This document shows positions 1 through 64,000 of a DNA stretch of 64,000 bases, piece after piece. The DNA comes from Larkinella soli. Its GTDB lineage: Bacteria > Bacteroidota > Bacteroidia > Cytophagales > Spirosomataceae. The stretch spans positions 124,001 to 188,000 of the forward strand of contig NZ_QTJY01000008.1 in the NCBI RefSeq assembly GCF_003703975.1. The letters run 5' to 3'. The notes under the pieces were generated by a model. The model did no database searches and had not been told where the DNA came from. It worked only from the letters and a program-made list of their open reading frames with translations. Every line of letters starts with the position of its first letter. Position 1 is the stretch's first letter. Position numbers and translations under genes: made by a program.

Positions 1-93
1 GGCTTCCCCGGTCAGGCCCCCCTTCCGGCCCAACCGGCCCCCGTGCAGCCCGTTCCGGCGCCGGTGGATTCCGCCACCCTCGACACCCTGTAG
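1..93 (+). CDS. C-terminal end of a Pro-rich protein (partial)
   Basis: The reading frame is open from the first base and stops with TAG at 91-93. The visible 30 residues are rich in Pro, Ala, Gln and Val (PAQPAPVQPVPAPVD) and end in SATLDTL. Such Pro/Ala tails are common at the ends of exported or cell-envelope proteins in Bacteroidota, but the rest of the gene lies outside the window and no family can be assigned. It runs in the same direction as the oxygenase gene starting at 177, with an 83-bp gap. Confidence 0.6.
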   Translation, partial: GFPGQAPLPAQPAPVQPVPAPVDSATLDTL

Positions 94-176
94 AAAACCT
101 CCCGGCCGAACAGGACGTTAAGGAACCGGGAGCGATCATCAGATCGTTCTCCGGGAGCCGAAACCTTGCTTACGCC

Positions 177-1181
177 ATGCTGAAAACCGTCAAACCCAGC
201 CGTACCTTTCCGGACCACCTTCTGCAGCAATACCGCGGGCAGGGCGACCCGGCCGCCGACGCCGTCATCGAAGCCGTGGCCGGCCGGGGCGGGCGGAGTT
301 CGGTCGGGACCCTGATGCGCTGGCTGGTCGATACCCGCAACCTCGACCCGTCCGACCAGCCGCCGGCGGTTCAGCAATTCATCGCTACTCACAAGCACCT
401 TCCCGACTGGGCCGACCGGCGCCGGATGGAGCGGGCCATGCGGTTTTTTCGGGAACACGCGGGCGCCGTCGCCCTGGCGCTCGGATGCTATGCCCTCCCC
501 TACTGCTATGCCGGGGCGGACGGCGCGCAGGTGCTGTGGCTGTCGCAGCGCATTCATAACGACACCCGGAAACGGCTGGAGGAAACCGGGGAATGGATCT
601 TCGGGGTCATGAAAAAAAGTGACTGGGAAAACGGCAGGGCCGTCCACCGGACGCTGAAAGTCCGCCTGATGCACGCGGCCATCCGGTGGTTTACCCTGAA
701 CGACGCCCGCTGGAATACCGCCTGGGGCCATCCGGTGAATCAGGAGGACATGGCCGGCACCAATCTGGCCTTTTCGTATATCGTTATCCGGGGTCTGCGC
801 AAGGCCGGAATCACGGCGAGCGAGGAAGACGAGGAAGCGTTTCTGCACCATATCAACGTAACCGCATATCTTCTAGGCGTACGGGAAGAACTGCTTCCCG
901 GGAACCTGCGGGAGGCCTATCAACTGGACCGGGCCATCGCCCGGCGGCAGTTCCGGGCTTCGGAGCAGGGTAAAGTGCTGACCCGCTCCCTGCTGGCCGC
1001 CATCGAATCGCTGTCTCCACCGGCTCTGCGGAACCTCCCTGCCGCCCAGATGCGTTTCTTCCTCGGCGATGAAATGGCCGACCTGCTGAGCGTACCGAAA
1101 GTGCCGCTGGAAACCCGCCTGGTCGGGATGACCCGTTCGCTCCCCATTTTTCCGAAATTATTAAATTCTCTCCCCTACTGA
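177..1181 (+). CDS. MpaB/Lcp-type oxygenase family protein (DUF2236)
   Basis: A 334-aa soluble protein of the ER-bound oxygenase MpaB / rubber oxygenase (DUF2236) family. Relatives such as the latex-clearing protein bind b-type haem and oxidise hydrophobic substrates; the substrate here is unknown. The family's conserved features are visible: a helix with His166 in RLMHAAIR (about 163-170) and the block GHPVNQEDMAGTNLAFSY at about 184-201, matching the G-x-P-x-N-Q...D...T...FS signature. No signal peptide or membrane helix is seen, so a cytoplasmic location is likely. ATG at 177 is the first start in frame. It stands alone between the Pro-rich protein and mnmE; co-transcription with mnmE (55-bp gap) is possible. 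Family assignment is fairly sure, physiological role is not. Confidence 0.8.
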   Translation: MLKTVKPSRTFPDHLLQQYRGQGDPAADAVIEAVAGRGGRSSVGTLMRWLVDTRNLDPSDQPPAVQQFIATHKHLPDWADRRRMERAMRFFREHAGAVALALGCYALPYCYAGADGAQVLWLSQRIHNDTRKRLEETGEWIFGVMKKSDWENGRAVHRTLKVRLMHAAIRWFTLNDARWNTAWGHPVNQEDMAGTNLAFSYIVIRGLRKAGITASEEDEEAFLHHINVTAYLLGVREELLPGNLREAYQLDRAIARRQFRASEQGKVLTRSLLAAIESLSPPALRNLPAAQMRFFLGDEMADLLSVPKVPLETRLVGMTRSLPIFPKLLNSLPY

Positions 1182-1236
1182 CGGCATCCGGTCCGACAAC
1201 TGGCCGGATTCGGAAAGCCGGGCGGAGGCTCTGAAG

Positions 1237-2616
1237 ATGATTTTACAACAAGAACCGATTGCCGCCCTGGCCACGGCCCCGGGCATCGGCGCCATTGCCG
1301 TGATCCGGGTTTCCGGGGAGAACGCAATTGAGCTGACCGGCCGCCTTTTTCGGGGCAAGGACCTGCGGGAGCAGCCCTCCCATACCATTCACTTCGGCAC
1401 CATCCGGGATCAGGAAAACACCTTGATTGACGAGGTGCTGGTATCGATCTTCCGCAGCCCGGCTTCGTTTACGAAGGAGGACGTGGTGGAAATCTCCTGC
1501 CACGGCTCCGACTACATCATCCGGCAGATCCTGCGGCTCCTGCTGAAGGAAGGCGTGCGGATGGCGCGGCCGGGCGAGTTCACGCAGCGGGCCTTCCTGA
1601 ACGGGCAGTTCGATCTGGTGCAGGCCGAAGCCGTGGCCGACCTGATTTCGGCCGATTCGGAGGCCACCCACCGGGCCGCCCTGACGCAGCTGCGGGGCGG
1701 CTTTTCCCGCCAGTTGAAGGCCCTCCGGCAGCAACTCATCGAGTTTGCCTCCCTGGTAGAGCTGGAACTGGATTTCGGGGAAGAAGATGTGGAGTTTGCC
1801 AAACGGGAGGAACTGAAACGGCTGGTTCTGGAGATCCGGCGCGTCCTGCGGCCGCTGATTGATTCGTTCGAGGTGGGCAACGCCATCAAGAACGGGGTGC
1901 CGACGGTCATCGCCGGGAAGCCCAACGCCGGCAAATCCACCCTCCTGAACGTCCTGCTGAATGAGGAAAAAGCCATCGTATCGGACATTCCGGGAACGAC
2001 GCGGGATGTGATCGAAGACGAATTGTTCATCGACGGGATTCGCTTCCGGCTGATCGACACGGCCGGCCTGCGTCATACGACGGATACGATCGAGGCCATC
2101 GGGGTGGAGCGGACCCGGCAGAAGATGCGCGATGCCGCCCTGATCCTTTATCTGTTCGATGCCGCCCAGACCACCCCTGAAGAACTGAAAACCATCATAA
2201 GTGAGCTGGAAGGGTACGAAAGACCGTATGTGCTGGTCGGCAACAAGGTAGACCTGGTCAGCGAGGCCAAACAAAGCTTTCTGGCGGAAGTGGCCCCCGA
2301 ACCCATCCTCTGGATTTCGGCCGCGCGGGAGGAACATCTGGATGTTCTGCGTCAGCATCTGACCCGCCGGGTGCGTACGGACCGCCAGGTGACGACCGGC
2401 AGCGCGGTAGTGACCAACCTGCGCCATTTCGATCACCTGACCCAGACCGAAGCCGCCCTGACCCGTGTCCTGGACGCCCTGGAGGCCGGCCTCACCCCCG
2501 ACTGGCTCGCCATCGACCTCCGCGACGCCCTCCGCCACTTGGGCGAACTGACGGGAGAAATCACAACCGACGATCTGCTGGCGACGATTTTTAGTAAGTT
2601 CTGTATTGGGAAGTAA
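1237..2616 (+). CDS. mnmE: tRNA modification GTPase MnmE
   Basis: With MnmG, MnmE builds the carboxymethylaminomethyl group on U34 of certain tRNAs in the cytoplasm, using a folate-derived one-carbon unit and GTP hydrolysis. The protein is 459 aa, the family's usual length. Order of parts: N-terminal folate-binding domain (1-120, beginning IAALATAPGIGAIAVIRVSG), helical domain, then an inserted G domain with G1 GKPNAGKST (about 226-234), G3 DTAG (about 272) and G4 NKVD (about 334). The C terminus is the diagnostic CIGK, whose Cys is functionally required in the family. A strong intrinsic terminator follows at 2658, so the transcript ends here. Highly confident call. Confidence 0.98.
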   Translation: MILQQEPIAALATAPGIGAIAVIRVSGENAIELTGRLFRGKDLREQPSHTIHFGTIRDQENTLIDEVLVSIFRSPASFTKEDVVEISCHGSDYIIRQILRLLLKEGVRMARPGEFTQRAFLNGQFDLVQAEAVADLISADSEATHRAALTQLRGGFSRQLKALRQQLIEFASLVELELDFGEEDVEFAKREELKRLVLEIRRVLRPLIDSFEVGNAIKNGVPTVIAGKPNAGKSTLLNVLLNEEKAIVSDIPGTTRDVIEDELFIDGIRFRLIDTAGLRHTTDTIEAIGVERTRQKMRDAALILYLFDAAQTTPEELKTIISELEGYERPYVLVGNKVDLVSEAKQSFLAEVAPEPILWISAAREEHLDVLRQHLTRRVRTDRQVTTGSAVVTNLRHFDHLTQTEAALTRVLDALEAGLTPDWLAIDLRDALRHLGELTGEITTDDLLATIFSKFCIGK

Positions 2617-2657
2617 GACCCCCTTGAATTAGGTAACGAATATAACTAACCAAGAAT

Positions 2658-2682
2658 AAAGCCCGCCAAAACGGGCTTTTTT
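2658..2682 (+). terminator. Intrinsic terminator after mnmE
   Basis: Stem AAAGCCCG / CGGGCTTT with a six-base loop (CCAAAA) followed by a T run, 41 bp after the mnmE stop codon. The A run on the other side means it could also stop transcripts arriving from the minus-strand gene 2794-4488, so it is probably bidirectional. Confidence 0.9.
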
Positions 2683-2793
2683 ATGGTACTGTATCTGTGA
2701 TCGGAGTGCCGAAGCGGCAAGTCCCTGATGGGCCGTCACGAATGGCTCTCAGGACGATGGAATACGGGTCTTAAAGACTCTTCCTCCACCCCC

Positions 2794-4488
2794 TCACTGC
2801 ACGTCCACCTTTACCTTCCTGAACATGAACGGATTGTCGCTGATGCGCAGGGGCTTACCGCTGGCGGTGGTCACCTTCCGGAGGATCACTTCTCTGGTGA
2901 CGATATAAGGGAACTTCTCCTGATAGGAGTCGTCCGTCAGCTGGGGATTCATATTGGCGAAAATGGCCGGTCCCGGGTAGTTCTCCGGATGCCCGGCATC
3001 CTCGATGCGCAGATTCTCGATGAGGATCCGCTCCGGCATGTAGCAGGTATACCCGAAATCATGCTGACCCGAATTCGAGCCGCCGATCAGCGATGCGCTG
3101 ACGGGGCGGCCGCCGGCCGGTACGAACACGCAGTTGCGGATCACGAACTGACCCTGCCAGGTGCTGCCGTAGTCCGAGCGCAGGTTGACCAGATTGTTGC
3201 CCCGGATCGTGCTGTTCTCCACCGTCAGGGTCCCGCTGCCGATGGCGTTGATGCCCATGTGTCCCAGCGTCGAGTTCCGGATGGTGGCGTTGGCCACCCC
3301 CATGTGGGCATCGAACCGCGAAAAGACGCACCGGTCGTACAGCATATTCTTACAGTAGTTAGACCCCAGAATACCCCAATACGTGCGGTCGTCGATGTCA
3401 TTGGTCTGGCGGCAGTTGATGAAGGAAATGTTCAGGGCGCGGTTGGCAGTCAGATCGTAAGAACCCATCGAGACGGGTTTTCCGGCGGCCCCGATGGTCG
3501 TGTAGGTTTTGTGGCCGGTCAGGATAGCGTTCCTGACGGTCACGTTGGCGCAGTCCCGGATCGACAGGAAGCCGTCGTAGGGAGCGCCCTGCTCCCCTTC
3601 GCCCGTGATGCGGTGTTCCAGCCCGTCGATCAGCACATGGGAGCGTCTGACGGCGATGTTCCGGCTGAAATAGGTATACTTCGATTCCGCCCGGTTGGCC
3701 AGGGTGGTAAAACGCCCCCCGGTGAGGGTCAGCGGCTTTTCGTCGATGGGCAGCGCACTGATCTCGGTGACCTGGTCGAAGTCCCAGATGATCGGAGCGT
3801 TTCGGTCAACCTTTCCCTGTCGATCCACCAGAAAGATATCCGTCTGGGCCGCTCCGTTGTTCTGGTTCAGTCCGAACCGGATGTATCGCCGGACGTGGGC
3901 ATTGGTGACCGTAACCAGACAGGGACCGGGGAGGGATGCGTCGATCTGATCCTGACTGCGTTTCAGGGAGGTGACTCCTTTCAGGGGGAACGGCTGCAGG
4001 CTGGAACTGACCAGGAAAACGGCGGCCGTGCGGTTTTGCACGTTGGTATCGTCGATGAGGAAAGCCGCCGTACCGAAATCCGTATCCGTCCGGATCTCGG
4101 CGGTGCGTTCCCTGCCGCCGAGATAGTAGGTCGCTCCCGGGTCGGCCTTGACCGTCAGGCCCTGCTGATTGGCGAAGGCATGGGTGCCGGCAATCGGGTC
4201 CAGATCATCGGTTTTGCCGTCGCCCTTAGCCCCGAAGTCACTATACCGGACCCACCCCCGCTTCCTGAAGGTCTGAGCCTCTTTGGGGGAGACATTTATT
4301 TGTAGCTGCCCGTTCTCCCCGGTACGTACCCGGGTTTTCCCGTTCAGGGAGGTGATGACGACCGGATCGGTCGGGTTCTGGGACGGCCCCTGGGCCAGGA
4401 GAACGCCGGCCCAGAAGCAGAACCCCAGAAGCAGGCTTTTCCCTATGAGTGGTCGTTTGGAAGTGATTATACGGAGCAGCCGGTTCAT
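2794..4488 (-). CDS. Secreted right-handed beta-helix protein (pectate lyase 3 type)
   Basis: A 564-aa exported protein. Residues 1-33 form a signal peptide (positive start, hydrophobic core ending VLLAQ). The block YSDFGAKGDGKTDD at 82-95 is the hallmark opening of the Pectate_lyase_3 / GH28-like beta-helix family. The rest shows the regular 20-25-residue rhythm of beta-helix rungs with Asn ladders (for example VRNAILTGH, IRNSTLGHMG, VENSTIRGNN). Such proteins cleave or bind polysaccharides outside the cytoplasm, but no unambiguous catalytic residues can be named, so the substrate is open. It has no T9SS tail. It faces mnmE convergently and lies near the GH44 gene, suggesting a carbohydrate role. 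Start ATG at 4488 precedes the signal peptide directly. Confidence 0.75.
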   Translation of the reverse strand: MNRLLRIITSKRPLIGKSLLLGFCFWAGVLLAQGPSQNPTDPVVITSLNGKTRVRTGENGQLQINVSPKEAQTFRKRGWVRYSDFGAKGDGKTDDLDPIAGTHAFANQQGLTVKADPGATYYLGGRERTAEIRTDTDFGTAAFLIDDTNVQNRTAAVFLVSSSLQPFPLKGVTSLKRSQDQIDASLPGPCLVTVTNAHVRRYIRFGLNQNNGAAQTDIFLVDRQGKVDRNAPIIWDFDQVTEISALPIDEKPLTLTGGRFTTLANRAESKYTYFSRNIAVRRSHVLIDGLEHRITGEGEQGAPYDGFLSIRDCANVTVRNAILTGHKTYTTIGAAGKPVSMGSYDLTANRALNISFINCRQTNDIDDRTYWGILGSNYCKNMLYDRCVFSRFDAHMGVANATIRNSTLGHMGINAIGSGTLTVENSTIRGNNLVNLRSDYGSTWQGQFVIRNCVFVPAGGRPVSASLIGGSNSGQHDFGYTCYMPERILIENLRIEDAGHPENYPGPAIFANMNPQLTDDSYQEKFPYIVTREVILRKVTTASGKPLRISDNPFMFRKVKVDVQ

Positions 4489-5211
4489 AGTGTGGACGTT
4501 TGATTCATCACAAACTTAATATTCTCCTGATCGTGTTCAGATCGATCCGGCAGGCTTCGGCAAGTCGGCGGTTGAGGTCAGGAACGGGCATGGTTAAAGT
4601 AGTTGATCAGGATAAGTTTTATGCAGAGGGTATACTGGAAAAACCCCATTGAGCCGATTCATGAAAGAAAGCCGCAAAGTCTTCAAACTTACTGACCCGA
4701 CTGCCTCCCGGCAAAAGGTGGCCTCCATCTCCAAGTCGTGAATCTTCAGGCTTCGGCCCCGGAAGTTCTTCCCTTGCCAGGCTTTTCAAATAAGAAATCC
4801 TCCCTTTCAGATAACCGCCGTTCCGTTTCCGGCCGGACCAGAGCATTTTGCAGCGTGCCGTAACCGGCGATGCTTCTGCCCCTTTACCGGAATGAAAGAT
4901 GACCTGATTCCCGCCCTGCTTCGCTCCCTGTTCCTTCTGCTTATCTGCCTGCTCGTCCGCCATGAACCGGCCGCACCGCCATCCGGAAAGCCGGCCGGTC
5001 GGAGCACCGCAACCCGAAAGGCCCCAACGCAGCAGCCATTCACTTTACCGGACAGCCGGCCTGTCCTTACCTCCCCTCTCCTATCGGGTATACCTCCAGA
5101 CAAAGAACCGGCAACCGGTTTACATCAGAAAAAATCCGGTTCGGATAAATCCCTTTTACCAGACACATAGGGTAGCATTACTTTGAAGCTCCAAATCTAA
5201 TTGCTACCTAA
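4489..5211. other. 723-bp intergenic region without convincing genes
   Basis: This stretch separates the beta-helix gene (leftward) from the GH44 gene (rightward) and must hold both promoters. Short reading frames exist (for example 4892-5170) but have no recognisable domain and biased composition. A 27-codon minus-strand frame at 4508-4591 encodes a helix-turn-helix-like fragment (LNRRLAEACRIDLNTIRR); it may be a gene remnant. A TACTTTG sequence about 35 bp before the GH44 start resembles the -7 element with one base missing. No tRNA or clear RNA fold was seen. Confidence 0.4.
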
Positions 5212-8200
5212 ATGAGAAGAACAGTACCCACCCTCACCGGCATTTCCCGGACGCATGAAACGACCCGAAGGCTCGGCCTTCTGCTGCTGTTGTGGCTCGT
5301 GGCCGCTTCCGGCTTTACGCTCGCCCAGACGCGGGTCCGCTTTAACGTCAACACCGGAAACGGCCGCAAGCCCATCAGCCCGCTCGTCTACGGCACCAAC
5401 GACCACTACCCGCACGCAGCCGCCAAACGGCTCGGCGGCAACCGGATCACCAACTACAACTGGGAGAACAACGCATCGAACGCCGGCTTCGACTGGTACC
5501 ACAACAGCGACAACTACGTGCCCTGGCAGCAGGGCGTGCCCGATGCCGAATACGACACCCCCGGTGCGGCCCTGAAATACTTTCAGCAGCGGTCCCTCGA
5601 CCAGCAGGCCTACTCGCTCGTCACCCTGCCGATGGCCAAATACGTGACGAAGGATAAAAACGGGGCGGTAACCCCCGAACAGGCCGCCCCCTCCAGCCGC
5701 TGGGCCTCCATCCACTACCGCAAACCCTCGCCCTTCACCCTCCAGCCCGACCCGGCCGATACGGCCGTCTACGTCGACGAGCAGATCCATTTTCTGCTCA
5801 ATCAGTTCGGGCGGAGCAATACCGCCCGGGGCGTGAAAGGCTATGCGCTCGACAACGAACCCGGCCTCTGGTTTCACACCCACAGCCGCCTGTGGGGACC
5901 CGGTCACGTCAGCGTCAAGTACCTGATGGACCACTCCATCGCCCTCGCCAGACGGATCAAGGAAATGGACCCCACCGCCGAGGTGTTCGGACCGGCCGCC
6001 TGGGGCGTCACCGAATTTGAGAACCTTCAGTTCGCGCCCGACTGGGACCAGCAGAAAGGCAGCTACCCGACCTTTCTCGACCTGTATCTGGGCCGCATGC
6101 GCGAGTACGAACAGCAGACCGGCACCCGCCTGCTCGACGTGCTGGACGTCCACTGGTATCCGCAGAACAACAACGACGGCGTATCTCCGATGAGCACCTC
6201 CCTCGACCGCGCCACCAACGCGGCCCGGCTGGCGATGACCCGCTCGCTCTGGGACCCGTCCTACATCGAAAACACCTGGATCGGCAACGACCCCTTCAAG
6301 GTGCAGCAGTTTCTGCCCTTCCTTCCGAAAATGAAGCAGCACATCGACCAGTACTACCCCGGCACCAAACTGGCCATCACGGAATACAGCTACATGGGGG
6401 GCGGACACGCGGCCGGCGGGATCGCGCAGGCCGATGCGCTCGGCATCTTCGGCCGGTATGGGGTCTATCTGGCCACCTACTGGGGCGGGGTCACCGACTA
6501 CATCAAGGCGGGTTTCGATCTCTACCGCAACTACGACGGACAGGGCGGCCGCTTCGGTGACACGGCCGTCGAAGCGACGACCGACAACACCGGCACCACC
6601 TCGGTCTACTCGGCCATCCACGGCTCCGACGACTCGAAACTGCACCTGATCGCCCTCAACAAAAGCCAGGACGGCCCCGTTACGGCCACCTTCACCGTCA
6701 GCGGAAACCGGTCGTATAAAAGCGCCCGGGTCTGGGGCTTCGACAACAGCGGAACCGCGCTGAAACCGCTGCCCAATGTCCGGAAAATCGACAACAACAC
6801 CTTCGAGTATACGATCCCGACGCTGACGGCCTGTCACTTCGTGCTTTCCCAGGAAGACCTCGCCGTGCAGCCGTACATCGCCGACCTGAAGATCAGCTCC
6901 GACGTGGGCTACTCGGACGGTACGGCCACGTTCACGGTTACGGCCCGGGTTGAAGACAGCAACAACGACCTCCAGACCGTCACGGCCGACTTCAGCGCCC
7001 TCGGGGGCGGCAACGCCGTGGCCCTTCAGAAAAGTGCAGCCGACCCCAATCTGTACCAGGTGGAATACAAAGTACCGGCCGGCGCTTCCTCGGGCCTGAA
7101 ATCGATCCGGGTCACGGCCCGCGATGCCGCCGGCGATCAGGCCGAATCCAGCGTAACCTACCGCATCATCACCCGAACCGCCACGGCCCTGATCTGGGAC
7201 GGCGACGACCTCCGCAAGGGGGTCGGGGAACCGTTCTACGACCCGGGCGACACCAAAGCGGCCCTGATTAAAATCCAGCGGTCGGAGACGGGGGGCCACG
7301 AAAAGCCGGGCAGTATGTTCATGCACTTTGAACACGACCTGAACCACTACAACACCATGACCTGGCGGTGGGCCGACAACAACAACCCGGCCGACGCCCG
7401 CGACCTGAGCGACTACGGTGCTCTCGAATTTTTCCTCAAAACCAACGCTCCCGACAACAGCGACATCGAGGTCAGCCTGCGCGACGCCACGGCTGCCCTG
7501 ACGGTTTCGACGAGCGTCTTTCTGAAACAGGGAGGCTACCTCGGTTCCATCCGGACCAACGGCTATACCCGGGTCAAAATACCGCTCTCGGCGTTCAAAT
7601 CCGGCTCCGAGATCAACCTGAGCCAGATCTGGCAGATCAACTTTACCTGCAATACCGCCCCGAAAGGCTTCGACGCCTGGGTGGACGACATCCGGGTGCT
7701 GCCCTACTCGAACCCGGTGGTGCAGCCGGTGTTCAGACAGACCACCGCCACCCCCGCTTCAGGCTACGCCAACGGCTCGACGACGGTCCGGATTACGGCC
7801 GAGGTGACCGACCCGGACAACAATCTGAGCAATGTCGTGGCCGACCTGTCCCCGCTGGGCGGATCGAACCGGTTCCCGATGACGAAGGAAAACGGCCTGT
7901 ATGTGGCCACCCTGACCCTGCCCAACGGCCTCTTCCCCGGCGAAAAGCAGATCAACCTCTCGGCCACCGACGCCGACGGCAACCAGGGCGACGGCAAGGT
8001 CCGGTTTACGGTCAACGCCCAGGCCAGCACGACGGTGCTGTGGGACGGTGACGTGGTCAATACCGGGAAAGCCGAAACGCTCAACCAGGTCACCACCTGC
8101 GTGGTCAGCGAGGACGGGGGCCACAACGCGCCCAAAAGCATGAAGATGCACTTCGACATGGCCGACAACGGCTTTGCGGCCGCCGTCTGGGACTGGAACG

Positions 8201-9687
8201 AAAATACCGGCGACGAGCGGATTCTCGACCTGAGCACCAAAGGCTACCTGTCGTTCTTTATCAAAGTGAACAATCCGGGCGCGGCCTTCGACGTGCAGGT
8301 GTTCCTGAAAGACCGGTTTTCCGCCAGCACCTCGCCGGTATCGGTCCGCGCCGGCGGCTATCTGAGCACCTTCTCGGCCGAGTATCAGCAGGTTCGCATC
8401 CCGATGAGCGTGCTGTACGGCGGTGATCCCATCGACCGCAAACAGGTCACCCGCATCGGCTTCCTGTCGACGGGCCTCGACCGCCCCTATGATTTTCAGG
8501 TCGACGACATCACGGCCGGCGGCAGCAACGTCGCCAACGTGAACCTGCGGCTTCAGAATGCCCAGTGCGGCCGGAGCGGGGTCATCGAGGTGCGCTCCAT
8601 CGGCGGTTCGGAGCACCTCGGGGAATACCGCTTCCTGCTCAACAACGCCGTCAACCCGGCGGGCGAGCACAACCCGGTCTTCAGCGAACTGAAAGCCGGC
8701 ACCTACGAACTGCGCATCGAAGGACCGGGCGACTTCCGGTATCTCGAAACAATCACCCTGACCGAACTCAATACCGGCGATAAACCGCAGATCAAAGCCG
8801 CCGTGACGGTCGAGAACGGTAAAGGCTTTATCAATACGGAAGTAACCGGCGGCAGCGGCTTCTACCAGTTCAAGTGGTCGGAAGGATCGGAGACGCAGCA
8901 CCTGTGGGGTGTTTCGGCCGGCACCTACAGCCTGACCGTGACCGACGGCGTCTCGGGATGCAGCAGCACGGCGACGTTCACCGTCGTCATTCCCGAAATA
9001 GAGCTTCGGACCGAAACGCCCAGCTGCGCGCCCAACGGAAAGATCATCGTTACGAAGGTGTCGGGACTGACCAATCCCCGGTTCCTGCTCGACGGCAAAC
9101 CGAACCCGGCCGGGGCACAGTCGCCCGAATTCCGGAATCTGGTGCCGGGCCGCTACGTGGTCCGGGTCGAAGGCGACGGCGGAGCGGCCATCGAACGGGA
9201 AGTGGAACTGGAAGGCTCCGGCTCCGCGCCGGTCGTAGCGGCCGACATCAGCTACAACAGCGGCAAGGGCTACGTCAACCTGAACGTGACCGGCGGCAGC
9301 GGCATCTACACCTACGAATGGTCGACGGGGGCGACGACGCTGAATATCTGGGAGGTACCGCCGGGCACCTACTCGGTCGTGGTGACGGACCTGGTCAGCC
9401 AGTGCAAAACCACCTTTACGGCCACCGTCGACGCCGACGACGAGAGCATCATGATGTATCCGAACCCGGCCGTCGGGCAGGAAAGCGTCTGGATCAAGTT
9501 CAACTTCGCCGGCTACGCCATCCAGCGGATGACCGTCACCGACCATCTGGGCCAGGTGGTGTATTCGACGGCCGTACCGGAAGGCGCCACGGAACTGACC
9601 CTGCCGGTGCGGGGCTGGAAATCCGGCAAATACCAGGTGGCGATGGAAGGGAAAAAGGTCATCTCGAAGCACCTGATCATTCAGTAA
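5212..9687 (+). CDS. GH44 family endoglucanase/xyloglucanase, multimodular, T9SS-secreted
   Basis: A 1,491-aa secreted enzyme. Signal peptide about 1-39 (LLLLLWLVAASGFTLAQ). Residues about 42-530 match glycoside hydrolase family 44: ALDNEP carries the likely acid/base Glu216 and ITEYSY the likely nucleophile Glu391; GH44 enzymes cut beta-1,4-glucans and xyloglucan with retention. Then follow two copies of a pair of modules: an Ig-like domain (about 555-650 and 845-935) and a beta-sandwich, carbohydrate-binding-like domain (about 655-830 and 940-1100). After these come two SprB-like repeat units with PSC/SGC cysteines (about 1105-1410) and a type A T9SS sorting domain (from MMYPNPAVG to the end ISKHLIIQ). 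It is probably exported by Sec, then passed through T9SS to the cell surface or medium. It is followed by its own terminator, so it is probably monocistronic. Confidence 0.9.
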   Translation: MRRTVPTLTGISRTHETTRRLGLLLLLWLVAASGFTLAQTRVRFNVNTGNGRKPISPLVYGTNDHYPHAAAKRLGGNRITNYNWENNASNAGFDWYHNSDNYVPWQQGVPDAEYDTPGAALKYFQQRSLDQQAYSLVTLPMAKYVTKDKNGAVTPEQAAPSSRWASIHYRKPSPFTLQPDPADTAVYVDEQIHFLLNQFGRSNTARGVKGYALDNEPGLWFHTHSRLWGPGHVSVKYLMDHSIALARRIKEMDPTAEVFGPAAWGVTEFENLQFAPDWDQQKGSYPTFLDLYLGRMREYEQQTGTRLLDVLDVHWYPQNNNDGVSPMSTSLDRATNAARLAMTRSLWDPSYIENTWIGNDPFKVQQFLPFLPKMKQHIDQYYPGTKLAITEYSYMGGGHAAGGIAQADALGIFGRYGVYLATYWGGVTDYIKAGFDLYRNYDGQGGRFGDTAVEATTDNTGTTSVYSAIHGSDDSKLHLIALNKSQDGPVTATFTVSGNRSYKSARVWGFDNSGTALKPLPNVRKIDNNTFEYTIPTLTACHFVLSQEDLAVQPYIADLKISSDVGYSDGTATFTVTARVEDSNNDLQTVTADFSALGGGNAVALQKSAADPNLYQVEYKVPAGASSGLKSIRVTARDAAGDQAESSVTYRIITRTATALIWDGDDLRKGVGEPFYDPGDTKAALIKIQRSETGGHEKPGSMFMHFEHDLNHYNTMTWRWADNNNPADARDLSDYGALEFFLKTNAPDNSDIEVSLRDATAALTVSTSVFLKQGGYLGSIRTNGYTRVKIPLSAFKSGSEINLSQIWQINFTCNTAPKGFDAWVDDIRVLPYSNPVVQPVFRQTTATPASGYANGSTTVRITAEVTDPDNNLSNVVADLSPLGGSNRFPMTKENGLYVATLTLPNGLFPGEKQINLSATDADGNQGDGKVRFTVNAQASTTVLWDGDVVNTGKAETLNQVTTCVVSEDGGHNAPKSMKMHFDMADNGFAAAVWDWNENTGDERILDLSTKGYLSFFIKVNNPGAAFDVQVFLKDRFSASTSPVSVRAGGYLSTFSAEYQQVRIPMSVLYGGDPIDRKQVTRIGFLSTGLDRPYDFQVDDITAGGSNVANVNLRLQNAQCGRSGVIEVRSIGGSEHLGEYRFLLNNAVNPAGEHNPVFSELKAGTYELRIEGPGDFRYLETITLTELNTGDKPQIKAAVTVENGKGFINTEVTGGSGFYQFKWSEGSETQHLWGVSAGTYSLTVTDGVSGCSSTATFTVVIPEIELRTETPSCAPNGKIIVTKVSGLTNPRFLLDGKPNPAGAQSPEFRNLVPGRYVVRVEGDGGAAIEREVELEGSGSAPVVAADISYNSGKGYVNLNVTGGSGIYTYEWSTGATTLNIWEVPPGTYSVVVTDLVSQCKTTFTATVDADDESIMMYPNPAVGQESVWIKFNFAGYAIQRMTVTDHLGQVVYSTAVPEGATELTLPVRGWKSGKYQVAMEGKKVISKHLIIQ

Positions 9688-9699
9688 GCCTGCGAACAT

Positions 9700-9741
9700 A
9701 AAACCGGGTTTCGGGACGACCGTTCCGAAACCCGGTTTTTT
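9700..9741 (+). terminator. Intrinsic terminator after the GH44 gene
   Basis: A 15-bp perfect stem (AAAACCGGGTTTCGG with its complement) and 10-base loop, followed by a T run, 12 bp after the GH44 stop codon. Confidence 0.92.
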
Positions 9742-9875
9742 CATGGCCGGCGCTCCCGGCCGGGCGTCAAAAGCCCGCAGATGCAGTTCATCCCGAAAAA
9801 AGGGTCGTTTACAACATTGGCACGGACTCTGTGGGAGGCCCTTTGTACATTCGCCCAACCGCGCCGACTTTTCCT

Positions 9876-11090
9876 ATGGTTTCACTATTCATCAACCGCC
9901 TGCTGCAATCGTCGGGCCTGCCCATCACGGTCGGGCAATTCTGGTGGTACAGTCTGATCTTCTGGACCTTCTTTGCGCTCATCTGGTGCTGCCAGTCGAT
10001 GTTGTTCTGGATGCTGACGCCGGCCAGCCCGGTGTATTTTTCCGAAGCGATCTACTGGCTGATCGAACTGCTGTACTGGTGGGCGGCCACCCCGCTGATC
10101 ATCTACTGCGCCGAACGGTTTTCCCTGCTCGGCAACCAGCGCATCGGAAAGGTGCTGCGGCAGGTGATGATCCACCTGCTGATCGTCTCGGCCCTGTACG
10201 CCTTTGAACTGGGGCTGGAATACGTCCTGCTCGGCCCGCTGATGACCCGCGAACGCGGGGAAGCGGTGACGCTGCACCGGATGATGACGGTTTTCTCCCT
10301 CAGCCTCGGAACGGCCTTCGGTCAGTATATGCTGCTGGTGGTCGGTTACAACGTGCTGACGTTTGCCTACCGGTTCCGGTCACTGAAGGAACAGCACCTC
10401 CAGTCCGAACTGACCAACGAGCAGTTGCAGGCCCAGCTTGCCAACGCCCAGCTTCAGTCGCTGAAGATGCAGCTCAACCCGCACTTTCTGTTCAATACGC
10501 TTCATACCGTCGTGAGTCTGATGCTGCGCGGGCAGACCCGCCGGGCCGCCCTGATGGTGACGACCCTGAGCGACCTGCTCCGCCGGGTGCTGGCCCGCCA
10601 GCAGGCGAACTTTCTCTCGCTGCACGACGAAATGACGCTGACCCGACAATACCTGTCCATCCAGCAGATCCGGTTCGAAGACCGGCTGACGGTCGAGTAT
10701 GCCGTCGCGCCCGAAGCGGAAGACTGCCTCGTGCCGCAGCTGATCCTCCAGCCGCTGGTCGAGAACGCCATTACCCACGGCATCGCCGACATGACCGAGG
10801 GCGCGCTGATCCGGGTGACGGTCCGGCGCTGGGCCGACAGCGTGCTGATCGAGGTGTTCGACAACGGCGTCGGACAGCACCAGATTCAGGACACCTCCGG
10901 CACCGGCCTCGGCCTCAGCAATACCCTTCTGCGGCTTCAGCAGGCCTACGGCGACAAGGCCCAGCTCCGGTTCGAGCAGCCGCCCGAAGGCACCACCACC
11001 GTGACGCTGCTGATTCCCTGTAGTACCAGTTTAGCCGATTCCCCGACCGCACCCAACCGCCATGACTCCGTTTCGCACGCTCATTATTGA
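9876..11090 (+). CDS. LytS-type sensor histidine kinase (pair 1)
   Basis: A membrane sensor kinase of the His_kinase/HATPase_c (LytS/YehU) class. Four hydrophobic helices occupy about 10-180, a short coiled linker follows, then the phospho-acceptor box LNPHFLFNTLH with His203. The ATP-binding part shows the N box LVENAITHG and the G box TSGTGLGLSNTLLRL. It would autophosphorylate and pass phosphate to the LytTR regulator whose start overlaps its last 29 bp. The frame extends upstream to an ATG at 9831, but a Bacteroidota-like CTTTG lies between the two starts and MVSLFINRL at 9876 gives a normal membrane N terminus, so 9876 (404 aa) is preferred. The signal sensed is unknown. Confidence 0.88.
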   Translation: MVSLFINRLLQSSGLPITVGQFWWYSLIFWTFFALIWCCQSMLFWMLTPASPVYFSEAIYWLIELLYWWAATPLIIYCAERFSLLGNQRIGKVLRQVMIHLLIVSALYAFELGLEYVLLGPLMTRERGEAVTLHRMMTVFSLSLGTAFGQYMLLVVGYNVLTFAYRFRSLKEQHLQSELTNEQLQAQLANAQLQSLKMQLNPHFLFNTLHTVVSLMLRGQTRRAALMVTTLSDLLRRVLARQQANFLSLHDEMTLTRQYLSIQQIRFEDRLTVEYAVAPEAEDCLVPQLILQPLVENAITHGIADMTEGALIRVTVRRWADSVLIEVFDNGVGQHQIQDTSGTGLGLSNTLLRLQQAYGDKAQLRFEQPPEGTTTVTLLIPCSTSLADSPTAPNRHDSVSHAHY

Positions 11091-11838
11091 TGACGAGCCG
11101 GCCGCCCGGGAAGTGATCCGGGCCCTGCTCGCCGATACGGCCGCCGTAGAGGTGGTCGACGAAGCCGCCAACGGCACCGAAGCCGTCCAGAAAATCCTCC
11201 TGCACCGCCCGGACCTGATCTTTCTGGACATCCAGATGCCGCGGCTCGACGGGTTCGGGGTGCTGCGGCAGGTCTGGCCCGACCACCAGCCGGCCATCAT
11301 CTTCACCACCGCCTACGACCAGTACGCCATCCGGGCCTTCGAGGTGAACGCCATCGACTACCTGCTGAAGCCCTTCGACGAAACCCGCTTCAACCAGGCG
11401 CTCGGCCGGGCGCTCGACCGGCTCAACAGCCGCCGGCAGCCCAACGTGGAAGCCCTCCTGGCCCAGCTTCTGGTGCAGCAGGCTCCGGCTCCGCCCCGCG
11501 AGTACCTGAGCCGTATGCTGGTGAAGGACCAGAGCCGCATGTATTTCGTCGAACTCGACGAGGTCCAGTATCTGGATGCCGACGGCAACTACGTCACCCT
11601 GCACACGCCCTCGTCCCGGCACGTGATCTACGACAGCCTGACGAAGCTGGAAACCCGGCTCGATCCGGACAAATTCGTACGCATCCACCGCTCCTACATC
11701 GTCAACGTCGCCTGCATCAAAGAGGTGGAAACCCACTTCAACGGCGACTACATCGTCCGGCTAAAATCCGGTCAGGTGCTGAAATGGACCCGGAATTACC
11801 GCAGCAATATGCAGGCTTTTCTGAACAGGGAAGTCTGA
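11062..11838 (+). CDS. LytTR response regulator (pair 1)
   Basis: A 258-aa LytR/AlgR-family regulator. The receiver domain (about 1-120) has the acidic pair in IIDDEPA, phospho-acceptor Asp56 in LDIQMP, the conserved Thr in FTTAYDQ and Lys in YLLKPFD. The C-terminal LytTR DNA-binding domain (about 150-258) includes QYLDADGNYVTLHT and FVRIHRSYIVN. The start overlaps the kinase gene by 29 bp, a sign of translational coupling. Target genes cannot be read from the sequence; LytTR regulators commonly control neighbouring envelope or transport genes. Confidence 0.93.
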   Translation: MTPFRTLIIDDEPAAREVIRALLADTAAVEVVDEAANGTEAVQKILLHRPDLIFLDIQMPRLDGFGVLRQVWPDHQPAIIFTTAYDQYAIRAFEVNAIDYLLKPFDETRFNQALGRALDRLNSRRQPNVEALLAQLLVQQAPAPPREYLSRMLVKDQSRMYFVELDEVQYLDADGNYVTLHTPSSRHVIYDSLTKLETRLDPDKFVRIHRSYIVNVACIKEVETHFNGDYIVRLKSGQVLKWTRNYRSNMQAFLNREV

Positions 11839-12002
11839 GGCCTTACCCCCCGGAACCGGGCTTTGCCGAACCACCGGCCGAACCCGTCCGATTGTACGAA
11901 CAGAAACAACACCCCCGGCTGAACACCACCGAATCCGTACCCGAAATGCCGTACAAACCGCCGAATCCGTAACTTGCGGCTTTTCCGAAAATTGCCTGTA
12001 GC

Positions 12003-12401
12003 ATGACCAAATACAAAGCCGCTGCCCTCGGCCTGATCAGTATCCTTTCTCTTGCCCTGCTGTTCCACTTCGTGGTTCTGGCCGGATTCATTCCCTACAG
12101 AAATGTCTGGGGCGGGCGGCTTCAATCGCGGGAGGAAATGGTGGTGTTCGAAACCGCGTCGATCCTGCTCAACAGCCTGTTTCTCTGGGCGGTTCTGGTC
12201 AAAACCGGCTACCTCCGCAACGCCCTCTCCGACCGGGTTCCCAACTTCGTTTTATGGGCGATGGTGGTTCTGTTCGCCCTCAACACGGTCGGCAACCTCT
12301 TCGCGGTTCAGCCGCTGGAACGGTATATCGCCACTCCGCTGACCCTGCTGCTGAGCGTTCTATCCCTGGTGGTCGTACGGCAAACGCCGAAGGCGGTCTG
12401 A
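12003..12401 (+). CDS. Small four-helix membrane protein, unknown function
   Basis: A 132-aa protein with four predicted membrane helices (about 7-30, 49-67, 80-102 and 108-126) joined by short loops; the first outer loop carries FIPYRNVWGGRLQSREEM. No catalytic motif or named family is recognised. ATG at 12003 is the first start of the frame. It lies 164 bp after the LytTR gene and 195 bp before the next operon, so it may be its own transcription unit. Similar small integral membrane proteins are widespread in Cytophagales, but I cannot assign a role. Confidence 0.7.
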   Translation: MTKYKAAALGLISILSLALLFHFVVLAGFIPYRNVWGGRLQSREEMVVFETASILLNSLFLWAVLVKTGYLRNALSDRVPNFVLWAMVVLFALNTVGNLFAVQPLERYIATPLTLLLSVLSLVVVRQTPKAV

Positions 12402-12534
12402 GGCCGCCTGTCGGTTTCCTTCCCGCGACGCTCCGGACGGAGGTGGTTTTGCACCGCCCGGGCTTCGGCCGGGTTGGCGAAATCGCCCCCTTACTTTGCC
12501 GGATTGACAGCCCCTGCCTTTCGGATGCCTGCCC

Positions 12535-12542
12535 TACCTTTG
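12535..12542 (+). promoter_or_regulatory. -7 promoter element TACCTTTG
   Basis: An exact match to the Bacteroidota housekeeping -7 box TAnnTTTG, 54 bp before the start of the RibD_C-type reductase gene. No well-placed -33 TTG is obvious. It supports an operon 12597-14361. Confidence 0.6.
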
Positions 12543-12596
12543 CGGACGATCCGGTTTCGGATTAATATTACTTTCAACAAATCACACGAACACCAC

Positions 12597-13163
12597 ATGA
12601 GAAAGCTGAAACTGCAGGTGCAGCTGTCGATCGACGGATTCATTGCCGGACCGAACGGCGAGATGGACTGGCTGACCTGGGACTGGGACGAGGAACTGAA
12701 ACAATACGTCGGGGATCTGACCGAACCGGTCGACTGCATCCTGCTGGGGCAAAACCTGGGGCCGGGTTTTATTCAGGCCTGGTCCGAGAGAGCCTCCGAC
12801 CCGGAAGCGGCCGACCCGAGCGCCCACAAATTCAACGACACACCCAAAATCATCTTCTCCCGGACCCTCGAACCGGGCGACTGGAAAAACGCCGTCATCG
12901 AGCGGGGCGACGTAACCGAAGCCGTCCGGCGGCTGAAGCAGCAGGAAGGGGGCGACCTGATCGCCTACGGTGGGGCCCGCTTCGTCTCCTCCCTGATTGC
13001 CGCCGGGCTGATCGACGATCTGCATCTTTTCGTGAACCCGACGGCTTTGGGACAGGGAATGCCTATCTTTATCGGCCGAACCCCACTGCGGCTGGCCGAA
13101 GCGAAAGCCTTTTCCTGCGGGATCGTGGTTCACCATTATCAGCCTGTCGGTAACGAAGAGTAA
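12597..13163 (+). CDS. Dihydrofolate reductase family protein (RibD C-terminal type)
   Basis: A 188-aa protein of the RibD_C/dihydrofolate-reductase-like fold. Typical features are the N-terminal strand and loop LKLQVQLSIDGFIAGPNGEMDWL, LLGQNLGPGFIQAW, KIIFSRTLE and the nucleotide-binding DLIAYGGARFVSSL. Relatives reduce pyrimidine or pterin rings with NADPH; most members of this branch, often linked to AraC and NTF2-like genes as here, have no known substrate. The frame extends upstream to 12474, but the -7 box at 12535 and homology favour ATG 12597. It is followed after 6 bp by the NTF2-like gene and then the AraC gene, a likely three-gene operon. Confidence 0.88.
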   Translation: MRKLKLQVQLSIDGFIAGPNGEMDWLTWDWDEELKQYVGDLTEPVDCILLGQNLGPGFIQAWSERASDPEAADPSAHKFNDTPKIIFSRTLEPGDWKNAVIERGDVTEAVRRLKQQEGGDLIAYGGARFVSSLIAAGLIDDLHLFVNPTALGQGMPIFIGRTPLRLAEAKAFSCGIVVHHYQPVGNEE

Positions 13164-13169
13164 CCCTTT

Positions 13170-13553
13170 ATGGAAGACCAAGCGGTAACGTCCCTGATCG
13201 AAACCTATATCCAGGCCTATAACGACCGTGACGTGGACCGGATGGTCTCTACCCTCCACCCCCGGATCGAGTTCAAAAACAGCTCCGGGGGTGTGGTCAC
13301 CCTGTCGCTGCAGGGGCTGGATGCGTTCCGGGCGCAGGCCGAAGAAGCCGTCCGCTATTTCCGGCAGCGCCGGCAGACCGTCACCGACCTTCGGATCGAC
13401 GGCCGGCAGGCGGAAGCCTTAATCGACTACCGGGCGGTGCTGGCGGTCGATCTGCCCAACGGCCTGAAAGCCGGCGATACCCTGGAGGTACAGGGAAAAA
13501 CCGTTTTCCGGTTTCAGGACCACCGCATCGTTTCCATCGAAGACATCAGCTGA
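13170..13553 (+). CDS. NTF2-like (SnoaL-type) protein
   Basis: A 127-aa protein with the cone-shaped NTF2/SnoaL fold: an N-terminal helix ETYIQAYNDRDVDRMVSTLHPRIEFKNSS, then curved sheet strands and a C-terminal FRFQDHRIVSIEDIS. The fold serves as a small-ligand binding pocket or isomerase/hydrolase scaffold; no catalytic set is evident. It starts 6 bp after the reductase stop and ends 1 bp before the AraC start, so the three are almost certainly co-transcribed. Specific function unknown. Confidence 0.8.
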   Translation: MEDQAVTSLIETYIQAYNDRDVDRMVSTLHPRIEFKNSSGGVVTLSLQGLDAFRAQAEEAVRYFRQRRQTVTDLRIDGRQAEALIDYRAVLAVDLPNGLKAGDTLEVQGKTVFRFQDHRIVSIEDIS

Positions 13554-13554
13554 T

Positions 13555-14361
13555 ATGAAGCCCGAACTCATTCAGCCGCCCCGCCCGCTGGCCGGTTTTG
13601 TCCGGTACGGCTGGCATCTGGAAGCCGGCACCGGCCGGTCCGACACTCTGCACGTGACGGCCGACGGCTGCCCGGGCCTGATCGTTTACCAGGCTCCGAA
13701 CGGCTCGGTCCACCAGGGTGACAAGTCCCTGCCGCCGGTTTTTCTTTACGGACAATCGACGCAGTCTTCCCGGCTACGGCTCCCCGAGGGCGTGCGGATG
13801 ACCGGCCTGTGCCTTTCCCCGGATGCGCTTAGACCGCTGTTCGGGCTGAACGCCCACGAACTGACCGATACCTGCATCGACCTGCGCGACCTGCCCGGAA
13901 CCCACGGAACCCGGCTCGTGGAACACCTGACCGAGACGGCCGAAGGCGACGCCGGCGCGGCCCTGTTCGGCTACCTGACGGCCCGGGCCGGAAGCCCGCG
14001 TTCCGCCCCCGACCCGGCCGTTCAGCAGGCCGTCGCCCTCCTCATCCGGAACCGGGGTGACGTTTCCCTCCCACAGTTGCAGCGTCGGCTCGGGCTGTCG
14101 GAACGGAGTCTCGAACGGCGGTTCCGGCAGAGCGTCGGCATCCCGCCCCGGCTGTTCGCCCGCATCTGCCGGTTCCAGTCTTCCCTGAATCAGTTGAAAC
14201 ACAAGGCATTCGATAAACTCTCCGACGTGGCCTTCGACAGCGGTTATGCCGACCAGTCGCATTTTACCCGGACGTTCAGGGAGTTTGCCGGTATGCTACC
14301 TGAGCAGTTTCATACGCCGGGAATGCGTTCGGTGGCCCATTTTCCCGGTTTATCCGCCTGA
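13555..14361 (+). CDS. AraC-family regulator with DUF6597-type N terminus
   Basis: A 268-aa regulator. The N-terminal part (1-140; PPRPLAGFVRYGWHLEAG, MTGLCLSPDALRPLFGL) matches the DUF6597-like sensor domain of many Bacteroidota AraC proteins. The C-terminal part (about 165-260) has two helix-turn-helix motifs: LPQLQRRLGLSERSLERRFR and the conserved FDSGYADQSHFTRTFREFAG. It closes the operon with the reductase and NTF2-like genes and probably controls it in response to an unknown small molecule. It ends 19 bp from the convergent AraC gene on the minus strand. Confidence 0.9.
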   Translation: MKPELIQPPRPLAGFVRYGWHLEAGTGRSDTLHVTADGCPGLIVYQAPNGSVHQGDKSLPPVFLYGQSTQSSRLRLPEGVRMTGLCLSPDALRPLFGLNAHELTDTCIDLRDLPGTHGTRLVEHLTETAEGDAGAALFGYLTARAGSPRSAPDPAVQQAVALLIRNRGDVSLPQLQRRLGLSERSLERRFRQSVGIPPRLFARICRFQSSLNQLKHKAFDKLSDVAFDSGYADQSHFTRTFREFAGMLPEQFHTPGMRSVAHFPGLSA

Positions 14362-14380
14362 GGAAAACGCGGTATGCGCA

Positions 14381-15364
14381 TCAGGCGGCCGCCCGATCGG
14401 CCGGTCGGCGGGTTCTCCATTTCTTCACGGCATGCAGGTAAGCACTCGGACCGGAGTACCCGAGGATGTAGGCGATGTCCTGCGTTCCGAGCGAATGGCC
14501 CTGCTCCAGAAATTCCGAAAGCTGCCGTTTGAGGTCGTCGGCGATGGCCCGGAAGGAGGTTCTCTCGTCCGTAAGTCGTCGCTGAAAGGTGCGGTGGCTC
14601 ATGGCAAACTGCGCCACCACCTCGTCCAGCCCGGGCAGTTCGGGCGAACAGAGGCTGAGCGTCATCAGCCGGACCTGCTCCGCAAAGCACACCGGCCCGC
14701 CCGCCGACCGGTCGACCAGCCGGAGGAAAGCGGGCAGCAGCATTTCGATGTTTTTCAGCCGCCGGCGGTTGATTTCGCCGGCCACCTGCCGGGCGTCGAG
14801 CCGAAGCCGGTGTACCTCCGCCCGGGCTACGGGAGCCGGACACAGCCGCCGGTATTCCGTCAGGTCCTCGCCCGGCAGCTGCACTTCATCGATCTCCCCC
14901 TCGATCATCACCCCCAGTTCGCGAACCATCAGGAACAGCACCGAATCGAGCACCTGCCGACGGATAGTATCGTTGGGCAGGTCGCTGTGCAGCTCGATCA
15001 GAAAATGATCCCGGCTGACGCCCGTCACCAGCCGCACCACCGGGAAGGTCCGGTTCAGGTAAGTTTCCAGCAGACTCATGGCCTGCCCGATGCTCGACGT
15101 CTCCAGCGAAATGCGGTAAATGAGCCCCAGCCCCTTCAGGTTCAGGAAGCAGCCGAAATGCAGGCCCAGGTGCGGGTCACCGCTCAGCCGGAGCAGCTGC
15201 TCCCAGACCTGCCGGTATTCATCGAGTGTCACCCGCCCCTGTTCGCCGGTCAGTTCGGATTCGGGGGTGTAGAGCAGCCGTCGCAGCGGGGCAGGGTCCA
15301 GGCCCTTGCAGGCCGCGTATTCCAGCAGATTCATCAGGTGGACGGAAGACAGGGTCGTGCTCAT
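14381..15364 (-). CDS. AraC-family regulator (Arabinose_bd/OruR type)
   Basis: A 327-aa regulator with the N-terminal effector domain of the OruR/ArgR branch (Arabinose_bd; MNLLEYAACKGLDP, LGLHFGCFLNLKGLGLIYRI) and a C-terminal HTH_18 domain (MSHRTFQRRLTDERTSFRAI, IAYILGYSGPSAYLHAVKKW). The frame runs upstream to 15475 but the added 37 residues look like translated promoter, so ATG 15364 is chosen. It diverges from the small membrane protein and SDR genes across 128 bp, a classic regulator-target arrangement, and probably governs them. The effector is unknown. Confidence 0.88.
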   Translation of the reverse strand: MSTTLSSVHLMNLLEYAACKGLDPAPLRRLLYTPESELTGEQGRVTLDEYRQVWEQLLRLSGDPHLGLHFGCFLNLKGLGLIYRISLETSSIGQAMSLLETYLNRTFPVVRLVTGVSRDHFLIELHSDLPNDTIRRQVLDSVLFLMVRELGVMIEGEIDEVQLPGEDLTEYRRLCPAPVARAEVHRLRLDARQVAGEINRRRLKNIEMLLPAFLRLVDRSAGGPVCFAEQVRLMTLSLCSPELPGLDEVVAQFAMSHRTFQRRLTDERTSFRAIADDLKRQLSEFLEQGHSLGTQDIAYILGYSGPSAYLHAVKKWRTRRPADRAAA

Positions 15365-15439
15365 AACGGAAGGAGAAAAGATGGCGCAAAATAACCAGAA
15401 GTTGGCGTAAACTATCAATCTTTCCGCCGATGTGCCCTC

Positions 15440-15447
15440 TAATTTTG
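15440..15447 (+). promoter_or_regulatory. -7 promoter element TAATTTTG
   Basis: Exact TAnnTTTG match in the divergent region between the AraC gene and the membrane protein/SDR operon, 45 bp before the ATG at 15493. Confidence 0.55.
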
Positions 15448-15492
15448 TCGTGTTCAATGATTCTTTCGTATTCACTTTTAAACAACACGACC

Positions 15493-15870
15493 ATGAAAAC
15501 CTTACAAAACGTTCTGACGATCAACGCCCTGTCTTCCGGTGCCACGGGCCTGCTTCTCGTTGGGTTCTCCGATTTCATCGCGCAGCTGTTTGGCATCCCG
15601 GCTTCCGGTATTATTATTGGCGTCGGGATTTTTCTGGTGGCTTTTGCCGCGCTGGTTTTTGTCGAAAGCCGCCGGAATCCCATGCAGCCCGAACGCGTCC
15701 GGTTCATTATTCTGCTGGATCGGCTCTGGGTGGCGGTCAGCCTGGTGCTGGTGGTTCTGCCGATGGTCGATCTCTCGGTGATCGGCCGGGTGGCCGTGGT
15801 AGCCGTGGCCGCCTGGGTAGCGCTGATGGCTTACCTCCAGAACGCCAATCTGAAGAAAATAACCACCTGA
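15493..15870 (+). CDS. Small four-helix membrane protein
   Basis: A 125-aa integral membrane protein with four hydrophobic helices (about 7-35, 39-58, 71-90 and 94-114) and a central charged loop VESRRNPMQPERVR. It resembles small uncharacterised membrane proteins often found beside SDR or AraC genes. An upstream in-frame ATG at 15430 lies before the -7 promoter box, so MKTLQNVLT at 15493 is the start used. The SDR gene follows after 21 bp, so the two probably form an operon controlled by the divergent AraC protein. No activity can be assigned. Confidence 0.78.
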   Translation: MKTLQNVLTINALSSGATGLLLVGFSDFIAQLFGIPASGIIIGVGIFLVAFAALVFVESRRNPMQPERVRFIILLDRLWVAVSLVLVVLPMVDLSVIGRVAVVAVAAWVALMAYLQNANLKKITT

Positions 15871-15891
15871 TTTTCAATAAAACCGCTTCCG

Positions 15892-16824
15892 ATGTCGCCC
15901 ACACCCGAAATAGATCGACCGTTGAAAGGAAAAGTGGCTTTGGTCGCCGGGGCGACCCGGGGCGCGGGCCGGGGTATCGCCACCGAACTGGGCGCTGCCG
16001 GAGCCACCGTCTATGTCACCGGCCGGACCACCCGCGCCCGGCGGTCGGAATACGACCGGCCCGAAACCATCGAGGAAACGGCCGAACTTGTGACCCAGGC
16101 CGGGGGTCGGGGCATCGCCGTTCCCGTCGATCACCTGGTGCCGGCCGAGGTCGAACAGCTGGTCGGGCGCATCGACCGGGAGCAGGGCCGGCTCGATGTG
16201 CTGGTCAACGACATCTGGGGTGGCGAGCGGATGATCGAGTGGAACAAACCCCTCTGGGAACATTCGCTCGACGGCGGGCTGCGGATGCTGCAACTGGCGG
16301 TCAATACGCATCTGATCACCAGCCACTTCGCCCTGCCGCTGCTGATCCGCAAACCGGGCGGCCTGGTGCTGGAGATCACCGACGGCACCGCCGACTACAA
16401 CCGGGAGCATTACCGGCTTTCGGCCTTCTACGATCTGGCGAAGACGTCGGTCATCCGGCTGGCGTGGGGGCAGGCGCAGGAACTGGCCCCGTTCGGCGGC
16501 ACGGCCCTGGCGCTGACGCCCGGCTGGATGCGGTCGGAGATCATGCTCGATACGTTCGGCGTGGAGGAGACCAACTGGCGGGATGCTCTGGAAAAAGAGC
16601 CGCATTTCGTCATCTCGGAGTCCCCGCGCTACGTGGGGCGGGCCGTCGTGGCGCTGGCCGGTGACCCGGACGTTCACCGCTGGAACGGAACATCCACCTC
16701 CAGCGGTGAACTGGCTCAGGTATACGGCTTTACGGATCTGGACGGCTCGCGGCCCGACGCCTGGCGCTATCTCGTCGAAGTGCAGGACCCCGGCCATCCC
16801 GCCGATCCCACCGGCTACCGCTGA
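15892..16824 (+). CDS. SDR-family NAD(P)-dependent oxidoreductase
   Basis: A 310-aa short-chain dehydrogenase/reductase. The cofactor motif GATRGAGRG is at 20-28, the catalytic YDLAK at Tyr180-Lys184, and the adenine-side motif appears as VNDIWGG rather than the classical NNAG. Arg-rich TGRTTRARRSE after the second strand suggests NADP preference. It is longer than the usual 250 aa, with extra sequence around LGLSP-equivalent and C-terminal loops. Substrate unknown. It follows a small membrane protein gene by 21 bp and is probably part of the operon under the divergent AraC regulator. Downstream is a nested palindromic repeat rather than a simple terminator. Confidence 0.9.
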   Translation: MSPTPEIDRPLKGKVALVAGATRGAGRGIATELGAAGATVYVTGRTTRARRSEYDRPETIEETAELVTQAGGRGIAVPVDHLVPAEVEQLVGRIDREQGRLDVLVNDIWGGERMIEWNKPLWEHSLDGGLRMLQLAVNTHLITSHFALPLLIRKPGGLVLEITDGTADYNREHYRLSAFYDLAKTSVIRLAWGQAQELAPFGGTALALTPGWMRSEIMLDTFGVEETNWRDALEKEPHFVISESPRYVGRAVVALAGDPDVHRWNGTSTSSGELAQVYGFTDLDGSRPDAWRYLVEVQDPGHPADPTGYR

Positions 16825-16841
16825 CTTATTTTCTTACCTTG

Positions 16842-17171
16842 CCGGGGAAGGGAAAGTGCCTGAAGGCACTGCTCCGCGAATGGCAGCCTGCCGACGGCTA
16901 CAACGATCCGGTCGCTATGCGACCCATAGCAGGGCATCGTGTCCATAACCGTTGGGGCATCCCAGGGACCTTTGTTATCGCGCCGGGGGTTGTCTTCATA
17001 GTATCCCAATGACCGGTCACCAGGAGCGCCTGGCCACCCGATGCCCCGGGATAACAAATCCCTTACGAGAACCTCTTGTCCTCATAAAGGTCGCAGAGCG
17101 ACCCAATGTTTGTAGCAACCGACCGGCCGCAACCCGCGAAGCAGTGCCTTCAGGCACTTCCCCTTTCCCAA
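16842..17171. repeat. Nested palindromic repeat element (about 330 bp)
   Basis: Outer arms 16844-16878 and 17135-17169 are near-perfect inverted repeats and each contains its own short palindrome (AGTGCC-4-GGCACT). Inside lie two further palindromes, GGTCGC-TAT-GCGACC (16910-16924) and GGTCGC-AGA-GCGACC (17089-17103), again facing each other, plus a central pair of segments related to GGGGCATC...GATGCCCC. The region has no coding potential. It sits between two convergent genes (SDR and LytTR), so it may act as a bidirectional terminator; the organisation resembles REP/BIME-like interspersed repeats. Confidence 0.75.
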
Positions 17172-17179
17172 ACCAGCTC

Positions 17180-17905
17180 TCAGGCGTGCAGCCGCTCGGC
17201 CAGTTCGCGCCGGAACGTGATGCCGACGGGCAGTTCGGTGTCGCCGATCAGGAGCGTGTTGCCGCTCAGCCGTTCGATCTGGTTCAGGGCCACGATGTAC
17301 GACTTATGGATGCGGATGAACTGATCGGTCGGAAGCCGGCCTTCCAGCTCGGCGGTGGTCAGCGGGGTCAGCAGCATCCGGTTGGGAAGGAACAGTTTGA
17401 CGTAGTTGCCCCAGCTCTGGGCATACAGCAGCTCGTCGAACCGGACCCGGACCCAGTCGGCATCGACCTTGACGACCATGGAGTCCGCCGGGGCCGCCGG
17501 TTTAGCCGCCGGAACCGGCAGGCTGCCGACCGGGGGCGTCGAGAGCGAAAGCACCTTGTCGACGGCCTTCAGAAACCGGGGAAACGGAATCGGCTTGACG
17601 AGGTAGTCCGTCACCCCGTAGTCATAGCTTTCCAGGGCAAATTCGGTATAGGCCGTCGTGAGGATGGTACGTGGAATGTGTTTAAGCGAACCCAGCAGTT
17701 CGAGGCCGCTCAGCTCGGGCATATTGATGTCCAGAAAGAGCAGGTCGATCGGTTCCCGGTGCAGGAAGTTGAGCGCATCCAGGGCGTTGTAACATTGCCC
17801 CGCCAGCACCAGCCGGTCCATCCGTCCGATGTAATTCTCCAGGACGTAGTGAGCGGCCGTTTCATCGTCCACGATCAGGCAGCGAAGGGGTTCGTTGTTC
17901 ATCAT
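17180..17905 (-). CDS. LytTR response regulator (pair 2)
   Basis: A 241-aa regulator: receiver domain (1-120) with IVDDETA, phospho-acceptor Asp59 in LDINMPELSG, TTAYTEFAL and YLVKPIPF; then a Pro/Ala linker (VPAAKPAAPA) and a LytTR DNA-binding domain (about 140-241) with SWGNYVKLF and FIRIHKSYIVAL. It lies 42 bp downstream of the kinase gene and is read with it. Residue order and spacing are normal, so it should be active; targets are unknown. Confidence 0.93.
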   Translation of the reverse strand: MMNNEPLRCLIVDDETAAHYVLENYIGRMDRLVLAGQCYNALDALNFLHREPIDLLFLDINMPELSGLELLGSLKHIPRTILTTAYTEFALESYDYGVTDYLVKPIPFPRFLKAVDKVLSLSTPPVGSLPVPAAKPAAPADSMVVKVDADWVRVRFDELLYAQSWGNYVKLFLPNRMLLTPLTTAELEGRLPTDQFIRIHKSYIVALNQIERLSGNTLLIGDTELPVGITFRRELAERLHA

Positions 17906-17947
17906 CGGTTGTGTTTACGGTTCGGCAGGGGCCGGATTGCGTCGTTC

Positions 17948-19021
17948 TCAGGCTTCCTCCATCGCCACGTTCATCGCCTTCCGGGCCGAGTAATGCTCCA
18001 GCGGCAGGAACAGGTCGACCACGTACCGGTCGGGGGCAGACCGGATTTCGAGCTGGTGCGTTCCGGGATAGAGCATGTGCAGCCGCTGGCGCGTGTTGTC
18101 CAGCCCGACGCCCGTGGAGACCGGCGCCCGCGCCCGGCAGGGCACCGTATTGACCACGTGGAGGTGCAGCCGGCCGTTCTCCAGCCGGATGTCGATTTCG
18201 ACCTCGCAGGAGCTGATACCGGCCGCGCCGTGCTTGAAGGCATTTTCGACGAAAGGCATCAGCAGCATCGGCGCCACCACGTAGCCGTCCGGCTGCCGGT
18301 CGGCGGCCAGGCCGGTGAAATGCACCTGGCAGCGGCTGCCGACCCGTTCGGATTCGAGGGCGATGTAACTTTCGAGAAATTCCAGCTCATCGGTCAGCGG
18401 CACCCACATCCGGCGCGTACTGTCGAGCTGATACCGAAGCAGTTGCGAAAGCTGCATGATCAGGTCGGGCGTGCGTTCGGGCTGGTGGAGGCTGACGCCG
18501 TAGAGGTTGTTGAGGGTATTGAAGAGGAAGTGCGGGTTGAGCTGGGAGCGCAGCACGCTCAGTTCCATCTCCTTCATGCACATCTTGAACTGGTGCTGCT
18601 GCCGGCGCTGCTGGTAGAAGCGGTTGATCAGCAGCGGCACGTTGAACAAAAGCAGGCTGACGGTGGCCGTAGCGAGCGTATAGAGAAAAATCAGTCCCGG
18701 CGCGAAGGCCGTTTTTACCTCTTCGGTGCAGAGATAATCGTTCACCTGCATCAGGATGACCGTAAACAGCAGCAGAATCGCGACCGCCCGGATGGCATAC
18801 CGGCGGCTCTGATGGCCGTCGAGCAGCCCCGGCAGCACGAAAAACCGCTGTATCTGCGCATGGCCATAGAGCATGCAGAAATAGATCAGTTCCTGGCTCA
18901 GCAGCGACTTGGAGTTGATCAGATCCCAGGAAGTCAGCGAGTTAAGCGTAAAGAAGCCCAGAAACAGCAGGCCTTCCTGCAGCCAGCGCTGGCGGGGACA
19001 ATTCTGGATTTTCTGGAGCAT
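17948..19021 (-). CDS. LytS-type sensor histidine kinase (pair 2)
   Basis: A 357-aa membrane sensor kinase. Hydrophobic helices at about 17-34, 42-65, 77-93 and 108-132 anchor it; a coiled stretch leads to LNPHFLFNTLNNLYG with His164, followed by the N box MPFVENAFKHG and the G box TGVGLDNTRQRL. It should phosphorylate the LytTR protein encoded just downstream. The frame continues upstream to 19123, but the extra 34 residues cover probable promoter sequence, including a TACTTTG about 35 bp before the chosen ATG at 19021. It is divergent from the RND efflux operon, which makes that operon a reasonable target. Confidence 0.9.
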   Translation of the reverse strand: MLQKIQNCPRQRWLQEGLLFLGFFTLNSLTSWDLINSKSLLSQELIYFCMLYGHAQIQRFFVLPGLLDGHQSRRYAIRAVAILLLFTVILMQVNDYLCTEEVKTAFAPGLIFLYTLATATVSLLLFNVPLLINRFYQQRRQQHQFKMCMKEMELSVLRSQLNPHFLFNTLNNLYGVSLHQPERTPDLIMQLSQLLRYQLDSTRRMWVPLTDELEFLESYIALESERVGSRCQVHFTGLAADRQPDGYVVAPMLLMPFVENAFKHGAAGISSCEVEIDIRLENGRLHLHVVNTVPCRARAPVSTGVGLDNTRQRLHMLYPGTHQLEIRSAPDRYVVDLFLPLEHYSARKAMNVAMEEA

Positions 19022-19180
19022 ACGCAGACTGATTTGGCACCGAAGACGAAACAAAGTAACAAGGGCGAATCGGGACGGACAAATTAAAATGACCAATTGC
19101 ATTCGTCCCGAATTTCCCGGCATACGTCATCTATACTTGTTCTCCGCGCCCGATCCTGTCTCCTTTGCAGAGCCGTTGAA

Positions 19181-19221
19181 CGTTAAAACCGCCGAGTTGA
19201 GCGTCAAAGCCGCCGATTTGG
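19181..19221 (+). repeat. Tandem imperfect 20-21-bp repeat upstream of the RND promoter
   Basis: Two adjacent copies, CGTTAAAACCGCCGAGTTG and CGTCAAAGCCGCCGATTTG, differ at three positions. They end 12 bp before the -33 element of the efflux operon promoter and have the size and phase (two helical turns) expected of a tandem activator-binding site. Binding protein unknown. Confidence 0.5.
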
Positions 19222-19232
19222 TCAGAATCAGC

Positions 19233-19261
19233 TTGTTCATCGGGTATTTAACCTATTTTTG
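19233..19261 (+). promoter_or_regulatory. Promoter of the RND efflux operon
   Basis: A -33 TTG (19233-19235), 18-bp spacer and -7 TATTTTTG (19254-19261) fit the Bacteroidota promoter consensus. The ATG of the adaptor gene begins 19 bp later, giving a short leader. Confidence 0.75.
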
Positions 19262-19280
19262 CACAGGTAAACAACGTAAC

Positions 19281-20468
19281 ATGAAACCGTCCGGCTACCA
19301 TCCGCACCATTCCTTCTTTTTTCAACAGGTCCTGTTCGCGCTCGTCCTTCTCGGCCTCTACGGCTGCGGCACGGCCGCCGAACAGACCGCCACGACCGCT
19401 GAAGTTCCGGCGCTGCCCGTCGTTCAGGTCGGCACTTCCGGCATGACCACCTGGCAGGAGTTTCCGGCCACGCTGGAAGGCAAAGTCAACATCGACATCC
19501 GGCCCCAGGTGGAAGGGTATCTGGAAAGAATCTTCGTCGACGAAGGAGCCGCCGTCCGCAAGGGCCAGCCCCTGTTCCGGATCGATCCCCGCAGCTATCA
19601 GGAGCAGCTCAGCAATGCGAAAGCCAACCTGATGATGGCCCGGGCCAATCTGGACAAAGCCGCCCTGGAAGTGGATCGCCTGACGCCCCTGGTGCAGAAC
19701 CGGGTGGTGTCGGAGGTCCAGCTGAAGGCGGCCCGCTCGGCCTGGGAAGCCGCCCGGGCGGGCGTCGGGCAGGCGGAGGCCGGCGTGGAAACGGCGCAGA
19801 CCAACCTGAGCCGGACGCTGATCACGGCACCCGTGAGCGGCTATATCGGCCGGCTGCCCTACAAACCCGGCAGCCTCGTGGGCCGCGCCGAGCCCCAGCC
19901 GCTGACCACCCTCTCGGACGTGGGCGAACTCTACGCCTACTTTTCGATGAGTGAGGTCGACTTCCTGGCGTTCACCCGTCAGTCGCCGGGCCGCGACCTG
20001 GCCGACAAGATCCGGAAGGCCCCGCCGGTCGAGCTGCTGCTGGCCGACAACCAGCCGTACGCACAGAAAGGCCGCATCGAGATCGTTTCGGGTCAGTTCG
20101 ACAAAACGATGGGGGCCATCAGCTTCCGGGCGGTCTTCCCGAACGGACAGCGGCTCCTGCGCTCGGGCATCACCGGCCGCATCCGGATTCCGACCCACCA
20201 CGACGCGATGGTGGTCGTCCCGCAGGAAGCGACCTTCGAGCGGCAGGACCGCATCTTCGTCTTCGCGCTGGCCGACAGCAACAAGGTGGAAAGCCGCCCG
20301 CTGCGCATCCTGGGCAAGAGCGGTAACTACTACCTCGTCGCCGACGGGCTGCGGGCCGGCGAGCGGATCGTGCGCGACGGACTGGACCGGCTCCACGATG
20401 GCGACGTCATCGCTCCGAAACCGGTGCCGGCCGGCGGAAACGCCGGTTCGCTGACCACTTCCCTGTAA
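19281..20468 (+). CDS. RND efflux periplasmic adaptor (MFP) lipoprotein
   Basis: A 395-aa membrane fusion protein linking the inner-membrane RND pump to its outer-membrane channel. The lipoprotein signal ends LGLYGC with Cys29 as the lipid anchor. The biotinyl-lipoyl halves (VNIDIRPQVEGYLERIFVDE and LITAPVSGYIGRLPYKPGS) flank a coiled-coil hairpin (about 105-170), followed by the beta-barrel and membrane-proximal domains. The frame extends far upstream to 18909, but the promoter at 19233-19261 and the signal peptide fix ATG 19281. It is first in the operon with the permease (64-bp gap) and TolC-like gene. Substrates cannot be predicted. Confidence 0.95.
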   Translation: MKPSGYHPHHSFFFQQVLFALVLLGLYGCGTAAEQTATTAEVPALPVVQVGTSGMTTWQEFPATLEGKVNIDIRPQVEGYLERIFVDEGAAVRKGQPLFRIDPRSYQEQLSNAKANLMMARANLDKAALEVDRLTPLVQNRVVSEVQLKAARSAWEAARAGVGQAEAGVETAQTNLSRTLITAPVSGYIGRLPYKPGSLVGRAEPQPLTTLSDVGELYAYFSMSEVDFLAFTRQSPGRDLADKIRKAPPVELLLADNQPYAQKGRIEIVSGQFDKTMGAISFRAVFPNGQRLLRSGITGRIRIPTHHDAMVVVPQEATFERQDRIFVFALADSNKVESRPLRILGKSGNYYLVADGLRAGERIVRDGLDRLHDGDVIAPKPVPAGGNAGSLTTSL

Positions 20469-20532
20469 ACCATCCTCCCAACCAACCGCCTGGCGGGTTG
20501 CTTTCGCGGCCCGTACAGGCTCTCTTATAGCC

Positions 20533-23500
20533 ATGCTCAAGGTATTTATCGAACGACCGGTTCTGGCAACGGTCATCTCCATTCTTCTGGTGATCCTGGG
20601 AGTGATCTCCCTGCTTACCATGCCGGTTACCCAGTTCCCGGACATTGCCCCGCCGAGCGTGCAGGTCACCGCCCTGTATCCCGGCGCCAACGCCGAGGTG
20701 GTGGCCCGCTCCGTCGCCACCCCGCTCGAAGAAGCCATCAACGGGGTCGAGAACATGACCTACATGACGTCCTCGTCGAGCAACGACGGGGCCGTGGCGA
20801 TCAACGTCTACTTCAAGCTGGGCACCAACCCCGACCTGGCGGCCGTGAACGTGCAGAACCGCGTCGCCAAGGCCACCAGCCTGCTGCCCACCGAGGTGGT
20901 GCAGGCCGGTATCGCGACCCAGAAGCAGCAGAACAGCATGATCATGTTCCTGGACCTGATCAGCACGAAGGACGTCTACGATGAAACGTTTCTGCAGAAC
21001 TACGCCAAGATTAACATTATCCCCGAACTGCAGCGGGTCAACGGCGTCGGGCAGGCGCTGGTATTCGGCGTGAAGGACTACGCCATGCGGGTCTGGCTGA
21101 AGCCGGACCGGCTGACGGCCTACGGGCTGTCGCCCCAGGAGGTGCTGGCCGCCATCCGCGACCAGAACCTCGAAGCCGCCCCCGGCCGGATCGGCGAAAA
21201 CAGCGCCGAAGCGTTCGAGTACGTCATCAAGCACAAAGGGAAGTTCAACCGGCCCGAAGAGTTCGATCAGATCGTGCTGAAAGCCAACCCCGACGGCTCG
21301 ACCATCCTGCTCAGGGACGTGGCCCGGCTGGAGTTCGGCTCGTTCACCTACAGCGGCAATACGCGCGTCGACGGCAAGTCGGCGACGGGCATCGCCATTT
21401 TCCAGACGGCCGGCTCCAACGCCAACGACATCCAGGTGGAGATCCTCGACATCCTGAACAAGGCCACCCGGGAGTTTCCGGACGGTATCCATTACGCCAT
21501 CGAATACAGCACCAAGAAATTCCTCGACGAGTCCATCGAGCAGGTGTCGCACACGCTGATCGAAGCGTTTCTGCTGGTCTTCCTGGTGGTGTTCCTCTTC
21601 CTTCAGGACTTCCGTTCGACGCTGATTCCGGCCATTGCCGTGCCGGTCGCCATCGTCGGGACGTTCTTCTTCATGCAGCTGTTCGGCTTCACGATCAACC
21701 TGCTGACGCTGTTCGCGCTGGTGCTGGCGATCGGGATCGTCGTGGACGACGCCATCCTGGTGGTGGAGGCCGTCCATACGCGGATGGAGCAGGGCAGACA
21801 GTCGGCGCGGGCGGCCACGCTGCGCTCGATGCAGGAGATTTCGGGCGCCATCGTGTCGGTCACGCTGGTCATGGCGGCCGTGTTCGTGCCGGTGGGCTTC
21901 ATGCAGGGGCCGGCCGGGGTGTTCTACCAGCAGTTTGCGTTTACGCTCGCCATCGCCATCGCTATTTCGGCCGTCAACGCCCTGACGCTCAGCCCGGCAC
22001 TCTGTGCCCTGCTGCTGACCAACCGGCACACGGATCACGCCGGTTCGGGCCGCAGGGGGTTCGCGGGCCGCTTCTTCCATGCGTTCAATGCGGGCTTTAC
22101 GGCCACCACCCGGCGCTACGTGGGCTTCACCCGGCTGCTGATCCGGCATAAGGGCGTGAGCCTGAGTGCGCTGGCCCTCGTGGCCGGGCTGACGGTCTGG
22201 ATGGTGCGCACGACGCCGACCGGCTTCATCCCGTCCGAAGACCAGGGCTTCGTCGTCTATTCGCTGAAACTGCCCGCCGGGGCCTCGCTGCAGCGGACGC
22301 AGAAAGTGTCGCAGCAGATGGAACAGATCGTCAAACGGATGCCGGCCGTCCACAGCCACTACGGCATCAGCGGCTTCAACATCCTTTCCAACTCGATCAG
22401 CCCCTCGTATGCCGTCGGGTTCATCAACCTGAAACCGTATGCCGAGCGGGGGTCGGTGCAGTCGCTGGACGCGATCATGGGCCAGATCAATACCGAACTG
22501 GGCAAGGTCAGCGAGGGACACGTCGACGTGTTCACCTTCCCGACAGTGCCCGGTTTCGGGAGCGTCGACGGCTTCGAGCTGGTACTTCAGGACCGGACGG
22601 GCGGCCCGCTCGACAAGCTCGGCACCACCTCCACCCGGTTCATCGGCGAACTGAGCAAACGGCCGGAGATTGCGGCCGCCTTCACCACCTTCGATACCGG
22701 CACGCCCCAGTTCCTGCTCGATATCGACGCCAAAAAAGCCAGCCAGCTCGGCATCTCGACCGGCAACATCCTGCAAACCATGCAGATGTATTACGGCAGC
22801 ACTTTTGCTTCCGACTTCAACCGGTTCGGGAAGTTCTACCGGGTCATCGCCCAGGCCGACCAGCCCTACCGCGCCGATCCGTCGTCGCTGAACGGCATCT
22901 ACGTGAAGAATACGGCCGGCGAGATGGTGCCGGTCACGACGGTGGCCTCGCTGAAGCGGGTGTTCGGACCGGAGGTCGTGACGCGCAACAACCTGTTTAA
23001 TGCGGTGGTCATCAACGGGATACCGAAACCGGGCTACAGCACCGGCGACGCCATCCGGGCGGTGGAGGAAGTGGCGAAGAAGCACCTGCCCAACGGCTTT
23101 TCGTACGAATGGACCGGCATGACGCGGGAGGAAATTTCGGCCGGCAACCAGTCGGGTCTGATCTTCCTGCTCAGCCTGGTGTTCATCTACTTCCTGCTGG
23201 CGGCCCAGTATGAAAGCTACCTGCTGCCGCTGGCCGTCATCCTGTCGGTGCCGACCGGGGTGCTGGGCGTATTCTGGGCCATCGACCTGGCCGACATCGA
23301 CAACAACATCTACGTACAGGTCGGTCTGATCATGCTCATCGGGCTGCTCGCCAAGAACGCCATCCTGATCGTCGAATACGCCGTGCAGCGACGGCGGGGC
23401 GGGATGCCCCTGATGGCCTCGGCGCTGGAAGCCGCCCAGCTGCGGCTCCGCCCGATCCTGATGACGTCCTTCGCCTTCATCGTGGGGCTGATCCCGCTGA

Positions 23501-23718
23501 TGTTCGCGACGGGATCGTCGGCGAAGGGCAACCACTCCATCAGCATCGGCACGGCCGGGGGCATGCTCACGGGCGTGGTACTCGGCATTCTCATCGTCCC
23601 GGTCCTGTATGTCGTCTTTCAGCGGCTTCAGGAGAAGATCAGCGGCCGTTTGGCCTTCCACCGGACCGAAACCGCTGAAGAAGAATTACTTGCCACCGAC
23701 TCACTGAATCATCCCTAA
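20533..23718 (+). CDS. RND efflux permease, HAE-1 (AcrB-like) family
   Basis: A 1,061-aa inner-membrane proton/drug antiporter. The typical opening MLKVFIERPVLATVISILLVILGVISL is the first of twelve predicted membrane helices, with two large periplasmic loops after helices 1 and 7. The proton-relay Asp pair lies in GIVVDDAILVV (Asp405-Asp406) and the second-half signature in LIGLLAKNAILIVEYA. It draws hydrophobic compounds from the periplasm and sends them through the TolC-like channel. The stop codon overlaps the next ATG (TAATG), so translation is coupled. Length and motifs are normal for multidrug-type rather than heavy-metal pumps. Confidence 0.97.
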   Translation: MLKVFIERPVLATVISILLVILGVISLLTMPVTQFPDIAPPSVQVTALYPGANAEVVARSVATPLEEAINGVENMTYMTSSSSNDGAVAINVYFKLGTNPDLAAVNVQNRVAKATSLLPTEVVQAGIATQKQQNSMIMFLDLISTKDVYDETFLQNYAKINIIPELQRVNGVGQALVFGVKDYAMRVWLKPDRLTAYGLSPQEVLAAIRDQNLEAAPGRIGENSAEAFEYVIKHKGKFNRPEEFDQIVLKANPDGSTILLRDVARLEFGSFTYSGNTRVDGKSATGIAIFQTAGSNANDIQVEILDILNKATREFPDGIHYAIEYSTKKFLDESIEQVSHTLIEAFLLVFLVVFLFLQDFRSTLIPAIAVPVAIVGTFFFMQLFGFTINLLTLFALVLAIGIVVDDAILVVEAVHTRMEQGRQSARAATLRSMQEISGAIVSVTLVMAAVFVPVGFMQGPAGVFYQQFAFTLAIAIAISAVNALTLSPALCALLLTNRHTDHAGSGRRGFAGRFFHAFNAGFTATTRRYVGFTRLLIRHKGVSLSALALVAGLTVWMVRTTPTGFIPSEDQGFVVYSLKLPAGASLQRTQKVSQQMEQIVKRMPAVHSHYGISGFNILSNSISPSYAVGFINLKPYAERGSVQSLDAIMGQINTELGKVSEGHVDVFTFPTVPGFGSVDGFELVLQDRTGGPLDKLGTTSTRFIGELSKRPEIAAAFTTFDTGTPQFLLDIDAKKASQLGISTGNILQTMQMYYGSTFASDFNRFGKFYRVIAQADQPYRADPSSLNGIYVKNTAGEMVPVTTVASLKRVFGPEVVTRNNLFNAVVINGIPKPGYSTGDAIRAVEEVAKKHLPNGFSYEWTGMTREEISAGNQSGLIFLLSLVFIYFLLAAQYESYLLPLAVILSVPTGVLGVFWAIDLADIDNNIYVQVGLIMLIGLLAKNAILIVEYAVQRRRGGMPLMASALEAAQLRLRPILMTSFAFIVGLIPLMFATGSSAKGNHSISIGTAGGMLTGVVLGILIVPVLYVVFQRLQEKISGRLAFHRTETAEEELLATDSLNHP

Positions 23719-25142
23719 TGGTACGATCACTCTTTACCGGGGGCCGCCTGGTGGTCCCCGCCCTTCTTCTGTTCCTGGTTTCCGCCTGCAAGGTCGGGCA
23801 GAATTACCAGCGTCCCGAACTGCCGGTTCCCGAACAGTTCCGGTCCGCTCCCACCCCCGGCACAGGCACGGCGGCACGGCTGCCCTGGCGGGAGGTCTTC
23901 CCGAATCCCGAGCTTCAACAGCTCATCGGCACGGCCCTGACGGGCAACTTCGACCTCCAGGCGGCCATCAAACGCATCGAGGAAAGCCAGGCCTACCTTC
24001 GCCAGACCCGGTATGCGCTGCTGCCGTCGGTCAGCGGTCAGGTGGCGGCCTCGACCATCACGCCCTCGCGCAACAGCCTCAACGGAGTGAGCCTGGAAAA
24101 CTTCATCGGCCAGCGGCACCTCGAAGACTTCTCGGTCAGTGCCGGCGTCTCCTGGGAACTCGACATCTGGGGAAAAATCCGGCGGCAGAACGAAGTGACG
24201 CGGGCCAACTACCTCCAGACCGAAGAAGGCGCCCGGGCGGTGCGCACGAATCTGGTCGCCCACGTCGCCCACGGCTATTTCAACCTGCTGCTGCTCGATG
24301 CCCAGCTCGACATCGCCCGGCGCAATCTGGCCCTGAGCGACTCCATCGTGCAGGTGATCCGTCTGCAGAAAGACGGCGGTGAGGTAACGGAACTGGCCGT
24401 CGAACAGGCGCAGGCCCAGCGGCAGACGGCCGCCCTGCTCCGCTCGCAGCTGGAACAGGCCATCCTGATCGGCGAAAACGGTCTGCGTCAGCTGATGGGC
24501 GAAATGCCGGGCAGCGTCGCCCGGACGGTGCGGCTGGATGCCGTGCCGGTTTCCGATTCGCTGCCGGCGGGCGTACCGGTGCAGCTACTCGCCAACCGCC
24601 CGGACGTGCGGGCCGGTGAGCTGGCGCTGGTGGCGGCCAACGCCCGGGTCGGGGTGGCGCAGGCCAGTCTGTATCCCTCGCTGCTGATCACGGTGGGGGG
24701 CGGAATCAATGCCTTTCAGGCCGCCAACTGGTTCATGCTGCCCGCTTCGCTGTTCTACAGCGTGGCCGGCGGCCTGTCGCAGCCGATCTTCCAGCGGGGT
24801 CAGCTCAAAACCCAGCTCGAAGTGGCCCGGATTCAGCGCGAGGAGGCCCTGATCCGGTTCCGGCAGGTGCTGACCAACGGCGTGCGGGAGGTTTCCGACG
24901 CGCTGGCGCAGGCCGAAAAGCTGAAGGAGCAGGAGCAGGTGGCGGCCGTGCGCGTCGTCACGCTGAAGCGGGCCATCGCCGACGCCCGGCTGCTGTTCAC
25001 CAGCGGGCTGGCGAACTATCTGGAAGTCATTACCGCCCAGAGCAACGTCCTGCAGGCCGAACTGGCCCTGGCCCAGATCCGGCAGCAGCGGCTGGCTGCG
25101 TCGGTCGAGCTGTACCGGGCGCTCGGGGGCGGCTGGCAGTAA
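23718..25142 (+). CDS. TolC-family outer-membrane efflux lipoprotein (NodT type)
   Basis: A 474-aa outer-membrane channel of the RND system. The lipoprotein signal ends LFLVSAC with Cys24; the mature start VGQNYQRPELPVPEQFRS is typical of OprM/NodT proteins. Two repeated OEP domains with long alpha-helical regions follow (SWELDIWGKIRRQNE; LLANRPDVRAGELALVAANA; SAGLSQPIF-like SVAGGLSQPIFQRGQLKTQL). It completes the tripartite pump and overlaps the permease stop codon by one base. No terminator is clear before the next gene at 25272. Confidence 0.95.
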   Translation: MVRSLFTGGRLVVPALLLFLVSACKVGQNYQRPELPVPEQFRSAPTPGTGTAARLPWREVFPNPELQQLIGTALTGNFDLQAAIKRIEESQAYLRQTRYALLPSVSGQVAASTITPSRNSLNGVSLENFIGQRHLEDFSVSAGVSWELDIWGKIRRQNEVTRANYLQTEEGARAVRTNLVAHVAHGYFNLLLLDAQLDIARRNLALSDSIVQVIRLQKDGGEVTELAVEQAQAQRQTAALLRSQLEQAILIGENGLRQLMGEMPGSVARTVRLDAVPVSDSLPAGVPVQLLANRPDVRAGELALVAANARVGVAQASLYPSLLITVGGGINAFQAANWFMLPASLFYSVAGGLSQPIFQRGQLKTQLEVARIQREEALIRFRQVLTNGVREVSDALAQAEKLKEQEQVAAVRVVTLKRAIADARLLFTSGLANYLEVITAQSNVLQAELALAQIRQQRLAASVELYRALGGGWQ

Positions 25143-25271
25143 GGGCCGGTCGGCGGACATCACAAAATCCGGGGGTTTCCCCACAAACCTCGCTTCGTTG
25201 GTCACACGTCTTTGGCGGATCGGCGGGGCGAGGTTTGTTTTACGGTGTCATCCAACCTAACCGACTCTTTT

Positions 25272-26033
25272 ATGAAACGATTTCTGTTGCTCTTGCTTAT
25301 CGGCTCACACACTGCCCCGGCCCAGACCGCCGACTCGACGGCGCAGGTATCCATTCCTCCGAAAAGCGATTTCAAATCCGGGATGATGGCCGAGATCGGC
25401 GTCTCCGTCGCTTCGACCCGCATCCCGGCCATTCGGTCGTACTTCCGCAGCAACGGCATCCGGCCCGACTCCCACATCGACCCGTTTCTGCATTTCGGTT
25501 TCGGCGGGCGTTACGGACGCTTCAAGGTGATGCTGCTGGCCGGCCGCTCCTTCAGTTTCATCGACCTGCCTCCGCTCCGCGACGACGATGCCGGAAGCCG
25601 CCCCGTCGCCCGGCAGGTGCGGGCCAACTACGGCGGGGGCCAGATTGGTTTCGATCTGGCCAACACCCGAAACCGGCGGGTCTATCTCAATGCCGGCCTC
25701 GGCACCATCGGCTATGAATACAGCGTCTACCGCCAGAGCGACGAAGCCGTCGCTTTCTCCGACCTGCCACAATACCGCCCGGGCGGCCACATTCCTTCGC
25801 TGATTCTCTACAATCATTTCTGGGACGTCAATATCGAGTATTCCCAGCGGGAAAAACGCAAGCGGAGCGTGGAGAGCGTGCTGCGGATCGGCTACCGGCG
25901 CGGCCTGCAGCCCGGCACCTGGAAGTCCGACGCCTTCCGCCTGACCGGAGCACCGACCGACCGCATCAGCCAGTTTTATATCCAGGGGACCTATTACTTT
26001 TCCAGCAATTACATCAAGGGGGCGAACCGATGA
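25272..26033 (+). CDS. Outer-membrane beta-barrel-like exported protein
   Basis: A 253-aa protein with a signal peptide (MKRFLLLLLIGSHTAPAQ) and amphipathic beta-strand patterns throughout (FGGRYGRFKVMLLAGRSFSF, VYLNAGLGTIGYEYSVYR, VLRIGYRRG), ending in an aromatic-rich segment FYIQGTYYFSSNYIKG typical of small barrels. No enzymatic motif is seen. The frame starts at 25212 but ATG 25272 directly precedes the signal peptide. The last codons overlap the DUF2846 gene by 4 bp (ATGA), and the LytS/LytTR pair 3 follows, so a four-gene operon downstream of the efflux genes is likely. Function unknown. Confidence 0.75.
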   Translation: MKRFLLLLLIGSHTAPAQTADSTAQVSIPPKSDFKSGMMAEIGVSVASTRIPAIRSYFRSNGIRPDSHIDPFLHFGFGGRYGRFKVMLLAGRSFSFIDLPPLRDDDAGSRPVARQVRANYGGGQIGFDLANTRNRRVYLNAGLGTIGYEYSVYRQSDEAVAFSDLPQYRPGGHIPSLILYNHFWDVNIEYSQREKRKRSVESVLRIGYRRGLQPGTWKSDAFRLTGAPTDRISQFYIQGTYYFSSNYIKGANR

Positions 26034-26431
26034 AACTGCTGCTGTTCATGGGTCTCTGGTGGCTGGGAGCGGTCACCGGGGACGAGCAACCCCGCAACGG
26101 GCAGGGCCGGGTCGTCATCTACCGGCAGCGGGAATTCGGCGGAAACAGCTACGACCTGAAGATCAACGACAAAAAACTGGGCAGCCTGCCGACCAATCGT
26201 TATCTTGAGATCGAAGTGCCGCCCGGGCGGGTCAAGCTGGAATCGGTGAAGGATTATTTCTCGGAAAACCGGACGCTGTGGCTTTCCGTCCAGGCCGGCC
26301 ACACCTATTACGTCAAGGCCGTCGAGGAAGTCGATTTCCTGAGCCGCTCGCTGCTGATGGCCCCCATCGCGGAAGAGCAGGCCCAGCGCGAACTGAACCG
26401 GCTCAAACCGGCCCGGCCGTCGTCCCACTAA
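26030..26431 (+). CDS. DUF2846 domain protein
   Basis: A 133-aa exported protein. After a hydrophobic N terminus (MKLLLFMGLWWLGAVTG) comes the DUF2846 pattern: RVVIYRQREFGGNSYDLKIND, LGSLPTNRYLEIEVPPGRVKL and LSVQAGHTYYVKAV. The domain is a small beta-sandwich found in lipoproteins and envelope proteins; no biochemical role is known. Its start overlaps the barrel protein by four bases, suggesting the two act together in the envelope. Confidence 0.85.
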   Translation: MKLLLFMGLWWLGAVTGDEQPRNGQGRVVIYRQREFGGNSYDLKINDKKLGSLPTNRYLEIEVPPGRVKLESVKDYFSENRTLWLSVQAGHTYYVKAVEEVDFLSRSLLMAPIAEEQAQRELNRLKPARPSSH

Positions 26432-26459
26432 CCGTCTCTGAACCGATACCGCACCGACC

Positions 26460-27482
26460 GTGACCCCTCCTCCGAAACTCTACGCCGTCGCCGTTCTGAT
26501 CACGGCGCTGGCGGGTCTGCTGATCTACTGGGGCCGGCTGCTGTACGAGGGCGTCTGGCAACAGGTCGACGAGGCCCTGCCCGACATCGGGGGGCTGGCC
26601 CGCTACCTGCTGGGCATCATCGTCCTGCTGACGGCCCTCTGGGCGCTGGCCTTCGCCAGTTACCGGCTGACGTTCCTGCGGTGGCACCTCCGGCGGGAAA
26701 CCCGGCCCTACTACTGGACCTGGCTCTGCGGGCTGGCCTTGCTGCTCTTCGAACTGCTGCAACTCCGCACCGGCCGCGAACCCGCCTTTGCCGACGAGAA
26801 TATGCTGGTGACGGGCGTGCTGATCGGTTTTATCATCGCCTACGGCTACGTGGCCGACTCGTTCCGGGCCCGCCGGGAGCAGCTGCACCTGGTTCAGCAG
26901 AAAACGGAAGCCGAACTGACGGCGCTGAAGGCCCAGATCAACCCGCACTTTCTGTTCAACGCCCTGAACACGATCTACAACGAGGCCCAGCGGGCCGACA
27001 ACGAAACCGTCGCGGACCTGATCCAGCAGCTTTCGGGCATCATGCGGTTCACGCTGCAGGAGTCGAAACAGCCGCTGACGCCCATCGACCGGGAGCTGGC
27101 GTTTCTGGAGAAATACCTGGCCCTCCAGCGGGCGCGGCTGCCGCAGAGCGACCGGCTGCGGCTCTCGACCCGGCTCGACTGGGACGGGCAGCCGGCCCGG
27201 ATCGCTCCCCTGCTGCTGATTCCGTTCGTCGAAAACGCCTTTCAGTACGGCATCAGTCTGGCGCAGCCGTCCTTCATCGATCTGGACCTGAGCGTTGCGG
27301 ATCGCCGGCTGCGGATGCGGCTCACCAACAGCCTGCCGGCTCAGCCCGCGTCGCGCAGCGGCAGCGGCACCGGCATCACCAATGCCCGGCAGCGGCTGGC
27401 CCTGATGTATCCGGCACGCCATGAGCTGCGCATCGACCGGACGTCCGATACCTTTACCGTTGATTTGACTCTCGACCTGTAA
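26460..27482 (+). CDS. LytS-type sensor histidine kinase (pair 3)
   Basis: A 340-aa membrane sensor kinase starting at GTG 26460. Four hydrophobic helices span about 7-24, 48-67, 85-101 and 115-133; the phospho-acceptor box INPHFLFNALNTIYNE has His163, followed by the N box IPFVENAFQYG and G box SGSGTGITNARQRLALMY. The degenerate G1 (no DNG motif, instead RLTNSLPAQ) is usual in this class. The LytTR gene follows 5 bp later. As it lies behind the efflux, barrel and DUF2846 genes it could sense envelope stress, but that is inference. Confidence 0.9.
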   Translation: MTPPPKLYAVAVLITALAGLLIYWGRLLYEGVWQQVDEALPDIGGLARYLLGIIVLLTALWALAFASYRLTFLRWHLRRETRPYYWTWLCGLALLLFELLQLRTGREPAFADENMLVTGVLIGFIIAYGYVADSFRARREQLHLVQQKTEAELTALKAQINPHFLFNALNTIYNEAQRADNETVADLIQQLSGIMRFTLQESKQPLTPIDRELAFLEKYLALQRARLPQSDRLRLSTRLDWDGQPARIAPLLLIPFVENAFQYGISLAQPSFIDLDLSVADRRLRMRLTNSLPAQPASRSGSGTGITNARQRLALMYPARHELRIDRTSDTFTVDLTLDL

Positions 27483-27487
27483 GAACC

Positions 27488-28177
27488 ATGCTCGACGCCA
27501 TCGCCATCGACGACGAACCCGCGGCCCTGGAGGTGCTCCGGCGCTATGCGGACAAGGTGCCTTTTCTGAATCTGACCCATACGTTCGTCAGCACCACCGA
27601 CGCGCTGGCCCATCTGCACGCCCGGCGCGTCGATCTTCTTTTCCTGGATATTCAGATGCCCGACCTCCTGGGTACGGACTTCGCCCGGCTGATCGCCCCG
27701 CTGCAGAAACCGGTTATTTTCACGACCGCCTGGGCCGACTACGCCGTGGAGGGCTTCACGCTCCAGGCGCTCGACTACCTGCTGAAACCCATCGAGTTCG
27801 GGCGGTTTCTGCAGGCCTGCAACCGGGCCTATGCCCAACTGATGCCGCAGCGCGACGGCCCGGCCGGCATTTTCGTCAAGGACGGCTACGACTGGATTCG
27901 GGTGAATCTGGACGACGTGCTCTACATTCAGTCGGACACGAACCTGCTGTTCATTCACGAACCGAACCGGCAGGTCTGCACCCGCATGACCATCGCCGAT
28001 ATGCTGGCTACGCTCCCGCCCGACCAGTTCATCCGGGTCCACAAGTCGTACATCGTCGCCCTGAAGGCCATCCGCCGGATCGAGCGCCACCAGCTGACGG
28101 TTGGGAACGTCACGATCCCGCTGGCCGGCAGCTACCGCGACGCCCTCGAACAGCGCCTGCTCCGAAAACCGGGGTGA
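27488..28177 (+). CDS. LytTR response regulator (pair 3)
   Basis: A 229-aa regulator. Receiver domain: AIDDEPAA, phospho-acceptor Asp54 in LDIQMPDLLG, FTTAWADYA and YLLKPIEF. LytTR domain from about 130: GYDWIRVNLDDVLYIQS, FIRVHKSYIVALKAI. It follows its kinase by 5 bp. The TGA stop codon lies at the left end of an interspersed palindromic repeat (28176-28296), which may serve as the transcription stop. Confidence 0.93.
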   Translation: MLDAIAIDDEPAALEVLRRYADKVPFLNLTHTFVSTTDALAHLHARRVDLLFLDIQMPDLLGTDFARLIAPLQKPVIFTTAWADYAVEGFTLQALDYLLKPIEFGRFLQACNRAYAQLMPQRDGPAGIFVKDGYDWIRVNLDDVLYIQSDTNLLFIHEPNRQVCTRMTIADMLATLPPDQFIRVHKSYIVALKAIRRIERHQLTVGNVTIPLAGSYRDALEQRLLRKPG

Positions 28178-28296
28178 CCACCCCCAGCCGGAGCGCCGGT
28201 CCGACCCCCTCCTTGCTAAGGAGAGGGTAGCTTCGCAATAATTAGGAACAGGCGGAGCCCTCCCCTCCTTGCTAAGGAGGGGGCCGGGGGGTGGTC
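28176..28296. repeat. CTCCTT/AAGGAG interspersed repeat, copy 1
   Basis: A non-coding element bounded by inverted ends GACCACCCCC / GGGGGTGGTC and holding two hairpins CCCTCCTTGCTAAGGAGGG-type. It lies between the LytTR gene and the convergent dnaE-type gene and starts at the LytTR stop codon. Related copies are at 38336-38440, 38490-38562, 40288-40408 and 59584-59789. Confidence 0.8.
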
Positions 28297-28300
28297 CTTT

Positions 28301-31258
28301 TCAGTTGCCGATGCGCAGCAGGGTGCCGATGCCGCGGGGGTCGGGTTTGACGGGCAGTTTGTGCAGTTCGCGGATTTCGACGCTCGGGAAGCCGAACTCG
28401 ACCACCACTTTGCCGTGCAGCCGGTAGAGGCCCATGCCCCGGAGCGGGTGCGTCACCATCACCTGCGGGAAATGGGTGGTGTCGAAATACTGCCCCTCGC
28501 GGTCCACGAAATACCCGAACTGCATGGGCTTGCCGGTTTTGGTCCGGATGCTCTTATAGGTGATCAGGTAGCCGTCGATGACCACCTCCCGCCCCTCACA
28601 GCCCGGCATCTGGCGCGCGACGATGCCTTCCGTTTCGACGGCCAGCCAGTCGAAGGGCGAGCGCAGCATGAAGCCCAGCAGTTCCATCTCGTCGTAGGCG
28701 TCTTCCCACTCGTCCTGCCAGAGGGGCGGCAGGCGGTATTCCATCTCGCCCAGCTCGAACAGATCGCCCGTGGCGACCTGCCCGGCGGTATTGTTGGCCA
28801 GCGCGTGGGCCAGCCACAGCAGTTCCTTCTTGGTCTGCCCGAAACAGCGGAACGCCCCCACCCGGATCAGCACGATCAGCTGCTCCAGCCCCGCCCCCAC
28901 CCGGCGCGTGAAGTCCTCCAGGCTCGTGAACGGCCCGGCCTGCCGCTGTTGCAGCAGCGCCTGCACCGTGCGGTCCTCCAGGCTCTTCACCAGCGACCAC
29001 CCCAGCCAGAGCGTATGACCCTCGATGGTGGTCGGAATCTCGCTGCGGTTGATGTCGGGAGCCTCGACGACGGCCCCCCAGCGCCGGGCTTCGTGGATGT
29101 AAAACTCGGTTTTGTAGAAACCGCCGAAGTTGTTGATGACGGCCGTCATGAATTCCAGCGGAAAATACGTCTTCAGAAACAGGCTCTGGTAACTTTCGAC
29201 GGCGAAGGAGGCCGAGTGCGCCTTGCTGAAGCTGTAACCCGAAAAGCTCCGGATCTGGCGCCAGACCTCGGCGGCCACCTCGTCCTGGTAGCCCTTTTCC
29301 CGGCAGTTGGCGAAGAATTTGGCCTCGATGCGGGCAAACTCCTCCTGCCCCCGGTATTTGCCCGACATGGCCCGGCGCAGGATGTCGGCTTCGGCCAGCG
29401 TCAGGCCGGCGAAGTGGTGTGCCACCTTGATGACGTCCTCCTGGTAGATCATCACCCCGTAGGTGTCGGCCATCAGTTCCTGCATCTTCGGGTGAACCGG
29501 CGTGTAGTCGGCCGGGTTGTGGTGGCGCCGGATGTATTCGGCCATCATGCCGCTGCTGGCGACGCCCGGCCGGATGATCGACGAGGCCGCCACGAGCGTC
29601 AGGTAGTCGGCGCACTGGAGCTTCCAGATCAGCTGGCGCATGGCGGGCGACTCGATGTAGAAGCAGCCCATCGTCTCGTGGGCCTGCAACTGCCGGCGGA
29701 TGTTCTCGTCGCGCTTGAAATCCTGGATGCGGTGGATGTCGATGTCGATCTGCCGGTTTTCGCGCACCCGGTCCACGGCCTCTTTAATGTGCCCCAGCCC
29801 GCGCTGGCTGAGAATGTCCCACTTGGCGAAACCGATCTCTTCGGCCGCGTACATGTCCCACTGGCAGATCGGGAATCCCTTGGGCATCGGTTGCAGGCCC
29901 GTGTAGTGATAGAGCGGTTTTTCAGAGATCAGCACCCCGCCCGCGTGGATCGAAAGGTAGTTGGGAAAGTCTTCAAGTTTGGGTGCAAAATTCAGAATAT
30001 AGCGGGTATACTCCCCCCGGTGCGTGCCGGCCGGATCGGCCACGAGGGCGTCGATCTCGAACTTGGGCAGCCCGAACACCTTGCCCAGCTCGCGGTAGGC
30101 CGCCCGGTCGCGGAAGGTCACGTAGGTCGCCATCAGGCAGACGTGGTGCCGCCCCCAGGTCTTGAAGATGTAGTCGGTGATCTCATCGCGCTCGTCCCAG
30201 CTGAAGTCGATGTCGAAATCGGGCGGGGAGGTGCGGTTCGGGTTGATGAAGCGCTCGAAATAGAGGTCCAGTTCGATGGGATCGACGTCGGTGATGCCCA
30301 TGCAGTAGGCCACGATGCTGTTGGCCCCCGACCCCCGGCCCACGTGGTGGTAGCCGCGCGAGTGGGCGTAGGTGATGATGTTCCAGGTAATCAGGAAGTA
30401 GGCCGTGAAATCCAGTTCCTCGATGACCCGCAGTTCGCGCTCGACCCGCTGCTGCGCTTCGCGGTGGTGTTCACCGTAGCGGTCGCGGAGGCCGTCGGCC
30501 GTCAGCTTGCGGAGCAGGGCCATGTCGTCCTCGCGGCTGGGCGTGTAGAGCTTCCGGTTTTTGGACGAAGCGAAGTCGAAATCGAAGGAGCAGCTTTCCA
30601 GCAGCCGCTGCGTGTTCCGAACCACCGGCTGCCAGTCGCGGAAGGCATGGGCCAGCTGGTCGGGCGGGATCAGGAACTCGTCCTCGCGGACGGTTTCGTG
30701 CTCAACCAACTTGGAAAGCAGGCAGTTATGGGCGATGCAGCGCAGCAGCCGGTGCAGGCTGAAGCCCCGGCGGTCGAGGTAGGTGACAGGTTGCAGAATC
30801 ACCACCTGATGCGGTTTCAGCCGGGCGCGATACCGCCAGAGCTGCGTAATCTCGGAGGGCCGCACCCCCGCCAGTTCGTGGTCGGCCAGGTCGCTGAACT
30901 GATCCAGCCGGGCCAGCGGGTAGATTACCCAGGCATATTGAAACCGGGGTGCCCGGAGCGGAAAGTCCTTTCCTGCCAGCAGGTATTGCGACAGGTGCCG
31001 GTTGATCTCGGCGAAGCCCTCCGGGTTGCGGGCCAGGCAGACGTAGGCCGGCTCCTGGTGGTTGCGGAACTCCACCCCCACCACCGGCCGGATGCCGGCC
31101 TTCGCGCACTCCTTCACAAACTCGAAAACGCCCGAAACCGTGTTGATGTCGGTCAGGGCCAGCGTCCGGATGCCCAGAGCCGCAGCCGCTTCCACCAGCT
31201 TCTCAGGCGGAAGCGTGCCGTAGCGGAGGCTGAAATAGCTGTGGGCGTTCAGATACAT
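28301..31258 (-). CDS. DNA polymerase III alpha-type polymerase (DnaE2/ImuC-like)
   Basis: A 985-aa C-family DNA polymerase, clearly shorter than a replicative DnaE (about 1,160 aa). It has an N-terminal PHP domain (MYLNAHSYFSLRYGTL, LALTDINT), the polymerase core with GRGSGANSIVAYCMG and the catalytic PDFDIDF (about 345-351), a helix-hairpin-helix region, and a C-terminal OB fold (VVIDGYLITYKSIRT). Its small size and place behind a Y-family polymerase and a small protein, opposite a LexA-like regulator, point to the error-prone DnaE2/ImuC class that copies damaged DNA rather than the chromosomal replicase. It is the last gene of the minus-strand operon 32872-28301 (7-bp gap to the previous gene). 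The error-prone role is inference. Confidence 0.9.
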   Translation of the reverse strand: MYLNAHSYFSLRYGTLPPEKLVEAAAALGIRTLALTDINTVSGVFEFVKECAKAGIRPVVGVEFRNHQEPAYVCLARNPEGFAEINRHLSQYLLAGKDFPLRAPRFQYAWVIYPLARLDQFSDLADHELAGVRPSEITQLWRYRARLKPHQVVILQPVTYLDRRGFSLHRLLRCIAHNCLLSKLVEHETVREDEFLIPPDQLAHAFRDWQPVVRNTQRLLESCSFDFDFASSKNRKLYTPSREDDMALLRKLTADGLRDRYGEHHREAQQRVERELRVIEELDFTAYFLITWNIITYAHSRGYHHVGRGSGANSIVAYCMGITDVDPIELDLYFERFINPNRTSPPDFDIDFSWDERDEITDYIFKTWGRHHVCLMATYVTFRDRAAYRELGKVFGLPKFEIDALVADPAGTHRGEYTRYILNFAPKLEDFPNYLSIHAGGVLISEKPLYHYTGLQPMPKGFPICQWDMYAAEEIGFAKWDILSQRGLGHIKEAVDRVRENRQIDIDIHRIQDFKRDENIRRQLQAHETMGCFYIESPAMRQLIWKLQCADYLTLVAASSIIRPGVASSGMMAEYIRRHHNPADYTPVHPKMQELMADTYGVMIYQEDVIKVAHHFAGLTLAEADILRRAMSGKYRGQEEFARIEAKFFANCREKGYQDEVAAEVWRQIRSFSGYSFSKAHSASFAVESYQSLFLKTYFPLEFMTAVINNFGGFYKTEFYIHEARRWGAVVEAPDINRSEIPTTIEGHTLWLGWSLVKSLEDRTVQALLQQRQAGPFTSLEDFTRRVGAGLEQLIVLIRVGAFRCFGQTKKELLWLAHALANNTAGQVATGDLFELGEMEYRLPPLWQDEWEDAYDEMELLGFMLRSPFDWLAVETEGIVARQMPGCEGREVVIDGYLITYKSIRTKTGKPMQFGYFVDREGQYFDTTHFPQVMVTHPLRGMGLYRLHGKVVVEFGFPSVEIRELHKLPVKPDPRGIGTLLRIGN

Positions 31259-31265
31259 AAGCGTG

Positions 31266-31685
31266 TCAGGCGGCCTGTCGGTAGTCGGTGTTGCCCAGCA
31301 GGTGCGGGTGTTCGAAGCGGTTGCCGAGGTGCAGCAGCTTCCGCGAGATCGAGAAGTTGAGCGGGATGGTCATCGGCCGCAGGGCGCCCACCGTCGCCAG
31401 CACGAAGCCGCAGCGCTGGGGCGAGTAGCTGATTTCCCACATCCGGCCCGTCCACTCCACCCAGTCGCATTCGTAGAGGATGGTGCCGGTCCGGTCGTGG
31501 GTGCCGACGGGCAGCATGAGGTGCCAGGGCGAGGTGGGTTCGTAGACGCGCCGTTCGGCGGGATTGGCCAGGTTGACCAGCACCAGGGCGTCTTCCATCC
31601 AGACGCCGACGTGCTGCTGCCCATGCCAGGGCTGCGACAGATAATGCATTTGAATACCGTCCCAGAGTCGTAAGAAGTCGTGCAT
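31266..31685 (-). CDS. Uncharacterised protein between Y-family and C-family polymerases
   Basis: A 139-aa protein encoded between the two polymerases, 11 bp after the Y-family gene and 7 bp before the dnaE-type gene, so clearly in the same operon. No signal peptide, membrane helix, Walker motif or clamp-binding motif is seen. It is rich in Trp and His with conserved-looking blocks MHDFLRLWDGIQMHYLSQPW, ALVLVNLANPAERRVYEP and WEISYSPQRCGFVLATVG; it ends with LLHLGNRFEHPHLLGNTDYR. It does not resemble RecA-like ImuA. I infer a partner or adaptor in translesion synthesis. The frame is open further upstream inside the Y-family gene, but ATG 31685 fits the operon spacing. Confidence 0.75.
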   Translation of the reverse strand: MHDFLRLWDGIQMHYLSQPWHGQQHVGVWMEDALVLVNLANPAERRVYEPTSPWHLMLPVGTHDRTGTILYECDWVEWTGRMWEISYSPQRCGFVLATVGALRPMTIPLNFSISRKLLHLGNRFEHPHLLGNTDYRQAA

Positions 31686-31696
31686 ATGTTTGAAAA

Positions 31697-32872
31697 TCAG
31701 AATCCTCGTTGATGATGACTGGCCCGGATCAGGCGATCTTCCCCGAACCGGCTGCGGACCTGGTCCATCTGGCGGTACAGCTCCGGCAGCGGTTTCTGCA
31801 TCGGCTGCCCCAGCGCGTCGAACAGGCTCAGCTGCTCGGCCCCCCGCACCAGCCGGCCGAAGCTGACGCCCACCAGCCGGATGAGCAGCCGGCGGTCGTA
31901 GAGCCGGTCGAAGGCTTTCCGGGTGGCCGCCAGCAGCAGGTGATCGGAGGCCGTGGCCGGCAGCGTGATCTGGCGCGTGTAGGTCTGAAAGTCGGAATAC
32001 CGGATCTTGACCGTCACCTTCCCGGCACACCAGCCGCCCTGCCGCAGGTCGTAGGCCAGCCCCTCCACCATCCGCTCCAGCGTCAGACGGAGCAGGGTCA
32101 CGTCGGTCGTGTCGGTCTGGAAAGTCATCTCCTTCGACATCGACTTCTGCCGGTGCAGCGGCACGACGGGCGTCGGGTCGATGCCGTTGGCGCGGTCCCA
32201 GAGCAGGAGGCCGGTTTTGCCGAAGGTGCGTTCCATGAGCCGGCGCGGAATCTGCGCCAGCGTGCCGAGCTTCGTGACGCCCATGCAGCGCAGCGTGTGG
32301 GCCATCTTCTCGCCGATACCGGGCAGCTTGCCCACGTCGAGCTTCCAGAGGAACGGCTGCACCTCGGCGGGTAGCACGTGCAGGGCGCCGTCGGGCTTGC
32401 GCTCGTTGGCGGCCACCTTCGACACGGTTTTGTTGACCGACAGCCCCCACGACACCGACAGGCCGGTTTCGCGCACGATCCTCTGCTTCAGCTCCCGCGA
32501 CCATTTTTCGCAGCCGACGAACTTCTCCATCCCCGTCATGTCGACGTAAAACTCGTCGATGCTGGCTTTTTCGGCCACCGGGGCGGCTTCGGTGATAATT
32601 TCGGTCACGGCCTTCGAGTACTGCGTGTAGGCCTGGTAGTCGCCCTTGATGACCATGGCTTCCGGGCAGAGCCGGCGGGCCAGCCGCATGGGCATGGCCG
32701 ACCGGACGCCATACCGCCGGGTTTCGTAGCTGCATCCGGCCACCACGCCCCGATCGCCGGTGCCGCCGATGAGCAGGGGCCGCCCCCGGAGTTCGGGGTT
32801 GCGCAGCACCTCCACCGTCGGAAAGAAGGCGTCGAGATCGAGATGAAGGATATGCCGGTCGGCATCAGTCAT
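31697..32872 (-). CDS. Y-family DNA polymerase (DinB/Pol IV-like)
   Basis: A 391-aa translesion polymerase. Catalytic residues are present: Asp12 in HLDLDAFFPTVE and Asp106-Glu107 in ASIDEFYVD, where Phe replaces the usual Ala. The HhH motif is KLPGIGEKMAHTL, the little-finger domain spans about 240-345, and QLSLF at 347-351 is a textbook beta-clamp binding motif. It would insert bases opposite lesions. It is first in the minus-strand operon with the 139-aa protein and the dnaE-type polymerase, and its start lies 39 bp from the nearest dyad of the intergenic operator array, so damage-inducible control is likely. It is equivalent in place to ImuB but keeps an active site. Confidence 0.95.
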   Translation of the reverse strand: MTDADRHILHLDLDAFFPTVEVLRNPELRGRPLLIGGTGDRGVVAGCSYETRRYGVRSAMPMRLARRLCPEAMVIKGDYQAYTQYSKAVTEIITEAAPVAEKASIDEFYVDMTGMEKFVGCEKWSRELKQRIVRETGLSVSWGLSVNKTVSKVAANERKPDGALHVLPAEVQPFLWKLDVGKLPGIGEKMAHTLRCMGVTKLGTLAQIPRRLMERTFGKTGLLLWDRANGIDPTPVVPLHRQKSMSKEMTFQTDTTDVTLLRLTLERMVEGLAYDLRQGGWCAGKVTVKIRYSDFQTYTRQITLPATASDHLLLAATRKAFDRLYDRRLLIRLVGVSFGRLVRGAEQLSLFDALGQPMQKPLPELYRQMDQVRSRFGEDRLIRASHHQRGF

Positions 32873-32908
32873 GGGCTTACCGCGTTGATCTGGGGGCTAA
32901 ATAACCAA

Positions 32909-33045
32909 TTTGTAATAATAGTTACAAACAGATTGTAATTATTATTACATAATGATGTAACTGATTTTACGATAGATAGTTTTTCAGGAGCCGGAAAGCC
33001 GCTTTTACAGGTAAAAACCGATTTACAATTGTAAACTTTCTTACA
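32909..33045. promoter_or_regulatory. Array of TGTAA-N6-TTACA dyads (candidate damage operator)
   Basis: Four dyads of one design lie in the divergent intergenic region: 32911-32926 (extended to TTTGTAA-N6-TTACAAA at 32909-32928), 32934-32949, 32956-32971 (last base G instead of A) and 33030-33045. The first three start 23 and 22 bp apart, about two helical turns. A 14-bp perfect palindrome TTTACAATTGTAAA (33022-33035) overlaps the fourth, and TTTTAC-AG-GTAAAA lies at 33003-33016. The AT-rich block stands out against GC-rich surroundings. The HTH-S24 protein encoded next to it is the obvious candidate binder. Confidence 0.8.
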
Positions 33046-33075
33046 GAGAGACTTCCTTTTGTAAACCGGAATCCG

Positions 33076-33083
33076 TATCTTTG
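33076..33083 (+). promoter_or_regulatory. -7 promoter element TATCTTTG of the S24 regulator gene
   Basis: Exact TAnnTTTG match ending 18 bp before ATG 33102 and 30 bp after the fourth dyad, so a repressor bound at that dyad would sit just upstream of or on the -33 region. Confidence 0.65.
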
Positions 33084-33101
33084 ATCAAGGAAGCGACTGC
33101 C

Positions 33102-33911
33102 ATGTATATAGCTGAGAATCTGAGTCTTTTACGTTCGTATTACGGTCTGTCCCTCGTCGAGGTGGGCGGGGTGATCGGGGTGACGCACCCGACGCTGTCG
33201 AAATACGAGAAGGGGGAAACGGTTCCGCCGATGGATGTGGCGGCCAAACTGGTGACGCTCTACAAAATCTCGCTGGACATCCTGTTTTTCCAGCCCCTGG
33301 GCAAACTGAGCCGCAAGCAGCTGCAGCAGATGCTGGCCTCGCCCGACCCGCTGTTCCGGGGGCAGTCGTTCCGGGTACGCGAGCTGGTCAGCAGCGTCGG
33401 GCCGGACAATGAGGAGAACATCGAACTGGTGCCGGTGAAGGCCGCCATGGGCTACTGCCAGGGCGGTTTCGAAGACGCCGGTTTCATCGCCGAACTGCCC
33501 AGCTTCCGGCTGCCGCTGCCGTTTATCTCCCAAAACCGCAAATACCGGCTGTTTCCGGCGGGCGGGGAGTCGATGCTGCCCATCCCGGCCAACGCCTACG
33601 TGCTGGGCGAATACGTGCAGGACTGGTACGGCGTCAAAGACGGTACGGGCTGCGTGGTGGTGAGCCACGAGGGCATCGTCGTCAAGAAGGTCTACAACGA
33701 ACTGGCGACCCACCGGCGGCTGATGCTGCACTCCCTCAACCCGGCCTACCAGCCCTACGCGCTGCCGGCCGAGCAGTTGCAGGAACTCTGGCGGTATGTC
33801 CTGTACATGTCGGCGGACTTTCCGGATTCGGAACCGACGCTGAGCACCATTCTGGATGAATTACGCAAGCTGAATGCCGGTCAGGAAAAACTCTTACAAC
33901 AGGCTCAATAG
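33102..33911 (+). CDS. LexA-like HTH (XRE)-S24 peptidase regulator
   Basis: A 269-aa repressor-like protein. Residues 1-65 form an XRE helix-turn-helix (VEVGGVIGVTHPTLSKYEKGETVPP); 105-225 form an S24 domain with catalytic Ser157 in GGESMLP and Lys195/Lys196 in GIVVKKVY, 38 residues apart as in LexA. The expected self-cleavage site falls in KAAMGYCQGG (about 113-122); a plain Ala-Gly bond is not present, though Ala115-Met-Gly117 is at the right distance. ATG 33102 is chosen; the open frame starts slightly earlier at TTG 33081, inside the -7 box. It is divergent from the polymerase operon, next to the dyad array, and one base upstream of the SRAP gene. LexA-like function is a strong inference, not shown. 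Confidence 0.88.
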   Translation: MYIAENLSLLRSYYGLSLVEVGGVIGVTHPTLSKYEKGETVPPMDVAAKLVTLYKISLDILFFQPLGKLSRKQLQQMLASPDPLFRGQSFRVRELVSSVGPDNEENIELVPVKAAMGYCQGGFEDAGFIAELPSFRLPLPFISQNRKYRLFPAGGESMLPIPANAYVLGEYVQDWYGVKDGTGCVVVSHEGIVVKKVYNELATHRRLMLHSLNPAYQPYALPAEQLQELWRYVLYMSADFPDSEPTLSTILDELRKLNAGQEKLLQQAQ

Positions 33912-33912
33912 C

Positions 33913-34638
33913 ATGTGTTACCACAAAAATCTCAACGTAAGCCCGCAGGAACTCCAGGAACGCTACGACGCGGACCTTCCCCCGGGCGCCGACTTCGGTC
34001 CGATCTTTCACGCCAGCGCCTTCGCCTTCCCGCACTGGCCCATTCTGACCCACCAGCAGCCGGGCCAGTTCCGCATGCTCCAGTGGGGCCTGATTCCGCA
34101 CTGGGTCCGGGGCCGCGACCAGGCCGAGGAACTGAAAGCCCGCACGCTGAACGCCCAGTCGGAGACCATCTTCGAAAAACCGTCGTTCCGCGGGGCGGCC
34201 CAGGGCGGCAAACGCTGCCTGATTCCGGTTACCGGCTTTTTCGAGTGGTTTACGCAGAAGAGTAAGAAATACCCGTTTTATATCCATCCCCGCTCGCAGA
34301 AGATCGTGTCGATCGCCGGGCTATGGGACGAGTGGACCGACCGCGACACCGGTGAGGTGCTCCAGACCTACACCCTGCTGACGACCGAAGCCAACCCCCT
34401 GCTGGCAAAGATCCACAACACCAAACGGCGTATGCCGGTGCTGCTGACGACCGAAGCCGAAAAAGCCTGGCTGCGCAACGACCTCAGCGAGAAGGAGACA
34501 CTGGCGATCTGCGCCGACCCGTACCCCGACCGCGAACTGGAAAGCTACACGATCACGAAGCGCATCACCGCCCGGGGTGAACCGACCGACGTGCCCGAAG
34601 TACTCGAACCGGCCGCGTATCCCGAGATGAAATTTTAA
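33913..34638 (+). CDS. SOS response-associated peptidase (SRAP; YedK/HMCES-like)
   Basis: A 241-aa SRAP protein. In this family the Met is removed and Cys2 forms a thiazolidine crosslink with abasic sites in single-stranded DNA, shielding them during replication. Key residues are all visible: Cys2, Asn80 in TLNAQSETIF, Glu111 in GFFEW and His168 in KIHNTKRRMPV. The start codon lies one base after the stop of the S24 regulator, so the two are co-transcribed. The link to polymerase genes across the operator region supports a damage-tolerance unit. A strong terminator follows. Confidence 0.96.
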   Translation: MCYHKNLNVSPQELQERYDADLPPGADFGPIFHASAFAFPHWPILTHQQPGQFRMLQWGLIPHWVRGRDQAEELKARTLNAQSETIFEKPSFRGAAQGGKRCLIPVTGFFEWFTQKSKKYPFYIHPRSQKIVSIAGLWDEWTDRDTGEVLQTYTLLTTEANPLLAKIHNTKRRMPVLLTTEAEKAWLRNDLSEKETLAICADPYPDRELESYTITKRITARGEPTDVPEVLEPAAYPEMKF

Positions 34639-34661
34639 TTACAACGGGTATGGTTTACCGT

Positions 34662-34695
34662 AAAAAAGCCGTGAACCCGGGTTCACGGCTTTTTT
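34662..34695. terminator. Intrinsic terminator after the SRAP gene
   Basis: Stem of 14-16 bp (AAAAAAGCCGTGAACC with its complement) and a T run, 24 bp after the SRAP stop. The A run on the left makes it bidirectional. Confidence 0.93.
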
Positions 34696-34793
34696 ATAAA
34701 CCCCCGAAAGCAGAAAAGCGTTAAAATAGCGGGTTCGATTTCCTACAGACCGTATACCGCTCTCCCGGTAGCGCAGAAACGCATTCGCTATTC

Positions 34794-36905
34794 ATGACAA
34801 AAGCCTTATTTATTGCTTCGATGGAGCCCTACACCGGCAAGTCGCTGGTCGCGCTGGGCCTGGTGAACTGGCTCCTGGGTAAAACCAGAAACGTCGGGTA
34901 TTTCAAACCCATCATTTCCGAGCAGGTACCCGGCCGCAAAGAGATTCATATCGAGGCCATTCTGGATTATTTCGCCCTGCCGATTCCCTACGAGGACACC
35001 TTCGCGTTCGGCCGCCAGGAGGCCCTCAACCACATGGAGTCCATCGAAAGCCGGGGCGATCTGCTCAATACGGTCATCAGCAAATACAAGAAGCTGGAGG
35101 AAAGCTGCGACTTCACGGTCATCGAGGGCAGCGATTTTCTGGGCGAGGGCGTCGCGTTCGAGTTCGAGTCGAACGTCGTGATTGCCCGGAACCTGGGCGC
35201 GCCGGTGCTGGTGGTCGTAACGGGTGAGGGCAAAACCACGGCCCAGATCGTCAGCGCGGCCCTGAACGCTCTTCAGGGCTTCGAAAGCCGGGAGGTGCAG
35301 GTGCTGGGCATCGTGGTGAACCGGGTGAGGGCCGAACAGGTCGACGACGTCCGCGAGCTGCTCCGGATGCAGCTGCCCGCCGATCTGCTGCTGACGGTCA
35401 TCCCGTGGGAAAAGGGCCTCCAAAGCCCGACCATGAAGGAAATCTGCGAAGCGCTGAGCGCCAAAGTGCTCATCGGCGAGCCGCTGCTGAGCAACCAGGT
35501 CGACAACTTCGTGACGGGGGCCATGATGCTGCCCAACTTCCTGAACTACATCAAGGACAACGTGCTGATCGTGACGCCCGGCGACCGGGGCGACATCATC
35601 ATCGGGGCCATTCAGGCCAACCTGTCGGCCAACTACCCGAAGGTGGCCGGCATCGTGCTGACGGCCGGCACCGAACCCGACGAGCCCATCATGCGCCTGA
35701 TCGCGGGTTTGCAGACGGTGATCCCGATCCTGTCGGTGCCGCACGGCACCTTCCGCACCACCACCGCCATCGGGGCCATCCACTCCCGCATCACGGCCGA
35801 TAACCGGCAGAAGATCGAGCTGGCCCTCAACGTCTTCGAGAAGCACGTCGACACGAAGGCACTGGACGAGAAGATCGTTACGTTCCAGTCGGAGAGCATT
35901 ACCCCGCATATGTTCCAGTACCAGCTGGTCAAAGCCGCCAAAAGCCATAAGAAACACATCGTGCTGCCCGAGGGCAACGACGACCGCATCCTGAAGGCGG
36001 CCGCCCGGCTCATCAGCCAGAACGTCGTGGACCTGACCATCCTGGGCGATCCGCAGGAGGTGACGGCCTCCTTCCGGCGTCTGGGGCTGGACGCGGCCGT
36101 CAGCGCCGTCCGGATCATCGACCCGGCCCGGTCGGAGCAGTACGACGCCTACGCCGAAACGCTGTACGAACTGCGGAAGAACAAGAACGTGACGCCCGAA
36201 ACGGCGCGGGACCTGATGCTCGACGTGTCGTATTTCGGCACCATGATGGTCTACAAGGGCCATGCCGACGGGATGGTGTCGGGGGCGGTGCATACGACCC
36301 AGCACACCATCCGGCCGGCGCTCCAGTTCATCAAGACCCGGCCGGGCGTCTCGCTGGTGTCGTCGGTCTTCTTCATGTGCCTGCCCGACCGGGTGTCGGT
36401 CTTCGGCGACTGCGCCGTCAACCCCAACCCGACCGCCGAACAGCTGGCCGAGATCGCCATTTCCTCGGCCGAGAGCAGCGCCCGCTTCGGCATCGAACCC
36501 CGCATCGCGATGCTCTCCTACTCGTCGGGCACCTCGGGTGAGGGCGAAGACGTGGAGAAGGTCCGGCAGGCGACGGTCCTGGTCCGGCAGAAGCGCCCCG
36601 ACCTGAAAATCGAAGGCCCAATTCAGTACGACGCGGCCGTGGACCCGCTGGTCGGCAGCCAGAAGCTCCCCGACTCGGATGTCGCCGGCCGGGCCAGCGT
36701 GCTGATCTTCCCGGACCTGAATACCGGTAACAACACCTATAAGGCCGTGCAGCGGGAAACCGGGGCTCTGGCCATCGGCCCCATGCTGCAGGGCCTCAAC
36801 AAACCGATCAACGACCTGAGCCGGGGCTGCACGGTCGACGACGTGTTCAACACGGTCGTCATTACGGCCATTCAGTGTCAGGATACTCAACCTACCCAAC
36901 CGTAA
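34794..36905 (+). CDS. pta: Phosphate acetyltransferase
   Basis: A 703-aa enzyme converting acetyl-CoA and phosphate to acetyl phosphate and CoA in the cytoplasm. It is the long three-domain form: an N-terminal P-loop-like domain (MTKALFIASMEPYTGKSLVALG), a middle DRTGG domain (about 215-330; ITADNRQKIELAL at its end) and the C-terminal PTA_PTB catalytic domain (about 370-700; KHIVLPEGNDDRIL, VSGAVHTTQHTIRPAL, LSYSSGTSGEGEDVEKV, LIFPDLNTGNNTYKAVQ). The acetate kinase gene starts 17 bp later, giving the standard acetate pathway operon. The N-terminal domain is often regulatory. Confidence 0.98.
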   Translation: MTKALFIASMEPYTGKSLVALGLVNWLLGKTRNVGYFKPIISEQVPGRKEIHIEAILDYFALPIPYEDTFAFGRQEALNHMESIESRGDLLNTVISKYKKLEESCDFTVIEGSDFLGEGVAFEFESNVVIARNLGAPVLVVVTGEGKTTAQIVSAALNALQGFESREVQVLGIVVNRVRAEQVDDVRELLRMQLPADLLLTVIPWEKGLQSPTMKEICEALSAKVLIGEPLLSNQVDNFVTGAMMLPNFLNYIKDNVLIVTPGDRGDIIIGAIQANLSANYPKVAGIVLTAGTEPDEPIMRLIAGLQTVIPILSVPHGTFRTTTAIGAIHSRITADNRQKIELALNVFEKHVDTKALDEKIVTFQSESITPHMFQYQLVKAAKSHKKHIVLPEGNDDRILKAAARLISQNVVDLTILGDPQEVTASFRRLGLDAAVSAVRIIDPARSEQYDAYAETLYELRKNKNVTPETARDLMLDVSYFGTMMVYKGHADGMVSGAVHTTQHTIRPALQFIKTRPGVSLVSSVFFMCLPDRVSVFGDCAVNPNPTAEQLAEIAISSAESSARFGIEPRIAMLSYSSGTSGEGEDVEKVRQATVLVRQKRPDLKIEGPIQYDAAVDPLVGSQKLPDSDVAGRASVLIFPDLNTGNNTYKAVQRETGALAIGPMLQGLNKPINDLSRGCTVDDVFNTVVITAIQCQDTQPTQP

Positions 36906-36922
36906 CGTTTACTTCATCCCGC

Positions 36923-38146
36923 ATGCTTATTCTCGTCATCAATTCGGGCAGCAGTTCGCTGAAATACCAGCTGTTCGACATGCCCTCCGACCAGCCGCTC
37001 TGCACGGGCCTGATCGAGCGCATCGGCATGGCCGACGCCTTCGTCCGGCATAAGGTTCCGACGACCGGCCCCGCCCGGGTGATCGAGCGGCAGGAGGCCA
37101 TCCCCAACCATTCAGCCGCGATGGAACGGATGCTGGCCCTGCTGTCGGACCCGGAAGCGGGCGTCATCGGCAGCCCGGACGACATCGCGGCCATCGGCCA
37201 CCGCGTCGTCCACGGCGGGGAGCAGTTCAACCGCGCCACCCCAGTGACGCCGGCCGTGAAGGAAACCATCCGCTCGCTGTTCGCACTGGCCCCGCTGCAC
37301 AACCCCATCAACTACGAATGTCTGGAGCTGGCCGAAACCACCTTCCCGAACGCCCGGCAGATTGCGGTTTTCGATACGGCGTTTCACCAGACCATGCCTG
37401 AATACGCCTTCCGGTATGCGCTGCCCGAGGCTCTGTACCGCGAGGAGGGCATCCGGGCCTATGGGTTTCACGGCACCAGCCACCAGTATGTCAGCCGGAA
37501 GGCGATGGAACGGCTCGGCAACCCCGACGCCCGGCTGATCAGCATTCACCTCGGCAACGGGTGCAGCATCACGGCGGTGCGGGCCGGCCGCTCGGTCGAT
37601 ACGAGCATGGGCTTCGGGCCGCTGAGCGGGCTGGTGATGGGCACGCGCTCCGGCGACATCGACCCCTCGGTGCTGTTTCACCTGATGGCCCACGGCTACA
37701 GCCCGGAGGAGGTCGGCCATCTGCTCAACAAGCAGTCGGGTATGAAGGGGCTGTCGGGGTTCAGCGACATGCGCGACGTCGGGAAAGCCCGGGAAGCCGG
37801 TGACCGGGCGGCCGAGCTGGCCAGTGAAATCTACGCCTACCGGGTTCGTAAATACGTCGGAGCCTATGCGGCCGTGCTGAACGGGGTCGACGCCCTGATC
37901 TTTACGGCGGGGGTCGGCGAAAACGACGCGGCCATGCGGGCGCGCATCTGCCGGGGACTGGACTTCCTCGGTGTGTCGGTCGATGCGGAAAGAAACGAGA
38001 CGCCGTCGGGCGAGGTCCGGGACATCGGCCGGGCGGAGTCGCCGGTCCGGGTGCTGGTGATTCCGACCAATGAAGAACTGGACATTGCCCGACAGACATA
38101 TGAAATTTTACTGGACAAAACCGACCGGCCGGGAGCGGCTTTGTAA
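36923..38146 (+). CDS. ackA: Acetate kinase
   Basis: A 407-aa enzyme that moves phosphate from acetyl phosphate to ADP, yielding acetate and ATP. Family motifs are in order: LVINSGSSSLKYQLF (3-17), GHRVVHGGEQF, LAPLHNPINYE, FDTAFHQTMP, YGFHGTSHQYVS, HLGNGCSITA, DTSMGFGPLSGLVMGTRSGD and FTAGVGEND. The frame opens earlier at 36875 within pta, but ATG 36923 gives the canonical N terminus. It lies 17 bp after pta and is co-transcribed. Confidence 0.98.
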   Translation: MLILVINSGSSSLKYQLFDMPSDQPLCTGLIERIGMADAFVRHKVPTTGPARVIERQEAIPNHSAAMERMLALLSDPEAGVIGSPDDIAAIGHRVVHGGEQFNRATPVTPAVKETIRSLFALAPLHNPINYECLELAETTFPNARQIAVFDTAFHQTMPEYAFRYALPEALYREEGIRAYGFHGTSHQYVSRKAMERLGNPDARLISIHLGNGCSITAVRAGRSVDTSMGFGPLSGLVMGTRSGDIDPSVLFHLMAHGYSPEEVGHLLNKQSGMKGLSGFSDMRDVGKAREAGDRAAELASEIYAYRVRKYVGAYAAVLNGVDALIFTAGVGENDAAMRARICRGLDFLGVSVDAERNETPSGEVRDIGRAESPVRVLVIPTNEELDIARQTYEILLDKTDRPGAAL

Positions 38147-38294
38147 CCCTCAGCGAACCGCCCAATAAGTTTACAATCCTACTGGATAGAAAGAGTAATT
38201 AAAGCATTTGGCGAACACTTACCTTCCGGTCAAGATTTCAGGCGGTCCGGATCAAATGTGGTTTCACCGTCAGAAAAACACCTAATAGCCATAC

Positions 38295-38326
38295 AAAAAG
38301 GTACCTGGTTTCCGGGTACCTTTTTT
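38295..38326. terminator. Intrinsic terminator downstream of ackA
   Basis: Stem AAAAAGGTACC / GGTACCTTTTT with an 8-10-base loop and T run. It lies 149 bp after ackA, so it may end a long 3' region; the symmetric A and T runs allow use in both directions. Confidence 0.85.
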
Positions 38327-38335
38327 CATTTCCCG

Positions 38336-38440
38336 GCCCCCCCCGGCCCCCTCCTTGCTAAGGAGGGGGTGGCTCTGCAGGACTGAAAAAGGGCAGCGCA
38401 CTCTCCCCCTCCTTGCCAAGGAGGGGGCCGGGGGGTGGTC
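38336..38440. repeat. CTCCTT/AAGGAG interspersed repeat, copy 2
   Basis: Two hairpin units (CCCCCTCCTTGCTAAGGAGGGGG type) separated by about 40 bp that include GGCTCTGCAGG and GGGCAGCGCACTC, the same inner words as in copy 4. The right end reads GGGGGGTGGTC. Confidence 0.8.
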
Positions 38441-38489
38441 GGCCCCCTGGTAACTCGGTATGATAAGTTGACCTAAAGGCAAAAACGCT

Positions 38490-38562
38490 TCCCCAAACAA
38501 CCCCTAAAGGGGGAGCTGATCCGGCGGAGCCTCACCTCCTATAGGGGGCCGGGGGGTGCCTC
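38490..38562. repeat. Diverged interspersed repeat, copy 3
   Basis: Related to copies 1 and 2 (CCCCTAAAGGGGGAGCTGATCC, GGCGGAGCCTC, GGGGGCCGGGGGGTGCC) but with shortened hairpins. It abuts the stop of the membrane protein gene at 38571 and fills, with copy 2, most of the 424-bp gap after ackA. Confidence 0.65.
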
Positions 38563-38570
38563 GGAATTCC

Positions 38571-39050
38571 TCAGGAATGCGGGACGGCCTGGCGGACGGA
38601 GGGGAGCAGCAGCAGGTTCAGCAGGACGAGTGCCATCAGCCCGTCGATCAACTGGTAGTAGATGCGGTAGCCCAGCAGACAGAACAGAATGCCGGTCCAG
38701 AACAGAAGCAGGGTGCAGAGGCCGACGGAAGCCGCCCAGGCCCAGTGGTACGGGCAGCCTTCGAGGGTACGTTCGGCGAGCGGCCACGGCAGCCGGACCC
38801 ACAACGCGATGCCCAGAAAAAGCGGCACCAACCCGAACATCACCAGAATAAACGTGCCCGGCATCTCGAAGCTGGTGAGCGGCAGGCTGGTGAGAATCTC
38901 CGACGGAATGCCCAGCGAACGACCGGTCGGGTCGCTGATTAGCCGCCAGCCCCCCTGAATCCCGCCTACGGCCAGCGTGAGCTGAACAAGGAGCAGGACG
39001 TAAAATGGCGCCGGCCGCAAGGCTTTTTTGTCGATGTAGGAGATTTCCAT
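38571..39050 (-). CDS. Four-helix membrane protein, unknown function
   Basis: A 159-aa integral membrane protein with four hydrophobic helices (about 14-36, 62-85, 105-125 and 127-150). A loop of about 25 residues between helices 1 and 2 has RLISDPTGRSLGIPSEIL. No motif links it to a characterised family; similar proteins in Bacteroidota are annotated as hypothetical. ATG 39050 is preceded by no overlapping frame. It is divergent from the receiver-only gene and surrounded by repeats, so it stands alone. Confidence 0.7.
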   Translation of the reverse strand: MEISYIDKKALRPAPFYVLLLVQLTLAVGGIQGGWRLISDPTGRSLGIPSEILTSLPLTSFEMPGTFILVMFGLVPLFLGIALWVRLPWPLAERTLEGCPYHWAWAASVGLCTLLLFWTGILFCLLGYRIYYQLIDGLMALVLLNLLLLPSVRQAVPHS

Positions 39051-39237
39051 CGGTTTGCGAAAGAATAACCAAATTAATCATCTGTTCCGAAATGAATGAT
39101 TCCGGAACCGAAAAGCGATGCAACGGCCCTGACCGGAGACCCACCGCCGGGCGACACGAGACCAAATGCTAACCCTTATGAACATTTTATAGTTATCCTC
39201 ATACATCGCATTCGGCATCTATAGGATCACTGAATAA

Positions 39238-39666
39238 ATGGAAGAAAATACGCCTATTATCTTCATCGACGACGATGAAGACGATAAACTTATGCTTACG
39301 CCCATTCTGAAGGAAATTGCTCCGCACCTACCGGTTTTGTTTTTCGACAACGGTCAGCAGGCCATCGAGTACCTTCGAACGAGTCAGCAACGCCCGTTCA
39401 TCATCTTTTCGGAGATAAGTCTGCATACGATGAGCGGCCTGGAACTGCGTCGGCAGATCGAGGAGGACCCGAGCCTGAGGATGCGGGCCATCCCGTTTAT
39501 CTTCTTCACCCACCCGGTTCACCGCGACCTGGTGGAAAAAGCCTATGAACTGACCATCCAGGGCTTTTTCGAAAAGAAACAGACCATCGACGAAATCCGC
39601 GCCCAGTTGCGGGCCATCGTCAGCTACTGGTCCAACTGCCTGCACCCGAACCGCTTCGTCGACTGA
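39238..39666 (+). CDS. Stand-alone receiver domain protein with Glu at the phospho-site
   Basis: A 142-aa protein made only of a CheY-like receiver domain, of the Rcp1-like type common in Cytophagales. The Mg-binding acids (IFIDDDEDD, 8-16), the Thr (FIFFTHP) and the Lys (GFFEKKQ) are kept. Aligning FIIFSEISLHTMSGLEL with the usual LILLDLNLPGMSGLEL places Glu59 where the phosphorylated Asp should be, with His for the following Pro. It therefore cannot be phosphorylated in the normal way and may behave as locked-on, because Glu mimics phospho-Asp. No kinase gene is adjacent. Fold certain, regulation inferred. Confidence 0.88.
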   Translation: MEENTPIIFIDDDEDDKLMLTPILKEIAPHLPVLFFDNGQQAIEYLRTSQQRPFIIFSEISLHTMSGLELRRQIEEDPSLRMRAIPFIFFTHPVHRDLVEKAYELTIQGFFEKKQTIDEIRAQLRAIVSYWSNCLHPNRFVD

Positions 39667-39702
39667 CGTTCGGGTGGTCGCTGCAGGGGTTAGTCAGCCG
39701 GG

Positions 39703-40185
39703 TTACGACGAAGACTTTGCCCGCTTGAGCTTGTCGATCTGCTCGATGGCCCGGTCGACGCGAGTCTGGACGTTACCGGCCGAAGCGATCCAGTACATGA
39801 TGCTGCGTCGGCGGCCCGGGGTCAGCTCGTGGAAGCGCCGGTTTCCCTCCTCGTCGATGGCCAGCAGTTCCTGAAGTTCTTCAGGCATGGGCATGCCGTA
39901 GGGGCTGTCGTCGGTCCGGATCTCCGCCGTCAGCGACCCGCCGTAGGTCAGCCCGGCTTTGTCGCGGAGCTTTTTGCCGAGGTGAATGAAGTACTGCCCC
40001 GCGCCTTTGGGCATCAGGGCGCACGAAAACTCGACGGTTCCGTTGATCCGGCAGACGACGCGGGCCGGGCCTTTCCCGGTAAACCGCCGGGCGACCGGGT
40101 CGGGCACATCCAGAAAATGGACCCCGCCCTTGTACGGAAAACGATCGACGGTCGACTCGAAGCGGACCCACGGTTTGGACTCCAT
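39703..40185 (-). CDS. YdeI/OmpD-associated family protein with DUF1905 domain
   Basis: A 160-aa soluble protein with an N-terminal DUF1905 beta-barrel-like domain (about 5-95; FESTVDRFPYKGGVHFLDVP, YFIHLGKKLRDKAGLTYGG) and a C-terminal Bacteriocin-protection (YdeI/OmdA) helical region (about 105-150; LTPGRRRSIMYWIASAGNVQTR). Members are linked to resistance to certain peptides and to stress, with no enzyme activity known. The open frame starts at 40293, inside a repeat, so ATG 40185 (MESKPWVRF) is used. Confidence 0.9.
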   Translation of the reverse strand: MESKPWVRFESTVDRFPYKGGVHFLDVPDPVARRFTGKGPARVVCRINGTVEFSCALMPKGAGQYFIHLGKKLRDKAGLTYGGSLTAEIRTDDSPYGMPMPEELQELLAIDEEGNRRFHELTPGRRRSIMYWIASAGNVQTRVDRAIEQIDKLKRAKSSS

Positions 40186-40287
40186 TCTAAAAGCAGCGAT
40201 TAAGGATGAGGTGGGCGGCAGGGTTGCCGTTCTTAAATAAAACCTCAAAAATCCGAATCTGCAAGCATCGCTGAGACTGACCATGCC

Positions 40288-40408
40288 GACCACCCCCCAG
40301 CCCCCTCCTTACCAAGGAGGGGGTGGCTTCGCAGGGCATTAAAAATGGCAGCGCACTCCCCCTCCTGTTTTAGGAGGGGTCGGACCGGCGCTCCGGCCGG
40401 GGGTGGCC
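40288..40408. repeat. CTCCTT/AAGGAG interspersed repeat, copy 4
   Basis: Ends GACCACCCCCC / CCGGGGGTGG; two hairpin units, one with loop TACC and one with GTTTTA. The right part GGTCGGACCGGCGCTCCGGCC is the exact reverse complement of part of copy 1 (28190-28206), so copies 1 and 4 are members of one family in opposite orientation. Confidence 0.8.
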
Positions 40409-40463
40409 GGCCGCAACACGACCGGTTTGAAATAGCCACCAGGTTGCCCTTTGGCAATCTTTC

Positions 40464-40494
40464 TTGCATGGAAGGCCGTCTGCTCCTACCTTTG
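40464..40494 (+). promoter_or_regulatory. Promoter TTG-N20-TACCTTTG
   Basis: A -33 TTG (40464-40466), 20-bp spacer and exact -7 TAnnTTTG (40487-40494). The expected transcript start is near 40501, directly before the structured region 40513-40616. A short palindrome TTGCC-CTTT-GGCAA lies upstream at 40444-40457. Confidence 0.7.
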
Positions 40495-40500
40495 AACCGC

Positions 40501-40645
40501 GAAGTCAAAATTGATCTGTTACAAGAGTAATCCTTCTTATCGAAGGCGCTTAAACCCAGGCCTGGCCGGCAAAGGGTGAGAGTCCTTAGCGTCTTCATTG
40601 TCTTGTAACAGTGATCGGGCTTCGCAGTGACCGGCCTATTTTTTC
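40501..40645 (+). ncRNA. Probable structured small RNA (6S-like or novel)
   Basis: Downstream of a good promoter, about 105 nt are enclosed by a closing stem: 40513-40526 pairs with 40601-40616 (TGTTACAAGA with TCTTGTAACA, then GATC with GATC across a two-base bulge). Inside are a hairpin CCTTC-TTATC-GAAGG (40532-40546) and a second arm CGCTTAA...TTAGCG (40547-40591) enclosing ACCC/GGGT. A T run at 40639-40644 could end the transcript. The layout, a closing stem, internal bubble with a small hairpin and an upper stem, is compatible with 6S-type RNAs such as 6S-Flavo, but I cannot match a consensus by eye. It could also be a leader of the downstream small frame. Confidence 0.5.
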
Positions 40646-40667
40646 ACTTATTCCCTTTTTTACGGAC

Positions 40668-40901
40668 ATGCGAAGCCCGAAAAAAGCTCCAAAATCCCGG
40701 AAAATCCGGCCCCTGGCGAATGACTTGCCCTCCAGCGCACCCCGTCGCTTGCTTTTACAACAAATCAATTACAGCCATACTTCGCCCGAGCCGCCAAACG
40801 GCGCTCTTACCGACGACCCCGTGCTGCTTCGTCACCTGCACGACCGGCTCGCCCGCGACATCCGGCGGCTTTGGTGTCTGCTGAAGGGGCTGGAGGATTA
40901 A
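40668..40901 (+). CDS. Small basic hypothetical protein
   Basis: A possible 77-aa protein (MRSPKKAPKSRKIRPLAND...), strongly basic at the start and amphipathic at the end (LLRHLHDRLARDIRRLWCLL). No family is recognised. Its ATG lies within the right arm of a 12-bp inverted repeat (40615-40626 with 40669-40680), so an RNA hairpin could hide the start. A frame open upstream to 40611 exists but crosses the small-RNA end. It may be spurious; the support is only position and length. Confidence 0.3.
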   Translation: MRSPKKAPKSRKIRPLANDLPSSAPRRLLLQQINYSHTSPEPPNGALTDDPVLLRHLHDRLARDIRRLWCLLKGLED

Positions 40902-40923
40902 CCAAGGGAACAACCCTTAAAGA

Positions 40924-40973
40924 TTTGCAGTTATCAGTTGACAGTTGTATCATTGTCAACTGATAACTGCAAA
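40924..40973. repeat. 20-bp perfect inverted repeat before the toxin-antitoxin genes
   Basis: TTTGCAGTTATCAGTTGACA (40924-40943) and its exact complement (40954-40973) around a 10-base loop, ending 12 bp before the antitoxin ATG. It may be the operator for autoregulation by the antitoxin-toxin complex, or a stable hairpin ending upstream transcription. Confidence 0.75.
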
Positions 40974-40985
40974 TTGATTAAATCC

Positions 40986-41384
40986 ATGCGTCAACCGGCC
41001 TCCAGCGCTGCCTCCGGCTCAAAACGACCGGTGAAGCAAAACCCGGAAGGGAGCAACATCGCCCTGGACCAACTGTCCCGGCAATTAGGCATTACTCTGA
41101 AGGAGCTTGCTCCTTTGCTTCAAATTTCTGAAAGTACCCTGCATCGGTTCCGACGGCAGACAACCATCGGCGGCCCCACTCTGGAACGGGTGGAATTATT
41201 ACAAGGAATCATTCATCATGGGTTACGGGTTTACTCAGGAAATGAACAGGCCTTTCAGGACTGGCTAAGGTACCCTCTGGGGGAACTGGATGGGAGAACG
41301 CCCCTTGACTGCCTCGCAACGATTGCCGGTTTCACGCAGGTCGATGATATTTTAGGCCGAATTGAACACGGCATTTTCTTCTGA
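40986..41384 (+). CDS. Xre/MbcA/ParS-type antitoxin (DUF2384)
   Basis: A 132-aa antitoxin with an N-terminal Xre-like helix-turn-helix (LSRQLGITLKELAPLLQISESTLHR, about 27-51) and a C-terminal MbcA/ParS/Xre toxin-binding domain (about 75-132; GNEQAFQDWLRYPLGELDGRTPLDCLAT). It would neutralise the RES toxin encoded 26 bp downstream and repress the operon. ATG 40986 follows the inverted repeat; the frame upstream runs through the repeat and is unlikely to be translated. The gene pair is lower in GC than its surroundings, a sign of transfer. Confidence 0.92.
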   Translation: MRQPASSAASGSKRPVKQNPEGSNIALDQLSRQLGITLKELAPLLQISESTLHRFRRQTTIGGPTLERVELLQGIIHHGLRVYSGNEQAFQDWLRYPLGELDGRTPLDCLATIAGFTQVDDILGRIEHGIFF

Positions 41385-41410
41385 TCAGTACCGCTTACCT
41401 GCCACACCCC

Positions 41411-41881
41411 ATGCTTGTTTACCGGTTACTTCAGGCTGCGTATCGCCATGAGCCGTTGTCTGGAAAAGGAGCTGCCCTCTATGGCGGTCGCTGGAATCCG
41501 AAAGGAATATCACTGCTTTATACGACGGAATCACCTGCATTGAGCCTGCTTGAGGTCCTGGTTCACCTGAATCCCAAACATATTCCGGAATACGATCTGG
41601 CAACGATCGAGATTCCGGATTCCGTCCGCACCTATGGCATTGATGAATTGCCTTCCGGCTGGCAAAATACCGGAACTGTCCAGCCAACCCCTTCCCAGAC
41701 TTTTCTGCTCGATTGGCTCAGAACGCCCAATTGCCTGACCGTAAAAATACCGAGTGCGGTTCTACCGCTCATGGCAAACTACCTTATCAACCCGCGCCAC
41801 CCCCAGTTCTCAAACTGCAAAGTCGTCAGTATCGAGCGGTTCATGATCGATGAGCGGCTCTATGATCCCACCCGGCGCTGA
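41411..41881 (+). CDS. RES-domain toxin (NAD+-consuming)
   Basis: A 156-aa RES-family toxin. Visible signature parts are MLVYRLLQAAYRHEPLSGKGA, YGGRWNPKGISLLYTTES (24-41) and LLEVLVHLNP (46-55), with the C-terminal SNCKVVSIERFMIDERLYDP. Characterised members of the Res-Xre class break down NAD+ (MbcT by phosphorolysis) and so halt growth; the antitoxin just upstream blocks this. The length is usual for the family and no lesion is seen, so the pair is probably functional. Confidence 0.93.
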   Translation: MLVYRLLQAAYRHEPLSGKGAALYGGRWNPKGISLLYTTESPALSLLEVLVHLNPKHIPEYDLATIEIPDSVRTYGIDELPSGWQNTGTVQPTPSQTFLLDWLRTPNCLTVKIPSAVLPLMANYLINPRHPQFSNCKVVSIERFMIDERLYDPTRR

Positions 41882-42122
41882 AGCATCCCGACAAAACGAC
41901 CACCTATTTCCGGCCCGGACCACCCCCGGCCAGAATCATAAAGATAGCCGGATGGGTGATACTCTACGCTCGACGCCCCTTTTTACCCCGAACCCGATGC
42001 AACATCCAGGCTTGTTTTCCCCTCGTTTGCATATATTAATTTATTTTTAAAATATTCCCCGACTAATTCAGGATTTTACTGTTTGTCCGACCTTTACCAC
42101 CTCTTACCAACCAACTATTCGT

Positions 42123-45100
42123 ATGACCCTATTCTACTCACTACCTCCATTCGGCAGGCTCTGGGGCGTTTTTCTCTGCCTCCTGTTGACCCTTCCCTTC
42201 CTCTCCGTCGCTGAGAGTCCGGCCCGGACGGCCCCTTCTTCCGCCAAAGCCGCGGTTGAAATGACCGTCAGCGGGCGGGTCACCGACGCCGGCACCAACG
42301 AGGCCCTCGCGGGCTGCACCGTCGTGCTGAAAGGCACCCAGCGCGGCACCACCACCGACGCCAACGGCGACTACAAAATCGTGGTCCCGGACGGCAACGC
42401 GGTACTGGTGTTCGGCTTCATCGGCTTTGTTTCCCAGGAAGTTCCGGTCAACAACCGCAGCACCATTAACATCTCTCTGAAGGCCACGGCCAACGAACTG
42501 TCGCAGGTGGTGGTGATCGGCTACGGCAGCGCCACCAAAAAGGACATGACCGGGGCCGTGAAGTCCATCAAAAGCACGGAATTCAACCGCGGGATCATCA
42601 ACTCCCCCGAGCAGCTGCTCCAGGGCAAGGTGGCCGGCGTCAACGTGACCTCCGCCAGCGGGGAGCCGGGCGGTGTGCAGAACATTACCATCCGCGGGCC
42701 CGGTGGGGTCCGGACGGGCAGCACCCCCCTCTTCGTTCTCGACGGCATCGCCCTCGACAACTCCAGCACCGGCGGGGCCACCAACCCGCTCAACTTCCTG
42801 AACCCGCAGGACATCGAAAGCATCGACGTCCTGAAAGATGCTTCGGCCACCGCCATCTACGGCTCGCGCGGGGCCAACGGCGTCGTGCTGATCACGACCA
42901 AAAAAGGCCGGTCCGGCGCCGGAACCATCAACGTCTCGTCGAGCCTCGGCATCTCGAACCTGGCCCGTCCGCTCGAGGTCTTTTCGGCCGACGAATACCG
43001 GCGTCAGGTGCCGGCCGTCGGGGGTGTGCTGGAAGACTTCAAGGGCAATACCGACTGGCAAAAGGAGATCACCCGCACGGCCATGACCTGGAACCACAAC
43101 CTCTCGTTCGGGGGCGGCACCGACAAGCTCACCTACTACGGCTCCTTCGGTGTGCAGAATCAGGAAGGCATCCTGAAAGGCAGCGGCCTCGACCGCTATA
43201 CGGGCCGCATCAACCTCTCCCAGAAGTTTCTGGAAGACCGTCTCAATATCGACGTCAACCTGACGGCCTCCTCGACGGTGAACAACCGGCCGCCCATGCA
43301 GGCCATGATCGGGGGCGCCATCTCGGCCAACCCGACCATGCCGGCCTACGACGACAAAGGCCAGCCGTTCAAATACCAGAGCGGCACCAACCCGCTCATC
43401 ACGCTGGCGCTGGAGAAGGACGTCACCACGACCAACCGGGTGGTGGGCAACATCTCGCCCTCGTTCAAAATCACGGAAGCCCTCGTCTACAAGCTGAACC
43501 TGGGAGTCGATAATTCCAACTCCGTCCGCGACCTGCAATCGCTGCCCAGTGCGGTGCCGCAGCAGGACGGACGGCTGGAAACCATCTATACCTTCAATCG
43601 GAATACCCTGATCGAAAACTACTTCACCTATACGCTGGCCCGTCAGGATCATAACCTGACCGCATTGCTGGGCCACTCCTACCAGAAAATTTTCGTGCAG
43701 GGCCGCAACTCCAGCATCAACAAGTTCCCGATCTCGCCCATCGAGCCGATTTATAACCCCGGCCTGGGTCAGGACCTGACGCTGGCAAACAATAAACCCG
43801 GGGGCTTCGCCGTCGAAAATGAACTGCAATCGTTCTTTTCGCGGGTGAACTACCAGTATAAGGACCGGTATCTGGCGACGGCCACCGTCCGGGCCGACGG
43901 CTCCTCGAAGTTCGGGGCCAACAACAAATACGGGATCTTCCCGTCGGTTTCGGTCGGCTGGCGGCTTTCGGAGGAGGAATTCCTGAAGTCGGGGCCGTTC
44001 TCCGACCTGAAGCTGCGGGCGGGCTGGGGTCAGACCGGGAACCAGGAAATCCCGTCGAAGATCACCCAGGCGCTGTTCACCTCGCAGGTGTCGGCCGCGA
44101 CGAGCTACCCGCTGGCGGCTTCCGGGCCGTTCCCGGCCGGCACGTCCTACGCCCGGCTGGCGAACCCGGATATCCAGTGGGAAGTATCGACCCAGACCGA
44201 CATCGGGCTGGATTTCGGGCTGTTCAAGGGCGCCCTCTCCGGCTCCGTCGACTACTTCCGGAAGGTGTCCAACAACATTCTGCTGGAGGTGATCCCGGCC
44301 GATCCCGTCCAGCCCGCCGGAACCACCTGGACGAACGTGCCCGACATGACCATCACCAACCAGGGCGTCGAAATCGACCTGAACTACCGCTACACCGGCC
44401 TGAGCGGCCTGCGCTTCGACCTCGGCGGAAACGTGACCTTCATCGACAACGAGGTCACCAACTCGCCCTATTCGGTGATTCCGTCCGGTTCGGCCTCCGG
44501 CTCCGGCCTGACCTCGGCCACGATCAACGGCTACATCAACGGCCAGCCCATCGGAACATTCTTCCTGAAAGAGTTTACGGGCCTCGACGACAAGGGCATC
44601 AGCACCTTCCGCGATGCCGACGGCGACGGCATCATCACCGACAAGGATCGCGTGGCCGCCGGGAGCGCCCTGCCGACGAAGCAGTACAACATCAACGGCA
44701 ACCTGGCCTACAAGGGCTTCGACCTGGCCGTCAACTTCAACGGCGTATCGGGCAACAAGCTGTACGACAATACCGCCAACGCCAACTTCTACAAGCTGCG
44801 GCTGTCGAAAGGGCTGAACACCACCCCGGAGGCCGTGCAGTTTGCCAACGAGTCGATCAACAACTCGGCGCCGGTCTCGACGCGCTACCTGAAAAACGGC
44901 GCCTTCTTCCGGCTGAACAACCTCTCGCTGGGCTACAACCTCAGCCCCAAACTGATCGGCCTGAACCGCTGGGTCAGCGGCATCCGGATTTCGGCCACGG
45001 GCCAGAACCTGTTCGTCATCACGAAATACGACGGCTATGACCCGGAGGTGAACACCGACCGCACGATCAACGGCATTTCATCGTACGGCATCGACTACCT

Positions 45101-45152
45101 CAGCTATCCGAAAGCCCGCACCTTCGTCTTTGGCCTGAACCTTACTTTTTAA
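42123..45152 (+). CDS. SusC/RagA-family TonB-linked outer-membrane receptor
   Basis: A 1,009-aa outer-membrane transporter. After a signal peptide (about 1-30) come a CarboxypepD_reg-like domain (SGRVTDAGTNEALAGCTVVL, about 50-125), a TonB box-like segment (LSQVVVIGYGSATKKDMTGA), the plug domain (about 140-250; ITIRGPGGVRTGSTPLFVLD, SIDVLKDASATAIYGSRGAN) and a 22-strand barrel ending in FVFGLNLTF with the terminal Phe. It imports bulky ligands, usually oligosaccharides, with its SusD lipoprotein encoded 11 bp downstream. There are no enzymes or sigma/anti-sigma genes directly beside the pair, so the ligand is unknown. Confidence 0.97.
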   Translation: MTLFYSLPPFGRLWGVFLCLLLTLPFLSVAESPARTAPSSAKAAVEMTVSGRVTDAGTNEALAGCTVVLKGTQRGTTTDANGDYKIVVPDGNAVLVFGFIGFVSQEVPVNNRSTINISLKATANELSQVVVIGYGSATKKDMTGAVKSIKSTEFNRGIINSPEQLLQGKVAGVNVTSASGEPGGVQNITIRGPGGVRTGSTPLFVLDGIALDNSSTGGATNPLNFLNPQDIESIDVLKDASATAIYGSRGANGVVLITTKKGRSGAGTINVSSSLGISNLARPLEVFSADEYRRQVPAVGGVLEDFKGNTDWQKEITRTAMTWNHNLSFGGGTDKLTYYGSFGVQNQEGILKGSGLDRYTGRINLSQKFLEDRLNIDVNLTASSTVNNRPPMQAMIGGAISANPTMPAYDDKGQPFKYQSGTNPLITLALEKDVTTTNRVVGNISPSFKITEALVYKLNLGVDNSNSVRDLQSLPSAVPQQDGRLETIYTFNRNTLIENYFTYTLARQDHNLTALLGHSYQKIFVQGRNSSINKFPISPIEPIYNPGLGQDLTLANNKPGGFAVENELQSFFSRVNYQYKDRYLATATVRADGSSKFGANNKYGIFPSVSVGWRLSEEEFLKSGPFSDLKLRAGWGQTGNQEIPSKITQALFTSQVSAATSYPLAASGPFPAGTSYARLANPDIQWEVSTQTDIGLDFGLFKGALSGSVDYFRKVSNNILLEVIPADPVQPAGTTWTNVPDMTITNQGVEIDLNYRYTGLSGLRFDLGGNVTFIDNEVTNSPYSVIPSGSASGSGLTSATINGYINGQPIGTFFLKEFTGLDDKGISTFRDADGDGIITDKDRVAAGSALPTKQYNINGNLAYKGFDLAVNFNGVSGNKLYDNTANANFYKLRLSKGLNTTPEAVQFANESINNSAPVSTRYLKNGAFFRLNNLSLGYNLSPKLIGLNRWVSGIRISATGQNLFVITKYDGYDPEVNTDRTINGISSYGIDYLSYPKARTFVFGLNLTF

Positions 45153-45163
45153 CCGCCGAACTC

Positions 45164-46852
45164 ATGAACAAGAAATTTCTCTCCCTGCTGGTTCTCGCCG
45201 GCATGACCTTCATAAACGGTTGCACGAACCTGAACGAAAAAGTGCTCGACGAAGCCTCGGTGTCGGGGCTGTCGGATAAGGAAGCCGCCGACGGCATTCT
45301 GGCCCCGGTCTACGCGCGTCTGCCGGACATCTTCCTGCATACCAACTACTTCGCCCTTCAGGAAATCTCCACCGACGAGGCCATTCTGCCCTACCGGGGC
45401 GGCACGGACTGGGGCGACAACGGGATCTACCTGGCGATGCACCAGCACACCTACACCAGCACCGACCCCAACCTGCGCAACACCTGGAACCTGATCCTTC
45501 AGGGCGTATCGCGGGCCATCACGGCCATCAACACGCTGCCGAACCTCAACGATCCGGTGACGCGCGTCTACCTGGCCGAAGCGCGGGGCATGAAGGCCTA
45601 CTACGGCCTGCTGACGCTCGACCTCTTCGGGCTGGTGTTCGTGAAGGAGGACGCCACGGCCACTTCCACCATCCTGCGGGGCGAGCAGGCCGTCGAATAC
45701 CTCAAGAACGAGTTTCTGGCCGTCGAGCCGGTGCTGGAAGCAAACGTCGGCCCGGGGCGGCTTTCCAAAGGGGCGGTCTGGGGGCTGCTGGCGCGGCTGC
45801 ACCTGAACGCGGCCGTCTACCGCGACCCCTACGCGGCCCAGTTCACCTTCAAGCCGGAAGACATGGACAAGGTCGTCGAATATTCCGACAAGATCATCAA
45901 CTCGGGCCAGTACCAGCTGTCGCGGGATTATTTCTCGATCTTCAACTCGAACAACCACGACAACAAGGAACTGGTGTTTGCGGTCGACCAGCGGGCCGAG
46001 CTGAACGGGCATAACCGGATGGCTTACTTTTCGCTTTCGGGTGACCAGTTCCCGATCCCGGCCTACCCGAACGCCAACGGCACCGACGGCCCCGCCATCA
46101 CGCCCGACTACTACCGGACCTGGGTAAACGCCTACGCGCCCAAAGACCCGGCCCAGGCCGACCCGCGTTTCTACAAACAGAACCTGTCGGTCTACTCCAA
46201 CCCGGCCGACTCCTGCGTGGCCGAGGCTGATTTCAACATCAACCGGGGGATTCTGCGTGGTCAGCAATACGGCCTCATCCGCCGGAACGGCGTGTTCCTG
46301 AAATGCCCCGACGGCAAGTTCAAGGTCGCCAAGCTCTACCACGACACCCGCAACAAGCCGACGCTGGCGGTGGACTTCACCGAACAGATCGACTTCACGG
46401 TGGCCGGCAGCAACTACAACACCGGTTACCGGGTCGAGAAGTATGAGTTCAGCAAGAAGTCGGTCAGCGGCCGAAACTTCGGGGAAGCCGACATCGTCAT
46501 CATCCGCCTGGCCGACGTCTATCTGATGCGGGCCGAAGCCAAACTGCGCAAGAGCAACGATGCGGCCGGCGCCCTGGCCGACGTCAACACGGTGCGGGCG
46601 TCACGGACGGCCTCCTTCGCCCCCCCGGCCCTGACCACCATGAACCTCGACCTCCTGTTCCGCGAACGGGGCTTCGAGTTCTACTGGGAAATGCTGCGCC
46701 GGTCGGACATGATCCGCTTCGGCAAGTACGAGGACAAATGGACCGAAAAAACCAACGCCGACCGCCAGAAGCGCCTTTTCCCGATTCCGCAGACGGCCAT
46801 CGACGGGGCCTCCAACCTGCCCGGCTACCTGAAGCAGAACGCGGGATATTGA
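45164..46852 (+). CDS. SusD/RagB-family nutrient-binding lipoprotein
   Basis: A 562-aa surface lipoprotein. The signal ends MTFINGC (Cys20), followed by the family's NLNEKVLDEAS. TPR-like helices carry ARGMKAYYGLLTLDLFGLVF and the C-terminal SusD region ends in DVYLMRAEAKLRKSNDAAGALADVN...FRERGFEFYWEMLRRSDMIRFG...LFPIPQTAID, all classical SusD/RagB signatures. It caps the SusC barrel and captures ligand. It follows susC by 11 bp and is followed by a perfect 14-bp hairpin at 46889. Confidence 0.97.
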   Translation: MNKKFLSLLVLAGMTFINGCTNLNEKVLDEASVSGLSDKEAADGILAPVYARLPDIFLHTNYFALQEISTDEAILPYRGGTDWGDNGIYLAMHQHTYTSTDPNLRNTWNLILQGVSRAITAINTLPNLNDPVTRVYLAEARGMKAYYGLLTLDLFGLVFVKEDATATSTILRGEQAVEYLKNEFLAVEPVLEANVGPGRLSKGAVWGLLARLHLNAAVYRDPYAAQFTFKPEDMDKVVEYSDKIINSGQYQLSRDYFSIFNSNNHDNKELVFAVDQRAELNGHNRMAYFSLSGDQFPIPAYPNANGTDGPAITPDYYRTWVNAYAPKDPAQADPRFYKQNLSVYSNPADSCVAEADFNINRGILRGQQYGLIRRNGVFLKCPDGKFKVAKLYHDTRNKPTLAVDFTEQIDFTVAGSNYNTGYRVEKYEFSKKSVSGRNFGEADIVIIRLADVYLMRAEAKLRKSNDAAGALADVNTVRASRTASFAPPALTTMNLDLLFRERGFEFYWEMLRRSDMIRFGKYEDKWTEKTNADRQKRLFPIPQTAIDGASNLPGYLKQNAGY

Positions 46853-46888
46853 GAGTTGGGGAGCTAAAGAGTTCGGGAGACAGCGAAG

Positions 46889-46920
46889 CCGATCAGGACC
46901 GGGTTGCCGGTCCTGATCGG
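46889..46920. terminator. Strong hairpin after susCD, lacking a T run
   Basis: CCGATCAGGACCGG, loop GTTG, and its exact complement form a 14-bp perfect stem 36 bp after the susD stop. No T run follows, so it may stabilise the 3' end or stop transcription in a Bacteroidota-specific way. Confidence 0.6.
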
Positions 46921-47068
46921 CAGTCGTAATCAGCGTCCGACGACCGGGCTTTGGCTTGCCATGTTCGGGCCAACCGGCAATAATCGGACATTAAAGTTAT
47001 CGGACGGAGGGCGTTGTGGAATGGCATTTGCTGCAAACCGTTATTGGTATAGTCTGTAGCAGTTCCCA

Positions 47069-47860
47069 ATGAAAGGCACATCCCACCGTATTCTCAACTA
47101 CGCAATCATTCTCCTTTTATCGGTTTCCTGTTCCCCCGATAAGCGTGGCCTCGAAGCCCCCGACCAGCCTTGCCGCATTGCCGAGATTACCCTCGACCGG
47201 CAGGTGATCGAACAGGAGGGGGACACGACCGACGCGGGAATGGCCGGTTTCGACCGGTATGAATACGACGAGGAAGGTCGGATCGTCCGGCACCGGTTCG
47301 CCAGTTTTCCCAAAGGCCGTCCTCTGCCCCCCCAGGAAACCCGCTATGAATACGCCGACGGGAAGTTACAGGTATTCACTGCCGCCAACCCGGATACGCC
47401 CGCGCAGTCCTACACCCTCAATGCGCAGGGTCTCTGGACCGCCCCCGAGCGCAAATACGACGCGAAAGGCTTTATCCTGGAAGAAAAAAATGAAACCGGG
47501 GCACTGCTGAGATACACCTACGCCAACGGCAATGCCGTCCGGGTGGAGTCGCAGGGCGTTCACCCGGAGACGGGACCCTATACCGCCCTCAACGAATTTG
47601 AATACGACCTGAGCCGACCCAACCTCCCGGACCTGACGCCCCACCTGGGCCGCAAAAGCGTGAACCTGCCCGTGCGCTGCCTGTTCACCAACACCAACCC
47701 GGCCGGCCGGACCCGCATCCTGTACGAATACCGCTACCGTTTCCTCCCCGACGGTCAGGTCGCGCAGCGCACCACGATCCAGAAGCTGCTCGGCCCCGAC
47801 GGCTCGACCCCGATCTCGACCGTCACGACCGTCAAAAGTTACTCGATCACCTGCCGGTAA
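47069..47860 (+). CDS. Hypothetical lipoprotein with YD-like repeats
   Basis: A 263-aa exported lipoprotein: the signal ends LLLSVSC (Cys21), then SPDKRGLE. The mature part has repeated short strands with Tyr-Asp-Glu turns (RYEYDEEGRIVRHRF, RYEYADGKLQVF, RKYDAKGFILEEKN, FEYDLSRPNL), resembling YD/RHS-like or DUF4595-type beta repeats of Bacteroidota lipoproteins. Function unknown. It is separated from susD by 216 bp that include a hairpin, so it is probably a separate unit. Confidence 0.8.
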   Translation: MKGTSHRILNYAIILLLSVSCSPDKRGLEAPDQPCRIAEITLDRQVIEQEGDTTDAGMAGFDRYEYDEEGRIVRHRFASFPKGRPLPPQETRYEYADGKLQVFTAANPDTPAQSYTLNAQGLWTAPERKYDAKGFILEEKNETGALLRYTYANGNAVRVESQGVHPETGPYTALNEFEYDLSRPNLPDLTPHLGRKSVNLPVRCLFTNTNPAGRTRILYEYRYRFLPDGQVAQRTTIQKLLGPDGSTPISTVTTVKSYSITCR

Positions 47861-47878
47861 GCAGCAAATCCATAAACT

Positions 47879-49720
47879 TCAGAAATTTGGAGAAACAACG
47901 GCCGTCGTATCCGTCAGCGCCTTCATGAAAGCCACCAGGGCGGCTTTTTCGGGGCCGTCCAGGTTCAGGCGGTTTTCCGACAGCGTCTGCGTTTCGGAGT
48001 GAATGCCGATGCCGCGCCCTCCGCCCAGATCATAGAAATCGACCACCTCCTCCAGCGTCCCGAACGCGCCGTTGTGCATGTAGGGTGCCGTCAGAGCTAC
48101 GTTCCGCACCGTAGGCGTCTTGAACAGATGCTGATGGATGGCCGCCCCGTTGTGGCCGCCCTTGCCCCGGTCGGGGTCGAGCCGGCCGCCCTTCCGAACG
48201 AACCGCTCCGGCACACCCAGGTTCTCGCTCTCGCTTTTTTCGAAATGCGGGGGCACCAGGCCGTTGGTCAGGGGCAGAAAATGGCAGGTGGCGCAGCGTC
48301 CCTTTCCCGCAAACAGATTGAAACCCAGCACCTCCTGCGCGTTCAGCGCCGAACGCTCGCCCCGTACGTAGCGGTCGAACCGGCTGTTCAGGCCGATTAG
48401 CGTCCGCTGGTAGGCGGCCAGGGCGTTGCGGATGTTGAAGGACGTCACCCCGTCGGTATAGGCGTTGGCGAACAGGGCGGCATAGGCCGGCCGGTTTTTC
48501 AGTTCGGCCACCACCTTGTCGAACGAGCCGTGCATCTCGTCGGCATTCGTCACCACGTCGGTGGCCTGGTCTTCGAGGAAGCTCACCCGTGAGTCGGCGA
48601 ACAGTGCCCGCTGAAGCCCTACGTTCCAGAGCGTGGGCGTATTCCGCCGGATGGGTTTCCGGCCGTCGAGGGCCAGATTCCGGGCCAGGCCGTCCGTAAA
48701 GGCCCGGTCGGGCTGGTGACAGCCGGCGCAGGAGCGATTGCCGTCGCCCGACAGCACCGGGTCGAAGAACAGTTTCCGCCCCAGCAGCACCCGCGCGGGC
48801 GTGGTACGGTGAGCCGGACCGGGGGCGTAATGATCGGCGGAAAAGGCTCCCGCGTCGAAGAGGGTGCGGGCGTCGGCCCGAAGGCCCCGCGACTCCCGGA
48901 ACGGCTCGAAACCGAGCGCTTTCTGGGCATCGAGCAGCAAACCGCCGAGCGGGTTGGCAATTTCGGTGATGAACGCCATCCGGTCGAAGCGGTTGAAAGC
49001 CTCCGCTCCGGTCGGTTTCTTCAGATAACCGTCGGCCCGCGCAGACAGCACCTCCAGGCCGCCGGCCAGCGTCGGGTCTTTGCGTTCCAGCGCCGGACGG
49101 TAAATGGCGAGATAGCTACGCAGTGACCGGACAGCCACGCGGGCTTCGGGCAGCGACGACAGCGCCACCGGGGCATCGAAGCCGGTGATGCCCAGACTCA
49201 CGATCCGGAATACCTCCAGCCGCAGGGCGTCGAAAAGGTGGGCGTCGGTCATGGGGTTGTTCTGCGCCACCACATTCAGCCGCCGGGCGTTGGCCTGGAG
49301 CATGGCGACCTGCCGCTTCAGTTCGGGAAGGGCGTCGGGGTCCGGAGCCGGAAACAGCAGCGGTTCGATGACCTGGAGTCCTTCCGGCGCGATGGTTTTG
49401 GCGTCGGACTCCTCATACTCCGGGATGGGCGCCCCGTTGATGGCTTTGGCCGTGGCGGGGAAGTAGTATTCGGCGAGCCATTCGACCTGTTTCCAGGCCA
49501 GCCGGGTTTGCAGGAAAGCCGTCCGCCGGGCCGCCGGGTCGCCGGATTCAACGGTTTTCTTCAGGGCCGCCACGGCGGTTTCGAAGGCCGCCACGTCGGC
49601 CAGAAATTGTCTCTGGACCCGCTCGACGGTGGTCGCGGCCGGGGCTTCGCTCCGGCGGAAGCCGAAATAGGCCGCCACCAGGGCCAGAAGGGCCAGTCCG
49701 GCCAGAAGAGTGCGTTTCAT
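47879..49720 (-). CDS. Imelysin-like / di-heme cytochrome c peroxidase fusion
   Basis: A 613-aa periplasmic protein with an N-terminal anchor (LLAGLALLALVAAYFGF). Residues about 30-265 form a helical region resembling imelysin/EfeO-type domains (WKQVEWLAEYYFPATAKAINGAPIPE). From about 300 it is a MauG/di-heme cytochrome c peroxidase: haem motifs CAGCH (331-335) and CATCH (476-480), with RRNTPTLWNVGLQ and FKTPTVRNVALTAPYMHNGAFGTL, the second including the distal Met. It probably reduces peroxide or takes part in metal-linked redox. It follows a PhoX-like lipoprotein gene after 65 bp holding a hairpin. The fusion is known in Bacteroidota but uncharacterised. Confidence 0.85.
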   Translation of the reverse strand: MKRTLLAGLALLALVAAYFGFRRSEAPAATTVERVQRQFLADVAAFETAVAALKKTVESGDPAARRTAFLQTRLAWKQVEWLAEYYFPATAKAINGAPIPEYEESDAKTIAPEGLQVIEPLLFPAPDPDALPELKRQVAMLQANARRLNVVAQNNPMTDAHLFDALRLEVFRIVSLGITGFDAPVALSSLPEARVAVRSLRSYLAIYRPALERKDPTLAGGLEVLSARADGYLKKPTGAEAFNRFDRMAFITEIANPLGGLLLDAQKALGFEPFRESRGLRADARTLFDAGAFSADHYAPGPAHRTTPARVLLGRKLFFDPVLSGDGNRSCAGCHQPDRAFTDGLARNLALDGRKPIRRNTPTLWNVGLQRALFADSRVSFLEDQATDVVTNADEMHGSFDKVVAELKNRPAYAALFANAYTDGVTSFNIRNALAAYQRTLIGLNSRFDRYVRGERSALNAQEVLGFNLFAGKGRCATCHFLPLTNGLVPPHFEKSESENLGVPERFVRKGGRLDPDRGKGGHNGAAIHQHLFKTPTVRNVALTAPYMHNGAFGTLEEVVDFYDLGGGRGIGIHSETQTLSENRLNLDGPEKAALVAFMKALTDTTAVVSPNF

Positions 49721-49730
49721 GGGAGAAAGG

Positions 49731-49761
49731 AAAATTCCTGCCGGAATGCCCCGGCAGGAAT
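49731..49761 (-). terminator. Hairpin with T run between PhoX-like and peroxidase genes
   Basis: Read on the minus strand: ATTCCTGCCGG, short loop, CCGGCAGGAAT and TTTT. It lies just before the peroxidase gene start, so it may end most PhoX-like transcripts or attenuate read-through into the peroxidase gene. Confidence 0.75.
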
Positions 49762-49785
49762 CGGATTATACGAGATCAAACGTGG

Positions 49786-51249
49786 TTAACGGGGAAGCCC
49801 TTTGATGACCAGCAGCTGGCTGGCCTGATTTTCGGAAAGCCGCTTGGAGCCGCCGTCGACGCCCTTGTAGGCATCGCCCGTCCAGGTGTGGCCCTGAACG
49901 CCGAAGACGAAGGTGTTCGGAACGCCGATGACGTCGGAAATGTCGATCAGACCGCTGCTTTCCCAGGAACCCAGCTTCGACAGCCCGCCGACGTTGTATC
50001 TGGCGGCATCCGGCTGGTTCCGGCGGTGGTCGAGTTCAAACACCGCTTTCAGTTCTCCGTTGGTCAGGTTATATTGATAGATATAGGCGTCGTGAGTTTC
50101 GTCGTTGTACCCGTTCGGGTCTTCCTGAATGTAGGCGTAGTTATTGGTCACCAGGATGTTGTCCGGGTTCTGGAAGGTTTTGGCAATGCCGCTGCGGTCG
50201 TCGCCGTCCAGAATCAGCTGGAGTTTGCCTTTCAGCGGGTTCGTTTCGTCCAGAACCAGCTTGTACACCCGGCCGTACTTCGAGCGGCTGTAGTCGGCGT
50301 TGACGCCGGTGTTGTTCTGGCCCGTCACCGTGAAATATACCTCCCGGCCGTTGGCTCCACCCCCTTTGCGGTAGTCGGCGTCCTCGACGCGGCCGAACTT
50401 GACGGCGCTCAGTTCATCGGCTTTCTGGTTCAGTTGCAGGCCCGTCAGGGCGGCATGGTTCTCAATTTTGACGAACTCGATGTCGTGGACTTCGCCGACC
50501 TTCAGCGCCGTTTCCTTCTGGTTCAGGTCTTTCCGGCGCAGGAAATAGTAGCTGCCGTTGTCGAGGTCGCCGACGGAGTTGCCCACGTACAGGATGACCT
50601 GCCCGCCGTAGGTGCCGCTGTCGTCGTCGCCGATCAGGATCAGCGTTTTACCGGCATAGGCGGTTTTCGGCAGGGGCAGCGCGTTTTCGGCGCTCTGACG
50701 GCCCAGGGCCGGTTTTTCCTTGGTAACGCCGGCCGTCGAGGGGTCACCGTAGGGGTTCACGGCATGAATGCGCGAATCTTCCCCGCTTTCCCCGCAGGTC
50801 AGGAACAGCGGCCCGAAACCGTGTTCCTCCGGAGTCGCCAGGGTGGCCGAGCAAAGCCGCCACTGCGCGCCGTCGGAGTTCAGCAGGTATTCGCCCTTGA
50901 CGGGTTTGAACGTCGGATCCAGCGTCAGCCGCGACACCGCAAAATTGTCTTCGTTGTTGACCAGCATCGTAAACGAGCCGTCGTTGTTTTTCAGCAGTCC
51001 CATCCCGTCGGCCGAACCGCCGAAAACGAAATTAGGGGACTGCGTTAATTTATCGTCGGAACTGACGAGCGAATAAACGTCCAGACCTTCGAAGCCGCGC
51101 ATTTTCTTCACCAGCGCGGGCGTCGCCGACTGGTTGGTCAGGAGGGCCGAGGTCTGCGGAGTCTGGTGATCGGTGACGGTACAGCCGGCCAGGGTCAGGG
51201 CCAGCAGGGAAGCGACCTGAGAAGCCAGGTAAACGTGGGTAAGTTTCAT
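49786..51249 (-). CDS. PhoX-like (DUF839) exported lipoprotein
   Basis: A 487-aa lipoprotein (signal ending LALTLAGC, Cys23). Blade-like repeats and motifs fit the PhoX/DUF839 beta-propeller group: LVNNEDNFAVSRLTLD, GFGPLFLTCGESGEDSRIHAV, FQNPDNILVTNNYAYIQEDPNGY and DISDVIGVPNTFVFGVQGHTW. PhoX enzymes are Ca/Fe phosphatases; the EDP and NPDN parts here match the metal-binding region, but several PhoX metal-site residues cannot be confirmed by eye, so activity is uncertain. It precedes the imelysin/peroxidase gene on the same strand, suggesting an envelope function linked to phosphate or metal. Confidence 0.78.
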   Translation of the reverse strand: MKLTHVYLASQVASLLALTLAGCTVTDHQTPQTSALLTNQSATPALVKKMRGFEGLDVYSLVSSDDKLTQSPNFVFGGSADGMGLLKNNDGSFTMLVNNEDNFAVSRLTLDPTFKPVKGEYLLNSDGAQWRLCSATLATPEEHGFGPLFLTCGESGEDSRIHAVNPYGDPSTAGVTKEKPALGRQSAENALPLPKTAYAGKTLILIGDDDSGTYGGQVILYVGNSVGDLDNGSYYFLRRKDLNQKETALKVGEVHDIEFVKIENHAALTGLQLNQKADELSAVKFGRVEDADYRKGGGANGREVYFTVTGQNNTGVNADYSRSKYGRVYKLVLDETNPLKGKLQLILDGDDRSGIAKTFQNPDNILVTNNYAYIQEDPNGYNDETHDAYIYQYNLTNGELKAVFELDHRRNQPDAARYNVGGLSKLGSWESSGLIDISDVIGVPNTFVFGVQGHTWTGDAYKGVDGGSKRLSENQASQLLVIKGLPR

Positions 51250-51400
51250 AAAGGAATGAAGCGTGAGTAGGGTTGCTTTGTCGCCCGCAAAGAAAGCACC
51301 CGGCTTTTACCTCATTTTTACCGAAAGTTTACGACTGGGAGAAGTTTGGTCAAACTGAAATAATAGAAATAAAACAGCCCTGACACCCTTTGAAAACGAA

Positions 51401-51868
51401 TTATTTCGTATCATCCCTCTCGGCCAGGTAGCGTAAATGCCGGACGGAAGACTGAAGGCAGGCGATGCGTCTGAGCAGGGCGGCTTTCGGAACCCGGGCG
51501 GACAGCGAAACGCTAAGCGACTGAAAATGAACCTCTATATCTAAATCCGGCGCGAAGCCGGCCGCCTGCCGGGCAGGAGCCAGCAGCAGCACGTCGTGAA
51601 CCCGGTGCCGGATGTCGTCGGTTACCGAACGAAGCGCCGGGCCGGGCAGGTCATACATGACCCCGGTCTGCAACACGGTGAGGGCGGAATCCAGCCCCGC
51701 CAGGGTGTGCCGGTCGAGGGCGCTGAGGGCTTCGATGCCCGGATCGGCAGGTGTGTGGCCGGCGGCAACTGAAACCGGCAGGAGCGCAAACCGGTAACCA
51801 CCCCAGCCGGCCAGGGCGGCCAGAAGCAGCAGCCGGATACGAATCGAGACAAGGGAGATAGACTTCAC
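51401..51868 (-). CDS. Hypothetical protein with N-terminal anchor
   Basis: A 155-aa protein with a hydrophobic N-terminal segment (IRIRLLLLAALAGWGGYRFALL, about 9-30), followed by a largely helical domain with LTVLQTGVMYDLPGPALRSV and IRHRVHDVLLLAPARQ. No family is recognised. It is probably membrane-anchored with the bulk in the periplasm. It lies between the PhoX-like gene (151 bp away) and a hairpin at 51937. Coding is supported by length, codon composition and an N-terminal signal-like segment only. Confidence 0.6.
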   Translation of the reverse strand: MKSISLVSIRIRLLLLAALAGWGGYRFALLPVSVAAGHTPADPGIEALSALDRHTLAGLDSALTVLQTGVMYDLPGPALRSVTDDIRHRVHDVLLLAPARQAAGFAPDLDIEVHFQSLSVSLSARVPKAALLRRIACLQSSVRHLRYLAERDDTK

Positions 51869-51936
51869 GCAGTGGGGTCGGGTAGTTTCCGCAAAGGTCG
51901 GTATCCCGGGTGAAGCCAGTGTGACGGCATTGTAAA

Positions 51937-51978
51937 GTTTGTGTCATGCCCGCACGACTGCGCAGGCATGACACAAAC
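51937..51978 (-). terminator. Terminator hairpin after the Lys-rich protein gene
   Basis: GTTTGTGTCATGCC and its exact complement form a 14-bp stem with an inner CGCA/TGCG pairing; on the minus strand it is followed by TTT. It lies 7 bp after the stop of the gene at 51986. Confidence 0.75.
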
Positions 51979-51985
51979 GACGGGA

Positions 51986-52366
51986 TCAGGCTTCCGTATT
52001 CTCGGCCAGCAGTTTCACACCGGTCGGTTTGGCGGAGTTTTTCCGGCCGACCGCCACCGGGCCTGCACTTTCCGGAGAAGCACTGTACAGGTCGGCCTGC
52101 TCGCTTTTCAGCGAGGGAGCCGGCCGGTCCTTCTTCTTTTTGTCGGCCTTTTTGGCCAGCGTCTTTACTTTCTTCCGGGATTTTTCGGCCTCTTTTTCTC
52201 TTTTCTTCTCCTCCTTCTTAAAGAGCTTCGTGAGTTTGTCGGCCAGTTTTTCCGCCGACTTTTCAATGGCTTTCTTTACTTTTTTGGACTGCCCTCCGAC
52301 CTCATTCACCCTGGTTTCAATCGAACCTGCAATATCCGAAGCCAACTTCTTTTTCCCTGCTTTCAT
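51986..52366 (-). CDS. Lysine-rich, coiled-coil hypothetical protein
   Basis: A 126-aa protein with about one third Lys and Glu/Asp in its first 80 residues (KKVKKAIEKSAEKLADKLTK, then KKEEKKREKEAEKSRKKVKT), predicted as a long charged helix or coiled coil, and a Pro/Ser-rich tail (DRPAPSLKSEQADLYSASPE). It has no signal peptide. The composition recalls histone-H1-like or nucleoid-associated basic proteins of Bacteroidota, but no specific family is identified. Single gene with its own terminator. Confidence 0.65.
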   Translation of the reverse strand: MKAGKKKLASDIAGSIETRVNEVGGQSKKVKKAIEKSAEKLADKLTKLFKKEEKKREKEAEKSRKKVKTLAKKADKKKKDRPAPSLKSEQADLYSASPESAGPVAVGRKNSAKPTGVKLLAENTEA

Positions 52367-52814
52367 AAAGCTGTAGGTTAATTTTTAGTGTCTACAAAAA
52401 AATCTACAAACCAATACGAAAAAAAGCTGGGAAACAAAAGTCCAATGTTAACTTTCTGTTAAGTTTTATACGAAATAAATTCCTGAAAGTCAAGCCATTC
52501 CGTATTTATTTTCCTCAACTCCTTTCCGACCGGACCTTCCCGGCGATAAAACTGGAAGGTCCGGTCGTCGCTCCTGGTCACGAACCGCCCGTACCGGCAG
52601 CGATCGTTCAGCGAACCGAAACCGTTTCCGAACCGTCGCGCTGCAGCGCACTGACCCGAATCGTTTTAACCACGGAATGGAGGGGAGAGTTTTGCGAAGT
52701 TTCTTCCGGTGCGGTCCGGATTTCGGGAAATTCTCAAGGGCAGAAAACAAAAGAGCCGGCTCCCAGCGGGAACCGGCTCTAACCTACAGTTAAACCTCTT
52801 AAATGAACACTACA
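52367..52814. other. 448-bp intergenic region
   Basis: The left 110 bp are AT-rich and must hold the promoter of the Lys-rich gene. The right end holds the minus-strand terminator at 52744-52780. Between them no coding frame with a recognisable product is seen. Confidence 0.5.
52744..52780 (-). terminator. Intrinsic terminator after the TonB-like gene
   Basis: Read on the minus strand: AGAGCCGG, inner CCC/GGG pairing, CCGGCTCT, then TTTTGTTTT. It lies 35 bp beyond the stop of the gene at 52815. Confidence 0.88.
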
Positions 52815-53150
52815 CTAATTGGAAGACTGGAATCGCAGACGAACCCACTGAACGTGGCCGGTTTCGGCCTCCGGCACCCGGAGTTTCCGGCCGGTCAGCC
52901 GGCGCACCAGCGTCTCGTTCAGTTCGGTATTCGCGGTATGGACCTGCAGATCGGCCAGGCGGTGGTCGGCGTCCAGTCGGAAGCTGACGACCACCACGCC
53001 GGACCGGCCGGAATCCCGGAGCAGGTCGGGGTAAACGATATATCTTGACAATTGGGCGGCAACGGTTTCCGTCGAGGGTTTGCGGGACGGACCGGCTACG
53101 GTCGCCGAAACGAGCAGCAGAAAAAGGGGAAGGATGCGAAAAGTTTTCAT
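52815..53150 (-). CDS. Small TonB C-terminal-like exported protein
   Basis: A 111-aa protein with a signal peptide (MKTFRILPLFLLLVSATVAG) and a compact domain like the TonB C terminus: LSRYIVYPDLLRDSGRSGVVVVSFRLDADHRLADLQV followed by NETLVRRLTGRKLRVPEAE. It has neither the long Pro-rich linker nor the N-terminal membrane anchor of a full TonB, so it would act free in the periplasm. The open frame begins at 53291 but ATG 53150 precedes the signal peptide. A terminator follows. Role unknown. Confidence 0.8.
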   Translation of the reverse strand: MKTFRILPLFLLLVSATVAGPSRKPSTETVAAQLSRYIVYPDLLRDSGRSGVVVVSFRLDADHRLADLQVHTANTELNETLVRRLTGRKLRVPEAETGHVQWVRLRFQSSN

Positions 53151-53430
53151 CGGATTTGTTGTGTGGATCATTGACGAATCAAAGGTACACAGCCTGCGCT
53201 GCGAAAAAGTCCTGCCGGAGAACGCGCTGATTGAAAGCCGATTATCCTCCGCCGAAACCGGGGTTTCAGCGGCTGTATTATTAAACGGCAAAACCGCCGT
53301 TCGGCCGGGCCTCCCCGTCGGCTCCGAAACGGCTCCGGATTATGTCCGGCGGGATTCGTCTTTCATCGGTCCAGGCCGGGCTTACGACCCCGGACGGCCC
53401 GGCGGCCGGCCACTCAACCGGCGGCCCGCC

Positions 53431-53438
53431 TATTTTTG
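53431..53438 (+). promoter_or_regulatory. -7 promoter element TATTTTTG
   Basis: Exact TAnnTTTG match, 20 bp before the ATG of the alpha/beta hydrolase at 53459. It rules out the longer reading frame from 53342. Confidence 0.6.
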
Positions 53439-53458
53439 TTTCGCCATACCAGCACATC

Positions 53459-54304
53459 ATGCAGACCGAAACCATTTATAAAACCGCTGCGGGAAAGCTA
53501 CAGGTTTTATCCCATTACGATACCGCCCTGGCAAACTGGCCGGTTCCGTTCGAAACCCAGACCCTATCGACCCGCCACGGCGACACCTTTCTGATCACCT
53601 GCGGCAAAGCGGGCGCTCCGGCGCTGGTGCTGCTGCACGGTGCCAATTCCAACGCGGTGTCCTGGATCAGAGACGTGGCGGAATATAGCAGACACTATAG
53701 CGTCTATCTGTTGGATCTACCCGGCGAACCCGGCAAAAGCGCCCCCAACCGGCTGCCGTTTCAGGGATACGGCTACGCCGAATGGCTGGAAGATGTGCGG
53801 ATCGGGCTGCGGCTGAAGCAGTTTTCGCTGGCCGGTCTCTCGCAGGGGGGCTGGACGGCGCTGCGCTATGCAACGCTGTATCCCGGGCGCATCGAGAAGC
53901 TCGTGCTGATCAATCCGGCAGGGGTGGTGCCGACCAATGCCTCTTTCACGCTGCGGGCCGTGTTCTTTTCCCTGTTTGGAAAAGCCGGTATCCGGCAGGT
54001 CAACCGGCTCGTCGTCGGTCGGCGGTCCGTCGACCCGAAGGCGCTGGCCTACATGGACACGGTGCTGGGGAACGTCCGGCCCCGGATCGAAAAGGAATAT
54101 CTCTTTACGGATGAGGAACTGGACCGGCTGACGATGCCGGTGCTGCTGCTGGCCGGAGCGCAGGACGTAACGCGGCCGGCGCAGGTCACTGCCGCCCGGC
54201 TCGCCCGCCATATCCTGCGGCTGAAAATCCGGATCATCCCCGGCATGGGGCATGTGCTGCTCGACGGCAGCCGGGATGTTCTGACCTTTCTGGAGGGGCG
54301 CTGA
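53459..54304 (+). CDS. Alpha/beta hydrolase
   Basis: A 281-aa alpha/beta hydrolase. The oxyanion block is LVLLHGANSNAVSW, the nucleophile elbow AGLSQGGW holds the catalytic Ser, the acid lies in LLLAGAQDVTRP, and the His in IIPGMGHVLLDG. A short lid region (about 150-210) is present. No signal peptide, so cytoplasmic. Substrate unknown; such proteins are esterases, lactonases or C-C hydrolases. Start ATG 53459 is set by the -7 element just upstream. It ends 12 bp from a convergent histidine kinase gene. Confidence 0.92.
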   Translation: MQTETIYKTAAGKLQVLSHYDTALANWPVPFETQTLSTRHGDTFLITCGKAGAPALVLLHGANSNAVSWIRDVAEYSRHYSVYLLDLPGEPGKSAPNRLPFQGYGYAEWLEDVRIGLRLKQFSLAGLSQGGWTALRYATLYPGRIEKLVLINPAGVVPTNASFTLRAVFFSLFGKAGIRQVNRLVVGRRSVDPKALAYMDTVLGNVRPRIEKEYLFTDEELDRLTMPVLLLAGAQDVTRPAQVTAARLARHILRLKIRIIPGMGHVLLDGSRDVLTFLEGR

Positions 54305-54316
54305 GCGATGGCCGCA

Positions 54317-55858
54317 TCAGGCCGGAAGATAGACCAGGAAGGTGGTACCGCGGTTGGGTTCGCTGCGGGCGGTGATGGCTCCGCCATGGTTGTCGACGAC
54401 CTTGCGGCAGATGCTGAGCCCGAGGCCGCTGCCGGCGTACTGGCTCTTTCCGTGCAGCCGCCTGAAGACCTGAAAAATGCGGTCGCGGTATTTTTCGTCG
54501 AAGCCGATGCCGTTGTCGACCACCCGGATTTCCCAGAGGGTTTCGGGCGGATCGGTAAAGCGGTCGGAGGTTATGGACGGGTCCAGTTCGCCCTTATGAA
54601 TTCTCCGGCCGGAAATCCAGACCTGACAGGGCACATCGCCCTTCCTGAATTTTACGGCGTTGGAAAGCAGTTGGTAGAACAGTTGATAAAGCTGGGCCGA
54701 ATCCCCCGCCACCTCGGGCAGTTCCGTGGTATGGATGACGGCTTCGGCCAGGATGTCGGCATTCCGGAGGTCTTCGGTGATGCGGCCCAGCAAGCCGTCG
54801 AGCGATACCCGCTGGAACGTTTCCGTGCGGTTGAGAATGCGGGAGTAGGTAAGCAGGTCGGCCACGAGGTTCGACATCCGGGCCGCAGCCGACTGGATGC
54901 GGTTGATGAGCTCACGGTTGCCCGAATCCTCCACCAGGGCGGGCTGGAGGCTGAGGGCTTTCCCGAAGAGCTGAATTTTCCGGAGCGGCTCCTGCAGATC
55001 ATGCGAAACCATATGAATCATTTCCTGGGCCTGTTCGCGCGCGAACGTGAGTTCACGAACCGCCTTCTGGGCGTCGAGCCGGGCCTGCCGGATGGGCGTT
55101 GCATCCATAATCATCGCCACGACGCCGTTCCGGCCCTGCGGCCAGGCCGACACGTCGAGCCAGCGGTGGATGCCGTCGCCGTCATACTGAAACTCCCGCC
55201 GGGCAGACTGGCGGTTTCCGGCCACCTGCGCAAACAGGTCGAACAGCCGAAACCGGCGGTATTGGGGCAGTTTTTGGCCGAGCGGGCCGCCGTCGAGCAG
55301 ATACTCCAGCGACCATCCGAATAAAATGGAAGTGGCCTGGTTGGAAAACAGAACCCGGAAATCGTCGACCACGCCCCCGGGGCCGGGAATGGGTTCGAGC
55401 ACCATCATGCTGACCGGCGAAGCGTCGAACATCCTCCCGAAAACCGGGTGTTCCTGCTGCATCGGGCTGAGGTCTTCGTACGACAGCACCAGCCCGTCGC
55501 CCTGCCAGACGGCCCGGAGGCTGAGCCAGCAGGGCCGGCCGTCGACCGGATGCGCAAAGCCGGTCTGGAAAGGCTGCCCCGTTTCGGCCACGCGCACGAG
55601 CGCCCCCGTCAGCTCGGAGACGGAGGCCGGAAAGCCGTGTTCCGTCAGGGTCCGGCGGAGCAGTTCGTCCGGGGGCCGCTGCAGGAGAAGCGCGTAAGCC
55701 TGGTTTACTTCAAGGGCCTGAAAATCGGAAATCCGGTTCTGATGGTCCCGAATGGGCCGAAAAAAAGCCATGGCGACCGCCGTGGCGTCCACCATCGACC
55801 GCAATACCTCAGCCTGTTGCTGAATCGGGGTAATCGTATCCGTAGGTTGGGAAGTCAT
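54317..55858 (-). CDS. Soluble PAS-domain sensor histidine kinase
   Basis: A 513-aa kinase without membrane helices. Two PAS domains (about 15-135 and 140-260) precede a HisKA domain with His286 in MVSHDLQEPLRKIQLF and a HATPase_c domain: N box LFYQLLSNAVKF, G1 DNGIGFDEKYRDRIFQVF, G2 GSGLGLSICRKVVDNHGG. It is of the PAS-type phytochrome-like kinase class common in Spirosoma relatives. No response regulator lies next to it, so it is an orphan; the cofactor and signal of its PAS domains are unknown. Start ATG 55858. Confidence 0.93.
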   Translation of the reverse strand: MTSQPTDTITPIQQQAEVLRSMVDATAVAMAFFRPIRDHQNRISDFQALEVNQAYALLLQRPPDELLRRTLTEHGFPASVSELTGALVRVAETGQPFQTGFAHPVDGRPCWLSLRAVWQGDGLVLSYEDLSPMQQEHPVFGRMFDASPVSMMVLEPIPGPGGVVDDFRVLFSNQATSILFGWSLEYLLDGGPLGQKLPQYRRFRLFDLFAQVAGNRQSARREFQYDGDGIHRWLDVSAWPQGRNGVVAMIMDATPIRQARLDAQKAVRELTFAREQAQEMIHMVSHDLQEPLRKIQLFGKALSLQPALVEDSGNRELINRIQSAAARMSNLVADLLTYSRILNRTETFQRVSLDGLLGRITEDLRNADILAEAVIHTTELPEVAGDSAQLYQLFYQLLSNAVKFRKGDVPCQVWISGRRIHKGELDPSITSDRFTDPPETLWEIRVVDNGIGFDEKYRDRIFQVFRRLHGKSQYAGSGLGLSICRKVVDNHGGAITARSEPNRGTTFLVYLPA

Positions 55859-56052
55859 GCACTGCGTCCGTTAAGAACGGCGCAACTTAACACCAAACTA
55901 TTTATCAGACAAATTTAATTATCCAATGGATCCTTCCAGACGGAAACAAATCCGCCTTCAATGGGTCTACACAGAGTATAAATACCGAATTTGAAAATGA
56001 AAAATTATTCAGTCTGGCGCCGAATAAACAGACACAATAAGGTAGAAAATAC

Positions 56053-56577
56053 TCATTCTGCCGTCCGGTATTTGTCCTGAACATGCTGGTGAAACCATCG
56101 GCCCAGAGCGAGCGTGACGCCCAGCAGCCCCGTGATCCACATCAGACCGGTCGTGCTCAGATACGACCAGTTTTTCGTCCCGATGCCGTTCATGAGCGAC
56201 ATGAGCAGCAGGACCATGCCCAGGCCCATCATCAGGGCGTTGCCGAGGTTCCGGCGGTAGGCCTGCCGCAGGTCGTAGGCTCCGTAAGCCTTGTTCCGGA
56301 ACTCGAAAACGATGTCGTCGAGGCTGGCCTGCTGGAGCTGCTCGTCGGACAGGGTCAGTTCACAGCGGTAGGTTTCGCTCAGGTGCCGGACAGCGATGGC
56401 GTTGGCGTCCATCAGCACTTTATCGAGGGCCGATTCGAAGGGCAGGCCGATCCATACATAGTGTTCGATTTCGCAGGCCAGATGGTCGACCAGTTCGCTC
56501 AGGAGCGCATCGCCCGAACCGTTGCGGAGCAGGTGGCCCTGTACTTTCGCTAATTGCTGCGGAGTAAGCTTTGTCAT
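56053..56577 (-). CDS. Membrane protein with a TonB-type N-terminal motif
   Basis: A 174-aa protein. Residues 1-85 form a soluble helical domain (LVDHLACEIEHYVWIGLPFE) like those found with PadR regulators in Bacteroidota; then FEFRNKAYGAYDLRQAYRRN, nearly identical to the motif that opens energy transducer TonB proteins of this phylum, followed by two membrane helices (about 111-128 and 138-158). It is encoded 35 bp downstream of a PadR regulator and is probably co-expressed with it. Function unknown; the TonB-like motif suggests contact with the ExbB/ExbD machinery, by inference. Confidence 0.75.
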   Translation of the reverse strand: MTKLTPQQLAKVQGHLLRNGSGDALLSELVDHLACEIEHYVWIGLPFESALDKVLMDANAIAVRHLSETYRCELTLSDEQLQQASLDDIVFEFRNKAYGAYDLRQAYRRNLGNALMMGLGMVLLLMSLMNGIGTKNWSYLSTTGLMWITGLLGVTLALGRWFHQHVQDKYRTAE

Positions 56578-56612
56578 GGTGTTCTTGCGTTTGTCGACTA
56601 ACCATTTCTTTT

Positions 56613-56969
56613 TTAGCGGCTTACGGAAGCCAGCGACGGCGGGGGCTGCAAAAGGGTACGCATCACTTCGACGAACCGTTCAAACTCCGAAACCTTCTGA
56701 ACGGCGGTTTCACTGCCGCGCGGAGTCAGGGAATAATACTTCCGCAGCCGTCCGTCGACCTCGACCGATTCGGTCACCAGAAATCCTTCCTGTTCCAGTT
56801 TGTGCAGCACCGGATACAGTGCCCCGAACGTCAGGGTCACTTCTCCCTGCGTCCGCTCCTTAACCGACTGCGTGATTTCATACCCATACATGCGGCCGTG
56901 TTCAGACAGCAGTTTAAGAACGATGGTTTTCAAAGTACCACGCAAAAATTCATTTCCGGATGATTCCAT
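56613..56969 (-). CDS. PadR-family transcriptional regulator
   Basis: A 118-aa regulator of the PadR family: a winged helix (FLRGTLKTIVLKLLSEHGRMYGYEITQSV, TFGALYPVLHKLEQEGFLVTESV, GRLRKYYSLTPRG) and a short C-terminal dimerisation helix. The open frame extends to 57026 but ATG 56969 (MESSGNEFLRG) fits the family. It probably represses its own operon with the membrane protein at 56053. This pairing of a short PadR with a membrane partner is common in Bacteroidota. Confidence 0.92.
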   Translation of the reverse strand: MESSGNEFLRGTLKTIVLKLLSEHGRMYGYEITQSVKERTQGEVTLTFGALYPVLHKLEQEGFLVTESVEVDGRLRKYYSLTPRGSETAVQKVSEFERFVEVMRTLLQPPPSLASVSR

Positions 56970-57254
56970 AGCTGACAGTGGATGAAGCTCCTCGATTGTT
57001 GAAAGTAAATATATGAAGGTTGCCAATATATCCTACTAAAAACAGCTTAATTTTTTAAACGACCGAATATTTTTATTCATAGGACAACCCGGTCGCCGAA
57101 TAATAAATTAAAACGTGTCGATACATCTAACTTAGGCAACGGCCTGCCTCAACCTTTTCATTTCGAATATATTGCCGCGCTTTTCAGGTACGGACAGGCA
57201 ACCTTTTCCAACCCTGCTTCGTATCCGTTCAGATTTAACCAAAACCTCTCTCTC

Positions 57255-58292
57255 ATGCAGCACAAATTCACATTTCTCCGGTCTATGCGGGCACTCCTGC
57301 TGGCCGGAATCAGCGCCCTTGTGGTCAGTAGTTGCGTCCAGGATCACAAGGTTCCGCAGCCCACCAAACTCAGCGGCAGCGGCTTTGCCGCCGGACTCAA
57401 GTTTCCCATCGGCCTGACGGTCGGAAAAGGCGAGGTGCTCTTCGTCACCGAAACCGGAACGGGGAACAACGACGGTCAGGTGACGGCCATCACCCCGGAC
57501 GGGCAGAAATACCCGGTCATCACGGGCTTCCCCTCCGTGATCAGCCCCGAAGGCAGCCCGGCCGGTCTGGCGCACCTGAAATACAAGGACGGCAAGCTGT
57601 ACATTCTGCACGGGATTCTGGGCCGCCTGTATGTCTACGACATTTCCGCCTTCACACCGGGCGTGACCCCGGCGGTGGCGGCCGGCGGCCTGCCTTTCGA
57701 GGACATCGCCGGGTTTGTGGCCTCCATCGATTTTACGACCCTGAATTTCCCCGACACGGGCGAATCCGACCCCTATAATCTGACGTTCGGTCCCGACGGC
57801 AAAATTTACATTACGGACGCCGGCGCCAACATCGTGATCCGGCGGAACAGCGTCGGCAGCTTCGAGGTGTTCGCCACGGTTCCGAGCATCGCGACCGGTA
57901 TCGTCTCAGGTGGCCCCCCGACAGTAGAATCGGTGCCGACCGGCATCGTGTATGACGGCAGCAAGTTCCTGGTGACCTCCCTGACGGGCCTTCCCTTCCC
58001 GGCTGGTGTGGCAAAAATTTTCCAGATCACGCCCGCCGGCGCCCTAACCGACTACAAAACCGGTTTTACGGGCCTGACCGACATCATCCTGTCGCCGGGT
58101 AACAAGCCGGTCGTGACCGAGTTCGGCTTCGGCCCTCCGGGCGGCCGGGTCGCCAGCGGTGAGGATGCCGCCGTGACGCTGCTTTCTCCCGTTGCCACCG
58201 CCGTCAGCATCGAACTGAGCCTGACCTTCCCCGACACGTATTACGTCCTGAGCTACGGCCCGGGGACGATCCAGAAAGTGACCGCCGAATAA
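57255..58292 (+). CDS. ScyD/ScyE-family lipoprotein
   Basis: A 345-aa exported lipoprotein (signal ending ALVVSSC, Cys27). The rest forms a six-bladed, NHL/SMP30-like propeller with KFPIGLTVGKGEVLFVTETG, SPAGLAHLKYKDGKLYIL, NLTFGPDGKIYITDAGANIV and SVPTGIVYDGSKFLVTSLTG, matching the ScyD/ScyE family. In cyanobacteria that family is linked with scytonemin biosynthesis; in Bacteroidota it is a widespread surface protein without known role. It has a strong terminator 16 bp after the stop. Confidence 0.88.
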   Translation: MQHKFTFLRSMRALLLAGISALVVSSCVQDHKVPQPTKLSGSGFAAGLKFPIGLTVGKGEVLFVTETGTGNNDGQVTAITPDGQKYPVITGFPSVISPEGSPAGLAHLKYKDGKLYILHGILGRLYVYDISAFTPGVTPAVAAGGLPFEDIAGFVASIDFTTLNFPDTGESDPYNLTFGPDGKIYITDAGANIVIRRNSVGSFEVFATVPSIATGIVSGGPPTVESVPTGIVYDGSKFLVTSLTGLPFPAGVAKIFQITPAGALTDYKTGFTGLTDIILSPGNKPVVTEFGFGPPGGRVASGEDAAVTLLSPVATAVSIELSLTFPDTYYVLSYGPGTIQKVTAE

Positions 58293-58307
58293 GGCAAACC
58301 CGTTAAC

Positions 58308-58366
58308 AAAAAACGGTCGGACGCCGGGGCGCTCCCGTTGGGAACTCCGGCATCCGGCCGTTTTTT
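58308..58366. terminator. Terminator between the ScyD-like and oxidoreductase genes
   Basis: AAAAAACGG pairs with CCGTTTTTT around an inner stem GCCGG/CCGGC and further GGGAGCG-type pairing. It serves the plus-strand ScyD-like gene; the A run also suits the convergent oxidoreductase gene ending at 58376. Confidence 0.88.
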
Positions 58367-58375
58367 GTTGGGGCT

Positions 58376-59527
58376 TCAGATTCCTTCTTCCGTCCGTTCG
58401 AGCGCCGACCCGATGATCCGGGCCGCCGACCGCACCGCAATCGTAAAGCCGAAAAAAGGCCCGAATGTCCGGCTCGCCGGCAAACTGCTGAAGTACAGGC
58501 CCGGCACCGAACTCTGGAAAGCCGGATCGAGGACCGGGAAACCCTGCTCGACGGCCAGTTCCCGCACCAGCGACGCATCCAGAAACGGCAGCCCCCGGAT
58601 ATCCACCTGGTAGCCCGTCGCGGCAATCACTTCATCGACCGGCAGGACTTTCCCCGAATCAAGGCCCACCAGCAGGCTTCCGTCCGGCTGGAGCGCCACC
58701 CGGTTCACCTGCGTGCGCGGATGCAGCCGCACCTGCGGCCCCGCGATCCGGTTTTCCAGCCAGGGTTCGAGCTGAAGCCGCCCCTCTCTCCAGAGATGGG
58801 CCCGGTGTTCTTCCTGCTGCTCATCGGAGAGCTGACGGAACCAGGACGGATTGTCGACCATCCCATCGACCAGCGGTTCAACCCACGACCAGTCGGAGGG
58901 GGTAAAGCGGGGGGTATCGTGCCGGTAACTGAGGTCGATGCGCGCGGCTCCGGCTTCGCTCAGGAGAGCCGCCCATTCGAAGGCACTCTGCCGCCCGCCG
59001 ACGATCAGCACCCGCCGGTCCCGGTAAGCTCCCGGATCGACGGCATCGCGCGTGTGCCGGATGCGGCCGGGCGGAGTCAATGCCAGCAGCGCCGGGGGGA
59101 TATGGGCGAAGGAATAAAAGCCGGTGGCCACCACCACGCGCCGGGCCAGCACCCGGCTGCCGTCGTCGAGCGTCACCCGAAAACCGCCGTCTTCGCGCCG
59201 GACGGCGGTGACCCGGGCGGGCCGGGCCGCAATGTCGGCCCGGTTCGTAAACCAGTCGGTATAGTTCAGATACGTTTCGCGGGAAATCGGCTTGACGGCG
59301 GCCGGGTTCTCTCCCCGTTCCAGAAAAAACCGTTCGAGCGTAAACCGGCCGTCGGGGTCGAGGTGCCAGCCCACCCCCGACCGCAGCAGCATACCGGGGG
59401 GCATATGGTTCCGCCAGAATTCCATCGGCCGGCCGATCAGCCGGAAATCAAGGTTGCGCCGACGCAGGTAAGCCGCCAGGCTCAGTCCAAACGGACCGGC
59501 CCCGACAATCAGGGTCCGGGTTTCCAG
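58376..59527 (-). CDS. FAD-dependent NAD(P)-binding oxidoreductase with CTG start or 5' frameshift
   Basis: A flavin oxidoreductase of the Pyr_redox/SidA-like group. The reading frame continues upstream of the first ATG (59425): TLIVGAGPFGLSLAAYL, the FAD-binding Rossmann motif, is encoded at 59460-59516, so the protein must start earlier. In that frame the only candidate after an upstream TGA is CTG at 59527 (383 aa). Alternatively an ATG at 59552 (MKLQTTNHP) would join after a one-base shift. Further motifs: VVVATGFYSF, VLIVGGRQSAFEWA (NAD(P)-binding) and VIAATGYQVD. No partner gene gives a substrate. See the findings. Confidence 0.75.
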   Translation of the reverse strand: METRTLIVGAGPFGLSLAAYLRRRNLDFRLIGRPMEFWRNHMPPGMLLRSGVGWHLDPDGRFTLERFFLERGENPAAVKPISRETYLNYTDWFTNRADIAARPARVTAVRREDGGFRVTLDDGSRVLARRVVVATGFYSFAHIPPALLALTPPGRIRHTRDAVDPGAYRDRRVLIVGGRQSAFEWAALLSEAGAARIDLSYRHDTPRFTPSDWSWVEPLVDGMVDNPSWFRQLSDEQQEEHRAHLWREGRLQLEPWLENRIAGPQVRLHPRTQVNRVALQPDGSLLVGLDSGKVLPVDEVIAATGYQVDIRGLPFLDASLVRELAVEQGFPVLDPAFQSSVPGLYFSSLPASRTFGPFFGFTIAVRSAARIIGSALERTEEGI

Positions 59528-59583
59528 GGTGGTTCGTTGTTTGCAGTTTCATACTTCGGGGAAACAAGATAAGAAATATCGCC

Positions 59584-59789
59584 GGAAGACCACCCTCCGG
59601 CCCTCTCCCTGGTAAGGAGGGGGTGTTTTTGTCTTCCCGTGCTTTTGTCATCCCGAGGAACGAGGAACCTTGTGCTTCGGCACTCATGGTGACCGGTTAT
59701 TGGGCCAAAAGATCCCTCCTGCGTCGGGATGTCAAAGAGTGGCGCAGCAAAGCCCCTCCCTGGCAAGGAGGGGTTGGGGGTGGTCTTCC
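59584..59789. repeat. Composite repeat with inverted ends GGAAGACCACCC / GGGTGGTCTTCC
   Basis: The 12-bp ends are perfectly inverted. Inside each end lies a CTCCCTGGTAAGGAGG-type hairpin of the same family as copies 1-4, and between them segments related to CATCCCGAGGAACGAGG and GATCCCTCCTGCGTCGGGATG, another inverted pair. No coding content. It separates the oxidoreductase gene from the M20 peptidase gene. Confidence 0.8.
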
Positions 59790-59842
59790 GCGACGCTTCC
59801 GTCATTTCAGCCACAAGTAAAATGACGGAAGCCGGTTGGGTT

Positions 59843-61123
59843 CTACTTCGTCAGCCGGTAGATGAGCAGGGCGGCCCGCTGGATCAGCAGCGGATACTCT
59901 TTCAGGTTGATGGTCTCCTCGATGCTGTGGGCGCCCCGGCCCGAAGCGCCCAGACCGTCGAGGCAGGGCAGGTATTGGGCCACGAACGAGACGTCGCCGG
60001 CCCCGCGCGCACCCGGGTCGCCGGAAAGCACCGGCCCCAGCCCCATGTCGCGGCTGAGCTGGTCGACCACTTTCCGCAGGTTCTCGTTCTTGTCCGAAGG
60101 CTCCATGGCCGGGATGCCGTCCTCGAAGGTGATGGTGGCTTTGGTCAGCGGCAGGCTCTTTTCGACGATCTCACGCATCCGGGCGCGGGCGCTTTCCTTC
60201 TGGGCTTCGGAGATGAACCGCAGGTCGCCCTTGACGAGGGCCACCGGGGCTACGATGTTGGTCTTGCCGCTGGTTTCGGCTTTGGCCGAGGCCGCATCAT
60301 AGCGGACGTCGGAGCCGCCGACGATCAGGCCGGGGTTGAATGTCAGGTACTTCTCCTGCCCCAGCGCCCGCCGGAACTCGTTCAGGATGCGGGCGGCTTC
60401 GAAGATGGCCCCGTAGCCGAGGTCGCTGAAAATCCGCGACGAGTGGCCCGTCCGGGAGGCAATTTTCAGCGTCCAGCTGCTGGAACCCCGTCGTCCGGTG
60501 GTGACGTGGGTCAGCCCCTGCGCCCCCTCGAAGGCCAGCGCCAGGTCGCATTTCCGGGCCCGTTCGATGAAATCGCGCCGGCTTTCAGGGCCGCCACCGC
60601 TCTCCTCGTCGCCCGTGAAATAGACCGTTATGGAGGTGTCGTCGAGGAGGCCGTGGGCGTGCAGCGCTTTCAGGGCCGCGATGATCAGCACGTCGCCCCC
60701 CTTCATGTCGTTGGCGCCCTGGCCGGCGGCCGTCGAGTCGTTCACGCGGGTAAAGGGATCGAACGGCAGGCTCTTTTCAAAGACCGTGTCGAGGTGGCCG
60801 ATCAGGAACAGTTTTTTCCCCCGATTGCCTTGGCGCGTCGCCACCAGGTGCCCTGCCCGCCCGAGCGAATCCGGCAGCGGCACCCACTCGGTTTTAAAGC
60901 CGAGCTTCTCAAATTCGGCGGCCATCAGCCGGCCGTTCTCCCGGACACCCTCCAGGTTCAGCGTCCCGCTGTTGACATTGACGACTTTTTCAAGAAACTG
61001 CTCCGTTTCGGGCTGAATCTGCCGGGCCGTGGCCAGGACTTTTTTCTCGACGGCCGACAGCGACTGTCCGGAAACCAGGCCGGAGAGAGACAGGAAAAAT
61101 GCAGTGACGTACAGTTTGAGCAT
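59843..61123 (-). CDS. M20 family metallopeptidase (carboxypeptidase G2-like), exported
   Basis: A 426-aa dizinc peptidase with a signal peptide (YVTAFFLSLSGLVSGQ, about 4-19). Metal ligands are visible: His in LIGHLDTVF, Asp in GQGANDMKGGD, Glu-Glu in TGDEESGG (general base and ligand), a further Asp/Glu around SRDMGLG and the last His near GRGAHSIEE. The dimerisation domain lies in the middle. Family members hydrolyse terminal Glu or dipeptides; the closest by motif is glutamate carboxypeptidase (CPG2 type). It follows the AraC gene by 4 bp on the same strand, so they form an operon. Confidence 0.93.
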   Translation of the reverse strand: MLKLYVTAFFLSLSGLVSGQSLSAVEKKVLATARQIQPETEQFLEKVVNVNSGTLNLEGVRENGRLMAAEFEKLGFKTEWVPLPDSLGRAGHLVATRQGNRGKKLFLIGHLDTVFEKSLPFDPFTRVNDSTAAGQGANDMKGGDVLIIAALKALHAHGLLDDTSITVYFTGDEESGGGPESRRDFIERARKCDLALAFEGAQGLTHVTTGRRGSSSWTLKIASRTGHSSRIFSDLGYGAIFEAARILNEFRRALGQEKYLTFNPGLIVGGSDVRYDAASAKAETSGKTNIVAPVALVKGDLRFISEAQKESARARMREIVEKSLPLTKATITFEDGIPAMEPSDKNENLRKVVDQLSRDMGLGPVLSGDPGARGAGDVSFVAQYLPCLDGLGASGRGAHSIEETINLKEYPLLIQRAALLIYRLTK

Positions 61124-61127
61124 ACAA

Positions 61128-62009
61128 TCAGACGGGTTTTTCGGCGTAGGCTTTCTGGTAGTTCTGGGGGCTTTTGCCCGTAATGGCCTTGAAGTATTTG
61201 TGAAAGCAGGTAAAGCTGTTGAAGCCGCTTTCGTAACAGAGCTGTTTGATGCTCAGGTTATTATCGATCAGCAGCTTGCAGGCGTACCCGACCCGGATTT
61301 CCTGGAGAAACTGCGAGTAGGTCTTGCCCGTCCGGGATTTGAAATACCGGCAGAAGGAGTTGGGCACCAGCCCGGCCACCGAAGCGATCTCCTCCAGCGC
61401 AATCTTCTGGCGGAAGTGCCGGAAGGTGTAGTCGTAGATGATGTTGATCCGCTCGTTTTCCGACTCCGGGAAATTATACTGAAAACCCAGCGACGACAGC
61501 ACCACCACCTGCTCCGGCCGGGCCGTGGCCACCGCCATCAGACACTCGACCAGCCCCAGAATGCGGTAGGGACCTTCCGCCTGATGAAGTTTTTCCATCA
61601 GGTCCATCACCCGCGCCCGCAGGTCACCCCGCAGCAGAATGCCGCGCCGGGCTTTCTCCAGCACGGTTTTCAGCGGTTTGTTCTCCGGCAGATTCAGAAA
61701 CCGGTCGCCCCAGAAGTTTTCCGTGAAATGGACTACCGTGGCGAAGGGCGATTCCTGCTGCCCCTCCCGGAAACAGCCGTCGTCATACCGCCAGTAGTGC
61801 GGCAGGTTCGACCCGACCAGCACCACGTCGCCCGGCTCGAACCGCTTGATGTGGTCGCCGACGAACTGGGTGCCGCTGCCTTTGTGAAACCGGATCAGTT
61901 CCACCTCCGGATGGTAGTGCCAGGAGTTGTTGACGTTCGGAATCCGGTCCTGACGGACGCTGAATGAATGCGAGGGGTTAGTCGGGACCTTGAGAAGGTG
62001 GGGCTTCAT
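61128..62009 (-). CDS. AraC-family regulator with cupin sensor domain
   Basis: A 293-aa regulator. The N-terminal cupin (about 20-110; NSWHYHPEVELIRFHKGSGTQ, RFEPGDVVLVGSNLPHYWR) binds a small ligand, often a sugar; the C-terminal part has two HTH motifs (LEEIASVAGLVPNSFCRYFK and QLCYESGFNSFTCFHKYFKA). It is upstream of the M20 peptidase in an operon and divergent from a zinc dehydrogenase across a 179-bp AT-rich region; this suggests it controls the dehydrogenase in response to a sugar-like inducer. Confidence 0.93.
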   Translation of the reverse strand: MKPHLLKVPTNPSHSFSVRQDRIPNVNNSWHYHPEVELIRFHKGSGTQFVGDHIKRFEPGDVVLVGSNLPHYWRYDDGCFREGQQESPFATVVHFTENFWGDRFLNLPENKPLKTVLEKARRGILLRGDLRARVMDLMEKLHQAEGPYRILGLVECLMAVATARPEQVVVLSSLGFQYNFPESENERINIIYDYTFRHFRQKIALEEIASVAGLVPNSFCRYFKSRTGKTYSQFLQEIRVGYACKLLIDNNLSIKQLCYESGFNSFTCFHKYFKAITGKSPQNYQKAYAEKPV

Positions 62010-62188
62010 ACGATAAATATTCTCTTAAAAAACCGATACCTCTCTAAAGTATGTTAAAATCTGTTACTACTCGGGTAAAAATAGACAAATAGTTATTTCT
62101 AAATATTTTTCCTTTGCATTGTTCAATTCCCCGATTCAGCCGAAGCCGGCCGAACCGGAGCCGATTTCTGATAGACAACCTGAGAACG
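62010..62188. promoter_or_regulatory. AT-rich divergent regulatory region
   Basis: Between the AraC gene and the dehydrogenase gene. Contains TTCCTTTG (62109-62116), one base off the -7 consensus, about 72 bp before the dehydrogenase start. No clear operator dyad was found. Confidence 0.4.
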
Positions 62189-63208
62189 ATGGAAATGCTG
62201 GTCTGTACCACTCCCGGACAATTTGAATACCGACAGGGCGAAAAGCCGCAACCCGCGCCGGGAATGGCCATTCTCCGCATCCGCCGGATCGGCATCTGCG
62301 GCACGGATCTTCACGCCTTCGAGGGCACGCAGCCTTATTTTCAATACCCGCGCATTCTGGGCCACGAGCTGGCCGGAGAACTGGTGGAAGCGGACGGCGC
62401 CGACGGCTTTGAACCGGGCGAAACCGTGACCTTCATTCCCTATTTCAACTGCGGCACCTGCGTCGCCTGCCGGGCCGGCAAATCCAACTGCTGCGCCCGG
62501 CTGGAGGTAGCGGGCGTCCACATCGACGGCGGGATGACCGAATACCTGTCGGTGCCCTCCTATTCGCTGGTCCACGGCGGGGGGCTGAGCTTCGACGAAC
62601 TGGCGCTGGTGGAGCCGCTCGCCATCGGGGCGCACGGCGTCCGGCGGGCGGGCATCCAGCCCGGCGAGTTCGTGCTGGTGATCGGGGCCGGGCCGATCGG
62701 GCTGGGCGTGATGGAGTTTGCCCGGATTGCCGGCGCCGAAGTCATCGCCATGGACCTTAATGAGAGCCGGCTGGCGTTCTGCGCCGAAAACCTCGGGATT
62801 CCGCACACGGTGAACGCCCGTGCATCCGACGTCATGGAACGGCTCCGTACGCTGACCGGGGGCGACATGCCGACGGTGGTCATCGACGCCACCGGCAACC
62901 TGACGGCCATCAACAACAGCTTTGCCTACCTGGCCCACGGTGCCCGCTACGTGCTGGTCGGCTTGCAGAAAGGCGACATTAGGCTGAGCCATCCGGAGTT
63001 TCATAAACGGGAAGCCACGCTGATGAGCAGCCGCAACGCCACCCGCCAGGACTTTGAACACGTGATCGGCTGTATGAAGCAGGGCCTCATCCGCCCGACC
63101 ACCTACATCACCCACCGGGTGCTGTTCGGGGAAGTGAAGGAGCAGTTCCGGAGCTGGCTGGACCCGGCCCGCGGAGTCATCAAGGCCATGATCGAGATCG
63201 ATACCTAA
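62189..63208 (+). CDS. Zinc-type polyol/sugar-acid dehydrogenase (MDR family)
   Basis: A 339-aa medium-chain dehydrogenase. Catalytic zinc ligands Cys37 (GICGTDLH) and His59-Glu60 (GHELAGE), structural zinc cysteines in NCGTCVACRAGKSNCC (87-102), and the NAD-binding motif VIGAGPIGLG (about 173-182). The sequence is of the sorbitol/L-idonate/L-galactonate dehydrogenase type that oxidises secondary alcohols of polyols or sugar acids. Start at ATG 62189; a second in-frame ATG (62195) gives a protein two residues shorter. Control by the divergent AraC cupin regulator is likely. Exact substrate unknown. Confidence 0.92.
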   Translation: MEMLVCTTPGQFEYRQGEKPQPAPGMAILRIRRIGICGTDLHAFEGTQPYFQYPRILGHELAGELVEADGADGFEPGETVTFIPYFNCGTCVACRAGKSNCCARLEVAGVHIDGGMTEYLSVPSYSLVHGGGLSFDELALVEPLAIGAHGVRRAGIQPGEFVLVIGAGPIGLGVMEFARIAGAEVIAMDLNESRLAFCAENLGIPHTVNARASDVMERLRTLTGGDMPTVVIDATGNLTAINNSFAYLAHGARYVLVGLQKGDIRLSHPEFHKREATLMSSRNATRQDFEHVIGCMKQGLIRPTTYITHRVLFGEVKEQFRSWLDPARGVIKAMIEIDT

Positions 63209-63231
63209 CCCTTAATTCTCAGACGACACCG

Positions 63232-63822
63232 ATGAGCTACAGAACCGTTACCATGGCTGAAAACGAACAGTTGCTCTGGGCGCAGTTTCAGGAGGGCGAC
63301 CCGGCTGCGTTCGGATGTCTGATCAGGAAATACTACCGACCGCTGTTCCAGTATTCGACCCGGTTCACCCGCGACCGCGCCCAGATCGAAGACTGCATTC
63401 AGGACTGTTTCCTGTATCTCTGGGAACACCGCCAGGGCCTGAGCGTGCCGGTATCGGTGAAGCTGTATCTGCTGAAATCGCTCCGCAACCGCCTGCTGCT
63501 GGAGATCAAAAAGGCGTCGGGAACGGCCACCTCGACCCTTTCGGAGGCAGATGCCGAAACCGACAATGTCGAACAGTGGCTGATTCAGGAAGAAACCGGT
63601 CTGGAACACCTACAGCGGCTGAAGCACCTGGTGGCGCGGCTGCCCGAGCGCCAGCGGGAAGCACTATACCTGAAATACTTCGAAGACCTCTCCAACGACC
63701 AGATCGCCCAGGTGATGGGAATTAACAGGCAGTCGGCGGCCAATTTCCTGTTCCGCGCCCTCGGCGCCCTGCGCGAACACTGGTACCAGCTCCCCGCCCT
63801 GCTGGTCTGCTTCTTTTATTAG
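63232..63822 (+). CDS. ECF-type RNA polymerase sigma factor
   Basis: A 196-aa ECF sigma-70 factor of the Bacteroidota expansion-type. Region 2 (about 20-85; AFGCLIRKYYRPLFQYSTRF, IEDCIQDCFLYLWEHR) and region 4 (about 125-180; LVARLPERQREALYLKYFEDLSNDQIAQVMGINRQSAANFL) are normal; the rest of the C terminus (LPALLVCFFY) is hydrophobic. No FecR-like anti-sigma gene is visible directly after it; a new gene begins at 63960. Proteins of this type usually drive susCD or other TonB-linked loci. It starts 23 bp after the dehydrogenase stop, so read-through is possible. Confidence 0.93.
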   Translation: MSYRTVTMAENEQLLWAQFQEGDPAAFGCLIRKYYRPLFQYSTRFTRDRAQIEDCIQDCFLYLWEHRQGLSVPVSVKLYLLKSLRNRLLLEIKKASGTATSTLSEADAETDNVEQWLIQEETGLEHLQRLKHLVARLPERQREALYLKYFEDLSNDQIAQVMGINRQSAANFLFRALGALREHWYQLPALLVCFFY

Positions 63823-63909
63823 ACCGGAAGTTACCCCTTCAAACCCTCCATTTATTCAGTCGAAAGCCCCGCGGGTTGATCTTCCCTCGTGTCCGGCCGG
63901 AGGCTGCCC

Positions 63910-63917
63910 TACATTTG
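63910..63917 (+). promoter_or_regulatory. -7 promoter element TACATTTG
   Basis: Exact TAnnTTTG match, 42 bp before the ATG of the gene entering the window end. Confidence 0.55.
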
Positions 63918-63959
63918 CCGAACAGTTAGTTAACGAATCCACACCATTTTCCCTCTTGT

Positions 63960-64000
63960 ATGAAACACCTCTCTATCCGCATCCTGCTGGGGTGCTGGCT
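63960..64000 (+). CDS. Start of a further gene (partial, exported?)
   Basis: ATG at 63960 opens MKHLSIRILLGCW, which runs off the window. The start is basic then hydrophobic, like a signal peptide. Preceded by a promoter element and an ECF sigma gene, it could be a TonB-linked receptor or anti-sigma factor, but the family cannot be told from 13 residues. Confidence 0.45.
   Translation, partial: MKHLSIRILLGCW

Follow-up and report, generated by a model that had tools for sequence, protein, structure and literature searches.

The locus analysed here raises the question of what binds a group of closely spaced inverted repeats lying between two divergent operons, one for DNA polymerases and one for an S24-type repressor, and what such binding would accomplish. 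In the account developed below, a repressor of the self-cutting type probably sits on evenly spaced sites and holds error-prone polymerases off until DNA is damaged. The window is the whole stretch of 64,000 nucleotides, and its genome is referred to as G000; G001 to G004 and G008 are the other members of the genus with the locus, and G033 represents another genus of the family. Base composition (GC), the relatives found and the way the families cluster make the source probably a bacterium of the Cytophagales.

An array of dyads between divergent operons

A scan of the window locates the dyad TGTAA-N6-TTACA exactly at three positions and, with a single mismatch (TTACG), at a fourth, all within the 229-bp intergenic region (32873-33101) that separates the start of a Y-family polymerase gene, PolY (ATG 32872, minus strand), from that of the S24 gene (ATG 33102). 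The features of the locus are as follows.

28301..31258, minus strand: DnaE-type DNA polymerase III alpha, 985 aa, 3′ of PolY and the small ORF on the same strand
31266..31685, minus strand: small ORF, 139 aa, a relative of the YopX-like protein divergent from the contig-3 S24 paralog
31697..32872, minus strand: PolY, a DNA polymerase IV-like Y-family polymerase with intact DLDAFF and SIDEF motifs
32911..32926, unstranded: dyad 1, TGTAATAATAGTTACA, nearest the polymerase operon; full arms TTTGTAA-N6-TTACAAA
32925..32932, minus strand: candidate -7 box of the polymerase operon, TCTGTTTG, one mismatch to TAnnTTTG
32934..32949, unstranded: dyad 2, TGTAATTATTATTACA, 23 bp from dyad 1, forming the tandem pair scored by the 23-bp pair statistic
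32956..32971, unstranded: dyad 3, TGTAACTGATTTTACG, with one mismatch, 22 bp from dyad 2
33022..33035, unstranded: perfect 14-bp palindrome, TTTACAATTGTAAA, overlapping dyad 4
33030..33045, unstranded: dyad 4, TGTAAACTTTCTTACA, toward the S24 gene; G001 has its counterpart at -81, G002 and G003 at -82
33076..33083, plus strand: candidate -7 box of the S24 operon, TATCTTTG, starting 26 bp before the ATG
33102..33911, plus strand: S24 repressor, 269 aa, with a predicted CI/DdrO-type HTH and LexA-type C-terminal domain, Met116-Gly117 at the cleavage position, Ser157 and Lys195
33913..34638, plus strand: SRAP protein, beginning Met-Cys, one base past the S24 stop codon

Dyad 1 begins 39 bp from the PolY start and dyad 4 ends 57 bp from the S24 start. 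The intergenic region has a GC content of 37%, against about 61% for the window. Among 5000 dinucleotide shuffles of this region, one exact dyad appeared in 3 and at least two in none, compared with the three observed, and TGTAA-TTACA at other spacers from 3 to 9 has no match across the window. A de novo search for repeated dyads recovers TGTAA arms of width 16 at -191, -168, -146 and -72 from the S24 ATG (0 of 60 shuffles as good), together with an additional weak dyad at -90. The earlier note on this DNA had described these sites, their 22-23 bp spacing, an AT-rich block in GC-rich DNA and a position between a divergent polymerase operon and an S24/SRAP operon; it was right on each point, its coordinates agreeing with the scan and with the gene starts and the repetition lying beyond chance in the shuffles.

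The palindrome TTTACAATTGTAAA, absent from that note's list, is kept in four of the five distinct genus regions (in two of them as TTTACATTTGTAAA) and lost in G001, so that it persists in genus members whose dyads differ. It may be a candidate site for a second regulator.

The SRAP gene begins one base after the S24 stop codon and is therefore likely to form a single operon with it. On the opposite strand, the best-scoring models for PolY are those of Pol IV. ImuB, the Y-family member of the imuA-imuB-dnaE2 mutasome, lacks the polymerase catalytic residues, and the intact catalytic motifs of PolY, Pol IV-like rather than ImuB-like, together with the failure to find a match to ImuA among the five proteins searched, speak against that assignment. 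The term "mutasome-like operon" proposed previously calls for caution; the locus pairs a Pol IV-like polymerase with DnaE.

Candidate promoters were called with TAnnTTTG, which we take to be the -7 consensus. The box of the polymerase operon is exact at the same place in G001 (TACATTTG) and G002 (TATATTTG). Given the place of this box, between the first two dyads, dyads 1 to 3 would overlie the polymerase promoter, and dyad 4 lies directly upstream of the candidate S24 promoter.

Architecture of the S24 repressor

The N-terminus of the repressor matches PF01381 (HTH_3) above the cut-off (E=9e-9), rather than the LexA winged helix PF01726, for which there is no match at E up to 0.001. The Pfam S24 match falls below its gathering cut-off (20.6 vs 23.3 bits). 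A predicted structure (mean pLDDT 74.6, pTM 0.50, with low confidence around residues 87-100 and 120-133) was used for a structure search, in which the C-terminal domain matches LexA with E down to 6.6e-7 and the HTH matches DdrO (6rnz, 6rnx, 6jq1) and phage repressors, a lambda-186 hybrid repressor also ranking high. The predicted fold is that of a CI/DdrO-type HTH joined to a LexA-type C-terminal domain.

Gly117, Ser157 and Lys195 are present without exception in the 20 proteins aligned, which suggests that the peptidase remains in use. The residue preceding the cleavage glycine is Met in all seven aligned copies from the genus; G033 has Lys at this place, and the 12 others have Ala. The window HTH also deviates at three nearly invariant positions (Q18 to L, A22 to G and R29 to H).

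A separate relative of non-canonical LexA is present in all nine genus genomes (L063:3547-4629 on contig 1 of G000, and L189-L197). In this protein the cleavage glycine is replaced by Asp or Glu, the catalytic serine by Phe or Tyr and the lysine by Arg, and a 26-residue stretch of the HTH is identical in all nine genomes. It is a probable permanently uncleavable repressor, judging from these substitutions.

Relationship to known repressors

Similar comparisons can be drawn with well-known regulators. Lambda CI, a CI-type HTH joined to an S24 domain, occupies, between divergent promoters, a row of three operators set about 23-24 bp from one another. The window resembles OR and OL in its repressor, of the same two-domain type, and in the 23- and 22-bp separations of dyads 1 to 3, about two helical turns, a spacing that is in excess among relatives and not among control promoters. 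It differs in that the locus is chromosomal, DNA polymerase genes rather than phage genes face the operon of the repressor itself, the dyads are 16 bp long, and cooperativity would have to follow from spacing and fold. Canonical LexA carries a winged-helix HTH and, in E. coli, recognizes CTGT-N8-ACAG. The window shares with it the modelled fold of the S24 C-terminal domain and target genes of the damage type, whereas its HTH is not a winged helix, its dyad is not that motif and its recA has no such site. DdrO, the damage-response repressor of Deinococcus, lacks an S24 domain and depends on a separate protease for its cleavage; the HTH folds are close, but the window repressor has an S24 domain of its own.

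The nearest counterpart is the non-canonical LexA of Bacteroidetes, described by Sanchez-Osuna et al. (2021; PMC8565304) with two motifs and diverged palindromes. In that description, the family has a CI-type HTH, an S24 domain with Ser-Lys and palindromic sites at its own promoter, and its targets include an SOS-associated peptidase as well as a DinB polymerase, which DnaE often accompanies; all of these are paralleled in the window, which has a CI/HTH_3 N-terminus, an S24-type C-terminus with Ser-Lys and palindromes beside an error-prone polymerase. In E. anophelis, where the polymerase gene likewise lies opposite, the regulator binds a diverged palindrome in its own promoter (TTAC-AAATT-GTAA was tested), and mitomycin C induces both the regulator and the polymerase gene (PMC8565304). 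The same account leaves Cytophagaceae homologs unassigned, and a word search of its main text returns no instance of "cooperativ".

The window departs from this family in its dyad, TGTAA-N6-TTACA in a four-site array, in its Met116-Gly117 bond, where Ala-Gly (or Cys-Gly) is expected, and in recA, the one gene on which membership in such a regulon was assessed, which has no such site. Neither GGA-N5-TCC nor CTAA-N5-TTAG occurs in the window's intergenic region. Genome-wide, CTAA-N5-TTAG has 9 sites, none on the window's contig, against 92 for its mirror control, and on these counts was rejected as the SOS box of this genome. As the repressor has no Ala-Gly bond and its promoter neither of the published motifs, the system is better described as working like non-canonical LexA than as a plain member; because the family, its motifs and its induction are already described (PMC8565304), it is a diverged relative and not a categorically new system.

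Retention of the array within the genus and family

The layout is kept with other letters (TGTCA-N7) in three of the five other genus members that carry the locus. In G001, TGTCA arms of width 17 lie at -201, -178, -155 and -81 from the S24 ATG, and in G002 and G003, whose regions are identical, at -201, -178 and -82 (1 of 60 shuffles as good in each case), with a degenerate copy at -155 discerned by eye. At the position orthologous to dyad 1, G001 has TGTCA-N7-TTACA and G002/G003 have TGTCA-N7-TGACA. The number, order and spacing of the sites are therefore conserved between these genomes and the window, while one arm base and one spacer base have changed, the window dyad being one base shorter. 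Conservation of the dyads in orthologous regions had been put forward as a check on the original proposal; the exact dyads are not conserved, and what is retained, in three relatives, is the array.

The two remaining carriers of the locus are exceptions. In G004 the array is not kept, its best repeated dyad, with CAAGC arms, being equalled by 18 of 60 shuffles in the de novo search; in the pair statistic, 0 of 40 shuffles equal these arms at their 23-bp separation. G008 has TGTAA-N5-TTACA at -106 and TGTAA-N5-TGACA at -71 (2 of 60 shuffles), and no triple array. Outside the genus, G033 has TGTGC arms at -168, -146 and -49 (0 of 60), and metagenome-assembled genomes labelled Bacteroidetes or Bacteroidales (L007, L009, L016 and L017) have pairs with GATTA arms 23 bp apart (1 to 3 of 60). 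The same de novo search beats shuffles in other frames at L018 and L021 (1 and 0 of 60) and does not beat them at L039, L042, L049, L060, L027, L013 or L025.

The repressor and the polymerase are also inherited together. The S24 protein (E <= 1e-40) and PolY (73-74% identity) co-occur in the same six of nine genus genomes and are both missing from the other three, where just distant relatives of either protein occur.

A 23-bp spacing among S24 relatives

At a threshold of 1e-40, the S24 profile matches 295 of 390 genomes of the order, and 88 loci plus 40 further stretches were examined for the best matching pair of dyads at separations of 16 to 40 bp, ties being shared. The first set of 88 upstream regions, 59 after redundant and short ones were dropped, includes the regions that prompted the idea; the favoured separation is 23 bp in 21.1 of the 59 regions, where shuffles predict 2.16, with 3.5 against 2.5 at 22 bp and 3.6 against 2.3 at 24 bp. 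The second set consists of 40 regions picked from listed places with their sequence unseen. After 13 redundant regions were dropped, the best pair lies at 23 bp in 5.3 of 27, against 0.93 expected. Among 125 non-redundant control promoters the corresponding figure is 3.95, where an even share is about 5 and the highest bin, at 24 bp, holds 9.5. Where PolY is divergent beside the S24 gene (16 non-redundant regions), a separation of 22-24 bp is the sole best in 12 and best or joint best in 15.

Many of the half-sites share a common frame, opening with TTG or ATG and differing inside (TTGTAA, ATGTCA, TTGTGCT, TTGATTA, TTGACAC, TTGATAC), and distant relatives have TGTGCT or GATTA arms. The spacing is confined to part of the family, since relatives with an IKRSLxGAYEE helix in the second set show 23 bp in only one of nine, as a joint best; three of them have a CTAA-N5-TTAG site. 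Among the papers listed in literature searches, none mentions a 23-bp tandem rule for this repressor family in its title or abstract opening.

Loci labelled Marinilabilia, Geofilum and Bacteroidales (L005-L025) contain this type of S24 protein, and in eight metagenome-derived loci (L007, L009, L013, L016, L017, L018, L021 and L025) PolY is divergent beside it. The two groups of Sanchez-Osuna et al. are, by contrast, reported in that paper to be absent from the order Bacteroidales (PMC8565304).

Covariation of operator and recognition helix

In a confident set of 22 loci with the best pair at 22-24 bp and a shuffle p <= 0.1, similarity of half-sites correlates with similarity of recognition helices (rho 0.43; 1 of 2000 permutations as high), and the partial correlation on the rest of the HTH is 0.29 (10 of 2000). 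The inclusive set takes in every region, 51 of 86, whose best or joint-best separation is 22-24 bp, many of these being chance pairs, and gives a rho of 0.20 (0 of 2000) and a partial of 0.11 (38 of 2000). When L037 and the window's genus are removed (n=46), these become 0.19 (3 of 2000) and 0.06 (307 of 2000), the latter not significant. A hand-picked, incomplete set of 35 loci had given 0.45; the rule-based set of 51 provides the figure to trust for inclusive covariation. Covariation is thus clear in the confident set, and its independence from kinship is not supported in the noisy one. That the adjacent S24 protein is the binder of the array is supported, from these sequence comparisons, but not settled.

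Sites elsewhere in the genome

The whole 6.92-Mb genome contains five exact dyads, the three of the array and two others, 449 bp apart, in a prophage-like region of contig 12. If up to one mismatch is tolerated, TGTAA-N6-TTACA reaches 73 sites and its mirror pattern 94; for TTGTAA-N6-TTACAA with up to two mismatches the counts are 151 and, for the control, 146. Weak sites therefore carry no signal, and a genome-wide regulon based on motif counts was rejected on the same ground. None of the five sites outside the window that match the longer pattern with one mismatch precedes, by eye, a recognisable repair gene. In the 220 bp upstream of recA, no dyad exceeds 8 of 10 letters in any of the nine genus genomes, the best TGTAA-N6-TTACA match being 7 in eight genomes and 8 in one, with TGTCA dyads at 6 or 7. 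The dyad is thus not enriched genome-wide, and the "SOS-like operator of a Bacteroidota damage regulon" of the earlier note stands in part: an operator of the adjacent S24 protein is most likely, and a wide regulon is not supported, as recA has no such site and the only other exact sites lie in a prophage-like region. The sequence data fit a local switch better than a wide regulon.

The contig-12 sites (L061:5249-5268 and 5698-5717) are the only other exact TTTGTAA-N6-TTACAAA in the genome. They flank a non-S24 HTH gene in what resembles a prophage control region, with a Holliday resolvase nearby and an anti-repressor about 34 kb on, and an S24 profile search found no S24 gene on the contig. 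They may be sites for the host repressor or the phage's own. The prophage HTH protein has a match in 8 of 121 family genomes, the window's genome included, and among nine loci read upstream, exact dyads occur in the window's genome only (one-mismatch sites in three others). It was therefore rejected as a conserved TGTAA binder.

On contig 3 (L062) there is an S24 paralog, 65% identical, whose divergent neighbour is a YopX-like gene akin to the polymerase operon's small ORF. The DNA upstream of the paralog contains a direct repeat with 23-bp spacing (by eye) and, by the pair statistic, no palindromic 23-bp pair. With no exact site there, and none read in the 500 bp upstream, the paralog was set aside as a second user of the dyad.

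A proposed switch and its alternatives

As far as sequence can indicate, the array most likely serves the adjacent S24 repressor as its operator. Dimers of the repressor would bind the 16-bp dyads, and dyads 1, 2 and 3, about two helical turns apart, would fill cooperatively in the manner of lambda CI at OR, covering the polymerase promoter. Dyad 4, placed immediately before the promoter of the repressor and SRAP genes, would govern that operon, most likely by autorepression, although activation or looping is also conceivable. Upon DNA damage, the S24 domain would cut itself with the help of RecA, and the Pol IV-like polymerase, the DnaE polymerase, SRAP and the repressor would be released together. 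As a whole, a lambda-OR-like, damage-released S24 switch dedicated to mutagenic polymerases seems to us a likely explanation, held with real reservations. It draws on the dyads, their recurrence in three genus members, the 23-bp pair excess, co-inheritance with the polymerase and the protein architecture. Counted against it are the Met-Gly bond, the sub-threshold Pfam S24 match, the HTH departures, the weak inclusive covariation, recA without a dyad, the exceptions G004 and G008, the IKRSLxGAYEE relatives and the contig-3 paralog.

Alternatively, the S24 repressor might bind the array but no longer sense damage, being relieved instead by another signal such as a ligand, an antirepressor or slow self-cleavage. 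The Met found before the cleavage glycine throughout the genus, with Lys in G033 and Ala elsewhere, speaks for such a loss, but the invariant Gly, Ser and Lys suggest a peptidase still in use and the genes controlled are of the DNA-damage kind, leaving this unlikely, if worth serious attention. It is less probable still that the TGTAA dyads are recognized by another regulator, for which an HTH repressor of phage type is one candidate and which would have the S24 gene as just one of its targets. The prophage-like location of the other exact full dyads beside a non-S24 HTH gene, the constancy of TTTACAATTGTAAA while the dyads change and the weak covariation in the inclusive set would all suit such a regulator; tandem 23-bp dyads nevertheless precede S24 genes in many families, and covariation holds in the confident set. 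Finally, the dyads might play no part as operators and reflect nothing more than AT-rich promoters, with TTTG and TAnnTTTG elements on both strands. The arms do contain TTTG, and the candidate -7 box overlaps dyad 1. We nevertheless consider this highly improbable, given that none of the 5000 composition-matched shuffles has two exact dyads, that the control promoters show no 23-bp excess and that promoter elements, from their consensus, would space near 27 rather than 23.

The damage-released switch may also be placed in a broader reading, which is possible although we would not call it likely. A branch of SOS-type repressors in Bacteroidota would keep a lambda-OR-like 23-bp geometry, often with outer TTG...CAA, as its invariant, while the inner letters and the recognition helix rewire fast, even within a genus. 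In this genus the switch would have been reduced to a single mutagenesis locus once every cleavage residue had disappeared from the ancestral non-canonical LexA, turning that protein into a permanent DNA binder, and the prophage may have borrowed the operator. The analysis provides a diverged non-canonical LexA homolog with a likely operator, a search rule independent of letters (two dyads 23 bp apart before S24 genes) and a natural series for the co-change of repressor and operator under constant geometry. It also suggests that control of mutagenic polymerases can turn into a local switch uncoupled from recA.

Additional loci in the genome

A second divergent pair of an S24 gene and a Y-family polymerase-like gene is found on contig 17 of G000 (L064:2469-4397), where the IMS domain match of the polymerase-like protein spans its second half only. 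Seven other genus members have a Y-family frame of 428-462 codons near a similar S24 match. Upstream of recA on contig 2 of G000 (L074) is the palindrome TTTCCAA-N8-TTGGAAA, and relatives have similar sequences (TTTACAA, TTGCAA) at the same place, as judged by eye.
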